From assembly GCF_000966285.1 (NCBI RefSeq), contig NZ_KQ031391.1:1570378-1634377 (forward strand): a stretch of DNA of 64,000 nt. Reading direction: 5' to 3'. The position numbers were made by a program, and so were the translations under genes. Below, piece by piece: positions 1 through 64,000 of the stretch. Origin of the DNA: Pseudofrankia sp. DC12. GTDB lineage: Bacteria > Actinomycetota > Actinomycetes > Frankiales > Frankiaceae. The notes below the pieces were generated by a model. That model was not told the origin of the DNA. It was given only the letters and a program-made list of their open reading frames with translations, and searched no databases. Each line of letters opens with the position of its first letter. Positions within the stretch are counted from its first letter, which is position 1.

Positions 1-508
1 GGCGCAGCTGGCCGATCCGGTCCGGTGGCGCGACCGGAGCCGCGAGCACGACCCGGGCCGCACCGACGGCACGGACAATTTGACAGGCCGCGGACGCGGT
101 CGACCCGGTGGCGATCCCGTCGTCGACCACGATCACGACGCGGCCGGCCAGCGGCACACGCGGACGGGAGCCGCGGAACCGGCGGGCTCGGCGGTCCAGT
201 TCCTCCCGCTCACGCGCCTCAATGGCGGAGAACTCCTGCGAGGTGATGTCCGCCAGCCGCACGACCTGGTCGTTGACCACCCGGATGCCGCCCTCGGCGA
301 TGGCGCCCATCGCGAGCTCGGGTTGGAAGGGTACGCCGAGCTTACGCACCAGGATGACGTCCAGCGGGGCACCCAGAGCCCGCGCGACCTGGTAGGCGAC
401 AGGGACGCCACCACGAGGCAGCCCGACAACAACGACATCCTGCCCCTGCAGATACGCCAGCCTCCGGCCGAGCTGCCGACCGGCGTCCACGCGGTCACGG
501 AAAGTCAT
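1..508 (-). CDS. Phosphoribosyltransferase family protein (3' end outside window)
   Basis: The frame reads from an ATG at 508 to the left edge without a stop, so the C-terminus is missing. The visible ~169 residues begin MTFRDRVDAGRQLGRRL. A PRPP-binding motif VVIVDDGIATGSTA lies near residues 132-145; the acidic pair followed by TGST is the type I phosphoribosyltransferase signature. The N-terminal GLPRGGVPVAYQVA segment is typical of the stand-alone actinobacterial PRTase proteins, some of which are fused to a dienelactone hydrolase or erythromycin-esterase domain. The substrate base cannot be told from the sequence. The missing 3' part would show whether a second domain follows. Confidence 0.85.
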   Translation of the reverse strand, partial: MTFRDRVDAGRQLGRRLAYLQGQDVVVVGLPRGGVPVAYQVARALGAPLDVILVRKLGVPFQPELAMGAIAEGGIRVVNDQVVRLADITSQEFSAIEAREREELDRRARRFRGSRPRVPLAGRVVIVVDDGIATGSTASAACQIVRAVGAARVVLAAPVAPPDRIGQLR

Positions 509-896
509 GCTCCACGCCTCTCACCGCCGAATGTTCTGCCACCAGGTACCGGCCGCTTCCCCGGCCGCCGCAGGTCGTATGACCTGCCCGCGACCGTGGA
601 CGGGTCGGCAGTCAGGACGTTTCTGACCTGCCCATGCCGGCCAGACACCCCTCAGGTGGTCGTCCCCAGTTCCCGGGCGCCGACACTCGCGGCGATCAGA
701 TCTGCGCCGCGCGACCCGGGGCTGGCGGGGCAACGCCTGTCGAGCTCCAGCGTCAACGTGGCCGCCGGCCGTGGTGCGGCGCCGGCCATGCGCTGTCCGC
801 GGGCCTCGGGTGACGTGCAGGACGTCAGCTACGGCGGGCCGGTAGTCACCCCTGGAGGGATGTGTCGCGCGGTTCCTTCACCTATCGTCTGGTCCC
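509..896. other. Intergenic stretch between divergent genes, with a short palindrome
   Basis: This 388-bp gap separates the minus-strand phosphoribosyltransferase from the plus-strand epoxide hydrolase, so it should hold two divergent promoters. A perfect inverted repeat GCAGGTC-GTAT-GACCTGC lies at 570-587, 62 bp upstream of the phosphoribosyltransferase start, and is a candidate operator. The short frames inside are Arg/Pro-rich and look non-coding. I see nothing else convincing. Confidence 0.4.
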
Positions 897-1874
897 GTGA
901 GGCATCAGGTTGTAGACGCCCGGGGGACGCGGATCCACTGTGTCGAGGAGGGGTCCGGGCCGTTAGTGCTGTTCGTCCACGGGTTCCCCGAGTCGTGGTA
1001 CTCGTGGCGTCACCAGCTGCCGGCGGTCGCCGCGGCCGGCTTTCGCGCTGTGGCGATCGACGTCCGAGGGTACGGAAGGTCCTCCGCCCCCCTTGAGATC
1101 GGGGCGTACGGAATGCTCCAGCACGTCAACGACAACCTCGGGGTCGTGGAGCGGCTCACCGGCCGGGGCTCACCGGCGATCATCGTCGGCCACGACTGGG
1201 GGGCGCCCATCGCCGCCCACTCGGCCCTGTTGCGGCCGGACATCTTCACGGCGGTAGCGCTGCTCAGCGTCCCCTACAGCCCGCCGGGCGGTCGTCGGCC
1301 CACCGATGCCTTCGCCGAGATAGGGAGGCTGGCCGGCCCGGACGAGGAGTTCTACATCAACTACTTCCAGGAGCCGGGACGGGCCGAGCGCGAGATCGAG
1401 ATCGACGTCCGGTCCTGGCTGCTCGGCTGCTACATCGCGTCGTCAGCTGACGGGGAGGCATCGACGCCGGCCGAAAAGACCGCCATCACCGTGGCGCGCG
1501 GAAAAATGATGCGGGACCGCTTTCCCACCCCCGACCGCCTCCCTGCCTGGCTCACCGAGAACGACCTGGATTTCTATGTCGAGGAGTTCGAACGGACCGG
1601 GTTCCGGGGAGCCCTCAACCGCTACCGCAACGTTGACCGGGACTGGCAGGACCTCCAGCCCTGGAGAGGCGCACCCCTCCGGGTTCCCTCCCTCTTCATC
1701 GCCGGCGAGCAGGACAGTCCGACCCAGTGGGGAGGCCGAGCCATCGCCCGCTTCCCCGACACCCTGCCAGGCCTGCGCGGCAGCCACATCCTCCCCGGTT
1801 GCGGCCACTGGGTTCAGCAGGAACGAGCCGATGAGGCCAACCGCCTCCTCGTGAACTGGCTGAAAACCCTGTAG
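897..1874 (+). CDS. Epoxide hydrolase-like alpha/beta hydrolase
   Basis: The 325-residue product starts at a GTG. HGFPESW, near residue 29, is the oxyanion-hole motif of epoxide hydrolases. GHDWGA near residue 100 carries the nucleophilic Asp that distinguishes epoxide hydrolases and dehalogenases from serine esterases. EQDSP (late acid) and CGHWVQQE (His) complete the triad. Length and motif order fit soluble bacterial epoxide hydrolases that convert epoxides to diols. There is no signal peptide, so it should be cytoplasmic. It stands alone and its natural substrate is unknown. Confidence 0.85.
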   Translation: MRHQVVDARGTRIHCVEEGSGPLVLFVHGFPESWYSWRHQLPAVAAAGFRAVAIDVRGYGRSSAPLEIGAYGMLQHVNDNLGVVERLTGRGSPAIIVGHDWGAPIAAHSALLRPDIFTAVALLSVPYSPPGGRRPTDAFAEIGRLAGPDEEFYINYFQEPGRAEREIEIDVRSWLLGCYIASSADGEASTPAEKTAITVARGKMMRDRFPTPDRLPAWLTENDLDFYVEEFERTGFRGALNRYRNVDRDWQDLQPWRGAPLRVPSLFIAGEQDSPTQWGGRAIARFPDTLPGLRGSHILPGCGHWVQQERADEANRLLVNWLKTL

Positions 1875-1959
1875 GCGTGCCGCTGAAGACGCGGCTCAGA
1901 ACTGACCGGCCCTGCGGCGCGCCTTGCGTTCGGCTGCTCGCGGGTCAGGGCTATCTCCT

Positions 1960-1976
1960 TGATCGTCGGACGATCA
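1960..1976. promoter_or_regulatory. 17-bp palindrome upstream of the phospholipase pseudogene
   Basis: TGATCGTC-G-GACGATCA is a perfect inverted repeat with 8-bp arms. It is the only distinct signal in the 342-bp gap 1875-2216, which otherwise has only low-quality frames. It could be a repressor site for the downstream gene, now broken. The function is inferred from symmetry alone. Confidence 0.35.
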
Positions 1977-2216
1977 CAGACCGCCTCGCTGCGCCGACCC
2001 CGGTCCCAGATCAGCGCGCACGACGCCCAGGATCGGAAACGCGGCGTTCCTCGGGTTCCACCGAAACGATCCCGACATCGACTGAGTGCGTCGGTAGCGT
2101 CTCCGCAGCCAAACTCCGCCGGTCCACCGGAGAGCAGCAGGACGACGTCCGCTGGCGCCGCCGCCGTCCCTGGCTCCCGCGATTCGCCAAGAACTCCGTC
2201 GGAGGACGCGAACAGC

Positions 2217-3221
2217 ATGAGCGGTCCCAGGTTCGACGAGCCAGGTCCAGGCACCGACTACCGCAGCCCGCAGCCGTTTCGGGCTTCCGTCGACCGTCGC
2301 CGGTTCCTCCAGCTTGGCGGGGCCGTCGCCGGCACGGCCGCCCTCGCCAGCACGGGCGGACTGGCCAGCACGGGCGGACTGGCCAGCACGGGCGGACTGG
2401 CCAACACGGGCGGACTGGCCAGCGCCACGCCGGCCGTGGCCGCCACCCGCGCGGCCAGTTCCACCGGGACGATCGCGGGCCTCAAGCACGTCGTGATCCT
2501 CATGCAGGAGAACCGCAGCTTCGACCACTACTACGGCAGCCTGCAGGGCGTCCGCGGCTTCGGCGACAAGCAGGCGCTCCAGTGGCAGAGCGGTAACACG
2601 GTCTTCCAGCAGCCGGACACGGGCCGCAAGGACCTCTGCTACCTGCTGCCGTGGCGGATGAACTCCACGACGATGAACGCGATGAACGCGATGAACGCCG
2701 GCGACCTGGACCACTCCTGGTCCGGCGACCACAGCGCCCGCAACAGTGGCCCGTGGAACAACTGGGTCAAGGCCAAGGGCGAGCAGTCGATGGGCTGTTT
2801 CACCCGCGCCGACCTGCCGTTCAACTATGCGCTCGCGGACGCCTTCACCATCTGCGACGGCTACCACCAGCCTTCTCGATCTACGGCCCCGACGGGTTCG
2901 TCCGGTCGTTCGCCGGCACGGTCGTGAAGGCCGGCGTGACCACCGGCGCCATCCCGCAGGCCTCGGCGACCCCGGTCACCTCGGCCACGTCCGGCGGCGC
3001 CGCGTCCCTGAACATCTCACTCGGCAACGCCGGCCAGACAGCGCTCATCTACACCATCACCCCGAACGACTACGCCGGCAGCACCGAGACCGTCCCGATC
3101 GCCTACAACGGCCCGGACGACGATCACCTGGCCCGTCGACGCCGACGGCTACTACGACGTGATCTTCACGGCCAACACCACCGACGGCTTCACCCGTCGC
3201 TCCGCGGGACGCGTCCAGTAA
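2217..3221 (+). pseudogene. Secreted phospholipase C (Tat substrate), internally deleted and frameshifted
   Basis: The start ATG at 2217 follows GGAGG. The N-terminus carries a twin-arginine signal (RRRFLQLGG) and then the phosphoesterase-family opening HVVILMQENRSFDHYYG and DLPFNYALADAFTICDGYH. Right after this, near 2870, the sequence jumps in another frame to the C-terminal domain FSIYGPDGFVRSFAG. The central part of the catalytic domain, a few hundred residues in intact bacterial phosphocholine-specific phospholipases C, is missing. A second frame change near 3125 leads to the true C-terminus (WPVDADGYYDVIFTAN) ending at 3221. Intact homologues hydrolyse phosphatidylcholine or sphingomyelin outside the cell; this copy cannot be functional. 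Confidence 0.85.
2343..2414 (+). repeat. Four tandem 18-bp units in the phospholipase signal region
   Basis: Four copies of an 18-mer (consensus CTGGCCAGCACGGGCGGA) encode four LASTGG/LANTGG hexapeptides just after the Tat signal. Copies 2 and 3 are identical; copies 1 and 4 differ at one or two bases. This looks like slippage expansion next to the signal peptidase site. A second in-frame repeat (Met-Asn-Ala, three times) lies near 2675-2697. Confidence 0.9.
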
Positions 3222-3343
3222 CAGCCCGCCGGACTGGGACCGGGTCCCGCCGCCCGTCACGGTGGGACCCTGTCGCCTCGCGGGATCACACCGACGCCGT
3301 CATCGGACGGCTGACCTGCTACCGGCCGCTAGACTCGGCCGCG

Positions 3344-4033
3344 ATGCGCCTCATGCTGCTCCGCCACGGCCAGACTCCTCACAACGTCGCCGGCGCCCTG
3401 GACACCGGGCGTCCGGGAGCAGGGCTGACCGCCCTCGGGCACGCACAGGCACGGGCACTGCCCGCGGCCTTCGGCGGCCAGAAGATCTCGGCGATGTACG
3501 CCTCGGTCCTGGTCCGCAGCCAGCTCACCGCGGCTCCCCTCGCCGAGGCCCGTGGGCTGACGGTCGGCGTGGAGGAGGGCATCGAGGAGATCGTCGCGGG
3601 CGACCTTGAGCTGCACAGCGGCAAGGAATCCATCTCGGCCTACCTAGACGTCGTCAGCAGCTGGATCCGCGGCGATCTGGGCCGCGCGATGCCCGGCGGC
3701 CAGACCGGCCGCGTCTTCGTCGACCGGTATGACGCCGCCATCGCGAACGTCGCCGCCGCGCACGCCGACCAGGACGCCGTCCTGGTCGTCAGTCACGGCG
3801 CCGCGATCCGGGCCTGGGTCGGCATTCGGGTCCGTGGCGTCGGGTCCGTCGAGGATCTCTGGCTCGCGAACACCGGAATGGTCCTGCTGGAGGGCGGCCT
3901 GTCGACCGGCTGGGACCTCGTGCGGTGGCAGTCCGAGCCGATGGGCGCGGCCGCGCTGCCCGATGTCGTCGCGCACGATGTCACCGGCGCCCCGGTCCTC
4001 GAGGCCGTTTCGGAGACTCGCGAGGCCGGGTAG
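3344..4033 (+). CDS. Histidine phosphatase family protein
   Basis: The 229-residue product starts at the ATG at 3344 (MRLMLLRHGQTPHN). RHGQT at residues 7-11 holds the phospho-accepting His of the phosphoglycerate mutase-like superfamily, and VVSHGAAIRAW around residue 150 holds the second catalytic His. It has no signal peptide. Similar actinobacterial proteins are broad-specificity phosphomonoesterases. The start sits about 120 bp after the phospholipase remnant, and the neighbours give no hint of a substrate. Confidence 0.85.
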   Translation: MRLMLLRHGQTPHNVAGALDTGRPGAGLTALGHAQARALPAAFGGQKISAMYASVLVRSQLTAAPLAEARGLTVGVEEGIEEIVAGDLELHSGKESISAYLDVVSSWIRGDLGRAMPGGQTGRVFVDRYDAAIANVAAAHADQDAVLVVSHGAAIRAWVGIRVRGVGSVEDLWLANTGMVLLEGGLSTGWDLVRWQSEPMGAAALPDVVAHDVTGAPVLEAVSETREAG

Positions 4034-4401
4034 CCGCCGTCCCGACCAGTTCGACGGGAGCCGTTCTAGCGCAGGCTGCCGAAGAACTCGCGGAGATCCT
4101 CGACGACGAGGTCCGGGTCGGTCGTGTAGGCGGCCAGGCCTGGAACCACATCGACGCGGTGACCGCCTACCTCGCCGACCGCTTCGCCGGCAAGCCCGTC
4201 ACTCCCTCGTGCCCTTGACGAACGGGTGAGGGCCCCGTCCGCCAGGCCGGTGCCTGATAGCCCGAGCGCACGCCGATACCCGGACTCGAAATCCGGTGGG
4301 AGCTCTCTGAGGGCAAGAAGGCAGGCAAGCGCGCTCGGTTGCCGAAAGCCGCGAGGAGGCGCCCGGGCTACCGGGCAGGTTGCCAACGCTGACGTAACTG
4401 C

Positions 4402-4443
4402 CAGAGTCACCCCGTCGTCGAATTCGACGACGGGGTGACTCTG
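4402..4443. repeat. 42-bp perfect palindrome
   Basis: Two 21-nt arms (4402-4422 and 4423-4443) are exact reverse complements with no spacer, centred on an EcoRI-like GAATTC. After one mismatched pair (4401/4444) three further base pairs form (4398-4400 with 4445-4447). As RNA it would be a very stable hairpin; as DNA it could be a large dyad operator or a cruciform. It lies 236 bp before the HTH-membrane protein gene. Confidence 0.9.
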
Positions 4444-4473
4444 CCAGCTGGCCGCTTCCGCGTCCTTGAGGTT

Positions 4474-4506
4474 GCCCGGCCCAGCCCCCCGTTGGCTGGG
4501 CCGGGC
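4474..4506 (+). terminator. Terminator-like hairpin, 13-bp stem
   Basis: Arms 4474-4486 (GCCCGGCCCAGCC) and 4494-4506 (GGCTGGGCCGGGC) pair perfectly around a 7-nt loop. No T-run follows, which is common for actinobacterial terminators. With the palindrome 30 bp upstream it probably insulates the gene at 4679 from upstream transcription. Confidence 0.6.
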
Positions 4507-4678
4507 CACAACGTAGCCGGGGCGGGGGCGCCCGTCGCCACCGTTCACCGGCCTGATCGGTACCGGATGTCCTGTCCTGTCCCGCCGGGACGGCCGAAAC
4601 GGCAAGAATTGCCGCCGTAATGAAGTGGACGGACAACGCCGCGGGAAGGCCGCGGCGGAACCGGGGGGAACGGAAGCA

Positions 4679-5749
4679 ATGTCGCACACGGGGGAAACAT
4701 CGCCGGAGGACCCGACCCGGGTCTCCAGCTACCAGGACCTGCACAAAACGATCACCGACCTGTGGGGACGGTCCAACGACCGGTCGGTCGAGTCACGGAC
4801 TGGCCTGTCCAAGACCACCATCAACGACCTGCGGAACGGGCGCCGTCGGCTGACCGAACACTCGGTGACCCGGATCGTCGAGGCCTTCGACCCTGCCCGC
4901 CGCACAGCCTGGTTGGCCGCCTGGGACCGAGTGCAGCGCACGGCCGGGCTGGGACCGGAAGCCGGCCCGGCCGCAGCCGGAACGGGAACCGCACCCGAGG
5001 CCGGCGGCCGCACCAACGAGACGCCGGCGACGGTCGCCGGCGACCCGCCGCCCACCGATCCGGCCGAGTCCCGCCCGGCACGGCCGGCCGAGAGGCGGCC
5101 GGCGCCATCGGCCCGGGTGCTGGTCGGCGCGGCGACCGGTCTTCTCGGGGTTGGCCTCGGCGCCGGCATCGGCCTGGGCGCGCTGCTGTTCGGCGGCGGC
5201 ACCACCCCCACCGCCACGCAGGCCCCACGCACCGGGTCTGGCCCACACGGCTGCTACAACCTGCCGCTCAGGGCGACGGCGACCGCGGTCGAACAGCGGG
5301 GCGCCGACCAGTACGGCGTCCGCGTCGCCCAGGCCTCCTACACCTACTACGCCTCCTGGAACCCGTCGTTGGAGGTGGGCGGCCGGCTGTCGGCCCCGGT
5401 ACCGGCCGGCAAGGAACTCGTCGGCGCCAGCTGGGCCGATCCCGGCACGACCGACTCGACGCCCCGGCACAACCCGGGCAACGGCCGCTACTACCCGGGG
5501 GACGTGCTCACGGTCTCCGACCAGCTCTGCTTTCGCGGGCCGCGCGCCGTCATGGGCTACCCCGGCTACCCCGGGATCACGACCCGGATCTACATGATGC
5601 TGGTCGACAAGGGCGGGGCGACGGTACTGGCCCGCGACGCCGAACGGCTCGACGGGTTCACCGACCGCGACCTGGCTATCCGCGGAGCCGACATCATCGG
5701 CTATTTCGACGTCCCGTCGGCGACGATGACACCGCCGCCGGGCAGCTGA
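4679..5749 (+). CDS. HTH-domain single-pass membrane protein with extracytoplasmic domain
   Basis: I chose the ATG at 4679 (MSHTGETSPEDP), which follows GGGGGGAACGGAAG; an in-frame ATG at 4625 is possible. Residues ~15-85 look like an XRE-type HTH (YQDLHKTITDLWGRS, LSKTTINDLRNGRRRL). A Pro/Ala-rich linker follows to ~150, then one membrane segment VLVGAATGLLGVGLGAGIGL (~155-180), and a ~170-residue outside domain rich in Tyr, Gly and Pro with a Cys pair (HGCYNLP, DQLCFRG) that may form a disulfide. The layout (cytoplasmic HTH, one TM, sensor-like exterior) fits a membrane-bound regulator, but I do not recognise the outer domain. DNA binding is inferred from the HTH only. Confidence 0.7.
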   Translation: MSHTGETSPEDPTRVSSYQDLHKTITDLWGRSNDRSVESRTGLSKTTINDLRNGRRRLTEHSVTRIVEAFDPARRTAWLAAWDRVQRTAGLGPEAGPAAAGTGTAPEAGGRTNETPATVAGDPPPTDPAESRPARPAERRPAPSARVLVGAATGLLGVGLGAGIGLGALLFGGGTTPTATQAPRTGSGPHGCYNLPLRATATAVEQRGADQYGVRVAQASYTYYASWNPSLEVGGRLSAPVPAGKELVGASWADPGTTDSTPRHNPGNGRYYPGDVLTVSDQLCFRGPRAVMGYPGYPGITTRIYMMLVDKGGATVLARDAERLDGFTDRDLAIRGADIIGYFDVPSATMTPPPGS

Positions 5750-5802
5750 CCTGCTGGCCCGCTGTGGCCCGGCCACCGGCCCGCGGCACCTGGATCGCCA
5801 GG

Positions 5803-6260
5803 TCAGCTCGGAAGGGCTCTGGGGACATAGCGGAAGGGTGCGTGGGCGGGGTTGAGGACAAGCTCGGTGCCGGGCTCGCCGGTGCGGAGGAGGTCGACGA
5901 TGGCGGCGGCGACCTCGTCGGCGGTGAGCATGGGGACTCCCGCGGCCCGGAAGTGATCGCGGGCTCCCGCGGTCAGCGGGGTGTCGACGAGCCCGGGACA
6001 GACGGCGCTTGCCGGCGCGTGACCGGCAGTGCGGCGCGCAGGCCATAGACGACGGAGTGCTGGCTGACCCCGACGACGGCCTGGTAGCGGTCGAGGTCGA
6101 GAGTGGCGGGGTCCTTGCCGACGGAGTTGATCCCGGCATTGAGGACGAGCAGATCTACCCGGTCTCCCGCGACGGCCACCATCCGCGCGGAGGTTCCGGG
6201 GTCGGTCAGGTCGCCGATCAGGGCTTCGGCGCCGATCGAGGCGGCGGCCTGCGCGGGCAA
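5803..6260 (-). pseudogene. Short-chain dehydrogenase/reductase remnant
   Basis: From 6260 downwards one frame reads AEALIGDLTDPGTSARMVAV then DLLVLNAGINSVGKDPATLD (the NAG motif of SDRs) and QYxxVVGVSQHSVVYGLRAALP. Near 6000 it changes frame to VCPGLVDTPLTAGARDHF and DEVAAAIVDLLRTGEPGTEL, the SDR C-terminus. The N-terminal GxxxGxG cofactor motif and the catalytic YxxxK segment are absent, so the gene has a 5' truncation and an internal deletion. It lies about 300 bp from the IS30 element. Confidence 0.75.
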
Positions 6261-6268
6261 CTGTCACC

Positions 6269-6296
6269 GCGAGATGTGATGATGGTCACATCTCGC
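6269..6296. repeat. Perfect 11-bp stem-loop
   Basis: GCGAGATGTGA at 6269-6279 pairs with TCACATCTCGC at 6286-6296 around TGATGG. It sits exactly where the SDR remnant loses its 5' part, upstream of the split PASTA gene. It could be a terminator, an operator or the scar of a lost element. Confidence 0.6.
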
Positions 6297-6563
6297 TTCA
6301 CTGCTGGCGGAACACCCGGCCGGGGCCACAATGTCACCCAGAACCGCAATGATCCGGCTTGCTCCCAAACAACGAATACGCGCTCTTGCTTCCGCCTACG
6401 CGTGCCGTTGTCCGGGGTGCGGCGGTTCCGGTCGCAGCAGTACTCACGGGGGAAATCAATGCCTACGCCACTGCCATCTGGGCTGAGTTTCGTTATGTCA
6501 CCGCGCCTGGTACGCCCCCGCGAGGATGGGCGAGTGGGCCGCATGGCACCAGCGACGAGACTG

Positions 6564-6590
6564 GGCGGAATCAAGCGGTCATGGCGACAC
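6564..6590 (+). repeat. IS30 terminal inverted repeat (left)
   Basis: Begins GGCGGAATCAAGCGGTC. It matches the reverse complement of 7621-7647 except at five positions, and overlaps the last codons of the transposase gene, whose stop is at 6579. Confidence 0.85.
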
Positions 6591-7577
6591 ATGACTTTCC
6601 AGCAGCTCGGTAAAGACCTCGAGCGGCGTCGCCCATTTGAGCGTCTGCCGTGGCCGCCCATTCAGCTGCGTGGCCACCATATCAAGTTCTTCCTGTGTGT
6701 GCAAGGACAGGTCTGTGCCCTTCGGGAAGTACTGGCGCAGCAACCCGTTGGTGTTCTCGTTCGAGCCGCGCTGCCACGGTGAGTGCGGGTCGCAGAAATA
6801 CACGGGAATACCGGTGCGGACGGTGAAATCGGCGTGCCGGGCCATCTCCTTTCCCTGGTCCCAGGTCACCGAGTTCCGCATGAACTCGGGCAGGGTCTCC
6901 ATCTTCTTGCCCAGCAGGTAGGCGACCTTGTCGGCGTTACGGTCGTACGGTATTCGCACCAACATCACGAACCGGGTCGTGCGCTCGACCAGCGTGGCGA
7001 TCTGCGACTTGTTGCCCTTCCCGATGATCAGGTCGCCCTCCCAGAAACCGGGGACGGCGCGGTCCTCGGCCTCCTTCGGCCGCTCGCTGATGTTGACCAT
7101 GCCGACGATCCCGCCCCTGGTCAGGGTGCTGCGCGACCGGTTGACCCGCCTGGCCCGGCCCTTACGCAGCGCGATCTTCAGTTCCGTCCGCAGCTCGCCG
7201 CGCGCCTGGAGGTAGAGGCACTCGTAGATTGTTTCGTGGCTCACGCGCATGCTCTCGTCGTCGGGAAAGTCCGTGCGCAGTCTCTCGCTGATCTGCTTCG
7301 GCGACCACTTCTCGACCAGGCCGGTGTTCACCGCGTCGTGCAGCTCCTTCGACGCGACGAGTTTCCGTTCCTTCGGGCGGGCGCACATCAGATCACACCG
7401 TGCCTGCGCATCCACCGCCCGATACGCCGCGGCACCGCCGTTACGCTCGATCTCCCGGGAGATCCCCGAATGATGACGACCGAGCACAGCGGCGATATAC
7501 CGAGCCGAACGCTCCTGACTCAACTCCCGCGAGATGACCTCGCGGTCCTCCACCGTCAACCGCTCCCGTACGCCCAT
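6579..7577 (-). CDS. IS30-family transposase
   Basis: The 332-residue protein has an N-terminal HTH (LTVEDREVISREL, HSGISREIERNGG) and an IS30-type DDE core. The first Asp is in FWEGDLIIGKG, the second in VTWDQGKEMARH, and the Glu in SNENTNGLLRQYFPKGTDL. Length and motifs match full-length IS30 transposases, so it is probably active. It runs opposite to the interrupted gene. Confidence 0.95.
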   Translation of the reverse strand: MGVRERLTVEDREVISRELSQERSARYIAAVLGRHHSGISREIERNGGAAAYRAVDAQARCDLMCARPKERKLVASKELHDAVNTGLVEKWSPKQISERLRTDFPDDESMRVSHETIYECLYLQARGELRTELKIALRKGRARRVNRSRSTLTRGGIVGMVNISERPKEAEDRAVPGFWEGDLIIGKGNKSQIATLVERTTRFVMLVRIPYDRNADKVAYLLGKKMETLPEFMRNSVTWDQGKEMARHADFTVRTGIPVYFCDPHSPWQRGSNENTNGLLRQYFPKGTDLSLHTQEELDMVATQLNGRPRQTLKWATPLEVFTELLESHVSP

Positions 7578-7620
7578 CCACCATCCAGCCCCTCGACACC
7601 ATCGCGATCATCCTATCGGG

Positions 7621-7647
7621 GCGTCGCTACGACCGTTTGATGCCGCC
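7621..7647 (-). repeat. IS30 terminal inverted repeat (right)
   Basis: Reverse complement begins GGCGGCATCAAACGGTC, the partner of 6564-6590. The following CTG (7648-7650) is the second copy of the target duplication. Confidence 0.85.
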
Positions 7648-8539
7648 CTGCTTGCGCTAGTCGCCCTCACCGCCGTTGTCGTCACCGGCACGACGGCCTG
7701 CGGGCCGGCCAAGGCGCCAAATCGGCCGGCGCCTGTGACGGTACCGGATCTCGTCGGCTCTGTCGCCGGCACAGCCGAGCAGCTCCTCACGCTCCGCGGG
7801 CTGAAAGTGGACAGGGCAGCCGACAAGACATGCACGACGACGCCGGTCGGATCAGTCTCTGCCCAACAGCCGCCGGTGGGCACTGAGGTCGCGCCGGGTG
7901 CGACCGTCAAGCTCTCGGTCGTCGATCCAGCCGTCGAGGCGCCGGCATCGGTTGGCGAGCCCGCCAACCACGCGGCCGATGACCTGAGCGCATGCGGTTT
8001 CCAGATCCAGGTAATCAAGCAGCACAACGGAGACTATTCGGCGGGCGACATCTTCCAGTCGGATCTGGTTGCGCTCAACGGAGCAGCCACCCGCAACAGC
8101 ACGGTCACACTGCACGTCTCGGACGGCCCGGAACCTTCCTGGTGGCACAGGGCGTGGTCGGGCCTGTCGGGCCTGTGGTCGAATATCGTTGCGAACGTCA
8201 TATATGACGCCATCAAGACCGCCGGCAAATGGGTCCTCGAAAAATCAAGAAAGTAGTAGGCCGGCGCGTTGAGGCTTATCGCCCCAAAGGTGGCCTGCGG
8301 GCCACCGCTTGTCGCGGAACGCGTGAAGCAGCCACGTGAAGGCGGAGGTACGGCGGAGTGCGCGCAGCCCGCGGCGAGCAGCCCGCCCTGCAAGGCTGCG
8401 CGGCCATCAGCGGTGTCGGCGGCCAGGCACAGACTCCATGCCGGCACGCCGAGCTTGTCCGTCATGCCGCCGCGGATGTCGGCGGCGGACACCGGGTACG
8501 AAACCTGTTCGTCGGTCCACGCACCTCTGCTCGCCGTCC

Positions 8540-8852
8540 GTGCCGATCCGGCCCGGGCGCGCGGGCCACCGCGGCACCGCCGGCCGGCGCCGGTGGCAGG
8601 TCGTGGGCCCGCTCGTCGCAGTGGGCGTGACCGCCGGCTTCGGGTACCACGTCGCAACCGCCGGAGTCATCGGCGCCAATATCGGGTTCGGGCTCGCCGT
8701 CCTGTTCGGCGCACCCCTGGTGGCCGTCCTGCTCGTGGTGGCGGCGGCCCGAGGATGGGCCCTGCGTGCCCAAGGAAATCTTCGCCGACGTCGCCGCCGC
8801 CGTGCGCAGGGCCGCGGCGGACATCGACGCGGCGGTCGGGCATCTCGCTTAG
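8540..8852 (+). pseudogene. Small membrane protein, apparently frameshifted (unrecognised)
   Basis: From a GTG at 8540 one frame encodes a basic N-terminus and two hydrophobic segments (VVGPLVAVGVTAGFGYHVAT and GANIGFGLAVLFGAPLVAVL). Near 8765 this frame turns Arg-rich, while the next frame reads a clean acidic/alanine helix (VPKEIFADVAAAVRRAAADI) to a stop at 8852. A single-base indel would join them into a ~104-residue protein. The rest of 8257-8982 has no convincing gene. Confidence 0.4.
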
Positions 8853-8982
8853 ATCCAGGAGTTTTCGCGCCGGTAAACACCTTCGGCGGGCCGTTGACCA
8901 CCGGGAGGCCGCCGCCTGATCCTGTTGCGGCAGGGGCAGCAAGTTGTGCTATCCGCAACAGCAGGGACGGACGGGGCTGCTG

Positions 8983-10721
<1,739 letters not shown>

Positions 10722-10731
10722 CCGCACCCCG

Positions 10732-11492
10732 ATGACGACCCCGGCCGGTCCGAGCCTGCTGCCCACCCTGCCCGGCGCCGCGTACACCTCGGCGGAGGTC
10801 TTCGGCCGCGAGCAGGAACGCATCTTCGAGCGGCTGTGGACGTGCGCGGTCCACGGCTCGGACATCGCCGAGCCCGGCCAGTTCCGCACCGTGCCGATCG
10901 GCCGGGAGAACGTGCTGATCACCCGTGCGCTCGACGGGTCCGTGCACGCGTTCCTCAACGTGTGCCAGCATCGGGGCGCGCGGCTGTGCGCCGAGGCCCG
11001 GCCATCCATCCGGAGCTGGTGCGCGTGCTGCCGGAGTTCGCGCGGGGATTCGCCGCGCAGTACTACGTCGGGCACGGCGCCGAGTTCGGCCCGGATGTGG
11101 CTGGCTTCACCGTCGACGGGTCAGCCGGCGTCGAACGCCTGCCCGGCCTGGCTTCGGCCCAGGACCGCCGCTACTACGCGATCACGATCCGCCCGCAGGT
11201 CTTCGTCGATCTGGTCCCCGACCACGTCATCCTGCACCGCATGTTCCCGGTCGCGGCCGACCGGACGCTCGTCGAGTGCGACTGGCTGTTCCTGCCGGAG
11301 GTGGTGGCGGCGGGCACCGGTCTCGACCGCTCGGTCGAGCTGTTCGACCGGGTCAACCGGCAGGATTTCGACGCCTGCGAACGCTGCCAGCCGGCCATGG
11401 CCTCGCGGGCGTACTCCGCGGGCGGCGTGCTGGTGCCCAGCGAGCACCACCTGCGCGCGTTCCACGACTGGGTCCAGCGCCTACAGGCCTGA
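10732..11492 (+). pseudogene. Rieske aromatic/glycine-betaine monooxygenase alpha subunit, deleted
   Basis: From ATG 10732 the N-terminus (SLLPTLPGAAYTSAEVFGRE) leads to the first half of the Rieske centre, NVCQHRGARLC. The second Cys-His pair and the start of the iron domain are missing. The sequence jumps frame near 11005 into PELVRVLPEFARGFAAQYYV and continues to the C-terminus (NRQDFDACERCQPAMASRAY, stop at 11492). The C-terminal signature and the neighbours fit GbcA-type glycine-betaine oxygenases. A non-functional partner of the dimethylglycine dehydrogenase remnant. Confidence 0.8.
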
Positions 11493-11716
11493 CCCGAGGC
11501 GCTCGGCCCGCTCGATGATCGTGGCGGCGACGGCATCGCCGGCGAGGGCCAGCAGAGCCGGGTCGACAGTGGCCAGGTCCGCGGTCGTGGCCGCCAGCCC
11601 GAGCTCGCCGGCGAGATCTCCACCGGCCCCGGTGAGCCCGGACCGTCCGGGCGCCCCGTTTGCCGGATCGGCAACGGGATTGGCGATATTGGCGCCCGAT
11701 AGGCAACGATAGCCAG

Positions 11717-12397
11717 GTGATCGACGACATCGCGCCAGGACCGCCCGCACCCGACGCCGCCGCGTCTGCCGACGGCTACGTGGGAGATCGCACGGTCGCG
11801 GCCAGGTGGGACGAGCGTTACGCCGACCGCGAGCAGCTGTGGAGCGGCCAGCCCAACGGCGCGCTCGTGGCCGAGGTCGCCGGGCTCACGCCCGGCCGTG
11901 TCCTCGACGTCGGCTGCGGCGAGGGGGCGGACGCCGTCTGGCTCGCGAGCCACGGCTGGGACGTGACCGCGCTCGAGGTCTCGGGCGTGGCACTCGAACG
12001 CGCGGCCCGGCACGCGGATGACGCCGGCGTCACCGTGCGCTGGGTACATGCCGAGCTCACGCACGCGAAGCTCGCGCCGGCGTCCTTCGACCTCGTCTCC
12101 GCCCAGTACCCCGCTCTGCTGCGCACCCCGGACGCCGCGGCCGAGCACGCGCTCCTCGCCGCGGTCGCGCCCGGCGGCCTGCTACTGGTGGTGCATCACG
12201 CGGGAATGGACACCCATCAGCCGCCCGACGGCGCCTTCGATCCAGCCGACTACGTCTGGCCCACCATGGTCGCCGCGCTCCTCACCGACGGCTGGAAGGT
12301 GGAGCTGCACGAGGAGCGCCCGCGCGTCGCACCCGACGGCGGCGCCGGCGCCCATCACGCCGACGACCTGGTCCTGCGCGCCCGCCGGCTGCACTGA
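11717..12397 (+). CDS. SAM-dependent methyltransferase
   Basis: Read from a GTG at 11717 (VIDDIAPGPPAPDA), giving 226 residues; the frame is open further upstream, so the start is uncertain. RWDERYADREQLWSGQPN precedes motif I VLDVGCGEGADAVWLA, which binds S-adenosylmethionine, and GWDVTALEVSGVALERA carries the acidic residue of motif II. The fold matches small class I methyltransferases of the thiopurine/tellurite-resistance type (WDERYA..LWSG). The substrate is unknown and it is not in an operon. Confidence 0.8.
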   Translation: MIDDIAPGPPAPDAAASADGYVGDRTVAARWDERYADREQLWSGQPNGALVAEVAGLTPGRVLDVGCGEGADAVWLASHGWDVTALEVSGVALERAARHADDAGVTVRWVHAELTHAKLAPASFDLVSAQYPALLRTPDAAAEHALLAAVAPGGLLLVVHHAGMDTHQPPDGAFDPADYVWPTMVAALLTDGWKVELHEERPRVAPDGGAGAHHADDLVLRARRLH

Positions 12398-12578
12398 GCT
12401 TTTCCCGCCGGCCGGTTCGCGGGCCCGTCGCAGGCTCGACCGGGACAGGCCGGCGGCCGAGCAGCCGTCCGCACCAAAAGGGTTGACTTGGTGGAAACGG
12501 GGGAAATTGTCGATCATCGCCGCCAAAGCCCGGCGCGTGTTCCGCGGAACACCTCACTGACAGTTCTGGAGCACTGAC

Positions 12579-12776
12579 ATGGGCCTGCGCTATACCCGTC
12601 GCCCCCGGATCGGCCCTTTTCACCTGAACGTGAGCGAGCACGGAGTCTCCTCGGTCACGCTCAAGCTCGGCCGCGTCTCCTGGCGTGTCTGGTCCAAGCA
12701 ACGCACCAGCGGTCTTTCCAGCGTCGACCTTCCCGGTCCGTTCTCGTACCGGCGCGAGGGCCGCTCCCGCCGGTAG
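12579..12776 (+). CDS. DUF4236 domain protein
   Basis: A 65-residue protein beginning MGLRYTRRPRIGPFHLNVSE and continuing GVSSVTLKLGRVSW. The pattern (aromatic/basic start, PFHLNVSEHG) matches the short DUF4236 proteins found in phages and bacteria, often next to mobile elements. No function is known. It starts 181 bp after the methyltransferase. Confidence 0.65.
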   Translation: MGLRYTRRPRIGPFHLNVSEHGVSSVTLKLGRVSWRVWSKQRTSGLSSVDLPGPFSYRREGRSRR

Positions 12777-12896
12777 CGGCCGGCACCAGGGCTGCGGCGA
12801 GATCGCTCTCGGTAGCGTATGGCAACTCAAGGTAGTCGGATTCGGTCGGCACGGATAGGCCGGCAGCGACGTGAACCGCCTGTGGTTACTGGGTTT

Positions 12897-12960
12897 CCGG
12901 ATCAACTCAAAGTACTTCTCCAGGCCCGACCAGACTGGAAGCGTAGTTTGATCAATCCGG
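12897..12960. repeat. 64-bp imperfect inverted repeat
   Basis: The segment starts CCGGATCAACTCAAAGTAC and ends GTTTGATCAATCCGG. The outer CCGGAT/ATCCGG match exactly and the inner arms pair with a few gaps around a ~18-nt centre. It is the most A/T-rich piece of the gap 12777-13046 and may be a degenerate miniature element or a hairpin ahead of the MerR-like gene. Confidence 0.4.
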
Positions 12961-13046
12961 ACTGTTATCTTGCCGCAGCCCTGGGCCGGCACCGGCGGCC
13001 GGTCGAACCGGGTGGCAGCGATGAACAGTGGGCGTAGATTGCTGCC

Positions 13047-13679
13047 ATGACGGGCGGTTCGCCGCTACCGGCCGCCGGAACGCGGGACGCGGGGGTCGGC
13101 GACGGGCTTGCGCCGGCCGGCGCGGGCCGAACGAGGAGCGCGCGGGCCGGCCTCACCACCGAGCGCCAGATCGCCTACTGGCGGCGGTCGGGGCTGTTGC
13201 GCCCGGGCGTGAACGACCTGGCCCAGGCGCGGACGATCGCGGCGCTGCGGCGAGCGGGCATCAGCGTGGCCCGAATCCGGGCCGCGGCGGACCGGCTGCG
13301 GGCGAGCTGGCCGGCCAGCGGCGGCGAGCCGGGATTCGAGCCGCTCTCCGGTGGGTTCGGGCCGCCCGACGGCCCGTCGTCCCAGGAAGCGCGGTTCGCC
13401 GTCGTGGCCGGTGAGCTCTTCATCCGCCATCCGGACGGCGGCTGGGAAGGCGACCGTCGGCCCGGCCAGCTCGTCCTCGACGGGACAGTCCCCCTGTCCG
13501 GTTCCCCCGATGCCGGAATGCCCGCGCCGCGGTCGCCGGTCTCGGGGCGGCGTCCGCACGCGGCCCCGGACCGCGAGGCCATCCTCCGGTTCGTCAGCCG
13601 CGAGGACGCCCGGCCCCGGCCGGGGCCCTCCGATCGCGGTCCGGGCCTTCACCGACGACCGGCCGCCGCCCATGAGTGA
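13047..13679 (+). CDS. MerR-like HTH protein
   Basis: The 210-residue product has a winged-helix segment at residues ~34-82: LTTERQIAYWRRSGLLRPG, then ARTIAALRRAGISVARIRAA. This YW..SGLL and RRAGIS..RI pattern is that of MerR-family DNA recognition, although the usual N-terminal strand is replaced by a Gly/Ala-rich leader. The rest is Pro/Arg-rich with no recognisable effector domain and no Cys cluster. It may be a phage-style or degenerate regulator. The target is unknown. Confidence 0.6.
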   Translation: MTGGSPLPAAGTRDAGVGDGLAPAGAGRTRSARAGLTTERQIAYWRRSGLLRPGVNDLAQARTIAALRRAGISVARIRAAADRLRASWPASGGEPGFEPLSGGFGPPDGPSSQEARFAVVAGELFIRHPDGGWEGDRRPGQLVLDGTVPLSGSPDAGMPAPRSPVSGRRPHAAPDREAILRFVSREDARPRPGPSDRGPGLHRRPAAAHE

Positions 13680-13770
13680 CGATCGCCGGCCGGGTTTTCG
13701 CCTCCCCGCCTGAGTCCGGAAATCGGCCCCGGGCCGGGATGCGAGACGCGCGGGGTGTCGCGGACGGGTG

Positions 13771-14502
13771 TCAGCGTGCGGCGCGGCGGCGCCTGAACAC
13801 GACCGCGGACGGCGGCCCGAGGAGACCGACACCGGCCAGGATGACGGCCAGCGTGTCGAGGGCGACGATCGAAGCCCCGTCGGAGGACGAGATCAGTTGG
13901 CTGTGGACGACCGCCGGCTGCCCGGAGCCGGCCGGGGCGGCGGTGGGCCCGGGTGTCGGCACAGCCTGCGTCGCCTGGCCGGCAGTGAGCGGGGACTCGG
14001 TGGGCTCGACGGTCGGCGGGGCCGCCGACGCGTCGCCGAGGCCCGCGCCCGGCGCCGGGGTCGCCGACGCGGCGGGATGCGTGGCAGTACCGCCGCCCTG
14101 CGCGGGACCGGAGCCGCCGCGAGAACCCGGCCCGGGCCCGGCACGGCCGGCCGGATGGCCGGGAGGACTGGTCGGCACGCCGCCGCTGGCGAGCAGTCCG
14201 CCGATTCCCCGGCTGATCTCACCGAAGACGCCGCCGAGGTCGGCCGGAGGCTGCGGGGCCGCCGACGGCCCGATGTTGACGTGGATGTCGAGCGGATGGT
14301 CGAAAAGCGGCCGGGTCATCCCGGCCGCCTCGGCCGGGCTGGCGGTCAGGACCGCGACGGGCGGGACGAGCAGAGCGCCGGCCACGAGGCCCCCGAGCAC
14401 GGCCCGGCCGGTGCCCGTCCCGCGTGGCCCCGTCCTGCCGGCGCCTCCGGAGGCGGCACGCGAGCGGCCGGGCCGAAAATTAGCACGTCGCTGCGCAGCC
14501 AT
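13771..14502 (-). CDS. Secreted Pro/Ala/Gly-rich surface protein with C-terminal membrane anchor
   Basis: The 243-residue protein begins with a basic stretch and a hydrophobic signal (VLGGLVAGALLVPPVAVLT, then ASPAEA cleavage site). About 150 low-complexity residues follow. The C-terminus is VALDTLAVILAGVGLLGPPS followed by FRRRRAAR, a membrane helix with basic tail as in sortase substrates, but no LPXTG motif is visible, so a simple anchor is more likely. AAGGAT lies just upstream of the ATG. Function unknown; an envelope spacer or stalk protein is plausible. Confidence 0.65.
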   Translation of the reverse strand: MAAQRRANFRPGRSRAASGGAGRTGPRGTGTGRAVLGGLVAGALLVPPVAVLTASPAEAAGMTRPLFDHPLDIHVNIGPSAAPQPPADLGGVFGEISRGIGGLLASGGVPTSPPGHPAGRAGPGPGSRGGSGPAQGGGTATHPAASATPAPGAGLGDASAAPPTVEPTESPLTAGQATQAVPTPGPTAAPAGSGQPAVVHSQLISSSDGASIVALDTLAVILAGVGLLGPPSAVVFRRRRAAR

Positions 14503-14961
14503 CGCCAGATCCTTCCCCCACCGTCAGTAGAGCAATTGTGCGAACAACTTGCGTTAAAGACACCGGTTCGCGCAGTCAATCCAACGACAGGGCGTGTCGA
14601 CACCGGTCCAGTCGCATTTCTGACATGTACCGGAGGTTGTGTGGCCGCGGGCTTTCCAGGTCCGAAACCGAACATTCAGCGCCCATTTCTGTCACATCCG
14701 CGGGCCGGGCCGGCTCCGACGGGATCGGTGTAGAGGGTGTCGCTCGTATCTCTGAGCGTTGATCACCGAAGCCTGTGGGTTGGCTGCGCGACCGTTATCG
14801 GGTCGACGCCGGGGTGTTCTCCCTGGCCAGGTGGGGTGTGGAGAGCGCATCGGGCGGGCTGGCGAGCGGGGCGGGTCCACGGACCGGTGATCGCGGATGG
14901 TCCGGTTGCCGGAAGTCCGTTTTAAGGACTTCGGGGGCTCTGCGTTGGTACGCCCGTTAGT
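14503..14961. other. Non-coding stretch with a terminator-like hairpin
   Basis: No intact gene. A stem-loop at 14912-14932 (GAAGTCC-GTTTTAA-GGACTTC) extends by CC/GG after one mismatch and may be a terminator or the edge of a lost element. Around 14775-14880 a short frame (GWLRDRYRVDAGVFSLARWG) has protein-like composition but no recognised relative. The A/T-richer part near 14530-14580 probably contains the promoter of the minus-strand surface protein. Confidence 0.35.
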
Positions 14962-15375
14962 TTGGGCGCCGACCCGCGGCTGCGGGTGCTGTGGATCGCC
15001 GACCAGCAGGAACTGGTGGAACAGGCCGCGCGGACGTTCGTCGACCTCGCCACCACCCTTCCTGTGACGTTCGAACGCAAGCTGCGCCGCATCCACTCGA
15101 TGGCGAGCGCGTCGACGACCCTCGTCGACGCCGACAACGACATCGTGGTCGTCACCCGGGCCAGCGTGACCGGCGGAAAGGCGGCGGCGGCCGCGCGGAA
15201 ACGACTCGGCCGGTTCCTCACCGGGCGGCCCTGCGTGATCGTCATCGACGAGGCCCACCACGCGGTCGCTCCCAGCTACGAAGCCCTGCTCGACCACGTC
15301 TTCACGGTCGCGGACCCGGTGGTCGTCGGCCTGACCGCGACGCCCTGGCCGGCCCGGGACGGCAGCACGGCCATG
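14962..15375 (+). pseudogene. DEAD/DEAH-box helicase fragment
   Basis: The frame encodes VLWIADQQELVEQAARTF, a helicase segment after motif I, then Walker B/motif II CVIVIDEAHHAVAPSYEALL and motif III VVGLTATPWPARDG, where it is cut. Motif I (P-loop) and the entire second RecA domain are missing, so it is broken at both ends. The order matches restriction-type and phage helicases. Immediately after (15372-15482) the opposite strand reads AAHSAASAVADTALLYRLAD, a piece of another broken gene, so this is a join between fragments. Confidence 0.7.
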
Positions 15376-15586
15376 AGGTGCGCGGTCAGCAGCGGCTCGG
15401 TGTCGAGTCCGCTCAGGTCATCGGCCAGGCGGTAGAGCAAGGCGGTGTCGGCGACGGCGGACGCCGCCGAGTGCGCCGCCAATGCCCTCGGCTGATCCCC
15501 GTCCGCCGCGGGCGTGGAGACGACGGCGCAAGGACAGAATGGACATCACCGGCGCCCGCTGGGAATGGATCGCGTCGAAACCTGGG

Positions 15587-16984
15587 TCAGGCGAAGACGT
15601 CGGCAGCGGTAACGCGCAGGACGTCGCTCGGAAGGTCGCCGGTCACTAATTCCCGTGCCGCGATCACGTACAGGGGTTCCGGGTCCGTTGGGCGTACGAG
15701 ATGGGAGGCGTGCGCCTTCCGGACAAGCGTGCGCAGGACGCGGCTTCCTTCTTCGTGCCGGGCCCACTTCACCTCGGCGGCGAGGCTGAGTCGCCCTCCC
15801 GGCTCGCTGAGCATGGCGACGTCGATCTCCGCCGGGTCGGGCCGGTGCTGGTGCCAGAAGCGGCCAACCTCGACCACGGGCGCGAGTCTGGGATCATCGG
15901 CCATGGTTCGCACGAGGTGCGCGCGTACCGCGTCCTCCCAGCGGTCTCCCATGAAATTGTCGAACTGACTCTCCATCACACCGACCACCGAAGTGCCCAG
16001 GCCCTGGATGATGCCGGCCCGACGAGGCTCCGCTATGGCAAGCCAGAACGCCAGGAAGTTGTCGGCGACCCGGTAGTACGCCCGTCGCGGGTCAGCGTTG
16101 CGCCCGACCGGAAGCACCCTCTGGATCAGACCGAGGTCGGCCAGCGCACCCAGCGCCCGGGTCGGATCGATGCCCAACGCGCCCTTGATTTCGCCGAACC
16201 TGGTGCGTCCGGCGGCGATCGCCCGAAGCACCTGCTCTGGGATACGTTCACGGCGCCCGCCAGCGAAGTCCTCGGTCGCGAGGATCAGCTGGCCCTCATT
16301 GAGCAGTAGCCCATGTTCGCTTGCGACCAGTCGCGCGAGGTTGTCCCGGAACGGCGCCGACTGGTCCCAGAGGTCCAGGTAGAAGGGTGTGCCACCGCAG
16401 ACGCCCCAGGCCTTGGCGCGCTCGGCCGGTGCGAGGCCAGGCAACATCAACGCCGCCTCGCTCGGTAGGAACGGGCGGACCTGCAGACGCAGGGTGGCCC
16501 GGCCGTAGAGCGGGGCGCGTTCCTCCTGTAGGGCCTCCATAGTCCGTACCGCCGAGCCACACAGGACCAGGCGGACGGGATGGTCGCCCATACCCTCCCA
16601 GATCGCGCGCAGCGCGCTCTCGATGTTCGGCTCGCTCTGAACCAGCTCGGGGAACTCGTCAATGATCACGACCAGCGGTGCTCCTGCCGCCGTTCGCCTG
16701 AAGATCTCGAATGCCTCGTCCCAGTCCCGAAACGGGCGACTGACCAGGTCGCGATCCTTCAGCCCGAGCGCTGGCGCGGCAGCTGCCGAGAGCGCGGCGA
16801 GTTCCTGGGCCGGCGCCCGGTTGCGCGCGACGTGGTAGATGGCACGCTTGCCTGCCGCCCAATGGGCCAGCAAATGAGACTTCCCGACCCGCCGCCGCCC
16901 CCAGACAACGCCAAGCTGTGGTCCGGGCCGCTCGAACCATTCGTCGAGCAGGGACAGCTCCTTGACCCGGTTGACGAAACGCAC
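15587..16984 (-). CDS. ATP-binding protein, archaeal-type AAA ATPase with C-terminal DUF234
   Basis: The GTG at 16984 (VRFVNRVKELSLLDEWF) is preceded by AGGGGTGGGG and gives 465 residues. The Walker A motif is GVVWGRRRVGKSHLLAHW, Walker B is PLVVIIDEFPELV, and LVLCGSAVRTMEAL is the sensor region. The middle is a winged helix (RTRFGEIKGALGIDPTRALG). The C-terminal part, with EIDVAMLSEPGG and LAAEVKWARHEEGS, matches DUF234, a PD-(D/E)XK nuclease-like fold. Such ATPases are widespread in mobile and defence-like settings, but their role is poorly known. It stands alone between broken genes. Confidence 0.85.
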   Translation of the reverse strand: MRFVNRVKELSLLDEWFERPGPQLGVVWGRRRVGKSHLLAHWAAGKRAIYHVARNRAPAQELAALSAAAAPALGLKDRDLVSRPFRDWDEAFEIFRRTAAGAPLVVIIDEFPELVQSEPNIESALRAIWEGMGDHPVRLVLCGSAVRTMEALQEERAPLYGRATLRLQVRPFLPSEAALMLPGLAPAERAKAWGVCGGTPFYLDLWDQSAPFRDNLARLVASEHGLLLNEGQLILATEDFAGGRRERIPEQVLRAIAAGRTRFGEIKGALGIDPTRALGALADLGLIQRVLPVGRNADPRRAYYRVADNFLAFWLAIAEPRRAGIIQGLGTSVVGVMESQFDNFMGDRWEDAVRAHLVRTMADDPRLAPVVEVGRFWHQHRPDPAEIDVAMLSEPGGRLSLAAEVKWARHEEGSRVLRTLVRKAHASHLVRPTDPEPLYVIAARELVTGDLPSDVLRVTAADVFA

Positions 16985-17027
16985 TGCCCCACCCCTGGTA
17001 GTGAGTCTGTCACTCCATCCTACCTGT

Positions 17028-17075
17028 GACCATCGCAGGCTACGACCATCGCAGGCTACGACCATCGCAGGCTAC
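17028..17075. repeat. Three perfect 16-bp tandem repeats
   Basis: GACCATCGCAGGCTAC is repeated three times without gaps, starting 44 bp upstream of the AAA ATPase start. It lies where the promoter would be and could be an array of regulator sites or a slippage product. Confidence 0.85.
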
Positions 17076-17149
17076 GAGGCTGATCTCGCTCGGCACCTCC
17101 GTGGTGGCGGGGACCGTGACCACAGGCCGGGGGTCTGGGCATCGCCCGG

Positions 17150-17691
17150 TCAGGACGAGGCGCGATCGGCGGTCCAAGCGTCAACGTCTACTTCCAGGCC
17201 GACCTCGGCTCGGTCGTGCGCGGCCGGGAGTTCAACCTCTGTCAGATCGAACACCCCGACGCACCGGGCGGGCTCGCGTCGGTCGATGGTCGCCGGCGAT
17301 GGGTGTTCATGAGCCACAGCGGGGACGCCCATCGCGACTGGCCCGGTCTGCTGCGCACCGCGCTCGGGGTACCCGCGCACCCGATCTGCAGATCTTGAGC
17401 GTCCTCCCGTGGCAGGCGGAGATGCTGGTCGCCGACCGGTACTCCGCCGGCAGGGTGCACCTGGCGGGCGATGCCGCACATGTCATGCCACCGTTCGCGG
17501 CGAGCGGAGCCAACACCGGCATCGCGGACGGCCACAACCTCGCCTGGAAACTCGCAGCCGTCCTGCGCGGACACGCCGGGCCCGCACTCCAGAACAGCTA
17601 CGGCGCCCGGCCGGCTGGTTCACAGCCGACCAATCCGCCCAGCGGGCCGACACCTTCACACTCGGCACACCCGATCCGACGCTGGCTGTAG
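17150..17691 (+). pseudogene. FAD-dependent aromatic monooxygenase remnant
   Basis: One frame reads [20 protein letters not shown] and [20 protein letters not shown] to a stop at 17398. The adjacent frame continues [20 protein letters not shown] and then [20 protein letters not shown], the GD motif that binds FAD ribityl in PHBH-fold hydroxylases, followed by [20 protein letters not shown]. The N-terminal FAD motif and the C-terminal domain are missing. The intact relatives hydroxylate phenols or polyketides. Confidence 0.8.
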
Positions 17692-17809
17692 GTTCCCCGG
17701 TTGATCTTCCAATCGGTCGCGCAGGTAGGGCCCAGCCTCAGTGTCACTAGGCGCAGAGCTGACTTACCGGGTTCCGATGGCACTTCTGCACGATGTGTCC
17801 AGCGGGTGG

Positions 17810-18336
17810 TCAGCGAAGCTGGGCTTGGTCGATCAGATTCGTGACGCGGGCTGTCAGGTCGGCGAGGTCGACGGGCCGGGTTGTGTCGACCTCGATGCGG
17901 TGTCCGGCGCCCATGGGCCGGTCGTACTCGGCGAGCAGGTCCGCGGTGAGCGGGTGAGCGGGGTAGGACGTGTGCGCCCTGGCGGCGAAGCGGCGGCCAG
18001 TTCGTCGGCGGGGCAGACGCAGTGGATCTCGATTAGATGTGCCTGCAACTGCCGCAGCCGCGTCTGTTCGTAGTCGCTGTGCAGGCGGAAGTTGGCCCCG
18101 AGAACAGCGGCTGGGCAGCGCTGGGCCAGGCGCCAGAGCAGCTCCATCGCGGCTCCCCCGATGCGACGGGACCAGGACAGATCGTCGACTGGTCGGCCCA
18201 GGGCGTCGACCAGCGTCTCCTTGATGTCGTCCTTGCAGATCAAGGGAAGTTCGAGGGCGCGGGCAAGAGCGGTGGCCAGCGTGGTCTTCCCGGCAGCCGA
18301 GGGACCGGACACCAAAATGATCAGTTGGTTGGTCAT
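17810..18336 (-). pseudogene. P-loop kinase-like protein with a frameshift
   Basis: From ATG 18336 the product reads LIILVSGPSAAGKTTLATAL (Walker A) and LELPLICKDDIKETLVDALG, as in small-molecule kinases of the AAA_33 type. Around 18000 the frame breaks after VCPADELAA and continues one frame over as RFAARAHTSYPAHPLTADLL to a stop at 17810. The full length of ~175 residues matches the family, so one base change separates it from an intact gene. A sequencing error is possible. The substrate is unknown. Confidence 0.75.
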
Positions 18337-18423
18337 GATCTCTGGATCCACGGCGACGTGAGCCCGTCTCGTCATCTGGCGGTTCCGACGCCACGATCGA
18401 CGAGGCGGCCCTACACTCTCGTA

Positions 18424-18984
18424 GTGATCAACAACGGGCGTGGTGACGCCGATGACGTGCGTGCCCCAAGGGATGTCTCGATCGTCCATCTGACCGGCAC
18501 GACGTTCGTAGCCTTGGCGAGGGGCGACCTCGCCGAGGCCAACCGCACGAGTCCGGTTCCCCTTTCCGCGTTTCTGGCCGGCCCGGAAAGCCAGGGGGTG
18601 TGGCGGCGACGCTCACGGCAGGCCGAGGAGGACCCGGAGAGCCCGGCCTGGGTCACCGGCGTGATCTGGGACAGGCGCGACGAACTGGCCGTCGGGCGGG
18701 CCGGCTATCACGGGCCGCCGGACGACCGGGGAACGGTCGAGGTCGGCTATGCCGTCGATCCGCGGCACCGCCGACGCGGTTATGCGCGGGCCGCGCTGGA
18801 GGTGCTGCTGGCCAGGGCCGCTTCCGAACCGCGCGTGTGCACGGTTCGCGCGAGCATCCGGCCCGACAACGCCCCGTCCTACCTGCTGGTCGCCCAGTAC
18901 GGCTTCCGCAAGGTCGGCGAGCAGTGGGACGACGAGGACGGACTGGAGTTCGTCTACGAGGTCGCGGCGGGGCACGCTCACTGA
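18424..18984 (+). CDS. GNAT family N-acetyltransferase
   Basis: Starting from GTG 18424 (VINNGRGDADDV) the protein has 186 residues. The acetyl-CoA-binding core is VGYAVDPRHRRRGYARAALE (R/Q-x-x-G-x-A motif), followed by ASIRPDNAPSYLLVAQYGFR, typical of RimJ/RimL-type acetyltransferases acting on protein N-termini or small amines. It is divergent from the kinase pseudogene. The substrate cannot be inferred. Confidence 0.8.
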   Translation: MINNGRGDADDVRAPRDVSIVHLTGTTFVALARGDLAEANRTSPVPLSAFLAGPESQGVWRRRSRQAEEDPESPAWVTGVIWDRRDELAVGRAGYHGPPDDRGTVEVGYAVDPRHRRRGYARAALEVLLARAASEPRVCTVRASIRPDNAPSYLLVAQYGFRKVGEQWDDEDGLEFVYEVAAGHAH

Positions 18985-19199
18985 GGTTGGAGAGCCAGGC
19001 CCCCCTGGACGCGGGGTCCTGCCCCGACGCCGGTCCGGCTCCGGGACCTGGCCGTCCTGCCCAGCCTTGGGGCGCTTGTCAGGTAGGGCCTCTGCTCGGC
19101 GCGTCAGTGCACCGCGGTCAGCTCCGAGTCCGTCACGCGTCTTCGATCTTGATCGACATTGTAGGAGGCCACGAGGACGCGGATAGTACTGGTTCGCCA

Positions 19200-19213
19200 A
19201 CCAAGCGCTTGTT
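19200..19213. promoter_or_regulatory. KstR2-type operator upstream of echA20
   Basis: ACCAAGCGCTTGTT fits the published KstR2 consensus AnCAAGnnCTTGnT at every fixed position. KstR2 is the TetR repressor of the genes for the HIP (steroid C/D ring) part of cholesterol degradation. The site lies 31 bp before the echA20 start and probably controls 19245-23294. Confidence 0.8.
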
Positions 19214-19244
19214 AGAGTGCTCCCGGCTCCCTCCTGGAGGTTGG

Positions 19245-20036
19245 ATGATCACCACGGTGGTGGACGGCGGGATCGCCGAGATCGTCGTCGACTACCCGCC
19301 GGTGAACGCGCTCCCGGTAGCCGGCTGGTTCGCGCTCGCGGACGAGCTGCTGGCCGCCGGCGCCGACCCGGCCGTCCGGGTCGTCGTCCTGCGCGCCGAG
19401 GGGCGCGGGTTCAACGCGGGCGTCGACATCAAGGAGATCCAGCGCGACGAGGGCCATCGGGCGCTCATCGGCGCGAACCGCGGCTGCTTCGCCGCCTTCG
19501 CCGCGGTCTACGACTGCGCGGTGCCGGTGGTCGCCGCGGTGCATGGCTTCTGCCTGGGCGGCGGGATCGGGCTGGTCGGCAACGCCGACGTGATCGTCGC
19601 CAGCGAGGACGCCACCTTCGGCCTGCCCGAGGTCGACCGGGGCGCGCTCGGCGCGGCGACGCACCTGTCGCGGCTGGTCCCGCAGCTGAAGGCCAGGGCG
19701 ATGATGTACACCTCGGCCACCGCGACCGCCGCCGAGTTGCACGCGTTCGGCTCGGTCCACACCGTGGTCCCCCGAGCCCGGCTGCGGGACGCCGCCCGGG
19801 CCGTCGCCGCTGAGATCGCCGCGAAGGACCCGCGGGTGATCAGGATGGCCAAGGAGGCGTTCAACGGGATCGACCCGTGGGACGTCAAGCGCAGCTACCG
19901 CTACGAGCAGGGGTTCACCTTCGAGCTCAACCTGGCCGGCATCGCCGACGAGGTCCGTTCCGGCTTCGGCGCCACCCCGAAGGCCGGCCCGGCCTCGAAC
20001 GGGACCAGTCAGAAGGCCGACCAGGGCGACGGCTGA
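19245..20036 (+). CDS. echA20: EchA20-like steroid-ring hydrolase (enoyl-CoA hydratase family)
   Basis: The ATG at 19245 follows CCTGGAGG. The 263-residue crotonase-fold protein has the opening VDYPPVNALPVAGWFALADE, RAEGRGFNAGVDIKEIQRDE, HGFCLGGGIGLVGNADVIVA and FGLPEVDRGALGAATHLSRL, nearly identical in pattern to M. tuberculosis EchA20 (Rv3550). That enzyme opens the last steroid ring of the HIP-derived CoA thioester. The C-terminal YEQGFTFELNLAGIADEVR is also specific to this group. First gene of a tightly packed operon behind a KstR2 box; its stop overlaps the next start by one base. Confidence 0.88.
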   Translation: MITTVVDGGIAEIVVDYPPVNALPVAGWFALADELLAAGADPAVRVVVLRAEGRGFNAGVDIKEIQRDEGHRALIGANRGCFAAFAAVYDCAVPVVAAVHGFCLGGGIGLVGNADVIVASEDATFGLPEVDRGALGAATHLSRLVPQLKARAMMYTSATATAAELHAFGSVHTVVPRARLRDAARAVAAEIAAKDPRVIRMAKEAFNGIDPWDVKRSYRYEQGFTFELNLAGIADEVRSGFGATPKAGPASNGTSQKADQGDG

Positions 20037-21223
20037 TGGACCTGACCTGGTCGGACGAGGACGAGGCGTTCCGCGCCGAGGCGCGGGCGTGGCTGACGGC
20101 GAACGTGCCGGCGACGCCGCTGCCGTCCGGGGACACCCGAGCGGGATTCGCCGCCCATCTCGACTGGGAGCGACAGCTCTTCGAGGCTCGCTGGGCCGTC
20201 GTCTCCTGGCCGCGGCGCTACGGCGGCCGGGACGCGAGCCTCTGGCAGTGGCTGGTCTTCGAAGAGGAGTACGCCCGGGCCGGTGCCCCACAGCGGGTCA
20301 CCCAGAACGGGATCTTCCTGCTCGCCCCGACCGTCTTCGAGTTCGGCACCCCCGAGCAGCAGGACCGGATCCTCCCCCGGATGGCCGCCGGCCTGGACAC
20401 CTGGGCGCAGGGCTGGTCGGAGCCCGGCGCGGGCAGCGACCTCGCCGGCCTGCGCTCCACCGGCGTCTGGGATGCAGAACAGGGCGGCTGGCGCCTGTCC
20501 GGCCAGAAGACCTGGACGACGCGGGGCGCGTTCTGCACCCACATCTTCGGCCTGTTCCGCACTGGTACGACCACTGAGCCGGCTTCGGACGCGGAAGCCG
20601 GGTCACGTCCGGGCCGGCCCGCCGGCAGGCATCAGGGGCTGACCTACTTCCTGGTGCCGCTGGACGCACCGGGGGTGACGGTTCGCGGCTTCGAACGCCT
20701 CGACGGCGACGAGGGCTTTGCTGAGATCTTCTTCGACGACGTCTTCGTTCCCGCCGAGAACGTCCTCGGTGGAGTGGACAAAGGCTGGCAGGTCGCGATG
20801 GCGACCACCGGCTCGGAGCGCGGCCTCACCTTGCGCCCACCGGGCCGGTTCCTGGCGACGGCGAACAGGCTCGTCGAGCTGGCCCGGGCCGCTCCCGATG
20901 GGCTGCCCGCGGCGGCGCGCGACCGCGTGGTGCAGGCGCACATCGACGCGCAGGCCTACCAGCTCTTCACGCTGCACCAGGTCAGCGGCCTGCTCAACGG
21001 CCGCCAGCCGGGGCCGGCGTCGAGCCTGAACAAGCTCTTCTGGTCGGAGCTGGACGTCCGCATCCACGAGACCGCCCTGGACCTGCTGGGCACCGGCGCC
21101 GAGCTCGACGGCCCGTGGAGCAAGGGCTTCCTCTTCTCGCTGTCGGGCCCGATCTACGCCGGCACGAACGAGATCCAGCGCAACGTCGTCGCCGAACGTC
21201 TCCTCGGCCTGCCCAGAGCCTGA
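20036..21223 (+). CDS. Acyl-CoA dehydrogenase, IpdE1/FadE30-like
   Basis: 395 residues. It begins MDLTWSDEDEAFRAEARAWL and carries the FAD/substrate motifs WAQGWSEPGAGSDLAGLRST and GQKTWTT, then the ACAD C-terminus SLSGPIYAGTNEIQRNVVAE. In mycobacteria IpdE1 and IpdE2 form a mixed complex that dehydrogenates a steroid C/D-ring intermediate. This gene has the complete, catalytic-looking subunit form. A ~20-residue polar insertion (20570-20640) interrupts the central beta domain. It precedes a shorter ACAD gene with a 26-bp gap, as expected for the pair. Confidence 0.8.
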   Translation: MDLTWSDEDEAFRAEARAWLTANVPATPLPSGDTRAGFAAHLDWERQLFEARWAVVSWPRRYGGRDASLWQWLVFEEEYARAGAPQRVTQNGIFLLAPTVFEFGTPEQQDRILPRMAAGLDTWAQGWSEPGAGSDLAGLRSTGVWDAEQGGWRLSGQKTWTTRGAFCTHIFGLFRTGTTTEPASDAEAGSRPGRPAGRHQGLTYFLVPLDAPGVTVRGFERLDGDEGFAEIFFDDVFVPAENVLGGVDKGWQVAMATTGSERGLTLRPPGRFLATANRLVELARAAPDGLPAAARDRVVQAHIDAQAYQLFTLHQVSGLLNGRQPGPASSLNKLFWSELDVRIHETALDLLGTGAELDGPWSKGFLFSLSGPIYAGTNEIQRNVVAERLLGLPRA

Positions 21224-21249
21224 CCCGGGGACCGCGAGAGGGAGACGGC

Positions 21250-22398
21250 ATGGATTTTGAACTCGACCCTGACGCGGCCGCCCTCGTCGAGGCGGTCATG
21301 CCGGTACTCGACGCCGAGGCGACCACGGCCCTCATCCGCGCCGCCTGGCCGACCGGCACCGGAGCGGCTGGCCTGGAGCAGGTACGCAAGGTCTGGGCGA
21401 CCCTCGCCGACGTCGGTCTCGCCGGTGCGCTGGTCCCGGAGAGTGCGGGTGGGCTGGGCCTGACCATCTCGGACGTCGTCCCGTTGCTGGAGCGCGTGGG
21501 ACAGGCCGGCCTACCGGTGCCGGCCGTCGAGACGGTCACGTTCGCGGCGCCGCTGCTGGCCGCCGCCGGCCATCCGGCGCTGCCCGACGTCGTCGCCGGC
21601 CGCGCGCTCGTCGCGGTCGCCACCCGGACCCCGGCCGGCCAGATCGTCGTGCCACACGGTCAGCATGCCGACCTGGTCATCGTCCCGGTACCCGCGTGGC
21701 CCGGCCGGCCGGCGACGGACGCGTTCGACGCCCTGGCGACGGGCGCCGCCCTGCTGCGGATCCACGCCGCCGGCGAGCTGGAACTCGCCCCGGTCGGGAC
21801 CGTCGACGGTGCCCGTGGGCTGGCCCGCCTGACCTCGTTCCCGGCGGCGGGGGCCGTCCTGACCAACGACCCGGACGCCGCCCGCCTGGCCTGGTGGCGG
21901 GCGGCGGTCGGCACGTCGGCAGTCCTCGTCGGCCTGGCCGCCCGCCTGCTCGCGATCACCGTCGACCACGTCAGGACCCGCCGTCAGTTCGGGGTCCCGG
22001 TCGGCAGCTTCCAGGCGGTCAAGCACGCGTGCGCGTCGGCGCACCTCGCGACCGAGTTCGCCCGCCCCGCGGTCCTCGCCGCCGGGTGGCGGCTGGCCTA
22101 CTCCCCCGACGACGATCCGGCCGCCGCGAGGGACGCGGCGAGCGTCGCGAAGGTGCTGGCGGCGGACGCGGCCCGGCTCGCGGCCCGGGTGGCGATCCAG
22201 TGCCACGGCGCGATCGCCTACACCACCGAATACGACCTGCACCTGTTCGCCAAGCGGGCCTGGGCGCTCATTCCCGCCTTCGGCGACCCGCAGTACCACC
22301 GCGCCCGGCTCGCCGAGCGCCTGGGCCTGCGGCCAGCGCCATCGGATTCCGTTTCGGCGCGCCTGATACCGCCTCCCGGAAAGGAGACGTCGCGATGA
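21250..22398 (+). CDS. Acyl-CoA dehydrogenase, IpdE2/FadE33-like partner subunit
   Basis: From ATG 21250 (MDFELDPDAAALVEAVMPVL) the product has 382 residues. It has a divergent N-terminal half with VGLAGALVPESAGGLGLTIS and a conserved end: DHVRTRRQFGVPVGSFQAVK, then IQCHGAIAYTTEYDLHLFAK. The glycine-rich FAD loop typical of the main subunit is poorly conserved, as in the beta subunits of mycobacterial alpha2beta2 dehydrogenases. It should pair with the 20036 gene. Its stop overlaps the next start (ATGA). Confidence 0.78.
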   Translation: MDFELDPDAAALVEAVMPVLDAEATTALIRAAWPTGTGAAGLEQVRKVWATLADVGLAGALVPESAGGLGLTISDVVPLLERVGQAGLPVPAVETVTFAAPLLAAAGHPALPDVVAGRALVAVATRTPAGQIVVPHGQHADLVIVPVPAWPGRPATDAFDALATGAALLRIHAAGELELAPVGTVDGARGLARLTSFPAAGAVLTNDPDAARLAWWRAAVGTSAVLVGLAARLLAITVDHVRTRRQFGVPVGSFQAVKHACASAHLATEFARPAVLAAGWRLAYSPDDDPAAARDAASVAKVLAADAARLAARVAIQCHGAIAYTTEYDLHLFAKRAWALIPAFGDPQYHRARLAERLGLRPAPSDSVSARLIPPPGKETSR

Positions 22399-23294
22399 CC
22401 GAGCAGATCGCCCAGCCGGCGCCGACGGCCGATGACGCCGAGCCCGCGGTGGTGCTGTACGAGGTGACCGGGCCGGTCGCGCGAGTCACGATGAACCGGC
22501 CCGAGTTCCGCAACGCCCAGAACTCGAAGATGACCTACGCCCTCGACGACGCGTTCTACCGCGCCGCCGCCGACCCCGAGGTGAAGGTCATCGTGCTGGC
22601 CGGCGCGGGCCGGCACTTCAGCGCCGGCCACGACATCGGAACCCCGGGGCGGGACGTCGACCAGTCGTTCGACCGGCGCGCGGGACTGTGGTGGGACCAC
22701 GTCGGCGCGTCTGGCGCGGAGAACAGGTTTGCCCGCGAGCAGGAGGTGTACCTGGGGATGTGCCGGCGGTGGCGGGAGCTGCCGAAGCCGATGATCGCCC
22801 AGGTCCACGGTGCCTGCATCGCCGGCGGCCTGATGCTCGCCTGGGTCTGCGACCTGATCATCGCTTCGGTCGACGCGTTCTTCGCCGACCCGGTCGTGCG
22901 GATGGGCATCCCGGGGGTCGAGTACTTCGCGCACCCGTGGGTGATGGGCCCGCGGGCGGCGAAGGAGTTCCTCTTCCTGGGCGAACGCGTCGCCGCCGGC
23001 CGCGCGCTGGAGCTGGGCATGGTCAACCGGGTGGTCCCCCGGGACAACCTGGCCGCCGAGGTGACCTCGGTCGCCGAACGGATCGCGACGATGCCCCGCC
23101 TCGGCCTCGCCCTCACCAAGAAGGCGGTGAACCAGGCCGAGGACCTGATGGGCCTGCAGGCCGGGATGGACTCGGTCTTCGGCCTGCACCACCTCGCCCA
23201 CGCCCACAACGCCGAGGTCGGCGCGGACTCCCTGGCCGGCCAGGACGCCCGCTCCATGCGCGACGCCCGCCGCGCGGCCGAGTCCACCGGCTGA
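22395..23294 (+). CDS. Enoyl-CoA hydratase/isomerase family protein
   Basis: 299 residues, translationally coupled to the dehydrogenase. The N-terminal ~18 residues are a polar leader; the crotonase fold starts at VVLYEVTGPVARVTMNRPEF. The CoA oxyanion motifs are GAGRHFSAGHDIGTPGRDVD and VHGACIAGGLMLAWVCDLII. An unusually long middle segment with several Trp and Arg residues (WWDHVGASGAENRFAREQEV) sets it apart from housekeeping hydratases and from EchA20. It probably hydrates or cleaves an intermediate of the same steroid pathway, but no specific step can be assigned. Confidence 0.8.
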   Translation: MTEQIAQPAPTADDAEPAVVLYEVTGPVARVTMNRPEFRNAQNSKMTYALDDAFYRAAADPEVKVIVLAGAGRHFSAGHDIGTPGRDVDQSFDRRAGLWWDHVGASGAENRFAREQEVYLGMCRRWRELPKPMIAQVHGACIAGGLMLAWVCDLIIASVDAFFADPVVRMGIPGVEYFAHPWVMGPRAAKEFLFLGERVAAGRALELGMVNRVVPRDNLAAEVTSVAERIATMPRLGLALTKKAVNQAEDLMGLQAGMDSVFGLHHLAHAHNAEVGADSLAGQDARSMRDARRAAESTG

Positions 23295-23312
23295 CCAGTC
23301 CTACTCCGCGGT

Positions 23313-23640
23313 TCAGAGGCCGGGGAAGTCGCTCTTGCGGATCTTGCAGTGGACGCCCTTGACGTCGTCGACGACCTGGCTGACCGCGAAGTCGGCGGCG
23401 GCGGACAGGTAGGCGACGCGGCCGCGCGGCCCATCCCGACCCGGGTGGCCAGGAAGCTGGTCGCGGCGCGGGTCGCCCAGCGCATGGCCTCGTCGAGGTC
23501 ACGGTCCATCCCGACCGGAATCCAGTACGTGTCGGTCTCGCCGAACGGTTCGCGCAACGCCCCGACCAGCCGGTCGGCGTCGGCCCCTGGAGCACGTCGA
23601 GCACGACCGTCGCCGTCAGCGGCGCCCAACCGGCCAACCG
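23313..23640 (-). pseudogene. Acetamidase/formamidase C-terminal remnant
   Basis: Three minus-strand frames, read in order, give GWAPLTATVVLDVLQG, then GALREPFGETDTYWIPVGMD and EAMRWATRAATSFLATRVGM, then AYLSAAADFAVSQVVDDVKG ending CKIRKSDFPGL. This is the C-terminal third of the FmdA/acetamidase family (amide to acid plus ammonia). The frame changes near 23425 and 23590 and the missing N-terminus show it is dead. Confidence 0.75.
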
Positions 23641-23735
23641 CCGCGAGGACGAGACGACGTCGGCCGCACACCCGACAGGCTCGGCGCGCCCGTTGCGGAC
23701 GCGCCGAGCCTGCTGCTTACGGCGTAGGCGCCTGG

Positions 23736-24665
23736 TCAGCCGGTGACCTGCGCCGGGGCACCGCCGATCGGACTCGTGCCGGCCGGGCCGGCACCACCCG
23801 CCGGGCCGACACCACCCGCCGGGCCGACACCACCGGCCGGGCCACCCACCCCGCCGACACCGACGCCAGCCACGCCGACACCACCGACACCCGTTCCGCC
23901 TGGGCCGAATCCAGCGCCATTGATCGGCACCGGGAACGGCACCGGCACCGGCACGACGGCAACGCCGCGGCCCACGCCGCCCGCACCGGCCAGGTTGTGC
24001 CCGGGCGCCAGCGGCGCCGCCGACGAGCCCGGGGCGGGACCGGCCGGCGTCACCGCGCCGGGCGCGACCGCGCCGGGCGCCGCGTCGGACACGAAGCCAG
24101 GCGTGGCGGCCGGGGAGGCGTCGGGGGCCTGGTCGGAGACGAAGCCGGGGGTGGCGCTGGGTGTGCCGACCGGAGTGGCGGCTGCCTGCGCCGCCTTGTC
24201 GTCGGGAACGGTGAGGCTGGCCGGCTCCGAGGTGATCGTGCCTCCGTCGGAGGGCAGCTCGCCGCTGGCGGTCGCCAGGTCGGTGATGAAGCCCTGGTCG
24301 AAGTCGGCCTGGGTGGTCGTGTAGGTCGCGGTGCAGGTCTGCGACGCTCCGGGGTCGAGCACGGAGTTCGGGCAGCTGATGGCCGACAGGTCGCTCCGCG
24401 AGTCCTGGATGCCGACGTTATAGAGCGTGGCGGTCCCGCCGTTGCCGATGACGTAGCTGTACGTGAGCGTCTGCCCCGGGCCGGTGAACCGGCCAGGACT
24501 CGACGACGACGTCAGGCTGAGCGTGGACGACTGGGCCGCGCTGGCGGTCTGCGGGCCGAGCGCGACCGCGGCGGCCGTGCCGAGCGCGAGCGCGGCCGGC
24601 GCGGCGACCCGCGCACAAATGATCATTGACCGGGTTCTGGACCCGGCTCTCCCGGCGATGCGCAC
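23736..24665 (-). CDS. Secreted protein with DUF11-like domain and Gly/Pro-rich repeat tail
   Basis: The signal peptide is AAPAALALGTAAAVALGPQT ending ASA; either ATG 24665 or ATG 24626 could be the start. Residues ~50-150 are a beta-sandwich repeat (FTGPGQTLTYSYVIGNGGTA, DPGASQTCTATYTTTQADFD) of the DUF11/DUF7507 type found in adhesive surface proteins. The C-terminal half consists of GFVSDQAPDAS/GFVSDAAPGA repeats and GGVGVAG/GPAGGVGP repeats. No membrane anchor is seen, so it is probably released or wall-bound. Confidence 0.7.
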   Translation of the reverse strand: MRIAGRAGSRTRSMIICARVAAPAALALGTAAAVALGPQTASAAQSSTLSLTSSSSPGRFTGPGQTLTYSYVIGNGGTATLYNVGIQDSRSDLSAISCPNSVLDPGASQTCTATYTTTQADFDQGFITDLATASGELPSDGGTITSEPASLTVPDDKAAQAAATPVGTPSATPGFVSDQAPDASPAATPGFVSDAAPGAVAPGAVTPAGPAPGSSAAPLAPGHNLAGAGGVGRGVAVVPVPVPFPVPINGAGFGPGGTGVGGVGVAGVGVGGVGGPAGGVGPAGGVGPAGGAGPAGTSPIGGAPAQVTG

Positions 24666-24837
24666 ATAAGCTCCTCGAGCATTCCCCGCCCCCGTTACCC
24701 CGAGGGAGCCATCGTCGGGTCGCGCGGCGGGATGCGGTTAACACTGCCGAGCACCACCATAGTCACTTAGCGTAATCAGATGACTACATTGCACTACTCG
24801 GCGTGTCGAAGGCCGGGTGCCCGGCCCGCCCGAGCCG

Positions 24838-25641
24838 TCAGAGAACCGGGCTGCCCACGACCGAGATGGGCGTACCGGCCGGGACCTGGCGCAGCCGGGC
24901 CAGGTCGGCCAGGTGCAGCCGGACGCAGCCGTGCGAGACCGCCGCGCCGATGGTGCCGATCTGCGCGTCGGCACCGAGCGGTCCGTGGATGCCGACGATG
25001 GCGTCCCCGGAGTTGGCCCAGTCCGTGATCTTCGTCGAGTGCGCGGAGGTGACGAGGATGAAGTCGCCATACCCGGGCCCGGGCGGGGGCGCGAACAGCG
25101 CGAGGAAGAAGTCGCCCGTCGGCGTCGGGTCATCCGGGGTGCCGACGCCGGCCGGCGCGTCCAGCGCCAGCTTGCCGTTCTGGTAAAGCTGCAGATGACG
25201 GGTGCGGACCGAGACGACGATCCGGTAGGCGCTGCTCACGAGGCGCACGTCGGCCGTGCGGATCCACGCGGTCGAGAAGTTCGGGCGCTGCGCCAGCCGG
25301 ACCCGCAGCCAGCCTGGCCGCAGGTCGATGACCGGCAGTGCCGTCGGTGCCCCGAGCCACGATCCGGGCACCACGCCTGCGGCCTTCTTCGGGTCCGGAG
25401 CGGCGTACCGCGGGACGTCGTGGGAAAGCTGCGCGATCAGGGTGACCCCCGGTGGCAGCCGGAGATTCGCCAGTCCGGTGGCAGCCGGCGGGCTCGGCGG
25501 GCTCGAGGCGGACGGCCCTCCCACAGCACCCACGACCATGACGACCGCCGTGACCAGGCCCGCGACCGCCGCGGCCGCGCCGACGACGCGCCCCCACCGC
25601 CGCGCCAGCCACCGGCCCAGGGCCAAGGCCACCCCACCCAC
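24838..25641 (-). CDS. L,D-transpeptidase (YkuD family)
   Basis: A GTG at 25641 follows AGAAGGAGAAGG. The 267-residue protein has a signal anchor (VVGAAAAVAGLVTAVVMVVG), a linker, and a C-terminal YkuD domain with VSVRTRHLQLYQNGKLALDA, AIVGIHGPLGADAQIG and the catalytic IGAAVSHGCVRLHLADLARL (SHGCVRL with the active Cys). Such enzymes make 3-3 peptidoglycan cross-links or anchor proteins outside the membrane. The residues needed for catalysis are present. Confidence 0.92.
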   Translation of the reverse strand: MGGVALALGRWLARRWGRVVGAAAAVAGLVTAVVMVVGAVGGPSASSPPSPPAATGLANLRLPPGVTLIAQLSHDVPRYAAPDPKKAAGVVPGSWLGAPTALPVIDLRPGWLRVRLAQRPNFSTAWIRTADVRLVSSAYRIVVSVRTRHLQLYQNGKLALDAPAGVGTPDDPTPTGDFFLALFAPPPGPGYGDFILVTSAHSTKITDWANSGDAIVGIHGPLGADAQIGTIGAAVSHGCVRLHLADLARLRQVPAGTPISVVGSPVL

Positions 25642-25705
25642 GACCTTCTCCTTCTCCTACAAGCCGCGCCTCAGCGCGACGCGGGGCGGCCAGCCGGCGC
25701 GGCCG

Positions 25706-26161
25706 TCAGCTGAGCTGGACGTCGCGCAGCACGCAGCGCAGGGCGTCCCTGCTCCGCCCGGCGGCGCCGGCTACGGAGAACGGAGCCGTCGCGCCCGGCT
25801 CGACGGCGGGCACCTTGACGACCCGGGTGTCGACGATGGTGCTGCCCTTGTCGGTCACGAAGTCGACGACGACCGAGTACGACCGCTTGTTCTTGGCCGA
25901 GTTGCGCACGGTGCCCGCGAGGGACCAGCCACCGTCCTTGTCCGGGCCGCAGGTGCCGGCCCTGGCATCGGAGCCGGCGCCCTTCGCGGGGTCGTAGGTC
26001 GGCACGGAGACCGGCACCGACGGGCCCGCTGCCGCCGCCGGCCGCGCCGACCCTTCCCCGGAACAGGCAGCCAGACCGCCGGCCAGCGCGATCGCCAGGC
26101 CGGCGGAGGCCGCGGCCCGCGCCGGGCGCCGCCGCGTCGCCGGTCTCGGTCCCATCACCAT
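25706..26161 (-). CDS. Putative lipoprotein
   Basis: Starting from ATG 26161 (with GAAGGAG upstream) the 151-residue product has a basic start and a hydrophobic stretch ending in the lipobox LAAC at residues 30-33. The mature part reads GTVRNSAKNKRSYSVVVDFV and VVKVPAVEPGATAPFSVAGA, the pattern of FxLYD-type beta-sandwich lipoproteins, with a likely disulfide (TCGPD and LRCVLRD). Same strand as and 64 bp upstream of the L,D-transpeptidase, so co-transcription is possible. Function unknown. Confidence 0.75.
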   Translation of the reverse strand: MVMGPRPATRRRPARAAASAGLAIALAGGLAACSGEGSARPAAAAGPSVPVSVPTYDPAKGAGSDARAGTCGPDKDGGWSLAGTVRNSAKNKRSYSVVVDFVTDKGSTIVDTRVVKVPAVEPGATAPFSVAGAAGRSRDALRCVLRDVQLS

Positions 26162-26432
26162 GTCGCGACTCCTTCAGGCCCGCGTCCGCCAGCCGATAGC
26201 GCAAGTCTCACCTAGTCATCACCTGAACACTATTAGCGACACCCAAGGCCCCATCGCGACGTGGCCGGCGAGCCAGGTGGCCCGGCTGGCGAGGGACGGT
26301 GACCTGGCAGACGTCCCTGCCCGGGGCTAGAACGAGTAGTCAAGGGACGCGCGGCCGCCGCGCCGATGGCGAGAACCGATGGCGAGAACCCGGTGCGGCC
26401 ACAGCACCGGCAGCGCGGAGGGAGAGACGCCG

Positions 26433-26960
26433 GTGACCACTGACCCGACGCGGACAGCCGCCGCTACGGCGGGGCCCGGCGACTCCGAGATCAGCCAGCC
26501 CCGCTGGACCCATATCGCGCTGCCGTCCGGCGACCTGGACGCCTCGATCGCGTTCTACACGTCGATGACCCCGCTGGTCGTCGTCGCGACCCGAGAGGAC
26601 CCCGACGGCCGCAACGCCTGGCTGTCCAACCCAGGCCAGTGGGAGACGCCGTTCGTCCTGGTCCTGACCGCCTTCAACGCGGCGAAGGGCACCCAGCAGG
26701 GCATCATGCGGCCCTTCGCGCACATCGGCATCGAGGTCCCGCAGCGGGCGGACGTCGATGCGATCGCCGCGAAGGCCCGGGCGAACGGCAGCCTGTGGTG
26801 GGAGCCCCGGGACATGCCGGACCCGGTCGGCTATATCTGCGCGGTGCACGACCCGGACGGCAACGTCGTCGAGTTCAGCCACAACCAGAAGGTGTTCGCG
26901 ACCGTCCGGGAGCTCTGGGGGCCGGACCGCCGAGGACCGGGGCCGACATCTGGACCGTAG
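26433..26960 (+). CDS. VOC (glyoxalase/dioxygenase) family protein
   Basis: The GTG at 26433 is preceded by GGAGGGAG. The 175-residue protein has one VOC module: RWTHIALPSGDLDASIAFYT with the first metal His, MRPFAHIGIEVPQRADVDAI, and VGYICAVHDPDGNVVEFSHN with the terminal Glu ligand. It may be a lyase, isomerase or resistance protein; the sequence does not decide. Confidence 0.82.
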   Translation: MTTDPTRTAAATAGPGDSEISQPRWTHIALPSGDLDASIAFYTSMTPLVVVATREDPDGRNAWLSNPGQWETPFVLVLTAFNAAKGTQQGIMRPFAHIGIEVPQRADVDAIAAKARANGSLWWEPRDMPDPVGYICAVHDPDGNVVEFSHNQKVFATVRELWGPDRRGPGPTSGP

Positions 26961-27019
26961 CTCGGCGGCCCGCCCCGGCAGGCGCGGCGCGTTCCGCGGA
27001 ACGCGCCGCCCCCAAAGGA

Positions 27020-27394
27020 TCAGTCCTCGCCGGAGAAGCGCTCCCACGCGGCCTGTTTCGTCACACCGAGGGCCTCGCCGATGCGGGTCCAGCTGACACC
27101 TCGTCGGCGCAGCGCCTCCACCTGGTGGTGGACGGCGGCGTCGACCTGAGCGACCGCGGCCTGAATCCGGGCCAGGCTGGCTAGCAGCTCTTCGTCGGAC
27201 TGCTCGTCCCACGAGCCGAGCTCAGGTGCCGGAAGCGGAATGATCTGGTTGCAGAGATCGACGCAGACGTTGCAGATGTAGACGCCCGGGCCGGCGACCA
27301 GCTTGGCGACCGCGTTCTGATCCTTGCCACAGAACGAGCAGCGCACGGCCGACGGCTGGCTGCTTGTCGCGGTCGATGAACCGGAGCCCGCCAT
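27020..27394 (-). CDS. ClpX-type C4 zinc-finger protein with C-terminal HTH
   Basis: 124 residues. Residues ~17-50 are a ClpX zinc-binding domain: [20 protein letters not shown] and [13 protein letters not shown], with four metal Cys. There is no ATPase domain. The C-terminal part, [20 protein letters not shown] followed by [20 protein letters not shown], is a sigma-4-like helix-turn-helix. It is thus a free-standing zinc-finger/HTH regulator of the kind seen in actinomycetes. Two palindromic sites lie immediately upstream, the nearer ending 3 bp before the ATG, suggesting autoregulation. In ClpX this zinc domain is for dimerisation and adaptor binding. Confidence 0.85.
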
Positions 27395-27396
27395 GC

Positions 27397-27415
27397 CGTC
27401 AAGGTAACCCTGACG
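27397..27415. promoter_or_regulatory. Palindromic operator 1 of the ClpX-ZF/HTH gene
   Basis: CGTCAAGGTAACCCTGACG: arms CGTCA-A-GG and CC-C-TGACG around TAA, one mismatch. It covers the likely -10 region (minus-strand TTACCT at 27407-27402) and ends two bases before the ATG, implying a leaderless transcript. Confidence 0.7.
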
Positions 27416-27423
27416 CGCATGCT

Positions 27424-27442
27424 CGTCAAGGAAGCCCTGACG
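27424..27442. promoter_or_regulatory. Palindromic operator 2 of the ClpX-ZF/HTH gene
   Basis: CGTCAAGGAAGCCCTGACG, same consensus as operator 1, offset by 27 bp. It overlaps the likely -35 (minus-strand TTGACG at 27429-27424), 16 bp from the -10. Binding at both sites would block the promoter. Confidence 0.7.
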
Positions 27443-27619
27443 AGATCCCGGCGGGACGCGCGATCGAGGGCGACACAGGGGCGATCCACCTCAGGTGCCG
27501 CGCGGGGCCGGCCGCGTCCCGCGGAACGCGAAGATCGCCAAGACCACGTCGAGTCGCGGCCGGCGGGACGGGCGCGCGGCAACGACGCAATGGCCGAGGT
27601 CCCAGGCGAGCAGCCGGCG

Positions 27620-28429
27620 TCAGGTGTTCTTGTTGGTGGCCACGTAGAAGCCGGGCAGCTCGCCGCCGCCGTGGACCTCCAGGTCGGCGCCGGTGACGTA
27701 GCCGGCGAGCGGTGAGGCCAGGTAGAGGCAGGCGGCGGCGACGTCGGCGGGCAGCGCGGCGCGGCCCATCGGGACGACGGCGTCGATCGCGGCGGTCGCC
27801 TCGCCGTAGAAGCCGCCAGCGTCGACGGCCGTGTTCGCGAGCCCGACCGTCACGTGGTTGACCCGGACCTTCGGTGCCCATTCGAGCGCGAGCGACGAGG
27901 TCAGCGCTACCAGACCCGCCTTGGCCGCGGCGTAGGCGGCCGAGCCGGGCGCCGGGCGGCGGCCGGAGACGCTGCCGATGTTCACGATCGCTCCGCCGCC
28001 GGGCTGGGTCTGCATGACCGCGTTGGCGGGCTGGCTGACGTAGAAGGCGGCGTGCAGGTTGAGCGCGACGACCCGCTCGAAGAACCGGGGCGAGGCCGTG
28101 GCCGCGTCGGCGACCGGGCCGCCACCGGCGTTGTTCACCAGGACGTCGAGCCGGCCGAACTGGTCCACCGCGGCGGTGACGAGAGCCTTCGCCGCGGCGG
28201 GGTCCCGGATGTCGGCGGCGACGAAGCTGGCCTCCCGGCCGGCGACGGTCGGGAGGGTCTCCGGCCGCGACCGGCCGCAGACGAGCACCTCGGCGCCGGC
28301 CGCGAGGAAAGCCAGGGCGATCGACCGGCCGATCCCCCGGGTCCCGCCCGTCACGATCACCGCCCGGCCGTCGTACCGGGGGGCGTTGCCGGCCACGGCG
28401 ACCGCCGCCGCGGTCTCGCCCTGCGCCAT
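27620..28429 (-). CDS. Short-chain dehydrogenase/reductase
   Basis: 269 residues. The cofactor motif is AVIVTGGTRGIGRSIALAFL, then LDVLVNNAGGGPVADAATAS, the catalytic Ser in AIVNIGSVSGRRPAPGSAAY, and AYAAAKAGLVALTSSLALEW (YxxxK). The acceptor residue after beta-2 is CGRSRPE, which suggests NADP(H). It follows fadA6 with a 34-bp gap on the same strand, so it is probably in the same KstR2-controlled unit and reduces or oxidises a CoA-bound intermediate of steroid ring degradation. The exact step is not assigned. Confidence 0.85.
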   Translation of the reverse strand: MAQGETAAAVAVAGNAPRYDGRAVIVTGGTRGIGRSIALAFLAAGAEVLVCGRSRPETLPTVAGREASFVAADIRDPAAAKALVTAAVDQFGRLDVLVNNAGGGPVADAATASPRFFERVVALNLHAAFYVSQPANAVMQTQPGGGAIVNIGSVSGRRPAPGSAAYAAAKAGLVALTSSLALEWAPKVRVNHVTVGLANTAVDAGGFYGEATAAIDAVVPMGRAALPADVAAACLYLASPLAGYVTGADLEVHGGGELPGFYVATNKNT

Positions 28430-28463
28430 CAGACCGACCCCGTTCCCGCGCCTCGTCGCCGGC

Positions 28464-29615
28464 TCAGCCCAGCCGTTCCAGGATGGTGACGTTTGCCTGG
28501 CCGCCGCCCTCGCACATGGTCTGCAGGCCGAACCGGCCGCCGGTGCGCTCCAGCTCGTGCAGCAGGGTGGTCATCAGGCGGGCCCCGGTGGCGCCGAGCG
28601 GGTGGCCCAGCGCGATCGCGCCGCCGTTGACGTTCACCTTGTCCAGGTCCGCGCCGGTCTCGGCGGCCCAGGCCAGCACGACGGAGGCGAAGGCCTCGTT
28701 GATCTCGACGAGGTCGATGTCGTCGAGCTTGCGGCCGGACCTGGCCAGCGCGTGAGCGGTGGCCGGGATCGGCGCGGTGAGCATCCAGACCGGGTCCGCG
28801 CCGCGGACGGAGATGTGGTCGATGCGGGCCCGCGGGGTCAGGCCATGGGTGCGCACCGCCGCCTCACCGGCGATCAGCAGCGCGGCCGAGGCGTCGGAGA
28901 TCTGGCTCGCGGTGGCCGCCGTGACCCGGCCGCCCGGGGTCAACGTCGGCAGGGAGCGGATCTTCGCCCAGTCCGGCTCCCGTGGGCCCTCGTCCGCGGC
29001 GAGGCCGAACGCCGGCACGATCTCCCGGTCGAACCGGCCCTCGGCCCGGGCCGCGATCGCCCGCTTGTGCGAGCGGACCGCGAACTGCTCCATCACGTCC
29101 CGGCCCAGCGACCATTTCTCGGCGATCATCTCGGCCGAGCGGAACTGGGAGACCTCGCCGTCGCCGTAGCGCGCCCGCCAGCCCGGCGAGCCGGTGAACG
29201 GGTCGGCGAAGCCGAGCGCCTGCCCGGCGGTCATCGCGGAGGAGATCGGGATCGCGCTCATGTTCTGCACGCCACCGGCGACGACCAGGTCCGCGGTGCC
29301 GGACAGCACCGCCTGCGCGGCGAAGTGCACAGCCTGCTGGGACGAGCCGCACTGCCGGTCGACGGTGGCGCCCGGCACGTGCTCGGGCAGCCCGGCGACG
29401 AGCCAGCAGGTGCGGGCGATGTCGCCGGCCTGCGGGCCGACCGCGTCGACGCAGCCGAAGATCACGTCCTCGACCGCGGCCGGGTCGACGCCCGACCGGT
29501 CCATCAGGGCACTGAGCGCGGCCGCGCCCAGGTCGGCGGGGTGCACCCCCGACAGCGCGCCGCCGCGCCGACCAACGGGAGTCCGGACCGCTTCGACGAT
29601 GTAGGCCGCTGGCAC
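28464..29615 (-). CDS. fadA6: Acetyl-CoA acetyltransferase FadA6-like thiolase
   Basis: I take the GTG at 29615 (VPAAYIVEAVRTPVGRRGGA) as the start; the frame is open upstream, but that extension would cover the operator and has no thiolase homology. The 383 residues contain the nucleophilic Cys in VDRQCGSSQQAVHFAAQAVL, IEINEAFA-type VEINEAFASVVLAWAAETGA, and the C-terminal GLQTMCEGGGQANVTILERL with the second Cys. GALSGVHPADLGAAAL, AAGLPEHVPG and DPVWMLTAPIPAT match M. tuberculosis FadA6 (Rv3556c), which releases acetyl-CoA in steroid C/D-ring catabolism. Heads a two-gene unit with the SDR. Confidence 0.87.
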   Translation of the reverse strand: MPAAYIVEAVRTPVGRRGGALSGVHPADLGAAALSALMDRSGVDPAAVEDVIFGCVDAVGPQAGDIARTCWLVAGLPEHVPGATVDRQCGSSQQAVHFAAQAVLSGTADLVVAGGVQNMSAIPISSAMTAGQALGFADPFTGSPGWRARYGDGEVSQFRSAEMIAEKWSLGRDVMEQFAVRSHKRAIAARAEGRFDREIVPAFGLAADEGPREPDWAKIRSLPTLTPGGRVTAATASQISDASAALLIAGEAAVRTHGLTPRARIDHISVRGADPVWMLTAPIPATAHALARSGRKLDDIDLVEINEAFASVVLAWAAETGADLDKVNVNGGAIALGHPLGATGARLMTTLLHELERTGGRFGLQTMCEGGGQANVTILERLG

Positions 29616-29627
29616 GGCTTGTGACGC

Positions 29628-29647
29628 TACCAAGCGTTTGCTTGGTA
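29628..29647. promoter_or_regulatory. KstR2-like operator at the fadA6 promoter
   Basis: TACCAAGC-GTTT-GCTTGGTA is a perfect palindrome. Within it ACCAAGCGTTTGCT (29629-29642) matches the KstR2 consensus AnCAAGnnCTTGnT with one change (T for C). It starts 13 bp before the fadA6 GTG. Confidence 0.65.
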
Positions 29648-29844
29648 CACCACCGATCGCACCCTGCCCGCCGCCCGGTGAGGCTGCCACTGCCGACCGT
29701 CCTGGGCTGCCCGCGGCCTCGATCAAGGGTGTCCGGAAGGCCACCGATGCCAGGCTTCTTCCTCGCGCGGACTAGCGATCAGCGCGCGGGGAACAGGAAG
29801 GGCAGGGGGGCGGAGTGCGTTGACGCGCGCGAGGGCTCGTCCTG

Positions 29845-30066
29845 GTGGGGCCGCTGGTCGCTGGCCTGCTGGTGGGGTGCGCCGCGGGTTCATCCCCCAC
29901 GACGGCTGCCGTTCCCGCGCCGTCGGCGATCCGGGCCGTGGCCACCACAGCGGTGACCCTCACCGCCAAGGTCGCGCCCCTCGGGAACGGCCCGGTGCCG
30001 GCCGGCAGCGTGACCTCCGAGGCCCTCCTTGGCGGTACCAACCCGGTCAGGCTGGATGCCTCCGGC
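29845..30066 (+). pseudogene. Possible truncated lipoprotein
   Basis: The frame reads MGPLVAGLLVGCAAGSSPTT, with a lipobox-like LLVGC, then AVTLTAKVAPLGNGPVPAGS and ALLGGTNPVRLDAS, before running into the antisense of the response regulator. The codon pattern looks coding only up to ~30066, so a longer gene has probably been cut here. The alternative is a chance frame. The rest of 29648-29844 has no clear gene. Confidence 0.3.
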
Positions 30067-30765
30067 TCAGGTCGCGGGGAAGTAGCGGTGCTCGGGGCGT
30101 CCGGTCGCGCCGTAGCGCAGGTGCAGACGAAGCAGGCCGTGGTCGGCCAGGTAGCGCAGGTAGCGCTGCGCGGTGGCGCGGCTGATGCCGACCGCGGCGG
30201 CGACGTCGACCGCCGAGACCTCGCCGGGCGCAGCCGCGACGGCGTCGCGAACCAGCTCCAGGGTTGGCGCCGAATGCCCCTTCGCCGGTACCGGGATCTT
30301 CGTGACGGTCCGACGGCGCAGCATTCCGAACAGGTCGTCGACGTCCTCCTGCCTGGCATCCCCGGTCTCGAGGGTGGTGATCCGCCGACGCAGGTCCGCG
30401 TAGGAGAGCAGTCGGTCGCACAGGTCGGCGAAACGGAATGGCTTGACCAGATAGTGGACGGCACCGAGCTGCATGGCTGTACGCACGGTGCTCACGTCGC
30501 GGGCCGCGGTGATGGCGATGAAGTCGGGCGGATCGCCCCGCTCGACGAGGGCGCGCATGAGGGAAAGGCCGTCGCGGTCCGGCAGGTACACATCCAGCAG
30601 GATCACGTGGGGACGCAGCCGGCTGACCAGCTCCAGCGCGGTCGCGGCACTGTTCGCGGAGCCGACCGCGACAAAGCCGTCCACCTTGCCGACAAACGCG
30701 GCGTGAATCCCGGCAACGCGGTAGTCGTCGTCGACGATCAGCACCCGGATGGGACCGTCCGTCAT
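30067..30765 (-). CDS. Response regulator, CitB/DpiA (DcuR) family
   Basis: 232 residues. The receiver domain has the acidic pair in IRVLIVDDDYRVAGIHAAFV, the phospho-acceptor Asp in PHVILLDVYLPDRDGLSLMR, and the Lys in GAVHYLVKPFRFADLCDRLL. The C-terminal HTH (PGEVSAVDVAAAVGISRATA, then QRYLRYLADHGLLRLHL) is that of CitB-type regulators. The ATG overlaps the stop of the kinase gene (ATGA), so they are one operon. Classical partners sense citrate or C4-dicarboxylates; here the pair faces an ABC importer and is the obvious candidate to control it. Confidence 0.92.
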   Translation of the reverse strand: MTDGPIRVLIVDDDYRVAGIHAAFVGKVDGFVAVGSANSAATALELVSRLRPHVILLDVYLPDRDGLSLMRALVERGDPPDFIAITAARDVSTVRTAMQLGAVHYLVKPFRFADLCDRLLSYADLRRRITTLETGDARQEDVDDLFGMLRRRTVTKIPVPAKGHSAPTLELVRDAVAAAPGEVSAVDVAAAVGISRATAQRYLRYLADHGLLRLHLRYGATGRPEHRYFPAT

Positions 30766-32396
30766 GCCACGAGCACCCCTCCCGCAGGCATGGGCTCGCT
30801 GGACCTGGGGAGCCGGACCGTGAACGTCGCGCCAGGGCCGTCGGACACGTCGATCTGTCCACCGACGCGCTGGACGAGTCGGTGGACGAGCGCGAGCCCG
30901 AGGCCGCGGCGAAGGCTCCCCCGCGCGGGCTTGGTGGAGAAGCCGTCCAGGAAGACCGACCGGCCGACGCCCTCGGGTATCCCCGGCCCGTTGTCGACCA
31001 CCCGTACCCGCACGTCGTCCTCGTCCTCGAACAGCTCCACCGTGACCCGTGGGCCGACCACCGGCGGGTCCGCGGTGGACAACGCCTCGAACGCGTTGTC
31101 GATCAGGTTTCCGATGATCGTGACCAGTGGGTCACCGAGGTCCGGCACCTCGCCGAGCCAGGTCTCCTCACCGATAGACAGGGTGATGCCTCGTTCGCTG
31201 GCCTCCGCGGCCTTGCCGACGAGCAGCCCGACGATCAGCGGTGAGGCGATGCGGGCCGCCAGGGCGTCCCCGAACCGGCCCTCGCGTGCGTGCAGCTCCG
31301 TGAGGTAGCCGAGCGCCTCGTCGGCATGCCCCAGCTCCAGCAGCCCGGCGAGGGTGTGCATCCGGTTGGAGAACTCGTGTTGCTGGGCGCGCAGCGACTC
31401 GGTCAGGCCACGGACGTTGTCGAGCTCCCGCAGCAGCCCCGCCATCTCGGTGCGGTCCCGCAGCGTGACGACCGCGCCGTGTGGCCGGCCGGAGAGGGTG
31501 ACGGGCATCCGGTTGACCGTAAGGCAGTAGTCGTCGGTCAGCACCACCTCGTCGGGACCGGCGATCTGGCCGGTCAGCACGGCGGCCAACCGCCCGGGCT
31601 CGACCAGCTCGACGAGACGCCGGCCCACGCAGGCGGTCCCGATGCCGAGCAGCCGCCGCGCCTCGTCATTGATCATCGAGACCCGCCCACCCGGGTCGAG
31701 CGCGATCATGCCCTCCCGGATGCCGTGCAGGGCCGCCTCCCGCTCCTGGAGCAGTAGCGCGATCTCCTCCAGCTCCAGCCCGAACGTCTGACGCTTCAGA
31801 CGCCGCGCCAGCAGCCACGAGGCGGCCGCGCCACACGCGAGCGCCACCGCGAACCAGAGCGCGTAGACCGGCAGCGACCGCCACAGCGCCAGCGAGACCG
31901 AGCTCTCGCGGATGCCGGCCGACACCTCGCCGACCAGCTGCCCCCGGCTGCCGGAGATCGGCGCCTTGCCGTTGGCGGAGCGCCCGGTGCTCCCGTTGTC
32001 GATGCCGGTGTGCGTCTGGCCGTCCGTCGTCGCGATCGGCTCGCTGACCTGCTGGCCGATCAGGGCGGCGATCGGGTGCGAATGCCGGACGCGGTTCATG
32101 TCGATGACGACGACGTACGAAGCCCCAGTCTCCCGACGGATCCGCTCCGCGATCATCTCCACCCGCGCCGAGCACGCCGGCTTCGGGGCCTCCAGGCACC
32201 CGATGACGTCGGGCACGCCCGCGGTGGTCTGCGCGATGGCCGCGGCGCGCTGCTCGTACTGCCCGTCCAGCTGGCGCCGCTCGACCCGAGCGGAAAGGAC
32301 GAAACCGATGAGAACCGTCGCACCGAGAATCAGCAGCTGGCTGATCAGGATCCGGGTGGACAGCTTCCGGTTCGTCCCACGTGGCACGGACGCCAT
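30762..32396 (-). CDS. Sensor histidine kinase, CitA/DcuS family
   Basis: From ATG 32396 (MASVPRGTNRKLSTRILISQ) the protein has 544 residues. TM1 is LISQLLILGATVLIGFVLSA. An extracytoplasmic PAS-like (PDC) domain follows, with GASYVVVIDMNRVRHSHPIA and TGIDNGSTGRSANGKAPISG. TM2 is VYALWFAVALACGAAASWLL. A cytoplasmic PAS domain comes next. The His box is LRAQQHEFSNRMHTLAGLLE, and the ATPase has VTIIGNLIDNAFEAL, VVDNGPGIPEG and GLGLALVHRLVQR. Two extra Cys in the sensor (CLEAPKPACSA) may form a disulfide. The ligand cannot be read from the sequence. Confidence 0.92.
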   Translation of the reverse strand: MASVPRGTNRKLSTRILISQLLILGATVLIGFVLSARVERRQLDGQYEQRAAAIAQTTAGVPDVIGCLEAPKPACSARVEMIAERIRRETGASYVVVIDMNRVRHSHPIAALIGQQVSEPIATTDGQTHTGIDNGSTGRSANGKAPISGSRGQLVGEVSAGIRESSVSLALWRSLPVYALWFAVALACGAAASWLLARRLKRQTFGLELEEIALLLQEREAALHGIREGMIALDPGGRVSMINDEARRLLGIGTACVGRRLVELVEPGRLAAVLTGQIAGPDEVVLTDDYCLTVNRMPVTLSGRPHGAVVTLRDRTEMAGLLRELDNVRGLTESLRAQQHEFSNRMHTLAGLLELGHADEALGYLTELHAREGRFGDALAARIASPLIVGLLVGKAAEASERGITLSIGEETWLGEVPDLGDPLVTIIGNLIDNAFEALSTADPPVVGPRVTVELFEDEDDVRVRVVDNGPGIPEGVGRSVFLDGFSTKPARGSLRRGLGLALVHRLVQRVGGQIDVSDGPGATFTVRLPRSSEPMPAGGVLVA

Positions 32397-32531
32397 TGTG
32401 CAGTCGATCACAGGGTCCGGCAAGTTGACCGACGGACCATTCACGAGCAGAACGCGCAAAACCCCGACATGCGCGCGAAACCGTGACGTCATCGCCGGGT
32501 CACCTTACGTTCGGCCAACCACAGCTGCCGA

Positions 32532-32548
32532 CCGTGTCCACGACACGG
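32532..32548. promoter_or_regulatory. Palindrome in the kinase/ABC-transporter divergent region
   Basis: CCGTGTC-CAC-GACACGG is a perfect 7-bp inverted repeat, 24 bp before the transporter start. A looser dyad (GTGAC...GTCAC) lies near 32485. Either could bind the neighbouring response regulator; this is inferred from position. Confidence 0.45.
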
Positions 32549-32572
32549 CGACCGAGGAGGTGAGCCGACACG

Positions 32573-33427
32573 ATGGCCAGCAAACCCAACGCCACCGCGA
32601 GCGCCGCGCCCGCGGCCCTCGGAGGGGCCAGGATCGAACTCGACGGGGTGACCAAACGGTTCCTCGACCCCGCGGGACGCGCGTTCACCGCGATCAAGGG
32701 CGTGACGTTCCAGGTCGAGCCCGGACGTTTCTGCGCGGTCGTCGGACCCACCGGCTGCGGCAAGTCGACCACCCTCGGCCTGGTCAGCGGCCTGGAGAAG
32801 CCCAGCGAAGGCACGATCACGGTCGACGGCCGCCCGGTACGCGGGCTGACCGACGGCGTCAGCTTCATGTTCCAGGCGGACGCCCTCCTGCCGTGGAAGA
32901 CCGTGCTTGGCAACGTCGCGCTCGGGCCGGTCCTCAACGGCCGCGGCCGGCGGCAGGCCGAGGCCACGGCGCGCGACTGGCTGCGCCGGGTCGGCCTGAG
33001 TGGCTTCGAGGACCACCACCCGCACCAGCTCTCGGGCGGCATGCGCAAGCGGGTCGCGATGGCCGCGGCGCTGATCAACGAGCCCCGCATCCTGCTGATG
33101 GACGAACCGTTCGGCGCGCTCGACGTCCAGACCAAGGCGATCATGCAGACCGAGCTGATCAGGCTGTGGGAGCAGCTGCGGCCCACCGTCGTGTTCATCA
33201 CGCACGACCTGGACGAGGCAGTCGCCCTGGCCGACCAGGTCGTCGTCATGACGTCAGGCCCCGGCTCGGTCAAGACCTCATACGACGTCGGCCTGCCACG
33301 CCCGCGTGGCGCCGTCCAGGACCTCCGGTTCGACCGGCAGTTCCTCGAAGTCCAGCAGCAGATCTGGAGCTCGCTGCGTGACGAGGTCGAGGCCGCGTAC
33401 GCGCGCACCGCGGCGGTGAGCGCATGA
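32573..33427 (+). CDS. ABC transporter ATPase, NitT/TauT type
   Basis: 284 residues; the ATG follows GAGGAGGTGA. Walker A is VVGPTGCGKSTTLGLVSGLE, the signature is HPHQLSGGMRKRVAMAAALI, and Walker B is PRILLMDEPFGALDVQTKAI with the H-loop FITHDLDEA. The FQADALLPWKTVLGNVALGP segment is the NitT/TauT (SsuB/TauB) style. The stop overlaps the permease start (ATGA). It powers import of the solute bound by the lipoprotein encoded at 34370. Confidence 0.93.
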   Translation: MASKPNATASAAPAALGGARIELDGVTKRFLDPAGRAFTAIKGVTFQVEPGRFCAVVGPTGCGKSTTLGLVSGLEKPSEGTITVDGRPVRGLTDGVSFMFQADALLPWKTVLGNVALGPVLNGRGRRQAEATARDWLRRVGLSGFEDHHPHQLSGGMRKRVAMAAALINEPRILLMDEPFGALDVQTKAIMQTELIRLWEQLRPTVVFITHDLDEAVALADQVVVMTSGPGSVKTSYDVGLPRPRGAVQDLRFDRQFLEVQQQIWSSLRDEVEAAYARTAAVSA

Positions 33428-34302
33428 GCACCATCGCCACGCCCGCCGAGGCCGTCGCCGCCGACGCCACGGTGGACCGGGCCTCGGCCCTGGCCCGCCG
33501 GGCCCGTCGTCGCCGCCGGCTGGCCGTGTGGGGCGCGCGCCTGCTCTTCGCCGTGATCGTCCTCGGTGGCTGGCAGCTGTTCACCAGCCTGAAGATCGTT
33601 GACCCGTTCTTCTACGGCCAGCCGACCGGGATCTGGCGGCGGACTCTCGACCTGTTCGAGCACGGCACGGAGTTCGGGTCGTTCTGGACGGACATCGCCA
33701 CCACGCTCAAGGAGGCCGTGTTCGGCTTCGTGATCGGCGCCCTCGCCGGGATCGTCCTCGGCGTCAGCCTGGGCCAGAACCATTTCCTGGCCGACGTCCT
33801 CGGGCCTTACATCAAGGTCGTCAACGCGATCCCGCGTATCGTCCTCGGCTCGATCTTCATCGTCGCGTTCGGTGTCGGGACGACCCCGAAGGTGCTGCTC
33901 GCGGCCGTGCTTGTCTTCTTCGTCGTCTTCTTCAACGCCTTCCAGGGCGTGCGCGAGGTCGACCGGACCATCCTGTCCAACGTCCGGGTGCTCGGCGCGT
34001 CGACATTGCAGATCGTCCGCCATGTGACGCTCCCGTCGGCGCTGACGTGGATCATCGCGAGCCTCCACACCGCCTTCGGCTTCGCGATCGTCGGCGCGCT
34101 CGTGGGCGAGGTGCTGGGCGCGCAGCACGGTGTCGGCCTGGTGATCCGCACCGCGCAGGGCAACCTCGACCCGAACGGCGTCTTCGCCGGAATGCTCGTC
34201 GTCGCCGTCATCACCCTGGCCGCCGAGTACCTGATCACCCTGCTGGAGCACCGGGTCCTGTCCTGGCGCCCGCCGAGCCCGACGGAGAGCGCGGCGGTCT
34301 GA
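33424..34302 (+). CDS. ABC transporter permease, NitT/TauT type
   Basis: 292 residues with six predicted membrane helices, the first at LLFAVIVLGGWQLFTSLKIV. The cytoplasmic coupling loop reads EVDRTILSNVRVLGASTLQI with the EAA-type Gly. The conserved GALVGEVLGAQHGVGLVIRT and the last helix LVVAVITLAAEYLITLLEHR match SsuC/TauC-like permeases. Translationally coupled to the ATPase gene. Confidence 0.92.
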   Translation: MSTIATPAEAVAADATVDRASALARRARRRRRLAVWGARLLFAVIVLGGWQLFTSLKIVDPFFYGQPTGIWRRTLDLFEHGTEFGSFWTDIATTLKEAVFGFVIGALAGIVLGVSLGQNHFLADVLGPYIKVVNAIPRIVLGSIFIVAFGVGTTPKVLLAAVLVFFVVFFNAFQGVREVDRTILSNVRVLGASTLQIVRHVTLPSALTWIIASLHTAFGFAIVGALVGEVLGAQHGVGLVIRTAQGNLDPNGVFAGMLVVAVITLAAEYLITLLEHRVLSWRPPSPTESAAV

Positions 34303-34369
34303 CCGCCGCCCATCCCGGTCGCTCCCCCACGTTCTCCCCACCCATTCCGCGAAAGGAAGCTGACTCACC

Positions 34370-35452
34370 ATGCGCAGATCCGTGGCCGCCATCGCCGTCG
34401 TCGGTGCCCTCACCTTAGGAACCGTTGCCTGTTCGGGCGGCTCAGGTTCCTCCACAGCCGGCTCTGGAGCGAGCACCCCGACCGTGCGCCTCATGGTCGG
34501 TGGGATCGACAAGCAGATCTATCTGCCGTACAAGCTCGCCGACCAGCTGGGCTTCTACAAGAAGTACGGCGTGAACGTCGTGCTGAGCACCGAGTCCAAC
34601 GGCGGCACCGGCGCCGAGGACGCGATGGCATCCGGCCAGGTCGACATGGCCGGGGCCTGGTACAACCACACGATCGACTTCCAGGTGAAGGGCAAGGCCG
34701 TCGAGGACGTCGTGCAGCTTTCAGGCGCACCCGGCGAACGCGAGATGTGCGGCACGAACAGCGGCGTGCACTCGGCGGCGGACTTCACCGGAAAGACGCT
34801 CGGAGTCACCGATCTCGGCTCCGGCACTGATTCGCTCACGAAGTTCCTGGCGGCGCAGAAGGGCATCAGGCCCACTGACTTCCACCGCCTCGCCGTGGGA
34901 GCCGGATCCACTGCTATCGCCGCGATCAAGGGTGGCTCGGCCGCCTGCGTCATGACCACCCAGCCGACGGTCACCGCCCTGCAGAAGCTGGGGATCGCCT
35001 ACTCGGCGATCGACCTCGCGACGACCTCCGGCGCGACCACCTCGCTCGGTGGCGCCTGGCCCGCCGCGGGTGTCATCGCCCTCACCAGCTGGGTCAACGG
35101 CCACAAGGACGCGACGCAGCGGGTCGTCGACGCACTCGTGGCGACAATGCACTGGATCAACACCCACACCGCGACGGACATCGCCAACGCCCTGCCACAG
35201 GCCTACGTGCAGAACAGCGTCATCTCCAAGGCGGACTACATCAGCGCGCTGAACCAGGACAAGGGCCAGTTCCTGCCGGACGGCATCATGCCTGCGGGCG
35301 GCCCGAAGACGGTGCTCGCGATGGAGGAGCTGATCGGGTCGGCGACGTCGTCGGTCGACCTGTCGAAGACGTTCACCAACGACTTCGCGATCCAGGCGAA
35401 CAAGGTGGGGGGCTTCAGCACGACCACCACGCCGGCGGGCGCGGCGGGCTGA
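34370..35452 (+). CDS. ABC transporter substrate-binding lipoprotein (NMT1/THI5-like)
   Basis: 360 residues. The signal ends in the lipobox GTVAC (Cys ~22). The mature protein starts TVRLMVGGIDKQIYLPYKLA, then DQLGFYKKYGVNVVLSTESN and GQVDMAGAWYNHTIDFQVKG, the NMT1-like pattern used for nitrate, taurine, thiamine precursors and aromatic sulfonates. The AGAWYNHTIDF and GTNSGVHS positions line the pocket in relatives, so the ligand is probably a small acid or aromatic. Being next to the tryptophan/kynurenine operon, an aromatic amino acid derivative is plausible but unproven. A terminator hairpin follows. Confidence 0.88.
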   Translation: MRRSVAAIAVVGALTLGTVACSGGSGSSTAGSGASTPTVRLMVGGIDKQIYLPYKLADQLGFYKKYGVNVVLSTESNGGTGAEDAMASGQVDMAGAWYNHTIDFQVKGKAVEDVVQLSGAPGEREMCGTNSGVHSAADFTGKTLGVTDLGSGTDSLTKFLAAQKGIRPTDFHRLAVGAGSTAIAAIKGGSAACVMTTQPTVTALQKLGIAYSAIDLATTSGATTSLGGAWPAAGVIALTSWVNGHKDATQRVVDALVATMHWINTHTATDIANALPQAYVQNSVISKADYISALNQDKGQFLPDGIMPAGGPKTVLAMEELIGSATSSVDLSKTFTNDFAIQANKVGGFSTTTTPAGAAG

Positions 35453-35471
35453 GCCCGGCCCAGGGGACCCG

Positions 35472-35502
35472 CGGCGGCTCCGGACCAGATCCGGAGCCGC
35501 CG
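35472..35502. terminator. Bidirectional terminator hairpin, 13-bp stem
   Basis: CGGCGGCTCCGGA at 35472-35484 pairs perfectly with TCCGGAGCCGCCG at 35490-35502 around a 5-nt loop. It lies between the convergent ends of the importer operon and the LysR gene and can serve both. Confidence 0.8.
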
Positions 35503-35536
35503 TGTGGCTGTGCGGTGCCACCCAACGATCGCGCGG

Positions 35537-36520
35537 CTACGGCTCGGTCCGCTCCCGCGGATGGCCCGTCGCCACGCGCAGGTCGGCGGCGACGGCCCGC
35601 AGGCAGTCGGCGAGGGCCAGCGCGGCGGGGGTGTGCTGGCGGCCGACCGGAATGGTGACGCCCACGGATGACCCGAGCGACGGCAGTGGGACCGGCAGGT
35701 GGGTCAGGCCCAGCTCGTCCCGGGTGACCAGCTCGGGCAGGGCCGCGATCGCGTCGGTGTGCAGCAGCAGGTGGCGGGTCGTCAGGATCGACATGCACTC
35801 GACCCGGTCGGCCGGCAGTGGCAGCGACTCGTGCAGGAACGCCGCCTCCAGCTCGCCGCGCAGCGCCGTCTCGGCGACCGGGACGACCCAGGGGTAGTCG
35901 ACCAGGTCGGCGAGGCGCGCGGCGCCCGCGGCGCACGCCGGATGGCCCGAGCGCGCGACGAGGCGGATCGGCTCCCGGTAGAGCGTCTCCTGGTGCAGGC
36001 GGGCGGCGTCGCCGAGGGTCAGCCGGCCGACGACCAGGTCGAGGGTGCCGGCGAGCAGCTCGGCCGCCAGCGTCTCCGGGCTGGCCTCGCGCACGATGAC
36101 CGTGATCCGCGGCCGGTCCGCCTTGAGCCCCTCGATCGCGAGCGGCAGCAGCAGGTTCGATCCGGCGAGGTAGGTGCCGACCGTGACCGTGCCGGTGTCG
36201 GCGCCGGCGAGATCGGCGAGATGGTCCGACGCCGAGCGCAGCTGGGCGAGCACGGCGCGGGCGTGGTCCAGGAACGCGGCGCCGAAGGCGGTCGGCGTCA
36301 GCCCGCGCGGGCCCCGGTCGTAGAGGCGCACCCCGAGGATGTCCTCGACCTCGTGCAACGCCCGGGTGACGACCGGCTGGGTGACGTGCAGGCGTTCCGC
36401 GGCGCGCACGACGCTGCCCGCCGACGCGATCGCGTCGAGGTAGACCAGATGACGGATCTTGAGGCGCCCGTCGAGCAGCTGGGGCCGGTCCACCGCGTCA
36501 CGATATGCCTGACCGGGCAT
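35537..36520 (-). CDS. LysR-type transcriptional regulator
   Basis: 327 residues from ATG 36520 (a GTG 27 bp further in is an alternative). The HTH is LKIRHLVYLDAIASAGSVVR followed by ERLHVTQPVVTRALHEVEDI. The co-inducer domain begins GTVTVGTYLAGSNLLLPLAI. The PTAFGAAFLDHARAVLAQL hinge is typical. It is divergent from the kynurenine operon with only 57 bp between the starts, the classical position of a LysR activator that also represses itself. The gap contains CGATAT (36501) and ATATCG (36551) as half-sites. The co-inducer is probably a pathway intermediate. Confidence 0.9.
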   Translation of the reverse strand: MPGQAYRDAVDRPQLLDGRLKIRHLVYLDAIASAGSVVRAAERLHVTQPVVTRALHEVEDILGVRLYDRGPRGLTPTAFGAAFLDHARAVLAQLRSASDHLADLAGADTGTVTVGTYLAGSNLLLPLAIEGLKADRPRITVIVREASPETLAAELLAGTLDLVVGRLTLGDAARLHQETLYREPIRLVARSGHPACAAGAARLADLVDYPWVVPVAETALRGELEAAFLHESLPLPADRVECMSILTTRHLLLHTDAIAALPELVTRDELGLTHLPVPLPSLGSSVGVTIPVGRQHTPAALALADCLRAVAADLRVATGHPRERTEP

Positions 36521-36577
36521 GCCTGGAGGCCCGCTCGGTATTTGCGGAACATATCGAGCCGCCCGACACTGGAGGGC

Positions 36578-38125
36578 ATGGCATCCGCGACCGTCCCCGC
36601 CGGCCCGACGACGGCCGGGCGAGCCGCACCCCGGACCACCACCCCCACCACCACGGCAGGCGGCGCGGACCCGCCCGTCCTGCGTGCCGTCGTCGCCGGC
36701 CGCCCGGTCGACGCGGGCGCGAGCTGGGCCAACCTCGACCCGGTCGACGGCTCGGTCCGCTCCTGGGTGCAGGAGTCGGACCAGGCGCTCGTGGATCGCG
36801 CGGTGCGGGCCGCGCGGGCCGCGCTGGACGGGCCCTGGGGACGTCTGTCGGTGGCGCAGCGAACCGCGCTCCTGCGCCGGGTCGCGGACCGGGTCGAGGC
36901 CCGGTTCGAGGAGTTCGTGCTGGCCGAGAGCGGGGACACCGGCAAGCCGCTGGCGCAGGCCCGCGAGCTGGACGTGGCCCGCGCGGTCGCGAACTTCCGG
37001 GCGTTCGCGGACACCGTCGCCGCCGCCGGCCAGCCGAGCTTCCTGACCGATCTCGCGGGCGGGAAGCACGCGCTGAACTACGCGGTCCGCAAGCCGCTCG
37101 GGGTCGTCGCCGTGATCGTCCCATGGAACCTGCCGCTGCTGCTGCTGACCTGGAAGGCCGCGCCGGCACTGGCCTGCGGGAACGCCGTCGTGGTCAAGCC
37201 GAGCGAGTGGACGCCGACGACGGCGACGCTGCTGGCCGAGGTGCTCGCCGAGGCGGGCGTACCGGACGGCGTCTACAACGTGGTGCACGGCTTCGGGCCG
37301 GGGTCGGCGGGGCAGTTCCTCACCGAGCATCCCGGCGTCGACGGGGTGACGTTCACCGGCTCGTCGGCGACCGGGTCGGCGATCATGCGGGCGGTCGCGC
37401 CGCGGGTGCGGCCGGTGTCGTTCGAGCTGGGCGGCAAGAACGCGGCGATCGTCTTCGCGGACGCCGACCTGGAGCTGACCCTCGCCGGCCTGACCCGCTC
37501 GGTGTTCGCGAACACCGGCCAGGTCTGCCTGTGCACGGAGCGGGTCTACGTCGAGCGGCCGGTCTTCGACGAGGTCACGGCCGGGCTGGTCAAGCAGGCG
37601 GAGGCGCTGCGGCTCGGCCGGCCGGACGACCCCGCGACCACCACCGGCCCGTTGATCTCCGCCGAGCACCGCGACAAGGTGCTGGGCTACTACCGGCTAG
37701 CCGAGGAACAGGGCGCGCGGGTGCTGGTCGGCGGCGGGGTGCCGGCGCTGGGTGGCGGCCTCGACGGCGGCTCGTGGATCTCCCCGACGTTGTGGACCGG
37801 GCTGACGAACGAGGACGCGCCGCTGCGGGAGGAGATCTTCGGGCCGTGCGCGGCGCTCGTCCCGTTCGACACCGAGGACGAGGCCGTCCGGCTCGCGAAC
37901 GACACCGACTACGGGCTGGCGTCAGCGGTCTGGACGACGAACCTGTCGCGCGGGCACCGGGTGGCGCAGCGGATGCGGGTCGGGCTGTCGTGGGTGAACA
38001 CCTGGTTCCTGCGGGACCTGCGCTCGCCCTTCGGCGGCGTCGGCCTGTCCGGGATCGGCCGCGAGGGCGGCGAGCACTCGCTGGACTTCTACACGGAGCT
38101 GACCAACGTGTGCGTGGCGCTGTGA
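36578..38125 (+). CDS. 2-aminomuconate semialdehyde dehydrogenase (ALDH family)
   Basis: 515 residues; the ATG follows GGAGGGC. The aldehyde dehydrogenase signatures are VIVPWNLPLLLLTWKAAPAL, GVTFTGSSATGSAIMRAVAP, the catalytic Glu in VSFELGGKNAAIVFADADLE, and the Cys in NTGQVCLCTERVYVERPVFD. A ~30-residue Thr/Pro-rich leader precedes the fold. Relatives oxidise 2-hydroxymuconic or 2-aminomuconic semialdehyde with NAD. As first gene of the kynurenine operon it should take the product of ACMS decarboxylase to 2-aminomuconate. Confidence 0.88.
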   Translation: MASATVPAGPTTAGRAAPRTTTPTTTAGGADPPVLRAVVAGRPVDAGASWANLDPVDGSVRSWVQESDQALVDRAVRAARAALDGPWGRLSVAQRTALLRRVADRVEARFEEFVLAESGDTGKPLAQARELDVARAVANFRAFADTVAAAGQPSFLTDLAGGKHALNYAVRKPLGVVAVIVPWNLPLLLLTWKAAPALACGNAVVVKPSEWTPTTATLLAEVLAEAGVPDGVYNVVHGFGPGSAGQFLTEHPGVDGVTFTGSSATGSAIMRAVAPRVRPVSFELGGKNAAIVFADADLELTLAGLTRSVFANTGQVCLCTERVYVERPVFDEVTAGLVKQAEALRLGRPDDPATTTGPLISAEHRDKVLGYYRLAEEQGARVLVGGGVPALGGGLDGGSWISPTLWTGLTNEDAPLREEIFGPCAALVPFDTEDEAVRLANDTDYGLASAVWTTNLSRGHRVAQRMRVGLSWVNTWFLRDLRSPFGGVGLSGIGREGGEHSLDFYTELTNVCVAL

Positions 38126-39141
38126 GCCGGACCTCCCAGACCGGCTCCGCAAGCTCCACCGATCCGGCAGGAACCCCGGGAGCGAGTCCGCGGAGTGGTC
38201 GTCCGAGGCGGACCTCCCAGATCGGCTCCGTCGATCTGGCAGGAACCCCGGAGGACGGCCGCGGAGCGGACTCACGACGGAGCGAACCAGAGACACAGAG
38301 CTCGCCGTTGGGTCACGAGCCAGTCGAGGAGACGGCCGACTATCTGGACCGCGCGCGGCTGCGGGTCACGGCGGTGCCCCAGCTGCCGGCCGGCCTGGAG
38401 CTGGCCGACGCCTACAGGATCCAGCGGGCCGTCGTCGGCCGGCGGCTGGCGCGCGGTGAGCGGCTGGTCGGCACGAAGCTCGGGATGACGAGCCGGGCGA
38501 AGATGGAGCAGATGGGGATCTCCGAGATCATCTGCGGCCAGCTCACCGACGCGATGACGGTGCCCGACGGCGGCTCGGTGGACCTGACCAAGCTGATCCA
38601 TCCGCGGGTGGAGCCCGAGGTGGCCTTCCGGCTCGCCCGGGACGTCGACCTGAGCGACCCGGACGTGGACATCGTGGCCTGCACCGGCGGGGTCGCGGCG
38701 GCGCTGGAGATCATCGACTCGCGGTACGCGGACTTCCGGTTCAGCCTGCCGGACGTGGTCGCGGACAACACCTCGGCGGCGTTCTTCGTCGTCGGGGCGT
38801 GGTGCCCACCGATGCCGGAGTCGTGGCGGCAGACGCTCGGCGCGCTGCCGGTGCAGCTGTCCGCCGGCGGCGAGACCGTCGAGGCGGGGTCCACGAGCGA
38901 GATCCTCGGCCATCCGCTGAACGCGTTGCGGGCACTGGTCCCGCTCGCCCGCCAGTACGGGTTCCCGCTGAGCGCCGGGCAGGTGATCCTCGCCGGCGCG
39001 GCGACGGCGGCCGTGCCGCTGCGGCCCGGCCCGGTGCGCGTCGAGATCTTCGGCCTCGGCACCGCGAGCGTGCACGCCGAGGCCGGGGCCGGGGCTGGGG
39101 CCGGGGCTGGGGCCGGGGCCGGGGCCGGGGCCGATGGCTGA
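38122..39141 (+). CDS. 4-oxalocrotonate decarboxylase / 2-keto-4-pentenoate hydratase family
   Basis: Read from GTG 38122, which overlaps the ALDH stop, giving 339 residues. The first ~62 residues are a low-complexity leader built from a DNA repeat and are absent from relatives; a TTG near 38309 could be the true start. The catalytic part runs from [20 protein letters not shown], with [20 protein letters not shown], the metal-binding [20 protein letters not shown], and [20 protein letters not shown]. This family includes both the decarboxylase and the hydratase of the meta-cleavage pathway. Placed next to a deaminase that yields 4-oxalocrotonate, decarboxylase is more likely. The C-terminus ends in an Ala-Gly tail from a GGGGCC repeat. 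Confidence 0.82.
38129..38252 (+). repeat. Imperfect direct repeat inserted at the 5' end of the decarboxylase gene
   Basis: GGACCTCCCAGACCGGCTCC (38129) recurs as GGACCTCCCAGATCGGCTCC (38210), each followed by a GATC-GGCAGGAACCCCGG block (to 38180 and 38252). A nearby inverted pair (GAGTCCGC at 38185 and GCGGACTC at 38265) frames the second copy. The units encode RTSQ(T/I)GS and AGTP. It resembles a dispersed intergenic repeat that has become coding. Confidence 0.7.
39085..39132 (+). repeat. Eight GGGGCC/GGGGCT hexanucleotide units
   Basis: Eight tandem hexamers (six GGGGCC, two GGGGCT) encode (Gly-Ala)n at the very end of the decarboxylase. The units end one base before the next gene's ATG (39134), so length changes would affect the tail and the spacing before the next start. 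Confidence 0.95.
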
Positions 39142-39571
39142 AACCTCCACCTCAGCCAGCGTGGTCCCCGGGAAGGCGACGCCACGGGGGCGGTTCCCGC
39201 AGGTGAAGCGAGCGGGCGACTTCGTCTACCTGTCCGGGACGTCCTCACGACGGCCCGACAACACGTTCGTCGGCGCGGCGGTCGACCCACTGGGAACGAC
39301 GTCGCTGGACATCCGGGCCCAGACCAGAGCCGTGATCGAGAACCTGGGCGCGCTGCTCGCCGACGTGGGCGCCGGACTGACCGATCTCGTGGACGTCACG
39401 GCCTACCTGGTCAGCATGAACGACTTCGGCGGCTACAACGAGGTCTGGGCCGAGTTCTTCGACGAGACCGGGCCGACCCGGACGACCGTCGCCGTCCACC
39501 AGCTCCCGCACCCGCTGTTGCTGATCGAGATGCAGGCCGTCGCGTACGTCCCGAGAAAGGCCGAGCCATGA
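39134..39571 (+). CDS. RidA-family protein, probable 2-aminomuconate deaminase
   Basis: 145 residues; the start overlaps the decarboxylase end by 8 bp. The YjgF/RidA fold shows [60 protein letters not shown] and the C-terminal [15 protein letters not shown] with the conserved Glu. The [12 protein letters not shown] segment and the overall length match the AmnD/NbaF 2-aminomuconate deaminases, which convert 2-aminomuconate to 4-oxalocrotonate plus ammonia, rather than generic RidA (~130 residues). Confidence 0.85.
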
Positions 39572-40089
39572 GCCTCTCCCAGCCGATCAACCTCGGCGCC
39601 TGGATCAAAGAGAACCAGCACCTGCTGAAGCCACCGGTAGGCAACAAGACGCTGGTGGTCGGGGACGACTACATCGTCCAGGTCGTCGGCGGCCCGAACG
39701 CCCGCACCGACTACCACGTCGACCCGTACGAGGAGTGGTTCCACCAGCTGCGGGGCTCGATGCACGTCAACGTCATCGACGAGGACGGCAGCCCGCGGCG
39801 GATCGACATCGGGGCGGGCGAGACCTGGCTGCTGCCCCGGGGAGTCCCGCACTCGCCGCAGCGGCCGGAGGCGGGCTCGGCCGGGCTGGTCGTCGAGCGG
39901 ATCCGGGAGGAGGGGCTGCTGGAGAAGTTCCAGTGGTACTGCCCGGAATGCGCGGCGCTGGTGCACGAGACGGAGCTACAGGTGCGCGACATCGTCAAGG
40001 ACCTCCCGCCGGTGTTCAGCGCCTTCTACGCCGACGAACAGGCCCGGACCTGCCCCAAGTGCGCCACCGTGCACCCGGGCAAGGGCTGA
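39568..40089 (+). CDS. nbaC: 3-hydroxyanthranilate 3,4-dioxygenase
   Basis: 173 residues, ATGA overlap with the preceding gene. [20 protein letters not shown] is the family opening. The Fe(II) ligands are in [20 protein letters not shown] (His and Glu) and [13 protein letters not shown] (His). The C-terminus has the bacterial second iron site, two CxxC pairs: [11 protein letters not shown] and [12 protein letters not shown]. It opens 3-hydroxyanthranilate to 2-amino-3-carboxymuconate semialdehyde (ACMS). All key residues are present. Confidence 0.95.
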
Positions 40090-40098
40090 CCGGGCCGC

Positions 40099-41214
40099 AT
40101 GGGACCCGCCGAGCCCCCGAACCCTGGTGACAGTGCGCGCCGGGCCGATATCCACCGTCCGGACGTCATCGACGTCCATACCCACTACGTGCCGCACGGC
40201 TGGCCGGATCTCGGCCCGGACACACCGACCGCCCGGTTCGAGACCGAGACCGAGGTCATGATCATGCTGGCCGGCCGGGAGTTCCGCCGGGTCGCCGCGG
40301 ACTGCTGGGACGCCGAGCTCCGGCTTGCCGACATGGACGCCGACGGCGTACACCAGCAGGCCGTCTCCCCCACCCCGGTCTTCTTCTCCTACGCCCACGA
40401 CGTCGCCCAGGCCGCGAAGATCGCGTACATCCTCAACGACCTGGCGCTGGAGATCTGCGAGCCGGCGCCCGGGCGGCTGCTGCCGATGTGCCAGGTCCCG
40501 CTACAGGACCCGGACGCGGCCTGCGCCGAGCTGGAGCGCTGCCTGGCCGCCGGCCACGTCGGCGTCGAGATCGGCAACCACGTCGGCGACCACGACCTCG
40601 ACAACGAGGGCGTCGTGACGTTCCTGCAGCATGCGGCGGCCCTCGGCGCGCCGGTCTTCGTGCACCCGTGGGACATGCCGACCTCACCGCGGCTCGACCG
40701 GTGGATGGCGCAGTGGTTGGTCGGGATGCCGTCCGAGACGCACCTGTCGATCCTGGCGATGATCCTCGGCGGGGTCTTCGACCGGGTCGAGGAGTCGCTG
40801 CGGATCTGCTTCGCCCACGGCGGCGGCTCGTTCGCCTTCTGGCTCGGCCGTCTCGCCAACGCCTGGCACCGGCGGGGCGACGTGATCGGCACGTCCGAGC
40901 TGCACCCCGAGCGGTACCTCGGCCGGTTCTACGTCGACTCGGTGGTCTTCGACGCCTGCGCGCTGCGGCTGCTGGTCGACACGATCGGCGCCGACCGGGT
41001 CGTCGTCGGCAGCGACTATCCCTACCCGCTCGGCGAGCGGCCGGCCGGCTCCGTCGTCAGGACGGCCGACTTCCTGGACGCCCCGACCCGCGCCCGGCTG
41101 CTCAACGGCAACGCGCGGGCCTTCCTCGGGCTCGCCACGCCCTCCGAAAGCGGCCCGGCCCCCACCCCCACCTCGGCCTCAGCCTCAGCCTCGGCGGATC
41201 GAGCCGCGCGGTGA
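40099..41214 (+). CDS. nbaD: Amidohydrolase, probable ACMS decarboxylase
   Basis: 371 residues. The metal site HxH is in DVIDVHTHYVPHGWPDL, with more ligands at FVHPWDMP, CFAHGGGSFAFWLGRLANAW and the Asp in VVVGSDYPYPLG. MADMDADGVHQQAVSPTPVF-type substrate loop and length match alpha-amino-beta-carboxymuconate-epsilon-semialdehyde decarboxylases. It removes CO2 from ACMS and prevents its spontaneous closure to quinolinate. The C-terminal ~20 residues are an Ala/Ser/Pro tail. It starts 10 bp after the dioxygenase. Confidence 0.92.
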   Translation: MGPAEPPNPGDSARRADIHRPDVIDVHTHYVPHGWPDLGPDTPTARFETETEVMIMLAGREFRRVAADCWDAELRLADMDADGVHQQAVSPTPVFFSYAHDVAQAAKIAYILNDLALEICEPAPGRLLPMCQVPLQDPDAACAELERCLAAGHVGVEIGNHVGDHDLDNEGVVTFLQHAAALGAPVFVHPWDMPTSPRLDRWMAQWLVGMPSETHLSILAMILGGVFDRVEESLRICFAHGGGSFAFWLGRLANAWHRRGDVIGTSELHPERYLGRFYVDSVVFDACALRLLVDTIGADRVVVGSDYPYPLGERPAGSVVRTADFLDAPTRARLLNGNARAFLGLATPSESGPAPTPTSASASASADRAAR

Positions 41215-42494
41215 GCCCGCTCGCGCTGCTCGACCAGGAGCGCCAGGCCCGGGAGCTGGATGCCCACGACCCGCTGCCGACCCGGCGAGACGAGTTCCAC
41301 ATCCCGCCGCACGGTTCCGGCGAGGCGGCCTACTTCGCCGGGAACTCGCTCGGGCTGCAGCCGAAGGCGCTGCAAGCCCGGCTCGGCGAGGAGCTGGACG
41401 ACTGGGCCCGCCTCGGTGTCGAAGGGCATCTGGAGGCGCGCCGGCCGTGGCTGCCCTACCACGACCTGGCCAGGGAGCCGGCCGCACGCCTGGTCGGGGC
41501 GCTGCCGAGCGAGGTCGTCGTGATGAACTCCCTCACGGTCAACCTGCACCTACTGATGGTCAGCTTCTACCGGCCGACCCCGCAGCGGCACCGGATCGTC
41601 ATCGAGGACAGCGCCTTCCCGTCGGACAGCTATGCGGTCCGGTCACAGGCCGCCTTCCACGGCTACGACCCGGACGACGCGGTGATCCGGCTGGCACCGC
41701 GCGCGGGCGAGGCCGCGCTGCGCTCGGAGGACGTCGTCGCCTACCTGGCCGCGCACGGCGCGGGCGTCGCGCTCGTGCTGCTCGGCGCGGTCAACTACTA
41801 CAGCGGCGAGCTTCTCGACATCGCCGCCATCACCGCGGCCGCCCACGCGGCCGGCGCCGTCGCCGGCTGGGACCTGGCCCATGCCGCCGGCAACGTCGAG
41901 CTCCGGCTGCACGACGCGGGCGCGGACTGGGCCGCCTGGTGCTCGTACAAGTACCTGAACTCCGGTCCGGGCTCGCTCGCCGGCGCCTTCGTCCACGAGC
42001 GGCACCTGGCCGACCGGACGCTGCCGAGGCTCGCCGGCTGGTGGTCGACCGACCCCGCGAGCCGGTTCCAGATGGAACCGACGGTCACGCCGGTGGACTC
42101 GGCCGACGGGTGGCAGCTGTCCAACCCGCCGATCCTCGCGCTGGCCCCGGTGCTGCTCTCCTTGGAGATGTTCGACCAGACCGGCATGACGGCGCTGCGG
42201 GCCAGGAGCGTGCGGCTGACCGCCTACCTGGAGTCGCTGCTCGACGAGGTCTGCGCGGCGCGGGCCGCCGAGATCATCACCCCGCGCGAACCGGAGCGCC
42301 GGGGCGCCCAGCTCTCGGTCCGCGTCCGCGGCCGTGAGGCCGGCCCAGTGACCGAGCGGCTGCGGCACGCCCACGGCGTCGTCGCCGACGCCCGCCGCCC
42401 GGACGTCATCCGGCTGGCCCCCGCGCCGATGTACTGCACCTTCCACGACTGCTGGCGGGCCGCCGGCGCGCTCGCGGAGGTGCTCGATGCCTGA
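41211..42494 (+). CDS. kynU: Kynureninase
   Basis: 427 residues from GTG 41211 (overlap with the ACMSD stop). YFAGNSLGLQPKALQARLGE, the PLP-phosphate region VVVMNSLTVNLHLLMVSFY, AGWDLAHAAGNVELRLHDAG with the PLP Asp, and the Schiff-base Lys in AAWCSYKYLNSGPGSLAGAF are all typical. It cleaves (3-hydroxy)kynurenine to (3-hydroxy)anthranilate and alanine. The GWWSTDPASRFQM and QLSNPPILALAPVL motifs complete the substrate site. Confidence 0.95.
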   Translation: MSPLALLDQERQARELDAHDPLPTRRDEFHIPPHGSGEAAYFAGNSLGLQPKALQARLGEELDDWARLGVEGHLEARRPWLPYHDLAREPAARLVGALPSEVVVMNSLTVNLHLLMVSFYRPTPQRHRIVIEDSAFPSDSYAVRSQAAFHGYDPDDAVIRLAPRAGEAALRSEDVVAYLAAHGAGVALVLLGAVNYYSGELLDIAAITAAAHAAGAVAGWDLAHAAGNVELRLHDAGADWAAWCSYKYLNSGPGSLAGAFVHERHLADRTLPRLAGWWSTDPASRFQMEPTVTPVDSADGWQLSNPPILALAPVLLSLEMFDQTGMTALRARSVRLTAYLESLLDEVCAARAAEIITPREPERRGAQLSVRVRGREAGPVTERLRHAHGVVADARRPDVIRLAPAPMYCTFHDCWRAAGALAEVLDA

Positions 42495-43833
42495 GTGGCC
42501 CACCGCCGACGAGCCGCGGGTCGTGATCATCGGAGCCGGGCTGGCCGGCTGCCTGCTGGCGACCCTGCTGGGCCGGCGCGGGATGCAGGTGAACGTCTAC
42601 GAGCGGCGCGAGGATCCCCGCGCCGCGCCGCCGGAACGCGGGCGCTCGATCAACCTGGCCATCTCCGCGCGAGGGCTGGCCGCGCTCGACCACGTCGGGC
42701 TGCGGGAGCAGGCACTGTCCCGGGCGCTGCCGATGCACGGGCGGATGGTCCACGACCCGGCGGGCGGGCGCAGCTTCCGGCCGTACAGCGCCGACGGCCG
42801 CCGCGCGATCAACTCGATCAGCCGGTCCGAGCTGAACCTCGCGCTGCTCGACGTCGCCGTGAAGACCCCCGGGGTGAACGTGGCGTTCGGCTGCCGGCTC
42901 ACCCACCTGGATCTGGACACCGGAGAGCTGCGGTTCGCCACCGACGAAGGGCCGCGGCTGGCCCAGGCCGACCTCGTGCTGGCCTGCGACGGCGCCTTCA
43001 GCGCGGCACGGCGCACGGTCACCTTCCGTACCGGTTTCACGTTCGGCCAGGACTACCTGGACCACCGGTACAAGGAGCTGACGATCCCGGCCAGGGACGG
43101 CGAGTTCGCGCTGGACCCGGACGCGCTGCACATCTGGCCACGCGGGGAGTCGATGATGATCGCCCTGCCCAACCTCGACCGGTCGTTCACCTGCACCCTC
43201 TTCTGGACGTCCGAGCAGTTCGCGGCGCTGCGGTCCCCGGCCCAGATCGCCGAGCATTTCCAGGCGCACTATCCCGACGTCGCCGAGCTGGCTCCGGACC
43301 TGGTCGAGGACTACCTGCACAACCCGCTCGGCTCCCTGGCGACGATCCGCGCCTGGCCGTGGGTGCACGGCGGCGCGGCGGCGACGCTCGCGCTCGTCGG
43401 CGACGCCGCGCACGCCATCGTGCCGTTCTTCGGCCAGGGCGCGAACTGCGCGTTCGAGGACTGCGTCGAGATCGACCGCTGCCTGGCCGAGAGCGGGAAC
43501 GGCTGGCCGGGCGCGCTGGCCGCGTACGAACGCCGCCGCAAGGCGAACTGCGACGCGATCGCCGAGATGGCCCTGGACAACTTCGTCGAGATGCGCGACC
43601 GGGTGAGCTCGAAGGCGTTCCAGGCGAAGGCCGCCGCCGGGCACTGGCTGGAGCGCCGGCTGCCCGGCCGCTTCGTCTCCCGTTACGAGCTGGTCAGCTT
43701 CACCACGATGCCCTACGCCGAGATCCCGCCCCGGATGCGCCGGCAGGCCCGGCTCACGGCGCTGGCCGCGGCCGGGATCGCGGGCCTCGGGGCCGCCACC
43801 GTCGTCGGCGCCAGCCGCGGCGGGCGCCGATGA
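42487..43833 (+). CDS. kmo: Kynurenine 3-monooxygenase
   Basis: 448 residues; ATG 42487 overlaps kynU by 8 bp. The FAD fingerprint is RVVIIGAGLAGCLLATLLGR; GRSINLAISARGLAALDHVG is the KMO-specific loop, DGAFSAARRTV the ribose contact, and LVGDAAHAIVPFFGQGANCA the GD motif. YRYKELTIP-like HRYKELTIPARDGEFALDPD and the Phe/Tyr region for kynurenine are kept. The C-terminus ends in ALAAAGIAGLGAATVVGAS, a hydrophobic stretch reminiscent of the membrane tail of eukaryotic KMO. It hydroxylates kynurenine to 3-hydroxykynurenine. Confidence 0.93.
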   Translation: MPEWPTADEPRVVIIGAGLAGCLLATLLGRRGMQVNVYERREDPRAAPPERGRSINLAISARGLAALDHVGLREQALSRALPMHGRMVHDPAGGRSFRPYSADGRRAINSISRSELNLALLDVAVKTPGVNVAFGCRLTHLDLDTGELRFATDEGPRLAQADLVLACDGAFSAARRTVTFRTGFTFGQDYLDHRYKELTIPARDGEFALDPDALHIWPRGESMMIALPNLDRSFTCTLFWTSEQFAALRSPAQIAEHFQAHYPDVAELAPDLVEDYLHNPLGSLATIRAWPWVHGGAAATLALVGDAAHAIVPFFGQGANCAFEDCVEIDRCLAESGNGWPGALAAYERRRKANCDAIAEMALDNFVEMRDRVSSKAFQAKAAAGHWLERRLPGRFVSRYELVSFTTMPYAEIPPRMRRQARLTALAAAGIAGLGAATVVGASRGGRR

Positions 43834-44606
43834 CCGGGCCGGGCCACGACGAACTCACCTATGGCAGCTACCTGCACCTCGACGAGCTGCTCGCGGCCCA
43901 GCACCCGCGCACCGCCGAGCACGACGAGCTGCTGTTCGTGGTGATCCACCAGGTGTACGAGCTGTGGTTCAAGCAGATCCTGCACGAGCTGGCCCTGCTG
44001 CAGCGCCGTTTGGAAGCCGGGGACGGCGTCGGCTCCATGCACACCGCGGGGCGCGTCGCGAAGATCCTCAAGACGGTCGTCGGGCAGCTGGACGTCCTGG
44101 AGACGATGACCCCGCGCCAGTTCGCGGGCTTCCGCCCGGAGCTCGGCTCGTCCAGCGGGTTCCAGTCGTCCCAGTTCCGCTGGATCGAGGCGACGCTCGG
44201 CCGGCGCGACTTCCCACACCCCACCGGCGACGCGACGCTCGACGCGATCGTGGGCCGCCGGTCCGTCTTCGACTCGCTGCTGCGCTACCTGGCCACCGCC
44301 GGCTGGCAGCTCCCCGCCGAGATCCTGGACCGGGACCCAAGCGAGCCATGGCCGGGCGACGACGCGGTCCAGGCCGCGCTCGTGGAGGTCTACCAGGACG
44401 AACGGGCCGCCCCGGCCGGGGTCTGCGAGGGCCTCGTCGACATCGACGAGGGCATCCAGGAATGGCGCTACCGCCACCTCAAGATGGTCGAACGCATCAT
44501 CGGCCCGCGCGCCGGCACCGGCGGCTCGGCCGGCAGCGCCTACCTGCGCTCGACCCTCTTTCGGCCCAGCTTCCCCGACCTCTGGCAGGTCCGGTCCCGG
44601 CCCTGA
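43830..44606 (+). CDS. kynA: Tryptophan 2,3-dioxygenase
   Basis: 258 residues, ATGA overlap with kmo. LTYGSYLHLDELLAAQHPRT and DELLFVVIHQVYELWFKQIL contain the substrate-side Phe/His/Tyr residues, FQSSQFRWIEATLGRR the Arg region, and EWRYRHLKMVERIIG the proximal haem His (YRH). The enzyme oxidises L-tryptophan to N-formylkynurenine, the pathway entry. It is the last gene of the operon, although its reaction is the first. Confidence 0.95.
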   Translation: MTGPGHDELTYGSYLHLDELLAAQHPRTAEHDELLFVVIHQVYELWFKQILHELALLQRRLEAGDGVGSMHTAGRVAKILKTVVGQLDVLETMTPRQFAGFRPELGSSSGFQSSQFRWIEATLGRRDFPHPTGDATLDAIVGRRSVFDSLLRYLATAGWQLPAEILDRDPSEPWPGDDAVQAALVEVYQDERAAPAGVCEGLVDIDEGIQEWRYRHLKMVERIIGPRAGTGGSAGSAYLRSTLFRPSFPDLWQVRSRP

Positions 44607-44609
44607 CCG

Positions 44610-45464
44610 CTACGGCGTGCCGGTCCAGAAGGCGCGGACGGTGGAGGCGAGGTAGCGGCCCTGGCGGCGGCCGGCGCGGGCCGAGGCCGGGCGCACGCTC
44701 GGGTCCAGCGGGTTCACGCCGAAGGCGGACTGGGCCGCGTCGTCGGTCCCGATCACCATCACCCGGCTGCCGGCCGACTCCAACTCGTGGACCTCGTCGT
44801 CGAGGCCGAGGAACGGACCGCGGGCGGGCATCGTCATGGCCGCGACGATGAGCACCACGTCGTGGCCGGCGGCGAGGGTGGCGTTCGTCGGCGAGCCGGA
44901 GCCGCCGTCGATGTAGCGCCGGTCGCCGATCGTCACCGGCGGCCAGACCCCGGGCACGGCGCAGCTGGCCGTGACCGCGTCGACCAGGGGCACGCCCGCG
45001 TCCTTGTCGAACGCGAGCAGCGTGCCGCGCTCCGCGTCGATCGCGGTCACGAGCAGCCGGGCCGGCGGCCAGTCGTGGCTGGGCAGCCGGGACTCGATGA
45101 CGCGGCGGCGCTCGGCCTCGGCGACGGTCGGGGTGGCCAGGGCCATCGCGCCGATCCGGGACAGCGCGGACTCCAGGTCACGGGCGCCGCTGACGGCCTC
45201 GCCGAACATGGTCCACAGCAGCTCCGGGTCGAGCTTGACCGACAGCTCGGTGCCCGCCTCGTGCGCCGCCAGCTGGAAGGCGAGCGAAGTCTGGAGGGTC
45301 GGCTCGGTCCGCAGCAGCGCGCCGGCCACCGAGCCGGCCGACGACCCGATCACCGTGTCGGCCGCGGCCAGGTCCGAGCCACCGCTGGTGAGCTCGGCGA
45401 GCAGCCCGATCTCCCAGGCCAGCCCGGCGAGCCCGCCGCCACCGAGCACCAGCGCCCGCGACAT
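44610..45464 (-). CDS. Patatin-like phospholipase/esterase
   Basis: 284 residues. It begins SRALVLGGGGLAGLAWEIGL (oxyanion Gly-rich loop); the nucleophile is in VIGSSAGSVAGALLRTEP (GxSxG) and the catalytic Asp in RYIDGGSGSPTNATLAA (DGG). No signal peptide, so cytoplasmic or membrane-peripheral. It is convergent with kynA with only 3 bp between stops. Relatives are acyl hydrolases of lipids; the physiological substrate is unknown. Confidence 0.9.
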   Translation of the reverse strand: MSRALVLGGGGLAGLAWEIGLLAELTSGGSDLAAADTVIGSSAGSVAGALLRTEPTLQTSLAFQLAAHEAGTELSVKLDPELLWTMFGEAVSGARDLESALSRIGAMALATPTVAEAERRRVIESRLPSHDWPPARLLVTAIDAERGTLLAFDKDAGVPLVDAVTASCAVPGVWPPVTIGDRRYIDGGSGSPTNATLAAGHDVVLIVAAMTMPARGPFLGLDDEVHELESAGSRVMVIGTDDAAQSAFGVNPLDPSVRPASARAGRRQGRYLASTVRAFWTGTP

Positions 45465-45529
45465 GCGCCCCAGCCTCCTACGCCGGCCTACCGGCCTCGC
45501 CGAACACTGCCATGCCTGCGTACCACGGG

Positions 45530-46864
45530 CTAGACGAGCTGGTCGCGCAGGGTGGCGGCCGCGGCGCGCACCTCGTCGTCGAACGCGTGCCGCAGCTGCT
45601 CGCGCCGCAGCCGGCGGGCCGCGGCGACGGTCTCGGCGGTCGGCGCGACGGCGCTGACGGCGGCCGGCTCAGGCGGGCGCGGGACGGCCGGCGGGTCGGC
45701 GAACTCGCGGTACAGCAGCCAGCAGCCGTGGATCCCGGCGAGCAGGTCCTCCAGCAGGTCGACGGCCGGGCGGCGCGGGTCCAGCGGGGTGAGCCGGTCC
45801 GGCAGCACGACGGTCTCGCCCAGCTCGTCGTCGTCCTCGTCGTCATCGTCGGCCAGGCCGAGCGGGTCGTCGGGGCGGTCGTCGTCCGAGCCGTCGTCAA
45901 GGCCGCCGCGGATCTGGATCGCGAGGCCGTCGACCGGCGTCGGCGGGCGGGTCAGCAGGCGCGGCAGCGGGCCGTCGTCCTCGCCGTCGGCGTCGTGCGG
46001 GCCGCCGTCCTCGACGATCTCGGCGACCCATTCGAAGATGTCGTCCAGGTCCGGGTTGCGCCCCTCGGCGACGACCATCGCGTGCGAGATCAGGTCGAGC
46101 ACGGCCTCCCGCGGCGAGTCGCCCGCCTCGACCTGGTGCAATACCAGAGTCGGCGTCCGGTGCGGCAGCGGCTCGATCGCGTCCGCCTCGGCGACGACCT
46201 GGGTGACGTCGAGGTCGGCGTGCTGGGCCGCGACGATCGCCGCCGCGTGCAGCCAGTGCGCGGCCGCGATGGCGGCGGCGGTCGGCTCGACGTCGGTGAA
46301 CAGCGCCCGGGAGCCCAGCGGGTCCCCGCGCAGCAGCATGTCGGCCGCGGCGATCTGCAGCGGCGAGGCGTCGGCCCGGCTCAGGGTCACCGCCTGCCGC
46401 GCCCGGCCGGACAGCTCACCCAGCTCGGCGCGCTCGACCGCGTCCAGCTCGGCGCGCACGTCGGCGGCGACCTGGATGGTCAGCTCGGGGTCGGCGATCG
46501 TGTGCAGAGCCCGGCCGACCCGGTGCGCGGCCTCCTCGACGACGACCACGGCCTGCTGGATCAGGCCGTCGCGCGGCAGGTGCGGGCTCTCGATCGCCGC
46601 GACCACCTTGCCGAAGACCTCCCGGCCGCGGCCGCTGAGGTTGTCGTCGCCGGTCGGCAACGCCTGCAGGGCGGCTTCTTCCGGATGGGTGTACGTGCGC
46701 CAGGCCGCGGCGGACAGGAACGTCAGCGTCCGCGCCAGCGAAAGGGCGTCCGACTCGTCCACCGTCGTCGGGAACTGGGCGATCCGCGCGGCCACGTCGC
46801 CCAGCCCGGTGTCCCAGGACACCACCAGCGCGTGGTCGTGGACGTCCACCGCATACCGGCTCAT
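45530..46864 (-). CDS. Hypothetical protein, alpha-helical with acidic linker
   Basis: The ATG at 46864 (MSRYAVDVHDHALVVSWDTG) has GGGGAGG upstream and gives 444 residues. The sequence is Ala/Glu-rich and mostly helical, without signal or membrane segments. An acidic linker (DDGSDDDRPDDPLGLADDDD) near residue 355 separates two blocks. No family recognised. It is the only gene between the patatin gene and the formamidase and has normal codon use, so it is probably real. Confidence 0.6.
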   Translation of the reverse strand: MSRYAVDVHDHALVVSWDTGLGDVAARIAQFPTTVDESDALSLARTLTFLSAAAWRTYTHPEEAALQALPTGDDNLSGRGREVFGKVVAAIESPHLPRDGLIQQAVVVVEEAAHRVGRALHTIADPELTIQVAADVRAELDAVERAELGELSGRARQAVTLSRADASPLQIAAADMLLRGDPLGSRALFTDVEPTAAAIAAAHWLHAAAIVAAQHADLDVTQVVAEADAIEPLPHRTPTLVLHQVEAGDSPREAVLDLISHAMVVAEGRNPDLDDIFEWVAEIVEDGGPHDADGEDDGPLPRLLTRPPTPVDGLAIQIRGGLDDGSDDDRPDDPLGLADDDDEDDDELGETVVLPDRLTPLDPRRPAVDLLEDLLAGIHGCWLLYREFADPPAVPRPPEPAAVSAVAPTAETVAAARRLRREQLRHAFDDEVRAAAATLRDQLV

Positions 46865-47032
46865 CGGCGACCACCTCCCCGTGCGCCCGGGCACGGCCTG
46901 AGGGCATGATGCCCTCCAGACGCGGACGGAAGCGTGATCACGCCGCCGTCCGATGGGGGCACCGCACGTCCCCCGTGATCAGGCTACGTCGAGTGGCGCC
47001 CGCCGGCAGGGCCAGTCGACGGCTGCGCGGAA

Positions 47033-47821
47033 ATGTTCTCTCTGTACCGGCGGGAGTGGGCCGTGCGACCGACAGCGCACCGGTATGGCCGGGATGGCGA
47101 CCAGTTCGGTGAGCTGTGGCTGCCGGCCGGCGGTCAGGCGGGCGCGCGAGCCACCGTCGTCCTGCTCCACGGCGGGTTCTGGCGCGCCCGGTACAGCGCG
47201 ACGCTGGCCCGGCCGCTGGCCCGCGACCTGGCCGGGCGCGGCTACGCGGCCTGGAACCTGGAGTACCGGCGGGTCGGGCACGGCGGCGGCTGGCCGGCCA
47301 CGTTCGCCGATGTCGCCGCCGGGATCGACCTGCTGGCGACGCTGCCGGTCGACACCTCCCGGCTCGTCGCCGTCGGGCACAGCGCGGGCGGCCACCTCGC
47401 CGTCTGGGCCGCCGGCCGGTCGAAGCTGCCCGCGGGCGCGCCGGGGGCCGGGCCGGGCGTCGAGCTGACGGCCGTCGTCTCCCAGGCCGGCGCCGTCTGC
47501 CTGGCGGACTGCGCGCGCGACGGCGTCGGCGGCACGGCGGCCGTCGACCTGATGGGCGGGACCCCGGCCGACCTTCCCGAGGCCTACCGGCTGGCGGATC
47601 CGGCCGCGGCGATCCCGCTCGGCGTTCCGGTGCTGTGCGCGCACGCCCGCGCCGACGACGAGGTGCCGTTCGCCCAGAGCGCCCGCTACGTCGAGGCCGC
47701 GACCGCCGCGGGCGCCCGAGCGCGGCTCCTGGAGACCCCGGGCGACCACTACACGCTGATCGACCCGGCCGGGCCCGACTGGGCCATGGTGGTCGACGCC
47801 CTCCCGGAGCTGCTCGGCTGA
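47033..47821 (+). CDS. Alpha/beta hydrolase, probable kynurenine formamidase
   Basis: 262 residues. The oxyanion motif is VVLLHGGFWRARYSATLARP, the nucleophile is in VAVGHSAGGHLAVWAAGRSK, the acid in AHARADDEVPFAQSA, and the His in ETPGDHYTLIDPAG. HGGxW plus GHSAGG is the pattern of eukaryote-type arylformamidase (AFMID) and its bacterial relatives. That reaction, N-formylkynurenine to kynurenine, is the one step missing from the nearby operon. It is 2.4 kb away and not in the same transcription unit, so the assignment is an inference; it may also be a general esterase. Confidence 0.65.
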   Translation: MFSLYRREWAVRPTAHRYGRDGDQFGELWLPAGGQAGARATVVLLHGGFWRARYSATLARPLARDLAGRGYAAWNLEYRRVGHGGGWPATFADVAAGIDLLATLPVDTSRLVAVGHSAGGHLAVWAAGRSKLPAGAPGAGPGVELTAVVSQAGAVCLADCARDGVGGTAAVDLMGGTPADLPEAYRLADPAAAIPLGVPVLCAHARADDEVPFAQSARYVEAATAAGARARLLETPGDHYTLIDPAGPDWAMVVDALPELLG

Positions 47822-47829
47822 CGCCCGCG

Positions 47830-47946
47830 CCGGTCACCAGGCCGGTCCGGCCACCAGGCCGGTCCGGCCACCACGCTCGGGCCCAGAATCACGATCAGCA
47901 CGGACGCCGCGACGGCGAAGCCCGCCAGCTGCTCCCCGGAGATCAT
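47830..47946 (-). pseudogene. LysE-family translocator, N-terminal remnant
   Basis: From ATG 47946 the frame gives MISGEQLAGFAVAASVLIVI then LGPSVVAGPAWWPDRP, which is the first membrane helix of LysE/RhtB amino-acid exporters (LysE-type GPSV motif). The remaining ~180 residues are missing. The stop region coincides with the end of the formamidase gene. Confidence 0.6.
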
Positions 47947-47948
47947 GG

Positions 47949-48572
47949 TCAGTCCCGCAGCGGGCGGCCCTGCTTGTCGCGGACGTTGCCCATCAACATC
48001 ATGATGCCGTCGATCAGCGACCAGATGTGCAGGCCGCCGCAGGTGAGCAGCTGCGCGGTGGCGATGCCGTAGTCGCCCAGGTACCACCGGCCGGCGCCGC
48101 ACCAGCCGAGGAAGATCTCCAGCAGGCCGGCGGTCAGCTTGTCCTTGTCGGAGAGGGGCTCGCCGGTCATGGGGTGCCGACCGTAGGGCGCCGCTGGGTC
48201 CGCTCCCCAGGCGCCGGGATGGCCGTAGCCGGGCTGCGGGTAGCCGAAGCCCGGGCCGCCTGGCGGCGGGGGGTAGCCCGGGCCGTAGCCGCCAGGCTGG
48301 CCGTAGGCCGCGTTCGGGTCGCCGGCCGGGTAGCCACCGCCCGGCGGGGTGCCGTAGGCGGAGTTCGGGTCGACCGGCGGGTAGCCGGCGGGCGGGTAGC
48401 CGTACCCGGCGTTCGGGTCACCGGGACTGGCCCCGTAGCCGCCGGCATACGGCGCGGTCGGGTCACCATAGGGCCCGGGCGCCGGCGGGTAGGCCGGCCC
48501 GCCGGCGGGGGCCTGCTCCGGCCCGGGCTTGGCGAACGGGTCCGGCGACTGGCCGGGAGCTGGGGTCGGCAT
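47949..48572 (-). CDS. TM2-domain protein with Pro/Gly/Tyr-rich N-terminus
   Basis: From ATG 48572 (MPTPAPGQSPDPFAKPGPEQ) the protein has 207 residues. The first ~135 are a low-complexity stretch of YGxPxxG repeats. The C-terminal domain (LSDKDKLTAGLLEIFLGWCG, GRWYLGDYGIATAQLLTCGG, LHIWSLIDGIMMLMGN) is a TM2 domain of two membrane helices. Such proteins are common in actinobacteria; their function is unknown. TTGGGAG upstream is a plausible ribosome site. Confidence 0.85.
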   Translation of the reverse strand: MPTPAPGQSPDPFAKPGPEQAPAGGPAYPPAPGPYGDPTAPYAGGYGASPGDPNAGYGYPPAGYPPVDPNSAYGTPPGGGYPAGDPNAAYGQPGGYGPGYPPPPGGPGFGYPQPGYGHPGAWGADPAAPYGRHPMTGEPLSDKDKLTAGLLEIFLGWCGAGRWYLGDYGIATAQLLTCGGLHIWSLIDGIMMLMGNVRDKQGRPLRD

Positions 48573-48827
48573 GGCGGCACTCCCAAGGTCTGAATCGGGC
48601 CGGAACGTACCAGCAGCGATCCAGGAGGTAGGCGCGCGCGTCCCCGACCCGACACCGTGCTGCCGGCAGGCTAGCGGCATCTGCCGGGACACAGGAGGCC
48701 CACAGGTGCAACCGGCGCGCCTCGGTGTCGGAACGCGACTTGAAGTGACATCTTCACCACGAAGAGTCGGAGGGAGTCGCGGCACCGGCCGGCCCGACCA
48801 ACAGCGGACTGGCCGGGGAGCTCACGC

Positions 48828-50186
48828 ATGGACAACCTCTCGGTGGTGGCGCCGACGCGAGGCGACGTCAGGCCGCCGACGCCGGTCGATCCGACGCATC
48901 CCGAGCCACCGACGACGCCGACGGCCTCGGGGCCGCGCCCGACGGGCACGGCAGCCGCTGGCAGCCCCAGCGCCCCGACGGTGGCGCTCTACCGGGCGCC
49001 CGCACAGCGCTCCGGCCGGTTCGGGCGCCGCAGGACGCTCGGCCGCCGCGGGTTGCCCCGGGCCCGGCGGGCCGCGACCGCCACCGCCCGGGCGGCCCTG
49101 GCGTCGGTCCGGACCGCGCGGGTCGCGACGACGCCCAGCGGCCTGGGCCTGCGCTGGTCAGGGCGCCGCCTGGGCCGGCTGGCCGTCCGGGCGGCGGCCG
49201 GCGTCGGTGGCCCCGGCCGCCTGGCGCTGCGCCGCGCCCGGGTGACGCGGGCCGCGCTGGCCCGGCTTGGCCGCGGCATCGAACGCGTCCTCGACCAACG
49301 CCTCGGCGTGACGCTGCGTTCGCCCGGGCGCGGTGGCCGGATCTTCCTGACGACGACGGGCGGCGCCGTCCTGCTGATCGCCTTCGGGTCGGTGGTGCTC
49401 GGGCTGATGGGCGGCGGCCCGGCCGTGCTTCGCCCGCTGCTGCCCACCCCCAGCGCCCCGGCGGTCGTCGCGGCCCCTACGACGGCCCTCCCGCCCCCGG
49501 TCACCGAGCTGCCCGGCGTCCCGATCGCGGCGACCCGGACCTTCCTGCTGAGCGCGTACGCGGCCGGCAGCGGCCACCGCACGGCGGTCACCGCCGCCAC
49601 GGACGGAGTTCCGGTCGGCCGGACGTACCGGCACGTGCCGCGCCGCGGCGACGACCATCTGCTCACCGGTGAGCTCGTCTTCCCGTTGCTGCCAGCGCCG
49701 CTGGCCTGCGTGGCCCAGGTCCAGCTTCGGCTGACCCTGCTGACGAGCGAGGGCACGGTCGGCGACGAGGGCTTCTACCCGCTCGGCGTCTATCCCTCGG
49801 CGCTGACCGGCCTGGCACGGGGGACGGTCCCGGCCACGGTGCCGGCCCTCGACCTGGTCGCGAACCGGCCTCGCGGCGACCTCGACTGGACGCCCTACAA
49901 CCCGCCGAGCCCCGCCGCCGGCCAGCCCGGCGCCGACGGCCAGCCGGCCCCGCCCGCGGCCCAGCCCCGCGAGATCACCGCGGACGTCACCGATCTCTAC
50001 ACGCGCTGGGTCCAGGGCATGCCGACGGCGAAGGGCCAGTCCGGCATCCGGCCCGGCACCCCACTGGTGCTCGCCGTCCGCCCCCAGCAGACCAACGCGC
50101 TCGGCAGCTGGCAGCACACCTACGGCGGCAGCGGCAGCGCGACCCCGCCCGTCCTGCTGTGGACCCGGCGGGTGCACTGCCGCTGA
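48828..50186 (+). CDS. Membrane-anchored secreted protein, unrecognised
   Basis: 452 residues. The N-terminal ~180 are basic (Arg/Ala/Pro-rich) and probably cytoplasmic; ATG 48828 is the first plausible start. A single membrane segment is TTGGAVLLIAFGSVVLGLMG (~residue 185). The outer domain has VAQVQLRLTLLTSEGTVGDE and REITADVTDLYTRWVQGMPT, resembling a DNRLRE-type beta-sandwich found in wall-associated proteins. No catalytic motif. It is convergent with the PfkB gene. The long basic, nearly acid-free N-terminus is unusual. Confidence 0.65.
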   Translation: MDNLSVVAPTRGDVRPPTPVDPTHPEPPTTPTASGPRPTGTAAAGSPSAPTVALYRAPAQRSGRFGRRRTLGRRGLPRARRAATATARAALASVRTARVATTPSGLGLRWSGRRLGRLAVRAAAGVGGPGRLALRRARVTRAALARLGRGIERVLDQRLGVTLRSPGRGGRIFLTTTGGAVLLIAFGSVVLGLMGGGPAVLRPLLPTPSAPAVVAAPTTALPPPVTELPGVPIAATRTFLLSAYAAGSGHRTAVTAATDGVPVGRTYRHVPRRGDDHLLTGELVFPLLPAPLACVAQVQLRLTLLTSEGTVGDEGFYPLGVYPSALTGLARGTVPATVPALDLVANRPRGDLDWTPYNPPSPAAGQPGADGQPAPPAAQPREITADVTDLYTRWVQGMPTAKGQSGIRPGTPLVLAVRPQQTNALGSWQHTYGGSGSATPPVLLWTRRVHCR

Positions 50187-50199
50187 CCCCGCGGGCCGG

Positions 50200-51159
50200 T
50201 CAGTGGGCGAGGTCCGCCCGGGTGGGCAGCGCCTCGTAGGCGCCGGGACGGGTGACGGTCCGCGCGGCGGCGGCCTGGGCCCGGTCGACGGCCTCGGCCT
50301 GGTCCAGCCCGGCGAGGTGGCAGGCGGCGAAGACGGCGGTGAAGGCGTCGCTGGCGGCGGTCGTGTCGACGACCTCGGTGACGTGCGCCGGGTACGCGCG
50401 GGTGGTCGCGCCGTCGAAGACCACGCAGCCGCGTTCGGCCAGGGTGACGCAGACCAGTGGGACGCCGAGCGCCCGCCCGACGGCGTCGGCGAGACGCTCG
50501 GCGGCGCCGGTCCGGGCCGGATGGCCGGGGGGCAGCAGGGCACGCGCCTCGGACTCGTTGGGAACGAGGACGTCGACGAGGTCCCAGCGCACGGCGTCGA
50601 GCTCGCGCCGGTCCTCGGGGGCCGGCCCCGGGTTGACGATCACCAGCGTGCCCTGCGCCCGGGAGATCTCGACGACCCGCGCGAACGCCTCCGCCGCCTC
50701 GAACGTGAGCAGGACGGCGTCCGCGCCGGCAATCGCCTTCTTCGCGTGGCCGAGCACCTCAGGGGTGATCGCATACTCGTCGGGACGGCGCCACACGAAG
50801 GCCGTCCGGCCGTCAGGGGCGGTGAAGACGAGGCAGACGGGCGTCGCCGCAGCCGGCTGGCGCGCGATCGCCGTGACGTCGACGCCCTCGGTGACGAGCG
50901 TCGCGAGCAACGACGACCCGACGGCGTCGGTGCCGAGCACGCCAACGGCGGTCACCTGGGTGCCAGCCCGGGCGAGCGTCACCGCCAGGTTCAGGCCCTT
51001 GCCACCCGGGACCGTCCGGACCGACTCGGGCCGCAGGTCGTCACCCCAGTCCGGCAGACGCGGGGTACTCATCAGCAGGTCGGCGTGGTAGGAGCCGACC
51101 ACGACCAGGCGCAGCCCGGAGATCGACCGCCGCGCCGAGGCGGGCTCGGCCCGGCTCAC
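50200..51159 (-). CDS. PfkB-family carbohydrate/nucleoside kinase
   Basis: From GTG 51159 (VSRAEPASARRSISGLRLVV) the protein has 319 residues. Family motifs: RTVPGGKGLNLAVTLARAGT near the start and VVDTTAASDAFTAVFAACHL at the end, with the catalytic Asp after AAS. In most ribokinases this loop is GAGD or AAGD, so AASD is a variant. Downstream of cytidine deaminase in a nucleoside locus, a ribokinase or nucleoside kinase role is likely. Confidence 0.85.
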   Translation of the reverse strand: MSRAEPASARRSISGLRLVVVGSYHADLLMSTPRLPDWGDDLRPESVRTVPGGKGLNLAVTLARAGTQVTAVGVLGTDAVGSSLLATLVTEGVDVTAIARQPAAATPVCLVFTAPDGRTAFVWRRPDEYAITPEVLGHAKKAIAGADAVLLTFEAAEAFARVVEISRAQGTLVIVNPGPAPEDRRELDAVRWDLVDVLVPNESEARALLPPGHPARTGAAERLADAVGRALGVPLVCVTLAERGCVVFDGATTRAYPAHVTEVVDTTAASDAFTAVFAACHLAGLDQAEAVDRAQAAAARTVTRPGAYEALPTRADLAH

Positions 51160-51197
51160 CGGCGGCCAGCCCGGGCCGTCCGGCCAGCCCGGACCAT

Positions 51198-51635
51198 CTA
51201 GAGAAGCGGTGGCGTCGTGAGGAAGGCCCGCGCGTCTGGCAACGCCTCCTCGACCGTCACCCGCTTGAACTGCCCGGACCCGTCCCGGTAGACGAGCAGC
51301 GCGCCGGGCCGGGCGAACTCGGAGATCACCTGACGGCACCCGCCGCAGGGCGCGCACGGCCCGCCGCCCCCCTCGACCACGGCCACGGCCACGATCTCCA
51401 GGGCCGCCGCATCCTCGGTGACGGCCTTGGCGATCGCCGCCCGCTCGGCGCAGATCGACATCGGGTAGGACCGGTTCTCCACGTTGGCACCCGAGTAGTA
51501 CCGGCCATCCCCGGTCAGGAGTGCCGCGCCGACCTGGAACTCGGAATAGGGCGCATACGCGAACTGGGTGGCCGCGGTCGCCAGCCGCACGAGCTCCTCG
51601 ACGGTCTGGTCGTCGATCCGCGCGGTGCTCACCAT
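51198..51635 (-). CDS. cdd: Cytidine deaminase
   Basis: 145 residues; ATG 51635 lies behind AGGAGG. The zinc and catalytic motifs are YYSGANVENRSYPMSICAER (Cys and Glu of CAE) and PCAPCGGCRQVISEFA (PCxxC). YAPYSEFQVGAALLTGDG is the conserved start. It deaminates cytidine and deoxycytidine to (deoxy)uridine, feeding the phosphorylase encoded at 57364. 79 bp separate it from the upstream permease gene, so it is probably in the same operon. Confidence 0.95.
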   Translation of the reverse strand: MVSTARIDDQTVEELVRLATAATQFAYAPYSEFQVGAALLTGDGRYYSGANVENRSYPMSICAERAAIAKAVTEDAAALEIVAVAVVEGGGGPCAPCGGCRQVISEFARPGALLVYRDGSGQFKRVTVEEALPDARAFLTTPPLL

Positions 51636-51714
51636 GGCCTCCTGAACGGGACGACGAGTCGGGGACAGTCGGGCTGGGCCTGCCCGGCCAGGGTCAGTGC
51701 CCAGCTTCGGGGGG

Positions 51715-53094
51715 TCACTCCTCGCCACGCCGGAAGACGACGCCGTCCGCCTTCGGCGGCCGCAGCCGCTGTGAGGCGAAGGCCAACACCAGCAGGGTGG
51801 TCACGTACGGGGTAGCGGTGACGACCTGGCCGGGCAGCGAGTCGGTCCCCGCGTACCAGGCGGCCAGTGCACCGGTGGCCGCGAAGCAGGCGACGGCCGC
51901 CGCGATCCGCCGCCGGCCCTGCTGGCTGGCGGCCGTCCCGGCGACCGCGCCCGGGCCGCCGTCCTCGGCGCCGCGCCCACCGCCAGCTCGCCGGGCCGAG
52001 GACCACCGGGACAGCGTGACCAGCCCGACCGCGAACAGCAAGACGGCCGCGACCAGCAGCAACGCGTGCACGGCCGGGGCGTTGCGCAGCTGCAACGCGT
52101 CGGTGAAGCCGAAGAGCGCCGAGCCGGCGGCCAGCCCGCCCGGCCGCCAGTTGCCGAAGATCATCGATGCCAGGCCGATGTAGCCACGGCCGCCCGTCTG
52201 GCCCTCCCGGTAGATGTTCGCCGAGACCTCGGCGAGATAGGCGCCGCCGAAGCCGGCCAGCGCGCCGGAGACGACCACGGCCGCGTACTTGTAGGCGTAG
52301 ACGTTGACGCCGAGCGTCTCCGCGGCGTGCGGCTCCTCGCCGCAGGAGCGCAGCCGCAGCCCGAACGGGGTCCGCCACAGGATGCCGGCGCTGAGCACCA
52401 CCAGGCCCACCGCGATCAGCGTGAAGAGCGAGAGGTTGGTGAGCAGGCCGCGCAGCAGCCCGGCGAGGTCGGAGACGGCGAACCAGTGCCGGGCCTCCAC
52501 CGGCCGCAGCACCGACTCGACGCCGGGCACCGAGATCCGCCCGACCGGGCTGATCGGTGGCGACTGGGACTGGCCGCCACCGGGGGTGCCGTCGAGCAGC
52601 TCGGCGGCCAGGTACTTCGTGACGCCCAGGCCGAGGATGTTGATGGCCACGCCGCTGACGATGTGGTCGACCCCGAACGTGACCGTGGCGACCGCATGCA
52701 CGAGGCCGCCGACGGCGCCGAACATGACGGCCGCCGCCAGCCCCGCCCACGGGCCGTGCTGCCAGCCGATGCAGCCAGCGCCAAAGGTGCCCAGGATCAT
52801 CATGCCCTCGAGGCCGATGTTGACCACGCCGGCCCGCTCGGCCCACATCCCGCCGAGCGCGGCCATCGCGATCGGAACCGTGGCGCCGAGCGCCGCTCGC
52901 ACCGTGCCCGAGGAGGTCAGCTGGTCGGCCCCGGACACGGCCCGGGCGAACGCCATGACCAGCAGGATGCCCACCGCGATCCACAGCTGGCGCGGGCCCG
53001 GTAGCCGCAGCCACCCCAGGCCCACGGCCCCGGCCACGCCCGCCGACGGAGTGCTGGACGCCGGCGGCGGGGTCGGGCTCAGAACGGTGGTCAC
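51715..53094 (-). CDS. Nucleoside ABC transporter permease (second subunit)
   Basis: 459 residues from GTG 53094, which overlaps the stop of the preceding permease. Branched-chain/nucleoside permease motifs: MWAERAGVVNIGLEGMMILG, LRSCGEEPHAAETLGVNVYA and GALAGFGGAYLAEVSANIYR. About ten hydrophobic segments. The family (NupP/NupQ, YufP/YufQ-like) works with BMP lipoproteins to import guanosine and other nucleosides. The last ~100 residues, after VGLVTLSRWSSARR, add a polar loop and two extra hydrophobic segments. Confidence 0.88.
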   Translation of the reverse strand: MTTVLSPTPPPASSTPSAGVAGAVGLGWLRLPGPRQLWIAVGILLVMAFARAVSGADQLTSSGTVRAALGATVPIAMAALGGMWAERAGVVNIGLEGMMILGTFGAGCIGWQHGPWAGLAAAVMFGAVGGLVHAVATVTFGVDHIVSGVAINILGLGVTKYLAAELLDGTPGGGQSQSPPISPVGRISVPGVESVLRPVEARHWFAVSDLAGLLRGLLTNLSLFTLIAVGLVVLSAGILWRTPFGLRLRSCGEEPHAAETLGVNVYAYKYAAVVVSGALAGFGGAYLAEVSANIYREGQTGGRGYIGLASMIFGNWRPGGLAAGSALFGFTDALQLRNAPAVHALLLVAAVLLFAVGLVTLSRWSSARRAGGGRGAEDGGPGAVAGTAASQQGRRRIAAAVACFAATGALAAWYAGTDSLPGQVVTATPYVTTLLVLAFASQRLRPPKADGVVFRRGEE

Positions 53095-54314
53095 GCGCCC
53101 ACCTCATGCGGCGTCGGAGGGACGGGCGGGAGTGGGGTCGTCGGCGGCGCCCCGGGACTTCCCGGCGCGCCGGGGCCGCCGGACGGCGGAGCGCCAGGGC
53201 CGCCGGACGGCGACGGCAACGTGCCGAGCCGCCGGCCCACGTCGCGCTGTTCGGCTCGGGTCCGCAGCCGGCGGACCAGCTCGTACGCGACGACGACCGA
53301 CAGCACGATGACGCCCTGGGTGACCAGCACGATGTCCCGCGAGACCCCGTTGAGCTCCAGCGAGGTCGCCGCGTTGTCGAGGAACCCGAACAGCAGGGCG
53401 CCGATCGCGATGCCGACCGGATGGTTACGGCCGAGCAGGGCGATCGCGATGCCGGTGAAGCCGAGCCCGGCCGGGAAGTCGAGCGAGAACGTGTGCGCGT
53501 CGCCGAGCAGCTGCGGCATGCCGACCAGGCCGGCGACCGCGCCGGACAGCAGCATGCTGACGATGATCATGCGGCTGACCCGCACGCCGCTCGACCGCGC
53601 CGCGTCCTCGCTGGCACCCGCGGCCCGCAGGTCGAAGCCGAACCGGGTCCGGGACAGCAGGAACCAGTAGCCGGCCCCGATGGCGACCGCCAGGATCGCC
53701 AGGCCGTAGACCTTCAGCCGCGAGTCGGGGATGAGCGCGAGCCCGGGGACCTGCCCGGAGCCCGGGATGGTCGGGGTGCCGATGTTGTTCGAACCGACGG
53801 TCCGCACCGCGAGCCGCCCCGGCGTCAGCAGGTAGGCGATCAGCGCGGTGGCGATGAAGTTCAGCATGATCGTCGAGATGACCTCGCTGACCCCGCGGTA
53901 GACCTTCAGCAGGGCCGCGACCCCGGCCCAGAGCGCGCCCACGCCCATCGCGATCAGCAGCACGACCGCGACGTGCAGGACGTGGGGCAGGCTGATCTGG
54001 GCGGCGGCCGCGGCCGCGAGCAGGGCGGCCAGCCGGTACTGCCCGTCCACGCCGATGTTGAACAGGTTCATCCGGAACCCGATGGCGACGGCGACCGCCG
54101 AGAAGTAGTACGTGACGGCCGAGTTGACCATCAGCGTCTGGGACCGGGGCCGCTGGGCGTAGGTGACCATCGTGTCCAGGACGTCGAGCGGGTGGCCGCC
54201 CGTGCCGACCAGGACCAGGACGGTCACCGTCAGGGCGGTCACCAGTGCCAGCAGCGGCGCCACCAGCGCGGCGGCGGCGGCTCTCAGCAGCTGCGCGAGG
54301 CTGGGCCCGTTCAT
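53091..54314 (-). CDS. Nucleoside ABC transporter permease (first subunit)
   Basis: 407 residues from ATG 54314, overlapping the ATPase stop by 4 bp. Motifs include AIGFRMNLFNIGVDGQYRLA, YRGVSEVISTIMLNFIATAL, LRAAGASEDAARSSGVRVSR and FTGIAIALLGRNHPVGIAIG, diagnostic of BMP-associated permeases. The C-terminal ~50 residues are a Pro/Gly tail (GGPGAPPSGGPGAPGSPGA) with internal repeats. Confidence 0.9.
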   Translation of the reverse strand: MNGPSLAQLLRAAAAALVAPLLALVTALTVTVLVLVGTGGHPLDVLDTMVTYAQRPRSQTLMVNSAVTYYFSAVAVAIGFRMNLFNIGVDGQYRLAALLAAAAAAQISLPHVLHVAVVLLIAMGVGALWAGVAALLKVYRGVSEVISTIMLNFIATALIAYLLTPGRLAVRTVGSNNIGTPTIPGSGQVPGLALIPDSRLKVYGLAILAVAIGAGYWFLLSRTRFGFDLRAAGASEDAARSSGVRVSRMIIVSMLLSGAVAGLVGMPQLLGDAHTFSLDFPAGLGFTGIAIALLGRNHPVGIAIGALLFGFLDNAATSLELNGVSRDIVLVTQGVIVLSVVVAYELVRRLRTRAEQRDVGRRLGTLPSPSGGPGAPPSGGPGAPGSPGAPPTTPLPPVPPTPHEVGA

Positions 54315-55933
54315 GCGTCCTCCCCAGGCAGTGCCGCCGCATCCCCGGCGCCGGGGACCGGTCCGGCCCCGGTCGCGCCGGCCGCCCCTGACATCGCGTA
54401 GCCCAGGTCCTGCGGGGTGACGCTGGCGGGATCGGCCACGGCGACCAGCCGGCCGCGCGAGATGACCCGCAGCGTGTCCGACAGGCCGATCAGCTCGTCC
54501 AGGTCGGCGCTGACCAGGAGCACCGCCAGCCCGTCCCGGCGCGCCGCGCGCAGCTGGTCCCAGATCGCGGCCTGCGCCCCGACGTCGACACCGCGGGTCG
54601 GATGGGCCGCGACCAGCAGCGTCGGGGCGCCGCTCATCTCCCGGCCGACGATCAGCTTCTGCTGGTTGCCACCGGAGAGCGCACCGGCGGCGACGCCCAC
54701 CGAGGGCGTACGCACGTCGTACTCGGCGACGATCCGGCGCGCGTCGGTGCGCGCCGCCGACGTCGTCAGCAGGCCGCCCCGGGAGCAGGGTGGCTGGGTC
54801 TGGTGGCCGAGCATGCGGTTCTCCCACAGCGGGGAGTCGAGCAGGACACCGGAGCGGATCCGGTCCTCGGGCACGTACGCGACGCCGGCCTCCCGGCGCC
54901 GGCGCGTCTGCCAGGCGGTGACGTCGGTGCCGCCGAGCAGCACCCGGCCGGCCGCGGCGGCCCGGATACCCATCACCGCCTCGATCAGCTCGGCCTGGCC
55001 ATTCCCCTCGACCCCGGCGATGCCGAGAATCTCCCCGCGCCGCACGGTGAAGCTGACGTCGGTCACGACCCGCCGGCCGTCCTCGGTCTCGACGGACAGG
55101 CCCTCGACGGTCAGCGCCACGTCGTCGGTGACGGTCGTCTCCGAGGTCTCGGGCGAGGGAAGCTCGCTGCCGACCATCAGCTCGGCCAGCTGCCGCGCGG
55201 TGACGTCCGCCGGCCGGACCGTCCCGACCGTGGTCCCGCGCCGGATCACCGTGATGTCGTCGGCGACGGTGAGCACCTCGTCGAGCTTGTGCGAGATGAA
55301 GATGATGGAGAGGCCCTCGTCGACGAGGTCGCGCAGCGCCCCGAAGAGCTCGTCGACTTCCTGCGGGACGAGCACCGCGGTCGGCTCGTCGAGAATGAGG
55401 GTGCGCGCGCCGCGGTAGAGGACCTTGAGGATCTCGACCCGCTGCCGTTCGCCGATGCCCAGGTCGCGGACGTAGGCGTCGGGCCGGATGTCCAGGCCGT
55501 AGCGGGTCGCGATCTCCTCGACGCGGTCCCGCGCCCCACGGTTGTCGAGCAGGATGCGGCGCCATCCGCGCTGGCGGGGCTCGGCGCCGAGGATGACGTT
55601 CTCCAGCACGGTGAGGTTCTCGGCGAGCTTGAAATGCTGGTGCACCATGCCGATGCCGCGGGCGATCGCGTCCGCCGGGCTGCGCAGCGTGGCCTCGGTG
55701 CCGTCGAGCAGGATCGTCCCCGAGTCGGGGCGGTGCATCCCGTACAGCGTCTTCATCAGGGTCGACTTGCCGGCGCCGTTCTCGCCGACCACCGCGTGCA
55801 CCGACCCGCGCCGGACCCGGATCGAGACGTCCCGGTTGGCGACCACCCCGGGGAACGCCTTGGTGATGCCGCGAAGCTCGACCGCGAGGTCGGCCCCCTC
55901 GTCGGCTGACGCCGGCGTGCCCTCGATGCCGAT
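54311..55933 (-). CDS. Nucleoside ABC transporter ATPase (two-domain), possible AUC start
   Basis: Two ABC domains in one chain. Domain 1 has Walker A AVVGENGAGKSTLMKTLYGM and Walker B ARTLILDEPTAVLVPQEV. Domain 2 has ILGIAGVEGNGQAELIEAVM, the signature GALSGGNQQKLIVGREM and PTLLVAAHPTRGVDVGAQAA. This matches the YufO/NupO type. The conserved N-terminus (AVELRGITKAFPGVVANRDV) begins before any ATG, GTG or TTG in frame; the first GTG (55846) would delete beta-1. An ATC at 55933 lies 8 nt after GAGGAG, so a non-canonical AUC start is proposed. A base error upstream is the alternative. Confidence 0.85.
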   Translation of the reverse strand: MGIEGTPASADEGADLAVELRGITKAFPGVVANRDVSIRVRRGSVHAVVGENGAGKSTLMKTLYGMHRPDSGTILLDGTEATLRSPADAIARGIGMVHQHFKLAENLTVLENVILGAEPRQRGWRRILLDNRGARDRVEEIATRYGLDIRPDAYVRDLGIGERQRVEILKVLYRGARTLILDEPTAVLVPQEVDELFGALRDLVDEGLSIIFISHKLDEVLTVADDITVIRRGTTVGTVRPADVTARQLAELMVGSELPSPETSETTVTDDVALTVEGLSVETEDGRRVVTDVSFTVRRGEILGIAGVEGNGQAELIEAVMGIRAAAAGRVLLGGTDVTAWQTRRRREAGVAYVPEDRIRSGVLLDSPLWENRMLGHQTQPPCSRGGLLTTSAARTDARRIVAEYDVRTPSVGVAAGALSGGNQQKLIVGREMSGAPTLLVAAHPTRGVDVGAQAAIWDQLRAARRDGLAVLLVSADLDELIGLSDTLRVISRGRLVAVADPASVTPQDLGYAMSGAAGATGAGPVPGAGDAAALPGEDA

Positions 55934-56019
55934 GGCGGACGCTCCTCGTGGGATTGGGCGTGGCAGGGACCGTGCTCGGGGTGGCCGGGCCCCAGCGGGA
56001 CCCGGCCACCCCGGACGGA

Positions 56020-57111
56020 TCAGCTCGACGGCGTCGTCGGCACCTTGATCTCACCCGAGATGATCTTGGCCTTGAACTCGTCGACCTTGGCGGTGTACGG
56101 CCCGATGGCGCTGTTCGACGTCGCGTACGCGACGCCGCCGACCTTCAGGTCGTAGATCTTCTGACCGGTCAGCGGCTTGCCGTCGACAGCAGACTTGATC
56201 ATGTCGTAGACGGCGACGTCCACGTGCTTGATCATCGAGGTCAGGATGACCGGCTGAACGTCCGCCGCGGCGCTGGTGTACTGGTCCGAGTCGACCCCGA
56301 TCGCGAGCTTGCCCGCGGCCTTGGCCGCGGTGAAGACGCCACCGCCGGAACCGCCCGCCGCGTGGTAGACGACGTCGGCGCCGCTGTCGTACATGCCGGC
56401 GGCCGCGGTCTGGCCCTTGGCCGGGTCACTGAAGCCGCTGAAGTCCGGCGGCTGGGTCAGGTAGGTCACCTGGATCTTGATGTCCGGCTTGACGGCCTTA
56501 GCGCCCGCCTCGTAGCCGGCCTGGAACTTCTGGATCAGCGGGGTGTTGACACCGCCGACGAAGCCGATGTTCCCCGTCTTCGTCGCCTGCGCCGCGACCG
56601 CGCCGACCAGGAAGGAGCCCTGCTCCTCGGCGAAGGTCAGGCTGGCGACGTTCGGCACCTTGACAAGGGTGGCGTCGTCGATGATCGCGAAGTTGGTGTC
56701 CGGGTAGTCGGGAGCGACCTTGCCGAGCGCCGTCGCGTACGCGAAACCGACCGCGATGATCGGGTTGTTGCCCGCATCGGCGAGCTGGCGCAGCCGCTCC
56801 TCCTTCTGCGCGTCGGTCTCGCCGTCGGTCGCCTCCAGCTCGGACGGCTTGACGCCGAGTTCCTTGGTCGCCTTGTCGAGACCGGCCGCCGCCGAGTCGT
56901 TGAAGGACTTGTCACCACGGCCACCGATGTCGTACGCGAGGCCGACCTTGAGGGTCTTGCCAGCCGCGGAACCGCTGGCGGCCGGGGCCGTGCTGTTCCC
57001 GTCCGAGCCGCCGCACGCCCCGAGTGCGAGCACCATCGCGCTGGCAGCAGCGACCAGCCCCGTCGTCGTCCCCAAGCGGCCGAATCTCCGCACACGCCTG
57101 TCTGCGCGCAA
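56020..57111 (-). CDS. BMP-family nucleoside-binding lipoprotein
   Basis: The TTG at 57111 is preceded by GGAGGGGAGA; a GTG at 57093 is an alternative. 363 residues. The signal ends in the lipobox LGAC. The mature part reads KVGLAYDIGGRGDKSFNDSA (BMP start), NNPIIAVGFAYATALGKVAP, ASLTFAEEQGSFLVGAVAAQ and GNIGFVGGVNTPLIQKFQAG, as in Med/PnrA-like purine nucleoside receptors. It delivers the nucleoside to the permeases. An 86-bp gap separates it from the ATPase start. Confidence 0.92.
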   Translation of the reverse strand: MRADRRVRRFGRLGTTTGLVAAASAMVLALGACGGSDGNSTAPAASGSAAGKTLKVGLAYDIGGRGDKSFNDSAAAGLDKATKELGVKPSELEATDGETDAQKEERLRQLADAGNNPIIAVGFAYATALGKVAPDYPDTNFAIIDDATLVKVPNVASLTFAEEQGSFLVGAVAAQATKTGNIGFVGGVNTPLIQKFQAGYEAGAKAVKPDIKIQVTYLTQPPDFSGFSDPAKGQTAAAGMYDSGADVVYHAAGGSGGGVFTAAKAAGKLAIGVDSDQYTSAAADVQPVILTSMIKHVDVAVYDMIKSAVDGKPLTGQKIYDLKVGGVAYATSNSAIGPYTAKVDEFKAKIISGEIKVPTTPSS

Positions 57112-57301
57112 GGAACCCGTCTCCCCTCCGTCTGCCGCGGGCAGGCCGCCCGGCGGCACAATGGCATCGCCTCCTGCCGGGATCGATCGGTCGATTTCTC
57201 CCGGTTCGGGCGTAGCCGTACGGAGGCTAGAAGCAGCAGGTTTCACTACCCACATGCTTGTAGTTTCAAGATTTAGCGCACTTGTAACGCTTGTGCTACC
57301 T

Positions 57302-57319
57302 GGCCCATAAAAGTGGGCC
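57302..57319. terminator. Hairpin between deoA and the BMP gene
   Basis: GGCCCA-TAAAAG-TGGGCC, a 6-bp perfect stem, lies 45 bp after the deoA stop on the minus strand and may end that transcript. The neighbouring 57230-57300 is A/T-rich (TTTCAAGATTTAGC) and probably carries the promoter of the BMP operon. Confidence 0.45.
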
Positions 57320-57363
57320 CATTCGGGGTTGATCCGGCAGCCGGACCCCACGCCCGCGCGAGA

Positions 57364-58677
57364 TCAGATGATCTTCAGAACGACGGGCGGCTCGGCCGGG
57401 GCGGACTCGGACACCCGGAACGCGCCCCTGACCAGGTCCACGGGCGGCTCGACGCCGTCGCGGTGATGGATGACGGCCAGGGGCTCGCCCGCCGAGACCC
57501 GGTCCCCCACCCGGCGGCGCAGCACGACCCCGGCCGAGTGGTCGAGCGGCCCGCCCTTGACGAGCCGGCCCGCGCCGACGTTCATCGCCGCGGTGCCGAT
57601 GGCCCGTGGGTCGACCTCGGACACATAGCCCTCGCGGTCGGCGACGACCCGCACCTGGTTGTCGGCGGTGGGCAGCCCGCCCGGCTCCTCCAGCACGCCG
57701 GGCTCGGCCCCCTGCGCGACGGCCCAGCGCAGGAACTGCTCGTACCCGGCGCCCGCGGCCAGGGCGTCGTCGACCTTCCGCTCGGCCTCGGCGGCCGAGA
57801 GGCCCGGGTCCGCGCTGCGGAGCATGAGGGCCGCGATCGTGCGGCACAGGCCGGTCAGGCCCGGGATCTCCCGGCCCCGCAGCGCGTCCAGCGCCTCGTG
57901 CACCTCCAGGGCGTTCCCGACCGCGTACCCGAGCGGCTGGCTCATGTCCGTGAGCACGGCCCGGCAGCGCAGACCGGCACCGGTGGCGACCCCGACCATC
58001 AGGTGCGCCAGCTCCAGCGCGCGGTCCTGGTCCGGGATCAGCGCGCCGGCGCCCGTCTTCACGTCGAACAGCACGCCATGCGCGCCCACGGCGATCTTCT
58101 TGCTGACGATGCTGGCCGCGATCAGCGGCAGGCTGTCCACCGTCCCGGTGACGTCCCGCAGCGCGTAGGTGGCCTTGTCTCCCGGCGTCAGGCTCGCGCT
58201 CTGCCCGGTGATCACCATGCCGACCTGGTCGACCATCCGGTAGACCTCGTCGGTGTCGAGCTCGAGGCGCAGCCCGCGGACGGACTCCATCTTGTCGATG
58301 GTGCCCCCGGTGAGCCCGAGGCCGCGGCCGCTCATCTTGGCCACCGCCACTCCGCACGCCGCGACCAGCGGCACGACGACGAGGCTCACCGTGTCCCCGA
58401 CGCCGCCGGTGCTGTGCTTGTCGAGCACCACCCGCCCGGACGCGGCGAAGTCCAGCGTCTCGCCGCCGGTCACATAGGCCCTGGTCAGCGCGACCGTCTC
58501 CGCCCGCGACAGCCCCCGGCACGCCACCGTCGCGAGCCATGCGGACATCTGGTAGTCGGGAACCCGGCCGGCGACGAAGTCCGCGACGAGCAGCTCGATC
58601 TCCGCCGCGGCCAGCTCGGCCCCCGCCCTGGTGCGGGCGACGGCGTCGAGGGCGCGGGCGGAGGCGTCAGCAGTCAT
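57364..58677 (-). CDS. deoA: Thymidine phosphorylase
   Basis: 437 residues. The signatures are LVADFVAGRVPDYQMSAWLA, the phosphate and substrate site VVLDKHSTGGVGDTVSLVVV, VAKMSGRGLGLTGGTIDKME and ASIVSKKIAVGAHGVLFDVK (Ser-Lys-Lys). It cleaves thymidine or deoxyuridine to base and deoxyribose-1-phosphate. Lies just upstream of the BMP transporter on the same strand and completes a nucleoside uptake/salvage locus with cdd and the PfkB kinase. Confidence 0.95.
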   Translation of the reverse strand: MTADASARALDAVARTRAGAELAAAEIELLVADFVAGRVPDYQMSAWLATVACRGLSRAETVALTRAYVTGGETLDFAASGRVVLDKHSTGGVGDTVSLVVVPLVAACGVAVAKMSGRGLGLTGGTIDKMESVRGLRLELDTDEVYRMVDQVGMVITGQSASLTPGDKATYALRDVTGTVDSLPLIAASIVSKKIAVGAHGVLFDVKTGAGALIPDQDRALELAHLMVGVATGAGLRCRAVLTDMSQPLGYAVGNALEVHEALDALRGREIPGLTGLCRTIAALMLRSADPGLSAAEAERKVDDALAAGAGYEQFLRWAVAQGAEPGVLEEPGGLPTADNQVRVVADREGYVSEVDPRAIGTAAMNVGAGRLVKGGPLDHSAGVVLRRRVGDRVSAGEPLAVIHHRDGVEPPVDLVRGAFRVSESAPAEPPVVLKII

Positions 58678-58741
58678 GCGCCAAGTCTTTACGCCGCCCG
58701 GCCCCCGGGAGCCAGACCCTGTGGTGCGCCTCCCAGTCCGG

Positions 58742-59860
58742 CTAGTCCGCCGTGACGGGATCGAGGCTCAGCGCGGCGACGCGGTCCAGGTGCTGGCCGG
58801 TGTCGCCGAAGGTGCCGACGAGGCGCTTGGCGCGCTTGTAGAAGAAGTGCGCCTCGTGCTCCCAGGTGAAGCCGATGCCGCCGTGGTACTGGATCATCGC
58901 ACCGGTCGCCGCGGTGGCGGCCTCGTTCGCCTTGGCCTTGGCGACCGCGACGGCGAGCTCGGCGTCCGGCAGCGCCTCGTCGAGCGCGTGCGCGGCGTAC
59001 AGCGCGGCGTGCTCGGCCATCAGGACGGCGACGTGCAGGTCGGCCAGGGTGTGCTTGATCGCCTGGAAGCTGCCGACCGGCTTGCCGAACTGGACCCGGG
59101 TCTTGTCGTACTCGACGGTCCGGGTCACGGCGGCGCGCGCCGACCCGACGAGGTCGGCCGCGGCGAGCACCGCGCCCCGGCGGTTCAGGTCGGCCAGCAC
59201 GCCGGCGCTGGAGCCCTCCAGCCGCTCACCGGCGGCGGCGGCGAACGTGAGGCTCCCGAGCCGCGTCGTACCGTCGTAGCTGACGTGCTGAGCGACGGTG
59301 ACCTCCGCCGCGGCCGGATCGACGAGGTAGAGGCCGGCTCCGCCGTCGGGCTCCGTGGCCGCGACGACCGCGAGGCGCGCGACCCCCGGGTACTCGACGG
59401 GCGATGCCGTCCCGGTCAGCCGCCCGTCGGCGTCGGCGGTGACTCCGACGCCGGACGCGTCGAACGCCCCGCCCGGCGCGCGCACCGCGACGGTCGCGAC
59501 CAGCTCACCGGCGGCGAGCGGGCCGAGCACGGCCGCACGCTGCGCCGGCGAGCCGGCGAGCCGGACCGCCTCGCCGGCGAGGACGGTCGACAGCCACGGC
59601 CCGGGAACCGCGCCGGCACCCAGCGCGCGAGCGATCACCTGCGCGTCCAACAGGCCAAGCCCCAGCCCGTCGTTCTCCTCGGGCACGAGCACGGCGAGCC
59701 AGCCCTGCTCGCCGAACGCCTTCCACAGGTCGGCCGGGTGGCCGTCGCCGTCGGCGTCCTCGAAGACGGCCCGCACGGCTGTCAGGTCGAAGCGGTCCGC
59801 GAGGTAGTCGCGGACGGTCTCGGCGAGCGCCCGCTGCTCATCGGTCAGTGCGAAGAACAC
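58742..59860 (-). CDS. Acyl-CoA dehydrogenase, smaller partner subunit
   Basis: GTG 59860 with AGGGGAGGA upstream; 372 residues. It starts FFALTDEQRALAETVRDYLA and has GQGLAVLVPEENDGLGLGLL-like substrate loops. The C-terminal half YDKTRVQFGKPVGSFQAIKH and MIQYHGGIGFTWEHEAHFFY is well conserved, while the central FAD loop is weak. This is the beta-subunit pattern of mycobacterial alpha2beta2 steroid or fatty-acyl dehydrogenases. 14 bp after the large-subunit gene. Confidence 0.85.
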   Translation of the reverse strand: MFFALTDEQRALAETVRDYLADRFDLTAVRAVFEDADGDGHPADLWKAFGEQGWLAVLVPEENDGLGLGLLDAQVIARALGAGAVPGPWLSTVLAGEAVRLAGSPAQRAAVLGPLAAGELVATVAVRAPGGAFDASGVGVTADADGRLTGTASPVEYPGVARLAVVAATEPDGGAGLYLVDPAAAEVTVAQHVSYDGTTRLGSLTFAAAAGERLEGSSAGVLADLNRRGAVLAAADLVGSARAAVTRTVEYDKTRVQFGKPVGSFQAIKHTLADLHVAVLMAEHAALYAAHALDEALPDAELAVAVAKAKANEAATAATGAMIQYHGGIGFTWEHEAHFFYKRAKRLVGTFGDTGQHLDRVAALSLDPVTAD

Positions 59861-59874
59861 TGTGTTTCCTCCCC

Positions 59875-61047
59875 TTACCGCGGCAGGCCGAGCACGCGCT
59901 CGGCGACGATGTTGCGCTGCACCTGCGACGAGCCACCCCAGATCGTCACCGACCGGGTCCAGAACGCCTCGTGCTGCAGGGCGCTGAGGTCCAGGCCGGC
60001 GACCGGCGCGGTGAGGACCCCGTCGAGGCCGAGCAGATGGTCGAACGTCTCGAACAGCCTCTGGTAGGTCTCCGACCACTGCAGCTTCGTGATCGACGAC
60101 TCGGAGCCGAGGTCACGGCCCTGCTCGACCTGGGTGAGCACGTGCATCGCGTGGTAGCGCAGGCACTCCAGCTCGACGAGCCGGCTGGCCAGCTCGCGGC
60201 GCAGCACCGGGTCGGTGTCCCGGCCGAGCGCGCGGGCAGCGGCGACGATCTCGTCGTAGCCGCGGCGGAACTGGGCGTACTGGGAGATGCCGGAGGCGCC
60301 GCGCTCGAAGGACAGCAGCAGCATCGCGGTCTTCCAGCCGTTGCCGACGCCGCCGACGCAGTCGGACACCTTGACCCGGGCGTCGGTGAAGAACACCTCA
60401 CCGAACTCGGATGCGCCACTGATCTGCTTGAGCGGGCGAGCCTCGACGCCTTCCTGGTGCATGTCGACCAGCAGCATGGAGATGCCGCGATGGGACTGGC
60501 TACCGGGCTCGGTTCGCACCAGCGTGAACAGCTTGTCGCCGTGCATCGCGTTGGTGGTCCAGATCTTCTGGCCGTTGACGACGAACTCGTCGCCTTCCAG
60601 CCGCCCGGAGGTGCGCAGCGCCGCGAGGTCCGAGCCGGCGCCCGGTTCTGAGAAGCCCTGGCACCAGATCACCTCGTTGCGCAGCATCGGGCCGATGATG
60701 TCCCGCTTCTGCTCCTCGGTGCCGACCGCCATGACCGTCGGCGCGAGGAAGGTCAGGCCCAGTGCGTTGGCCGACTCCGGCGCGCTGGCGAGCGCCATCT
60801 CCTCGTCGTAGATCGCCTTCATCCCCGGCGTGCCACCGCGACCGCCGTACTCGGTCGGCCACGCGATGCCGGCGAACCCGGCCTCGGCCTTGCGCCGCTC
60901 CCAGTCGCGCCGCAGCTCGAAGCCCTTGTCCTCGGGGATGCGCTCCCAGAAGGCGGGCTCCTTCCACTCCGGGGGGATGTTGGCGTCGAGCCAGCCGCGC
61001 AGCTCCGAGCGGAACTGCTCCTCCTGCGGGGTGAACGTCAGATCCAT
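59875..61047 (-). CDS. Acyl-CoA dehydrogenase, main subunit
   Basis: 390 residues from ATG 61047 (MDLTFTPQEEQFRSELRGWL). VIWCQGFSEPGAGSDLAALR and VNGQKIWTTNAMHGDKLFTL carry the FAD and substrate motifs, GASGISQYAQFRRGYDEIVA follows, and TIWGGSSQVQRNIVAERVLG is the C-terminal FAD contact. It forms an operon with the smaller subunit gene, behind a palindromic operator. The pair resembles FadE26/27 or FadE28/29-type heteromers, but the substrate is not assigned. Confidence 0.88.
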   Translation of the reverse strand: MDLTFTPQEEQFRSELRGWLDANIPPEWKEPAFWERIPEDKGFELRRDWERRKAEAGFAGIAWPTEYGGRGGTPGMKAIYDEEMALASAPESANALGLTFLAPTVMAVGTEEQKRDIIGPMLRNEVIWCQGFSEPGAGSDLAALRTSGRLEGDEFVVNGQKIWTTNAMHGDKLFTLVRTEPGSQSHRGISMLLVDMHQEGVEARPLKQISGASEFGEVFFTDARVKVSDCVGGVGNGWKTAMLLLSFERGASGISQYAQFRRGYDEIVAAARALGRDTDPVLRRELASRLVELECLRYHAMHVLTQVEQGRDLGSESSITKLQWSETYQRLFETFDHLLGLDGVLTAPVAGLDLSALQHEAFWTRSVTIWGGSSQVQRNIVAERVLGLPR

Positions 61048-61115
61048 GGGTACTCGCTCCCGGGTGCGCGGCACCGCCGGCGGGCGGTGCCGGGGCGTCG
61101 GCCGGCAGGTCATAG

Positions 61116-61131
61116 GTTACTCATTAGTAAC
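61116..61131. promoter_or_regulatory. 16-bp palindrome upstream of the acyl-CoA dehydrogenase pair
   Basis: GTTACT-CATT-AGTAAC is a perfect dyad, 68 bp before the main subunit start. It is A/T-rich against its surroundings and has the size of a TetR-family operator. It fits neither the KstR nor the KstR2 consensus. Confidence 0.65.
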
Positions 61132-61464
61132 AGATGGCGCGACGGCTCGCGGGCCGCCACGGCGATCATCTACCGGGAGGACGCGAAATGCATGCGCCGG
61201 CCGGGCTGGTTCGACCGCCTCGCCGCGTTGCCCCCATAGGCGGCGCTCGCCGCCGGCGACCAGCCCACCGGGTCCGCGGCCACCCGCGAGCCCGGTAACC
61301 ACCGGTTACCGGCCGCCGGCCGGCAGCCCAACAGCGGCGTACATCGCCGGGTCCCAGGTCCGCCGGGGGGGCGGTTGTCGCACCCGCCCGGCACGATGGT
61401 GACGGGCGGGGACGCGCCCCAAGCCCGCTCACGGTCACTCAGGTATCCGTAGGAGGTACCCCCG
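61132..61464. other. Intergenic stretch before glpD
   Basis: No intact gene. A plus-strand piece at 61168-61240 (YREDAKCMRRPGWFDRLAAL, then a stop) looks like the tail of a lost gene I do not recognise. TAGGAGG at 61450-61456 is the ribosome site of glpD. No terminator was seen. Confidence 0.35.
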
Positions 61465-63585
61465 ATGCCCGGCACGGCCCTTTCGGACGGCACTGTCCCC
61501 GCCGCCGGCGTCTCCTCCGCCAACGGCATCTCCCCCGCCAACGGCGCCAGCCTCGGCCGGCTCGGCCCGGCCGAGCGCGCCGAGGCGCTGCGGCGGCTGG
61601 CGACCGAGACGTTCGACGTACTCGTCATCGGCGGCGGCGTCACCGGCGCCGGCACCGCGCTGGACGCGGCGGCCCGGGGCCTGTCGGTAGCCCTTGTCGA
61701 GGCCCGCGACCTCGCGGCGGGCACGTCCAGCCGGTCGAGCAAGCTGATCCACGGCGGGCTGCGCTACCTGGAGCAGCTCAACGGCGCGCTGGTCCGCGAG
61801 GCGCTGCGCGAGCGGACCCTGCTGCTGGAGACGCTGGCCCCGCACCTGGTCCGCCCGGTGCCGTTCCTGCTACCGCTGACCCACCACGGCTGGGAGCGGG
61901 CCTACATCGGCAGCGGCGTGCTGCTCTACGACACCCTCGGCCAGGGCCTGGCCCGGATCAGCCCCGCTCCGGGCACCCAGCGGGCGGCCCGCTCTGCCTC
62001 CCCGGCCGGCGACGGTCCCCCGTCCGGCGGCCTGCCGATGCACCGGCACCTGACCCGCAAGGCGGCGTTGCGCGAGTTCCCGGCGCTGCGGCCCGACGCC
62101 CTGGTCGGCGCGATCCAGTACTGGGACGGGCAGGTCGACGACGCCCGGCACACGATGTTCGTCGCCCGCACCGCGGCCAGATTCGGCGCCGCGGTCGCGA
62201 CGTCCACGCCGGTCATCGGCCTGCTGCGCGAGGAGGACCGGGTCACCGGCGCGGTCGTGCGCGATCTCGAGTCGCCGGATGGCGCCGAGATCCGGGTCCG
62301 GGCCCGGCAGACGATCAGCGCGACCGGGGTGTGGACGGACGACCTGCACGCCATGCTCGGCGGCCGGGGCGGGCGGGGGACGGTCTCGGTGCGGGCGTCG
62401 AAGGGCGTGCACCTGGTGGTCCCGCGCGACCGGCTGCAGGGCACCACCGGGCTGATCCTGCGGACCGAGCGCAGCGTGCTGTTCGTCATCCCCTGGGGCA
62501 GCCACTGGATCATCGGCACCACCGACACCGACTGGGAGCTCGACCTCGCCCACCCGGCCGCCACCCGGTCCGACATCGACTACCTGCTCGACCAGCTCAA
62601 CAAGGTGCTGCGCAGCCCGCTCACCTGGGACGACATCGTCGGCGTCTACGCCGGGCTGCGCCCGCTGCTGGCCGGCGAGTCCGAGGACACCGCGCAGCTG
62701 TCCCGCGAGCACGCCGTCGTCGCCGCCGCGCCCGGGCTGACCACGGTCGCCGGCGGGAAGTACACGACCTACCGAGTGATGGCCGAGGACGCGGTCGACG
62801 CGGCCGCTGCCGGGCTGACCCGGGTGGTGCCGCCGTCGTGCACGGAGAAGACTCCGCTGCTCGGCGCGGACGGGTACCAGGCCCTGTGGAACGCGCGCGA
62901 GCGGCTCGCCGACCGCGCCGGGCTGCACGTCGCCCGGATCGAGCACCTGCTGCGGCGGTACGGGACGCTGACCGAGGAGCTCGTCGACCTGGTCGTCGCC
63001 GAACCGAGCCTCGGCATCGCGCTGCCCGGGGCGGAGGCGTACCTCGCGGTCGAGGCGCTGTACGCGGCGACGCACGAGGGCGCGCGGCGGCTGGAGGACG
63101 TGCTGACCCGCCGCACCCGGATCTCGTTCGAGGCGCCGGACCGGGGCCTGGCCGCCGCCGGTCCGGTGGCCGAGCTGATCGCCCCGGTACTCGGCTGGGA
63201 CGAGGCACGGACCCGCGCCGAGGTGGAGCTGTACGAGGCCCGCGTCGCCGCCGAGCGCGCGTCCCAGGAGACCACCGACGACGCCACGGCCGACGTCACC
63301 CGCCGCGCGGCGCCCGACGCCCGCGGGCTGCCGTCGGTACGCGCCACCGCCCGCCCGCAGCCGGCGACGCCGCCGCCCTCCGAGGTCGACCTGGACGAGG
63401 TGGCCCCGATCACCGGCGTCACCGTGGCCTCGGCCGCGACCTCGGCGGCGGCCACCGCCGCGGCGAGCCTGCGCGCCGCCCGCCGCGCCGTCGTCAGCTC
63501 GATCACCCGGTCCTCCGGCGCGGCGGGCGGGCCGCCCACCGACTCCGGCACCGGCCCCGGCAGCATGACGGACCTGGCCTCCTGA
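61465..63585 (+). CDS. glpD: Glycerol-3-phosphate dehydrogenase with long C-terminal extension
   Basis: 706 residues; the ATG follows TAGGAGG. After a ~45-residue polar leader comes the FAD motif FDVLVIGGGVTGAGTALDAA, then GTSSRSSKLIHGGLRYLEQL, SVLFVIPWGSHWIIGTTDTD and VVAAAPGLTTVAGGKYTTYR, all typical of FAD-dependent GlpD. It oxidises sn-glycerol-3-phosphate to dihydroxyacetone phosphate at the membrane. The usual protein ends after the four-helix C-domain (~residue 600). Here ~105 more residues follow, mostly Ala/Thr/Pro-rich with no known domain. Confidence 0.92.
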   Translation: MPGTALSDGTVPAAGVSSANGISPANGASLGRLGPAERAEALRRLATETFDVLVIGGGVTGAGTALDAAARGLSVALVEARDLAAGTSSRSSKLIHGGLRYLEQLNGALVREALRERTLLLETLAPHLVRPVPFLLPLTHHGWERAYIGSGVLLYDTLGQGLARISPAPGTQRAARSASPAGDGPPSGGLPMHRHLTRKAALREFPALRPDALVGAIQYWDGQVDDARHTMFVARTAARFGAAVATSTPVIGLLREEDRVTGAVVRDLESPDGAEIRVRARQTISATGVWTDDLHAMLGGRGGRGTVSVRASKGVHLVVPRDRLQGTTGLILRTERSVLFVIPWGSHWIIGTTDTDWELDLAHPAATRSDIDYLLDQLNKVLRSPLTWDDIVGVYAGLRPLLAGESEDTAQLSREHAVVAAAPGLTTVAGGKYTTYRVMAEDAVDAAAAGLTRVVPPSCTEKTPLLGADGYQALWNARERLADRAGLHVARIEHLLRRYGTLTEELVDLVVAEPSLGIALPGAEAYLAVEALYAATHEGARRLEDVLTRRTRISFEAPDRGLAAAGPVAELIAPVLGWDEARTRAEVELYEARVAAERASQETTDDATADVTRRAAPDARGLPSVRATARPQPATPPPSEVDLDEVAPITGVTVASAATSAAATAAASLRAARRAVVSSITRSSGAAGGPPTDSGTGPGSMTDLAS

Positions 63586-63628
63586 CGGGACAGCCTTCAG
63601 GCGGGCCGCGCGACACGGCGCCGCCCAG

Positions 63629-63662
63629 AAGTGTTAACACTTTGCCGCGCACTACAGTGCGC
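63629..63662. promoter_or_regulatory. Two adjacent palindromes downstream of glpD
   Basis: AAGTGTTAACACTT (63629-63642, perfect) and GCGCACT-AC-AGTGCGC (63647-63662, perfect) are four bases apart and directly precede a TTGACA (63664-63669) that could be a -35 box. This looks like a regulated plus-strand promoter just ahead of the transposase end. Confidence 0.5.
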
Positions 63663-63685
63663 TTGACAGTGAGCCTTTCCCTGCA

Positions 63686-63720
63686 ACGACCCGTCACGCT
63701 AGGTAATCATCACGGGTCGT
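63686..63720. repeat. Inverted repeat, 9-bp arms
   Basis: ACGACCCGT (63686-63694) pairs with ACGGGTCGT (63712-63720) across 17 nt. A second, longer imperfect dyad (CGCGGGGC...GCCCCGCG, about 63752-63807) follows. They may be glpD terminators or part of the end of the mobile element on the right. Confidence 0.5.
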
Positions 63721-63812
63721 GATCGACGGCTGGGTCGCCGACGACGAAACGCGGGGCAACCGGTAGGAAGTAGTCCTCTCACAGATCACTTCCGCCGGAG
63801 CCCCGCGTCCTC

Positions 63813-64000
63813 ATGAGTGTCACATACACGAGCGTCCTGCCCCTGAGCGATCACACGGTCGTCCGCCTTGCCACGCTCCTGATTGCGGAACGTAGGCGGA
63901 CCGGTACGCGGAGCGGGACCCGCGCCCTGTCTCCATGGGAGCAGGCCGTGTTCGTCCTGCGCTGGTTCTGTGACGGAACCCCGGTCATCCGGCTGTGTCG
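63813..64000 (+). CDS. Transposase, IS5-type N-terminus (cut by the window edge)
   Basis: The frame runs from ATG 63813 to the right edge: MSVTYTSVLPLSDHTVVRLA, then LLIAERRRTGTRSGTRALSP and WEQAVFVLRWFCDGTPVIRL. The RALSPWEQAVFVLRWF helix resembles the N-terminal HTH of actinobacterial IS5-type DDE transposases. The catalytic part lies outside the window, so completeness cannot be judged. Confidence 0.65.
   Translation, partial: MSVTYTSVLPLSDHTVVRLATLLIAERRRTGTRSGTRALSPWEQAVFVLRWFCDGTPVIRLC

Follow-up and report, generated by a model that had tools for sequence, protein, structure and literature searches.

The dehydrogenase-decarboxylase junction

The window, the whole 64,000 nt stretch of Pseudofrankia sp. 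DC12 DNA analysed here (genome G000; 6,884,336 bases in one contig), includes a group of genes at 36578-43833 that resemble those for 3-hydroxyanthranilate meta-cleavage, in what looks like an ordinary catabolic operon. The semialdehyde dehydrogenase and 3-HAO of this group exceed their family cutoffs, with the decarboxylase-like, Rid-like, amidohydrolase and FAD monooxygenase-like products assigned by weaker or domain matches. The gene upstream of the junction (36578-38125; all features are on the + strand) encodes a 2-hydroxymuconic semialdehyde dehydrogenase (TIGR03216, 771.6 bits against a cutoff of 693.25; PF00171). Its TGA (38123-38125) is overlapped by a coupling GTG (38122-38124), and the resulting GTGA (38122-38125) is the insertion point, as in the related genome G002 the two genes are joined directly by this same GTGA. 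The GTG opens a decarboxylase-like reading frame (38122-39141) with an extra N-terminus: its top NCBIfam match, TIGR03218, covers residues 63-317 at 196 bits, below the cutoff of 350, and PF01557 is slightly over its cutoff. At the other end of this frame lies a GCCGGG repeat array (39076-39133), which gives the decarboxylase a AGAGAGAG tail missing from the G002 and G006 orthologues as listed. Elsewhere in the window, approximately five tandem 18-bp copies of GCCAGCACGGGCGGACTG occupy 2328-2423, the unit length being a multiple of three.

Relative to the empty site in G002, the window carries 192 bp (64 codons) of extra DNA at 38125-38316. The preliminary description had reported two imperfect repeat copies within the first 190 bp of the gene, adding about 62 residues. 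Both copies were located: unit 1 is a palindrome of 52 nt (38128-38179) with AAGCTCCA in its middle, delimited by comparison with locus L088 and by genus-wide matches to positions 6-58 of the query, and unit 2 is a palindrome of 42 nt (38209-38250), delimited by comparison with L088, by other genome copies and by its fold. The residue count also agrees, there being 62 codons up to the TTG at 38308-38310, the sole other in-frame start codon of the extra region. The two units have GGACCTCCCAGAYCGGCTCCG and GATCYGGCAGGAACCCCGG in common, each found twice in the window at up to three mismatches, against 0.01 and 0.10 occurrences expected from shuffles. A chance repeat was ruled out by these expectations together with the genome-wide matches described below. 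An Rfam search of 36500-40200 at E<=1 found no family at its gathering score, the only match being mir-790 at 22.2 bits against 63.

The palindromes account for just part of the insert. Around them lies a linker, which begins at the GTGA of the overlap and includes a segment ahead of unit 2 (38180-38208), matching the linker of G006, and a segment past unit 2 as far as the TTG (38251-38307), matching L088 and other linkers. Its stem, which covaries across other copies, has the 5' arm GTGGTCGTCC at 38195-38204 and the 3' arm GGACGGCCGC at 38253-38262, placing unit 2 at the tip of the linker hairpin. Unit 1 stands in place of 4 nt of the G006 linker (net +48 bases) and unit 2 in place of 3 nt by comparison with L088 (net +39), such that the window junction equals a G006-type linker plus two palindromes. 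The insert is thus composite, being a linker that carries two nested palindromic units common elsewhere in the genome. Hence the proposal that a dispersed repeat had been captured as the N-terminus stands as regards dispersal, but the repeat first noticed is only a fraction of the extra DNA, the rest being a linker dispersed separately. Similarly, the proposed insertion between overlapping genes is matched by the empty overlap in G002, but it is the linker, not the palindromes, that is associated with the overlap. The frame did stay open, and the coupling GTG was retained.

Dispersal of the linker and the palindromes

The insert at 38122-38310 belongs to a dispersed family. A search of the window's genome with a 179-base query, in which 40 of 107 candidates were scored, recovered at least 59 pieces at E<=10 and at least 35 at E<=0.001. 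In the wider element searches up to 40 candidates were scored per genome, and copy counts are accordingly lower bounds. The palindromic unit was matched in seven of the eight genus genomes, as was the G005 linker when used as the query, which yielded at least 19 pieces in the window's genome. A unique unit present in all orthologues, the outcome named beforehand as counting against the preliminary description, is not what was found, given these matches and the empty site in G002. The core pattern occurred in six of the eight genus genomes and as one copy in each of two other genera, among 35 genomes searched, none of which matched the reversed control. Of the eight genus genomes, G007 had no copy in the unit, linker and core-pattern searches alike.

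The palindromes, of 42/44 nt and 52/53 nt, are common across the genus; they frequently lie outside coding frames, and some form short arrays. In the window's genome, 21 of the 30 palindrome loci from the 179-base search fall outside linker copies, and at two of 29 scored loci the palindrome lies in frame within a gene: an NDH-2-like gene (L022, 1501-1541) and a protein kinase gene (L027, 1501-1541). In G003, the long-form hairpin is also found alone, in frame within a gene for a family III CoA-transferase (L177, 1501-1562).

Beyond the genus, a search of 393 genomes from the class for the stem-loop core CGTCCGAGGNACGAGGACG, allowing up to two mismatches, gave matches in 17, eight of them outside the family; the reversed control matched in one. 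As short palindromic patterns can converge, this class-wide occurrence is treated as a lead only. The core is also present at three Streptomyces loci (L184, L189 and L194), in a hairpin repeat that shares its loop, CGAGGNACGAGG, and immediately follows a gene that appears thiolase-like from its sequence; at L194 the repeat is in tandem, 102 bp apart. In G022 there are seven core matches, six of which have an altered stem of the GTCGACC/GGTCGGC type, five of these six being fully paired by eye, which suggests on sequence grounds that G022 has its own sub-family of the core.

Insertion sites and the reading phase of copies

Filled and empty sites were compared at four junctions, selected for their recognisable genes rather than at random. 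The decarboxylase junction was examined in the window and in orthologues from five other species. G002 is empty, with CTGTGAAGCCGATCGAGGAG at the junction and a protein beginning V-KPIEETA, and the remaining four have different linkers at the same point: 33 codons without palindromes in G006, reaching the same TTG as in the window; 44 codons in G005, reaching a GTGAGC; and short or diverged linkers in G004 and G001. In G003 (L067), a linker carrying two palindromes separates a related dehydrogenase end from a RidA-like frame, the downstream gene being assigned by eye. The presence of the element also varies between species at the other three junctions. Between hisA and hisF, 171 bp (57 codons) are inserted in G000 between GTGAGC and GTGAGCGTCGC, and all six relatives with a match are empty, five having ATGAGC and one GTGAGC; G007 had no match. 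Between aroC and aroK, 90 bp (30 codons) are inserted in G005; of the seven others, six show nothing but the RTGA and the seventh, G001, carries a short related linker. The names aroC and hisA were read off the sequence. Lastly, a pair that we take to be acyl-CoA-dehydrogenase-like is filled in G000 and G006, and empty, with RTGA, in all six others.

Across these four junctions, an RTGA overlap lies at the insertion point in 19 of 19 empty sites, and the resolved inserts of 90, 132, 171 and 192 bp are all multiples of three. Of the products at the filled sites, HisF scores above its cutoff with the match starting at residue 60, and shikimate kinase matches Pfam SKI from residue 44, above the Pfam cutoff and below those of NCBIfam. 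The RNase III match at L139 begins at residue 80. Direct repeats of GTGAGC flank the element in hisF and aroK, and the 3'-end GTGAGC is missing in the window copy and in L149, leaving no target duplication common to all copies.

One further insertion lies inside a gene. In pcrA, an in-frame insert is present in G005 only, with seven of seven other relatives lacking it. The G005 PcrA (above cutoff) has 30 additional residues relative to G001 and G004, between DEYQDTN and VVGDADQS, recognisable as the linker read in a different frame. This loop spans 35 to 47 residues among the relatives, differing by up to 12, and 67 in G005.

Coupling was assessed for 69 copies, with eight genes of the window serving to train a codon-usage score. 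In 40 of these, the upstream coding frame ends at the RTGAGY that begins the element; the stop falls exactly where the matched piece starts in 26, and 9 to 120 nt ahead of it in 14, mostly where a palindrome or other segment lies ahead of that piece. As the element carries its own TGA, one copy in three would close an upstream frame there by chance. The 29 copies that failed the coupling test include some that are apparently intergenic, some that are ambiguous, and two inside genes (L172 and L177).

Among the 40 coupled copies there is an excess of in-frame ones. The GTG frame continues without a stop into the coding frame downstream (phase 0) in 30, one of which, L122, was labelled by eye; as computed, the labels were 29 phase 0, two phase 1 and nine phase 2. 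L122 was moved from phase 1 because its phase 0 frame, which stops after 94 codons, reads as what is presumably a short-chain dehydrogenase. For another copy, L128, the downstream frame scored weakly, at 0.07. In each of the nine phase 2 copies, the stop that closes the GTG frame is overlapped by the start of a further frame, 156 to 509 codons long, and a single copy (L119), through a change in the length of a G run, neither fuses nor re-couples cleanly. When copies were grouped by related upstream sequence into 26 distinct junctions, 19 were phase 0 (p = 6.6e-5 against an expectation of 1/3); taking the worst member's label for each group left 18 of 26 (p = 2.2e-4), and also reversing the label made by eye left 17 of 26 (p = 0.0012).

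Since element lengths are mostly multiples of three, a ribosome re-initiating at the upstream GTGA would read through the element and on into the downstream gene, giving the latter an N-terminal extension. In copies of other lengths, the next start overlaps the stop that closes the element's frame, and hence coupling would be relayed in two steps. The element may therefore be tolerated because the ribosome's path stays open, whether by fusion or by a second overlap. At the window junction, use of the GTG at 38122 and translation of the 64-residue extension are predicted.

Structure, peptide and alternative explanations

Covariation in the linker stem was tested on 55 copies, 52 of them distinct, all lacking palindromes, unlike the window's copy. 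Over its ten pairs, 96.5% of cells were paired, and 39 cells were compensatory, against 8.0 in shuffles; as the copies include both paralogues and orthologues, these cells are not independent events. The covariation score was 0.311, compared with 0.097 +/- 0.014 when shuffled and at most 0.103 when slid, demonstrating covariation in the stem, with one of the ten pairs (columns 19-44) unpaired in 12 of the 52 copies. The second hairpin, of the long form, was represented by 20 of 22 extracted copies (18 distinct), after L133 (a wrong stretch) and L073 (interrupted) were dropped. It had 16 compensatory cells against 5.2 in shuffles, and its three covarying pairs were not unusual, 137 of 500 shuffles having as many. 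The window insert, in which unit 2 is stacked on the tip of the linker stem, folds more stably than all of 200 shuffles (z -3.48). By itself, unit 2 had z -2.54, with two of 200 shuffles as stable, the whole long-form G005 linker was weakly better than its shuffles (z -2.14; 6/200), and the 52-nt unit 1 was no better than its own (z +1.28; 181/200).

The encoded peptide does not share this conservation. In the 35 of the 69 copies that were listed without palindromes and start with GTGAGC, codon differences comprised 22 silent and 100 replacement changes, and mean entropy was 0.28, 0.41 and 0.36 bits at the three codon positions, with no excess of variation at the third. The extension peptide is not conserved, and its codon positions are without protein-level constraint. 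The first 54 nt of the GTG frame are free of stops in all 35; as the DNA is GC-rich and the third forward frame is likewise stop-free in 34 of 35, an open GTG frame alone is weak evidence. Selection would keep the translation path open and the hairpin foldable, and would not preserve the peptide.

These observations bear on whether the extension is translated at all. The element could instead be a hairpin spacer, with the decarboxylase starting at TTG 38308 and other genes at a GTGAGC or ATGAG located close to the element's 3' end, a reading that is compatible with insertion and that we consider unlikely but not negligible. The TTG is in frame and close to where the family match begins, hisF and aroK retain the 3' GTGAGC, and both the unconstrained codons and the expected openness of GC-rich frames would fit. 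However, a spacer leaves the excess of multiples of three without a reason, given that 30 of 40 coupled copies are phase 0 and only one breaks coupling (two with the computed label for L122), and the pcrA insert is necessarily translated if pcrA works.

It is less probable still that the element is not mobile, but an old low-complexity linker of coupled genes that has been spread or homogenised by ectopic recombination or gene conversion. The linkers are mosaics with swapped modules; those of G001 and G004 at the decarboxylase junction are short or diverged; and in two genera the same upstream gene carries a copy (L200 of G030, together with L124, L128 and L140). Such an origin does not readily account for the lone insertions at hisA-hisF, at aroC-aroK and in pcrA, where the other relatives examined are empty except for the short G001 linker at aroK. 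Finally, although related peptides (VSAGASERSGRPRDEDGR...ATERTRDTVS) stand at the front of many unrelated enzymes, a functional N-terminal domain, such as a targeting or anchoring peptide, is very improbable and was rejected, as orthologues lack the extension, its codon changes are mostly replacements, and the same element sits in pcrA in another frame.

The explanation we favour, and regard as probably correct, is that the window contains one copy of a dispersed, likely mobile, non-autonomous Pseudofrankia hairpin element, which would insert at RTGA sites formed by the overlap of one gene's stop with the start of the next, mostly preserving the frame. Shorter REP-like palindromes would later have inserted into the element, both of those in the window adding a net multiple of three. 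We infer the mobility of the element and a machinery behind it. The observation in the window is real, and the interpretation first placed on it is supported once corrected in two respects, the composite nature of the insert and the identity of the linker as the part at the overlap. A broader reading can be offered tentatively, at somewhat less than even confidence: that this is an actinobacterial mobile hairpin element targeting the coupling overlap itself and surviving by frame preservation, thereby generating N-terminal fusions, often to housekeeping proteins (HisF, shikimate kinase and RNase III), with palindromes entering the hairpin tip under the same rule. Were the stem-loop core shared with Streptomyces and other actinobacteria, the element would belong to a class-wide family as one of its branches. 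HisF, shikimate kinase, PcrA and the decarboxylase, each of which has or lacks the extra stretch depending on the sister species, constitute natural test sets, bearing on start usage at overlaps and on the cost of N-terminal additions, and automatic start calls in these genomes may take in repeat DNA.

Among the matches listed from the literature on Frankia repeats, and on repeats fused to or coupled with genes, none describes this element. REP and BIME sequences are extragenic palindromes, which the numerous 42/44- and 52/53-nt palindromes resemble in being often noncoding and sometimes arrayed; they differ in also lying inside the linker and, at the two loci noted above, in frame within genes. 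With regard to the terminal inverted repeats and target-site duplications of MITEs, direct repeats of GTGAGC lie at both ends of the hisF and aroK elements, and not at both ends of the window copy or L149. Judged by description, the element would appear to act like the mycobacterial MIRU and the Rickettsia RPE, but mostly by fusion. The RPE are described in two sources as hairpin elements of ~105-150 bp lying in frame in unrelated protein genes (PMC2229807, PMC10969869). By that description, the in-frame inserts in the pcrA, NDH-2-like and kinase genes are similar; however, RPE occupy gene interiors in bacteria of another phylum, whereas many copies of the present element lie at a stop/start overlap instead.

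The likeness to MIRU is in the insertion at an overlapping stop/start, which for MIRU we take to be DTGA, bearing in mind that RTGA was found in all the empty sites of four chosen junctions and that 29 of the 69 copies did not qualify as coupled. As regards tandem copy number, modules are repeated internally in L142 and L173. The Pseudofrankia element is set apart, again by the descriptions, by its covarying stems and its nested palindromes. MIRU are presented as small dispersed elements at start codons, with an internal ORF translationally coupled to its neighbour at -4 nt (PMC12548453), and as having units of 53 and 77 bp (PMC4213456). By our own arithmetic and reading, both lengths leave a remainder of two on division by three and would thus give a separate ORF. 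Nine of the 40 coupled copies behave in this way, whereas 30 fuse in frame. In-frame fusion to the next gene may represent a second route by which small repeats enter packed operons without breaking them, beside the addition of a separate coupled ORF described for MIRU.
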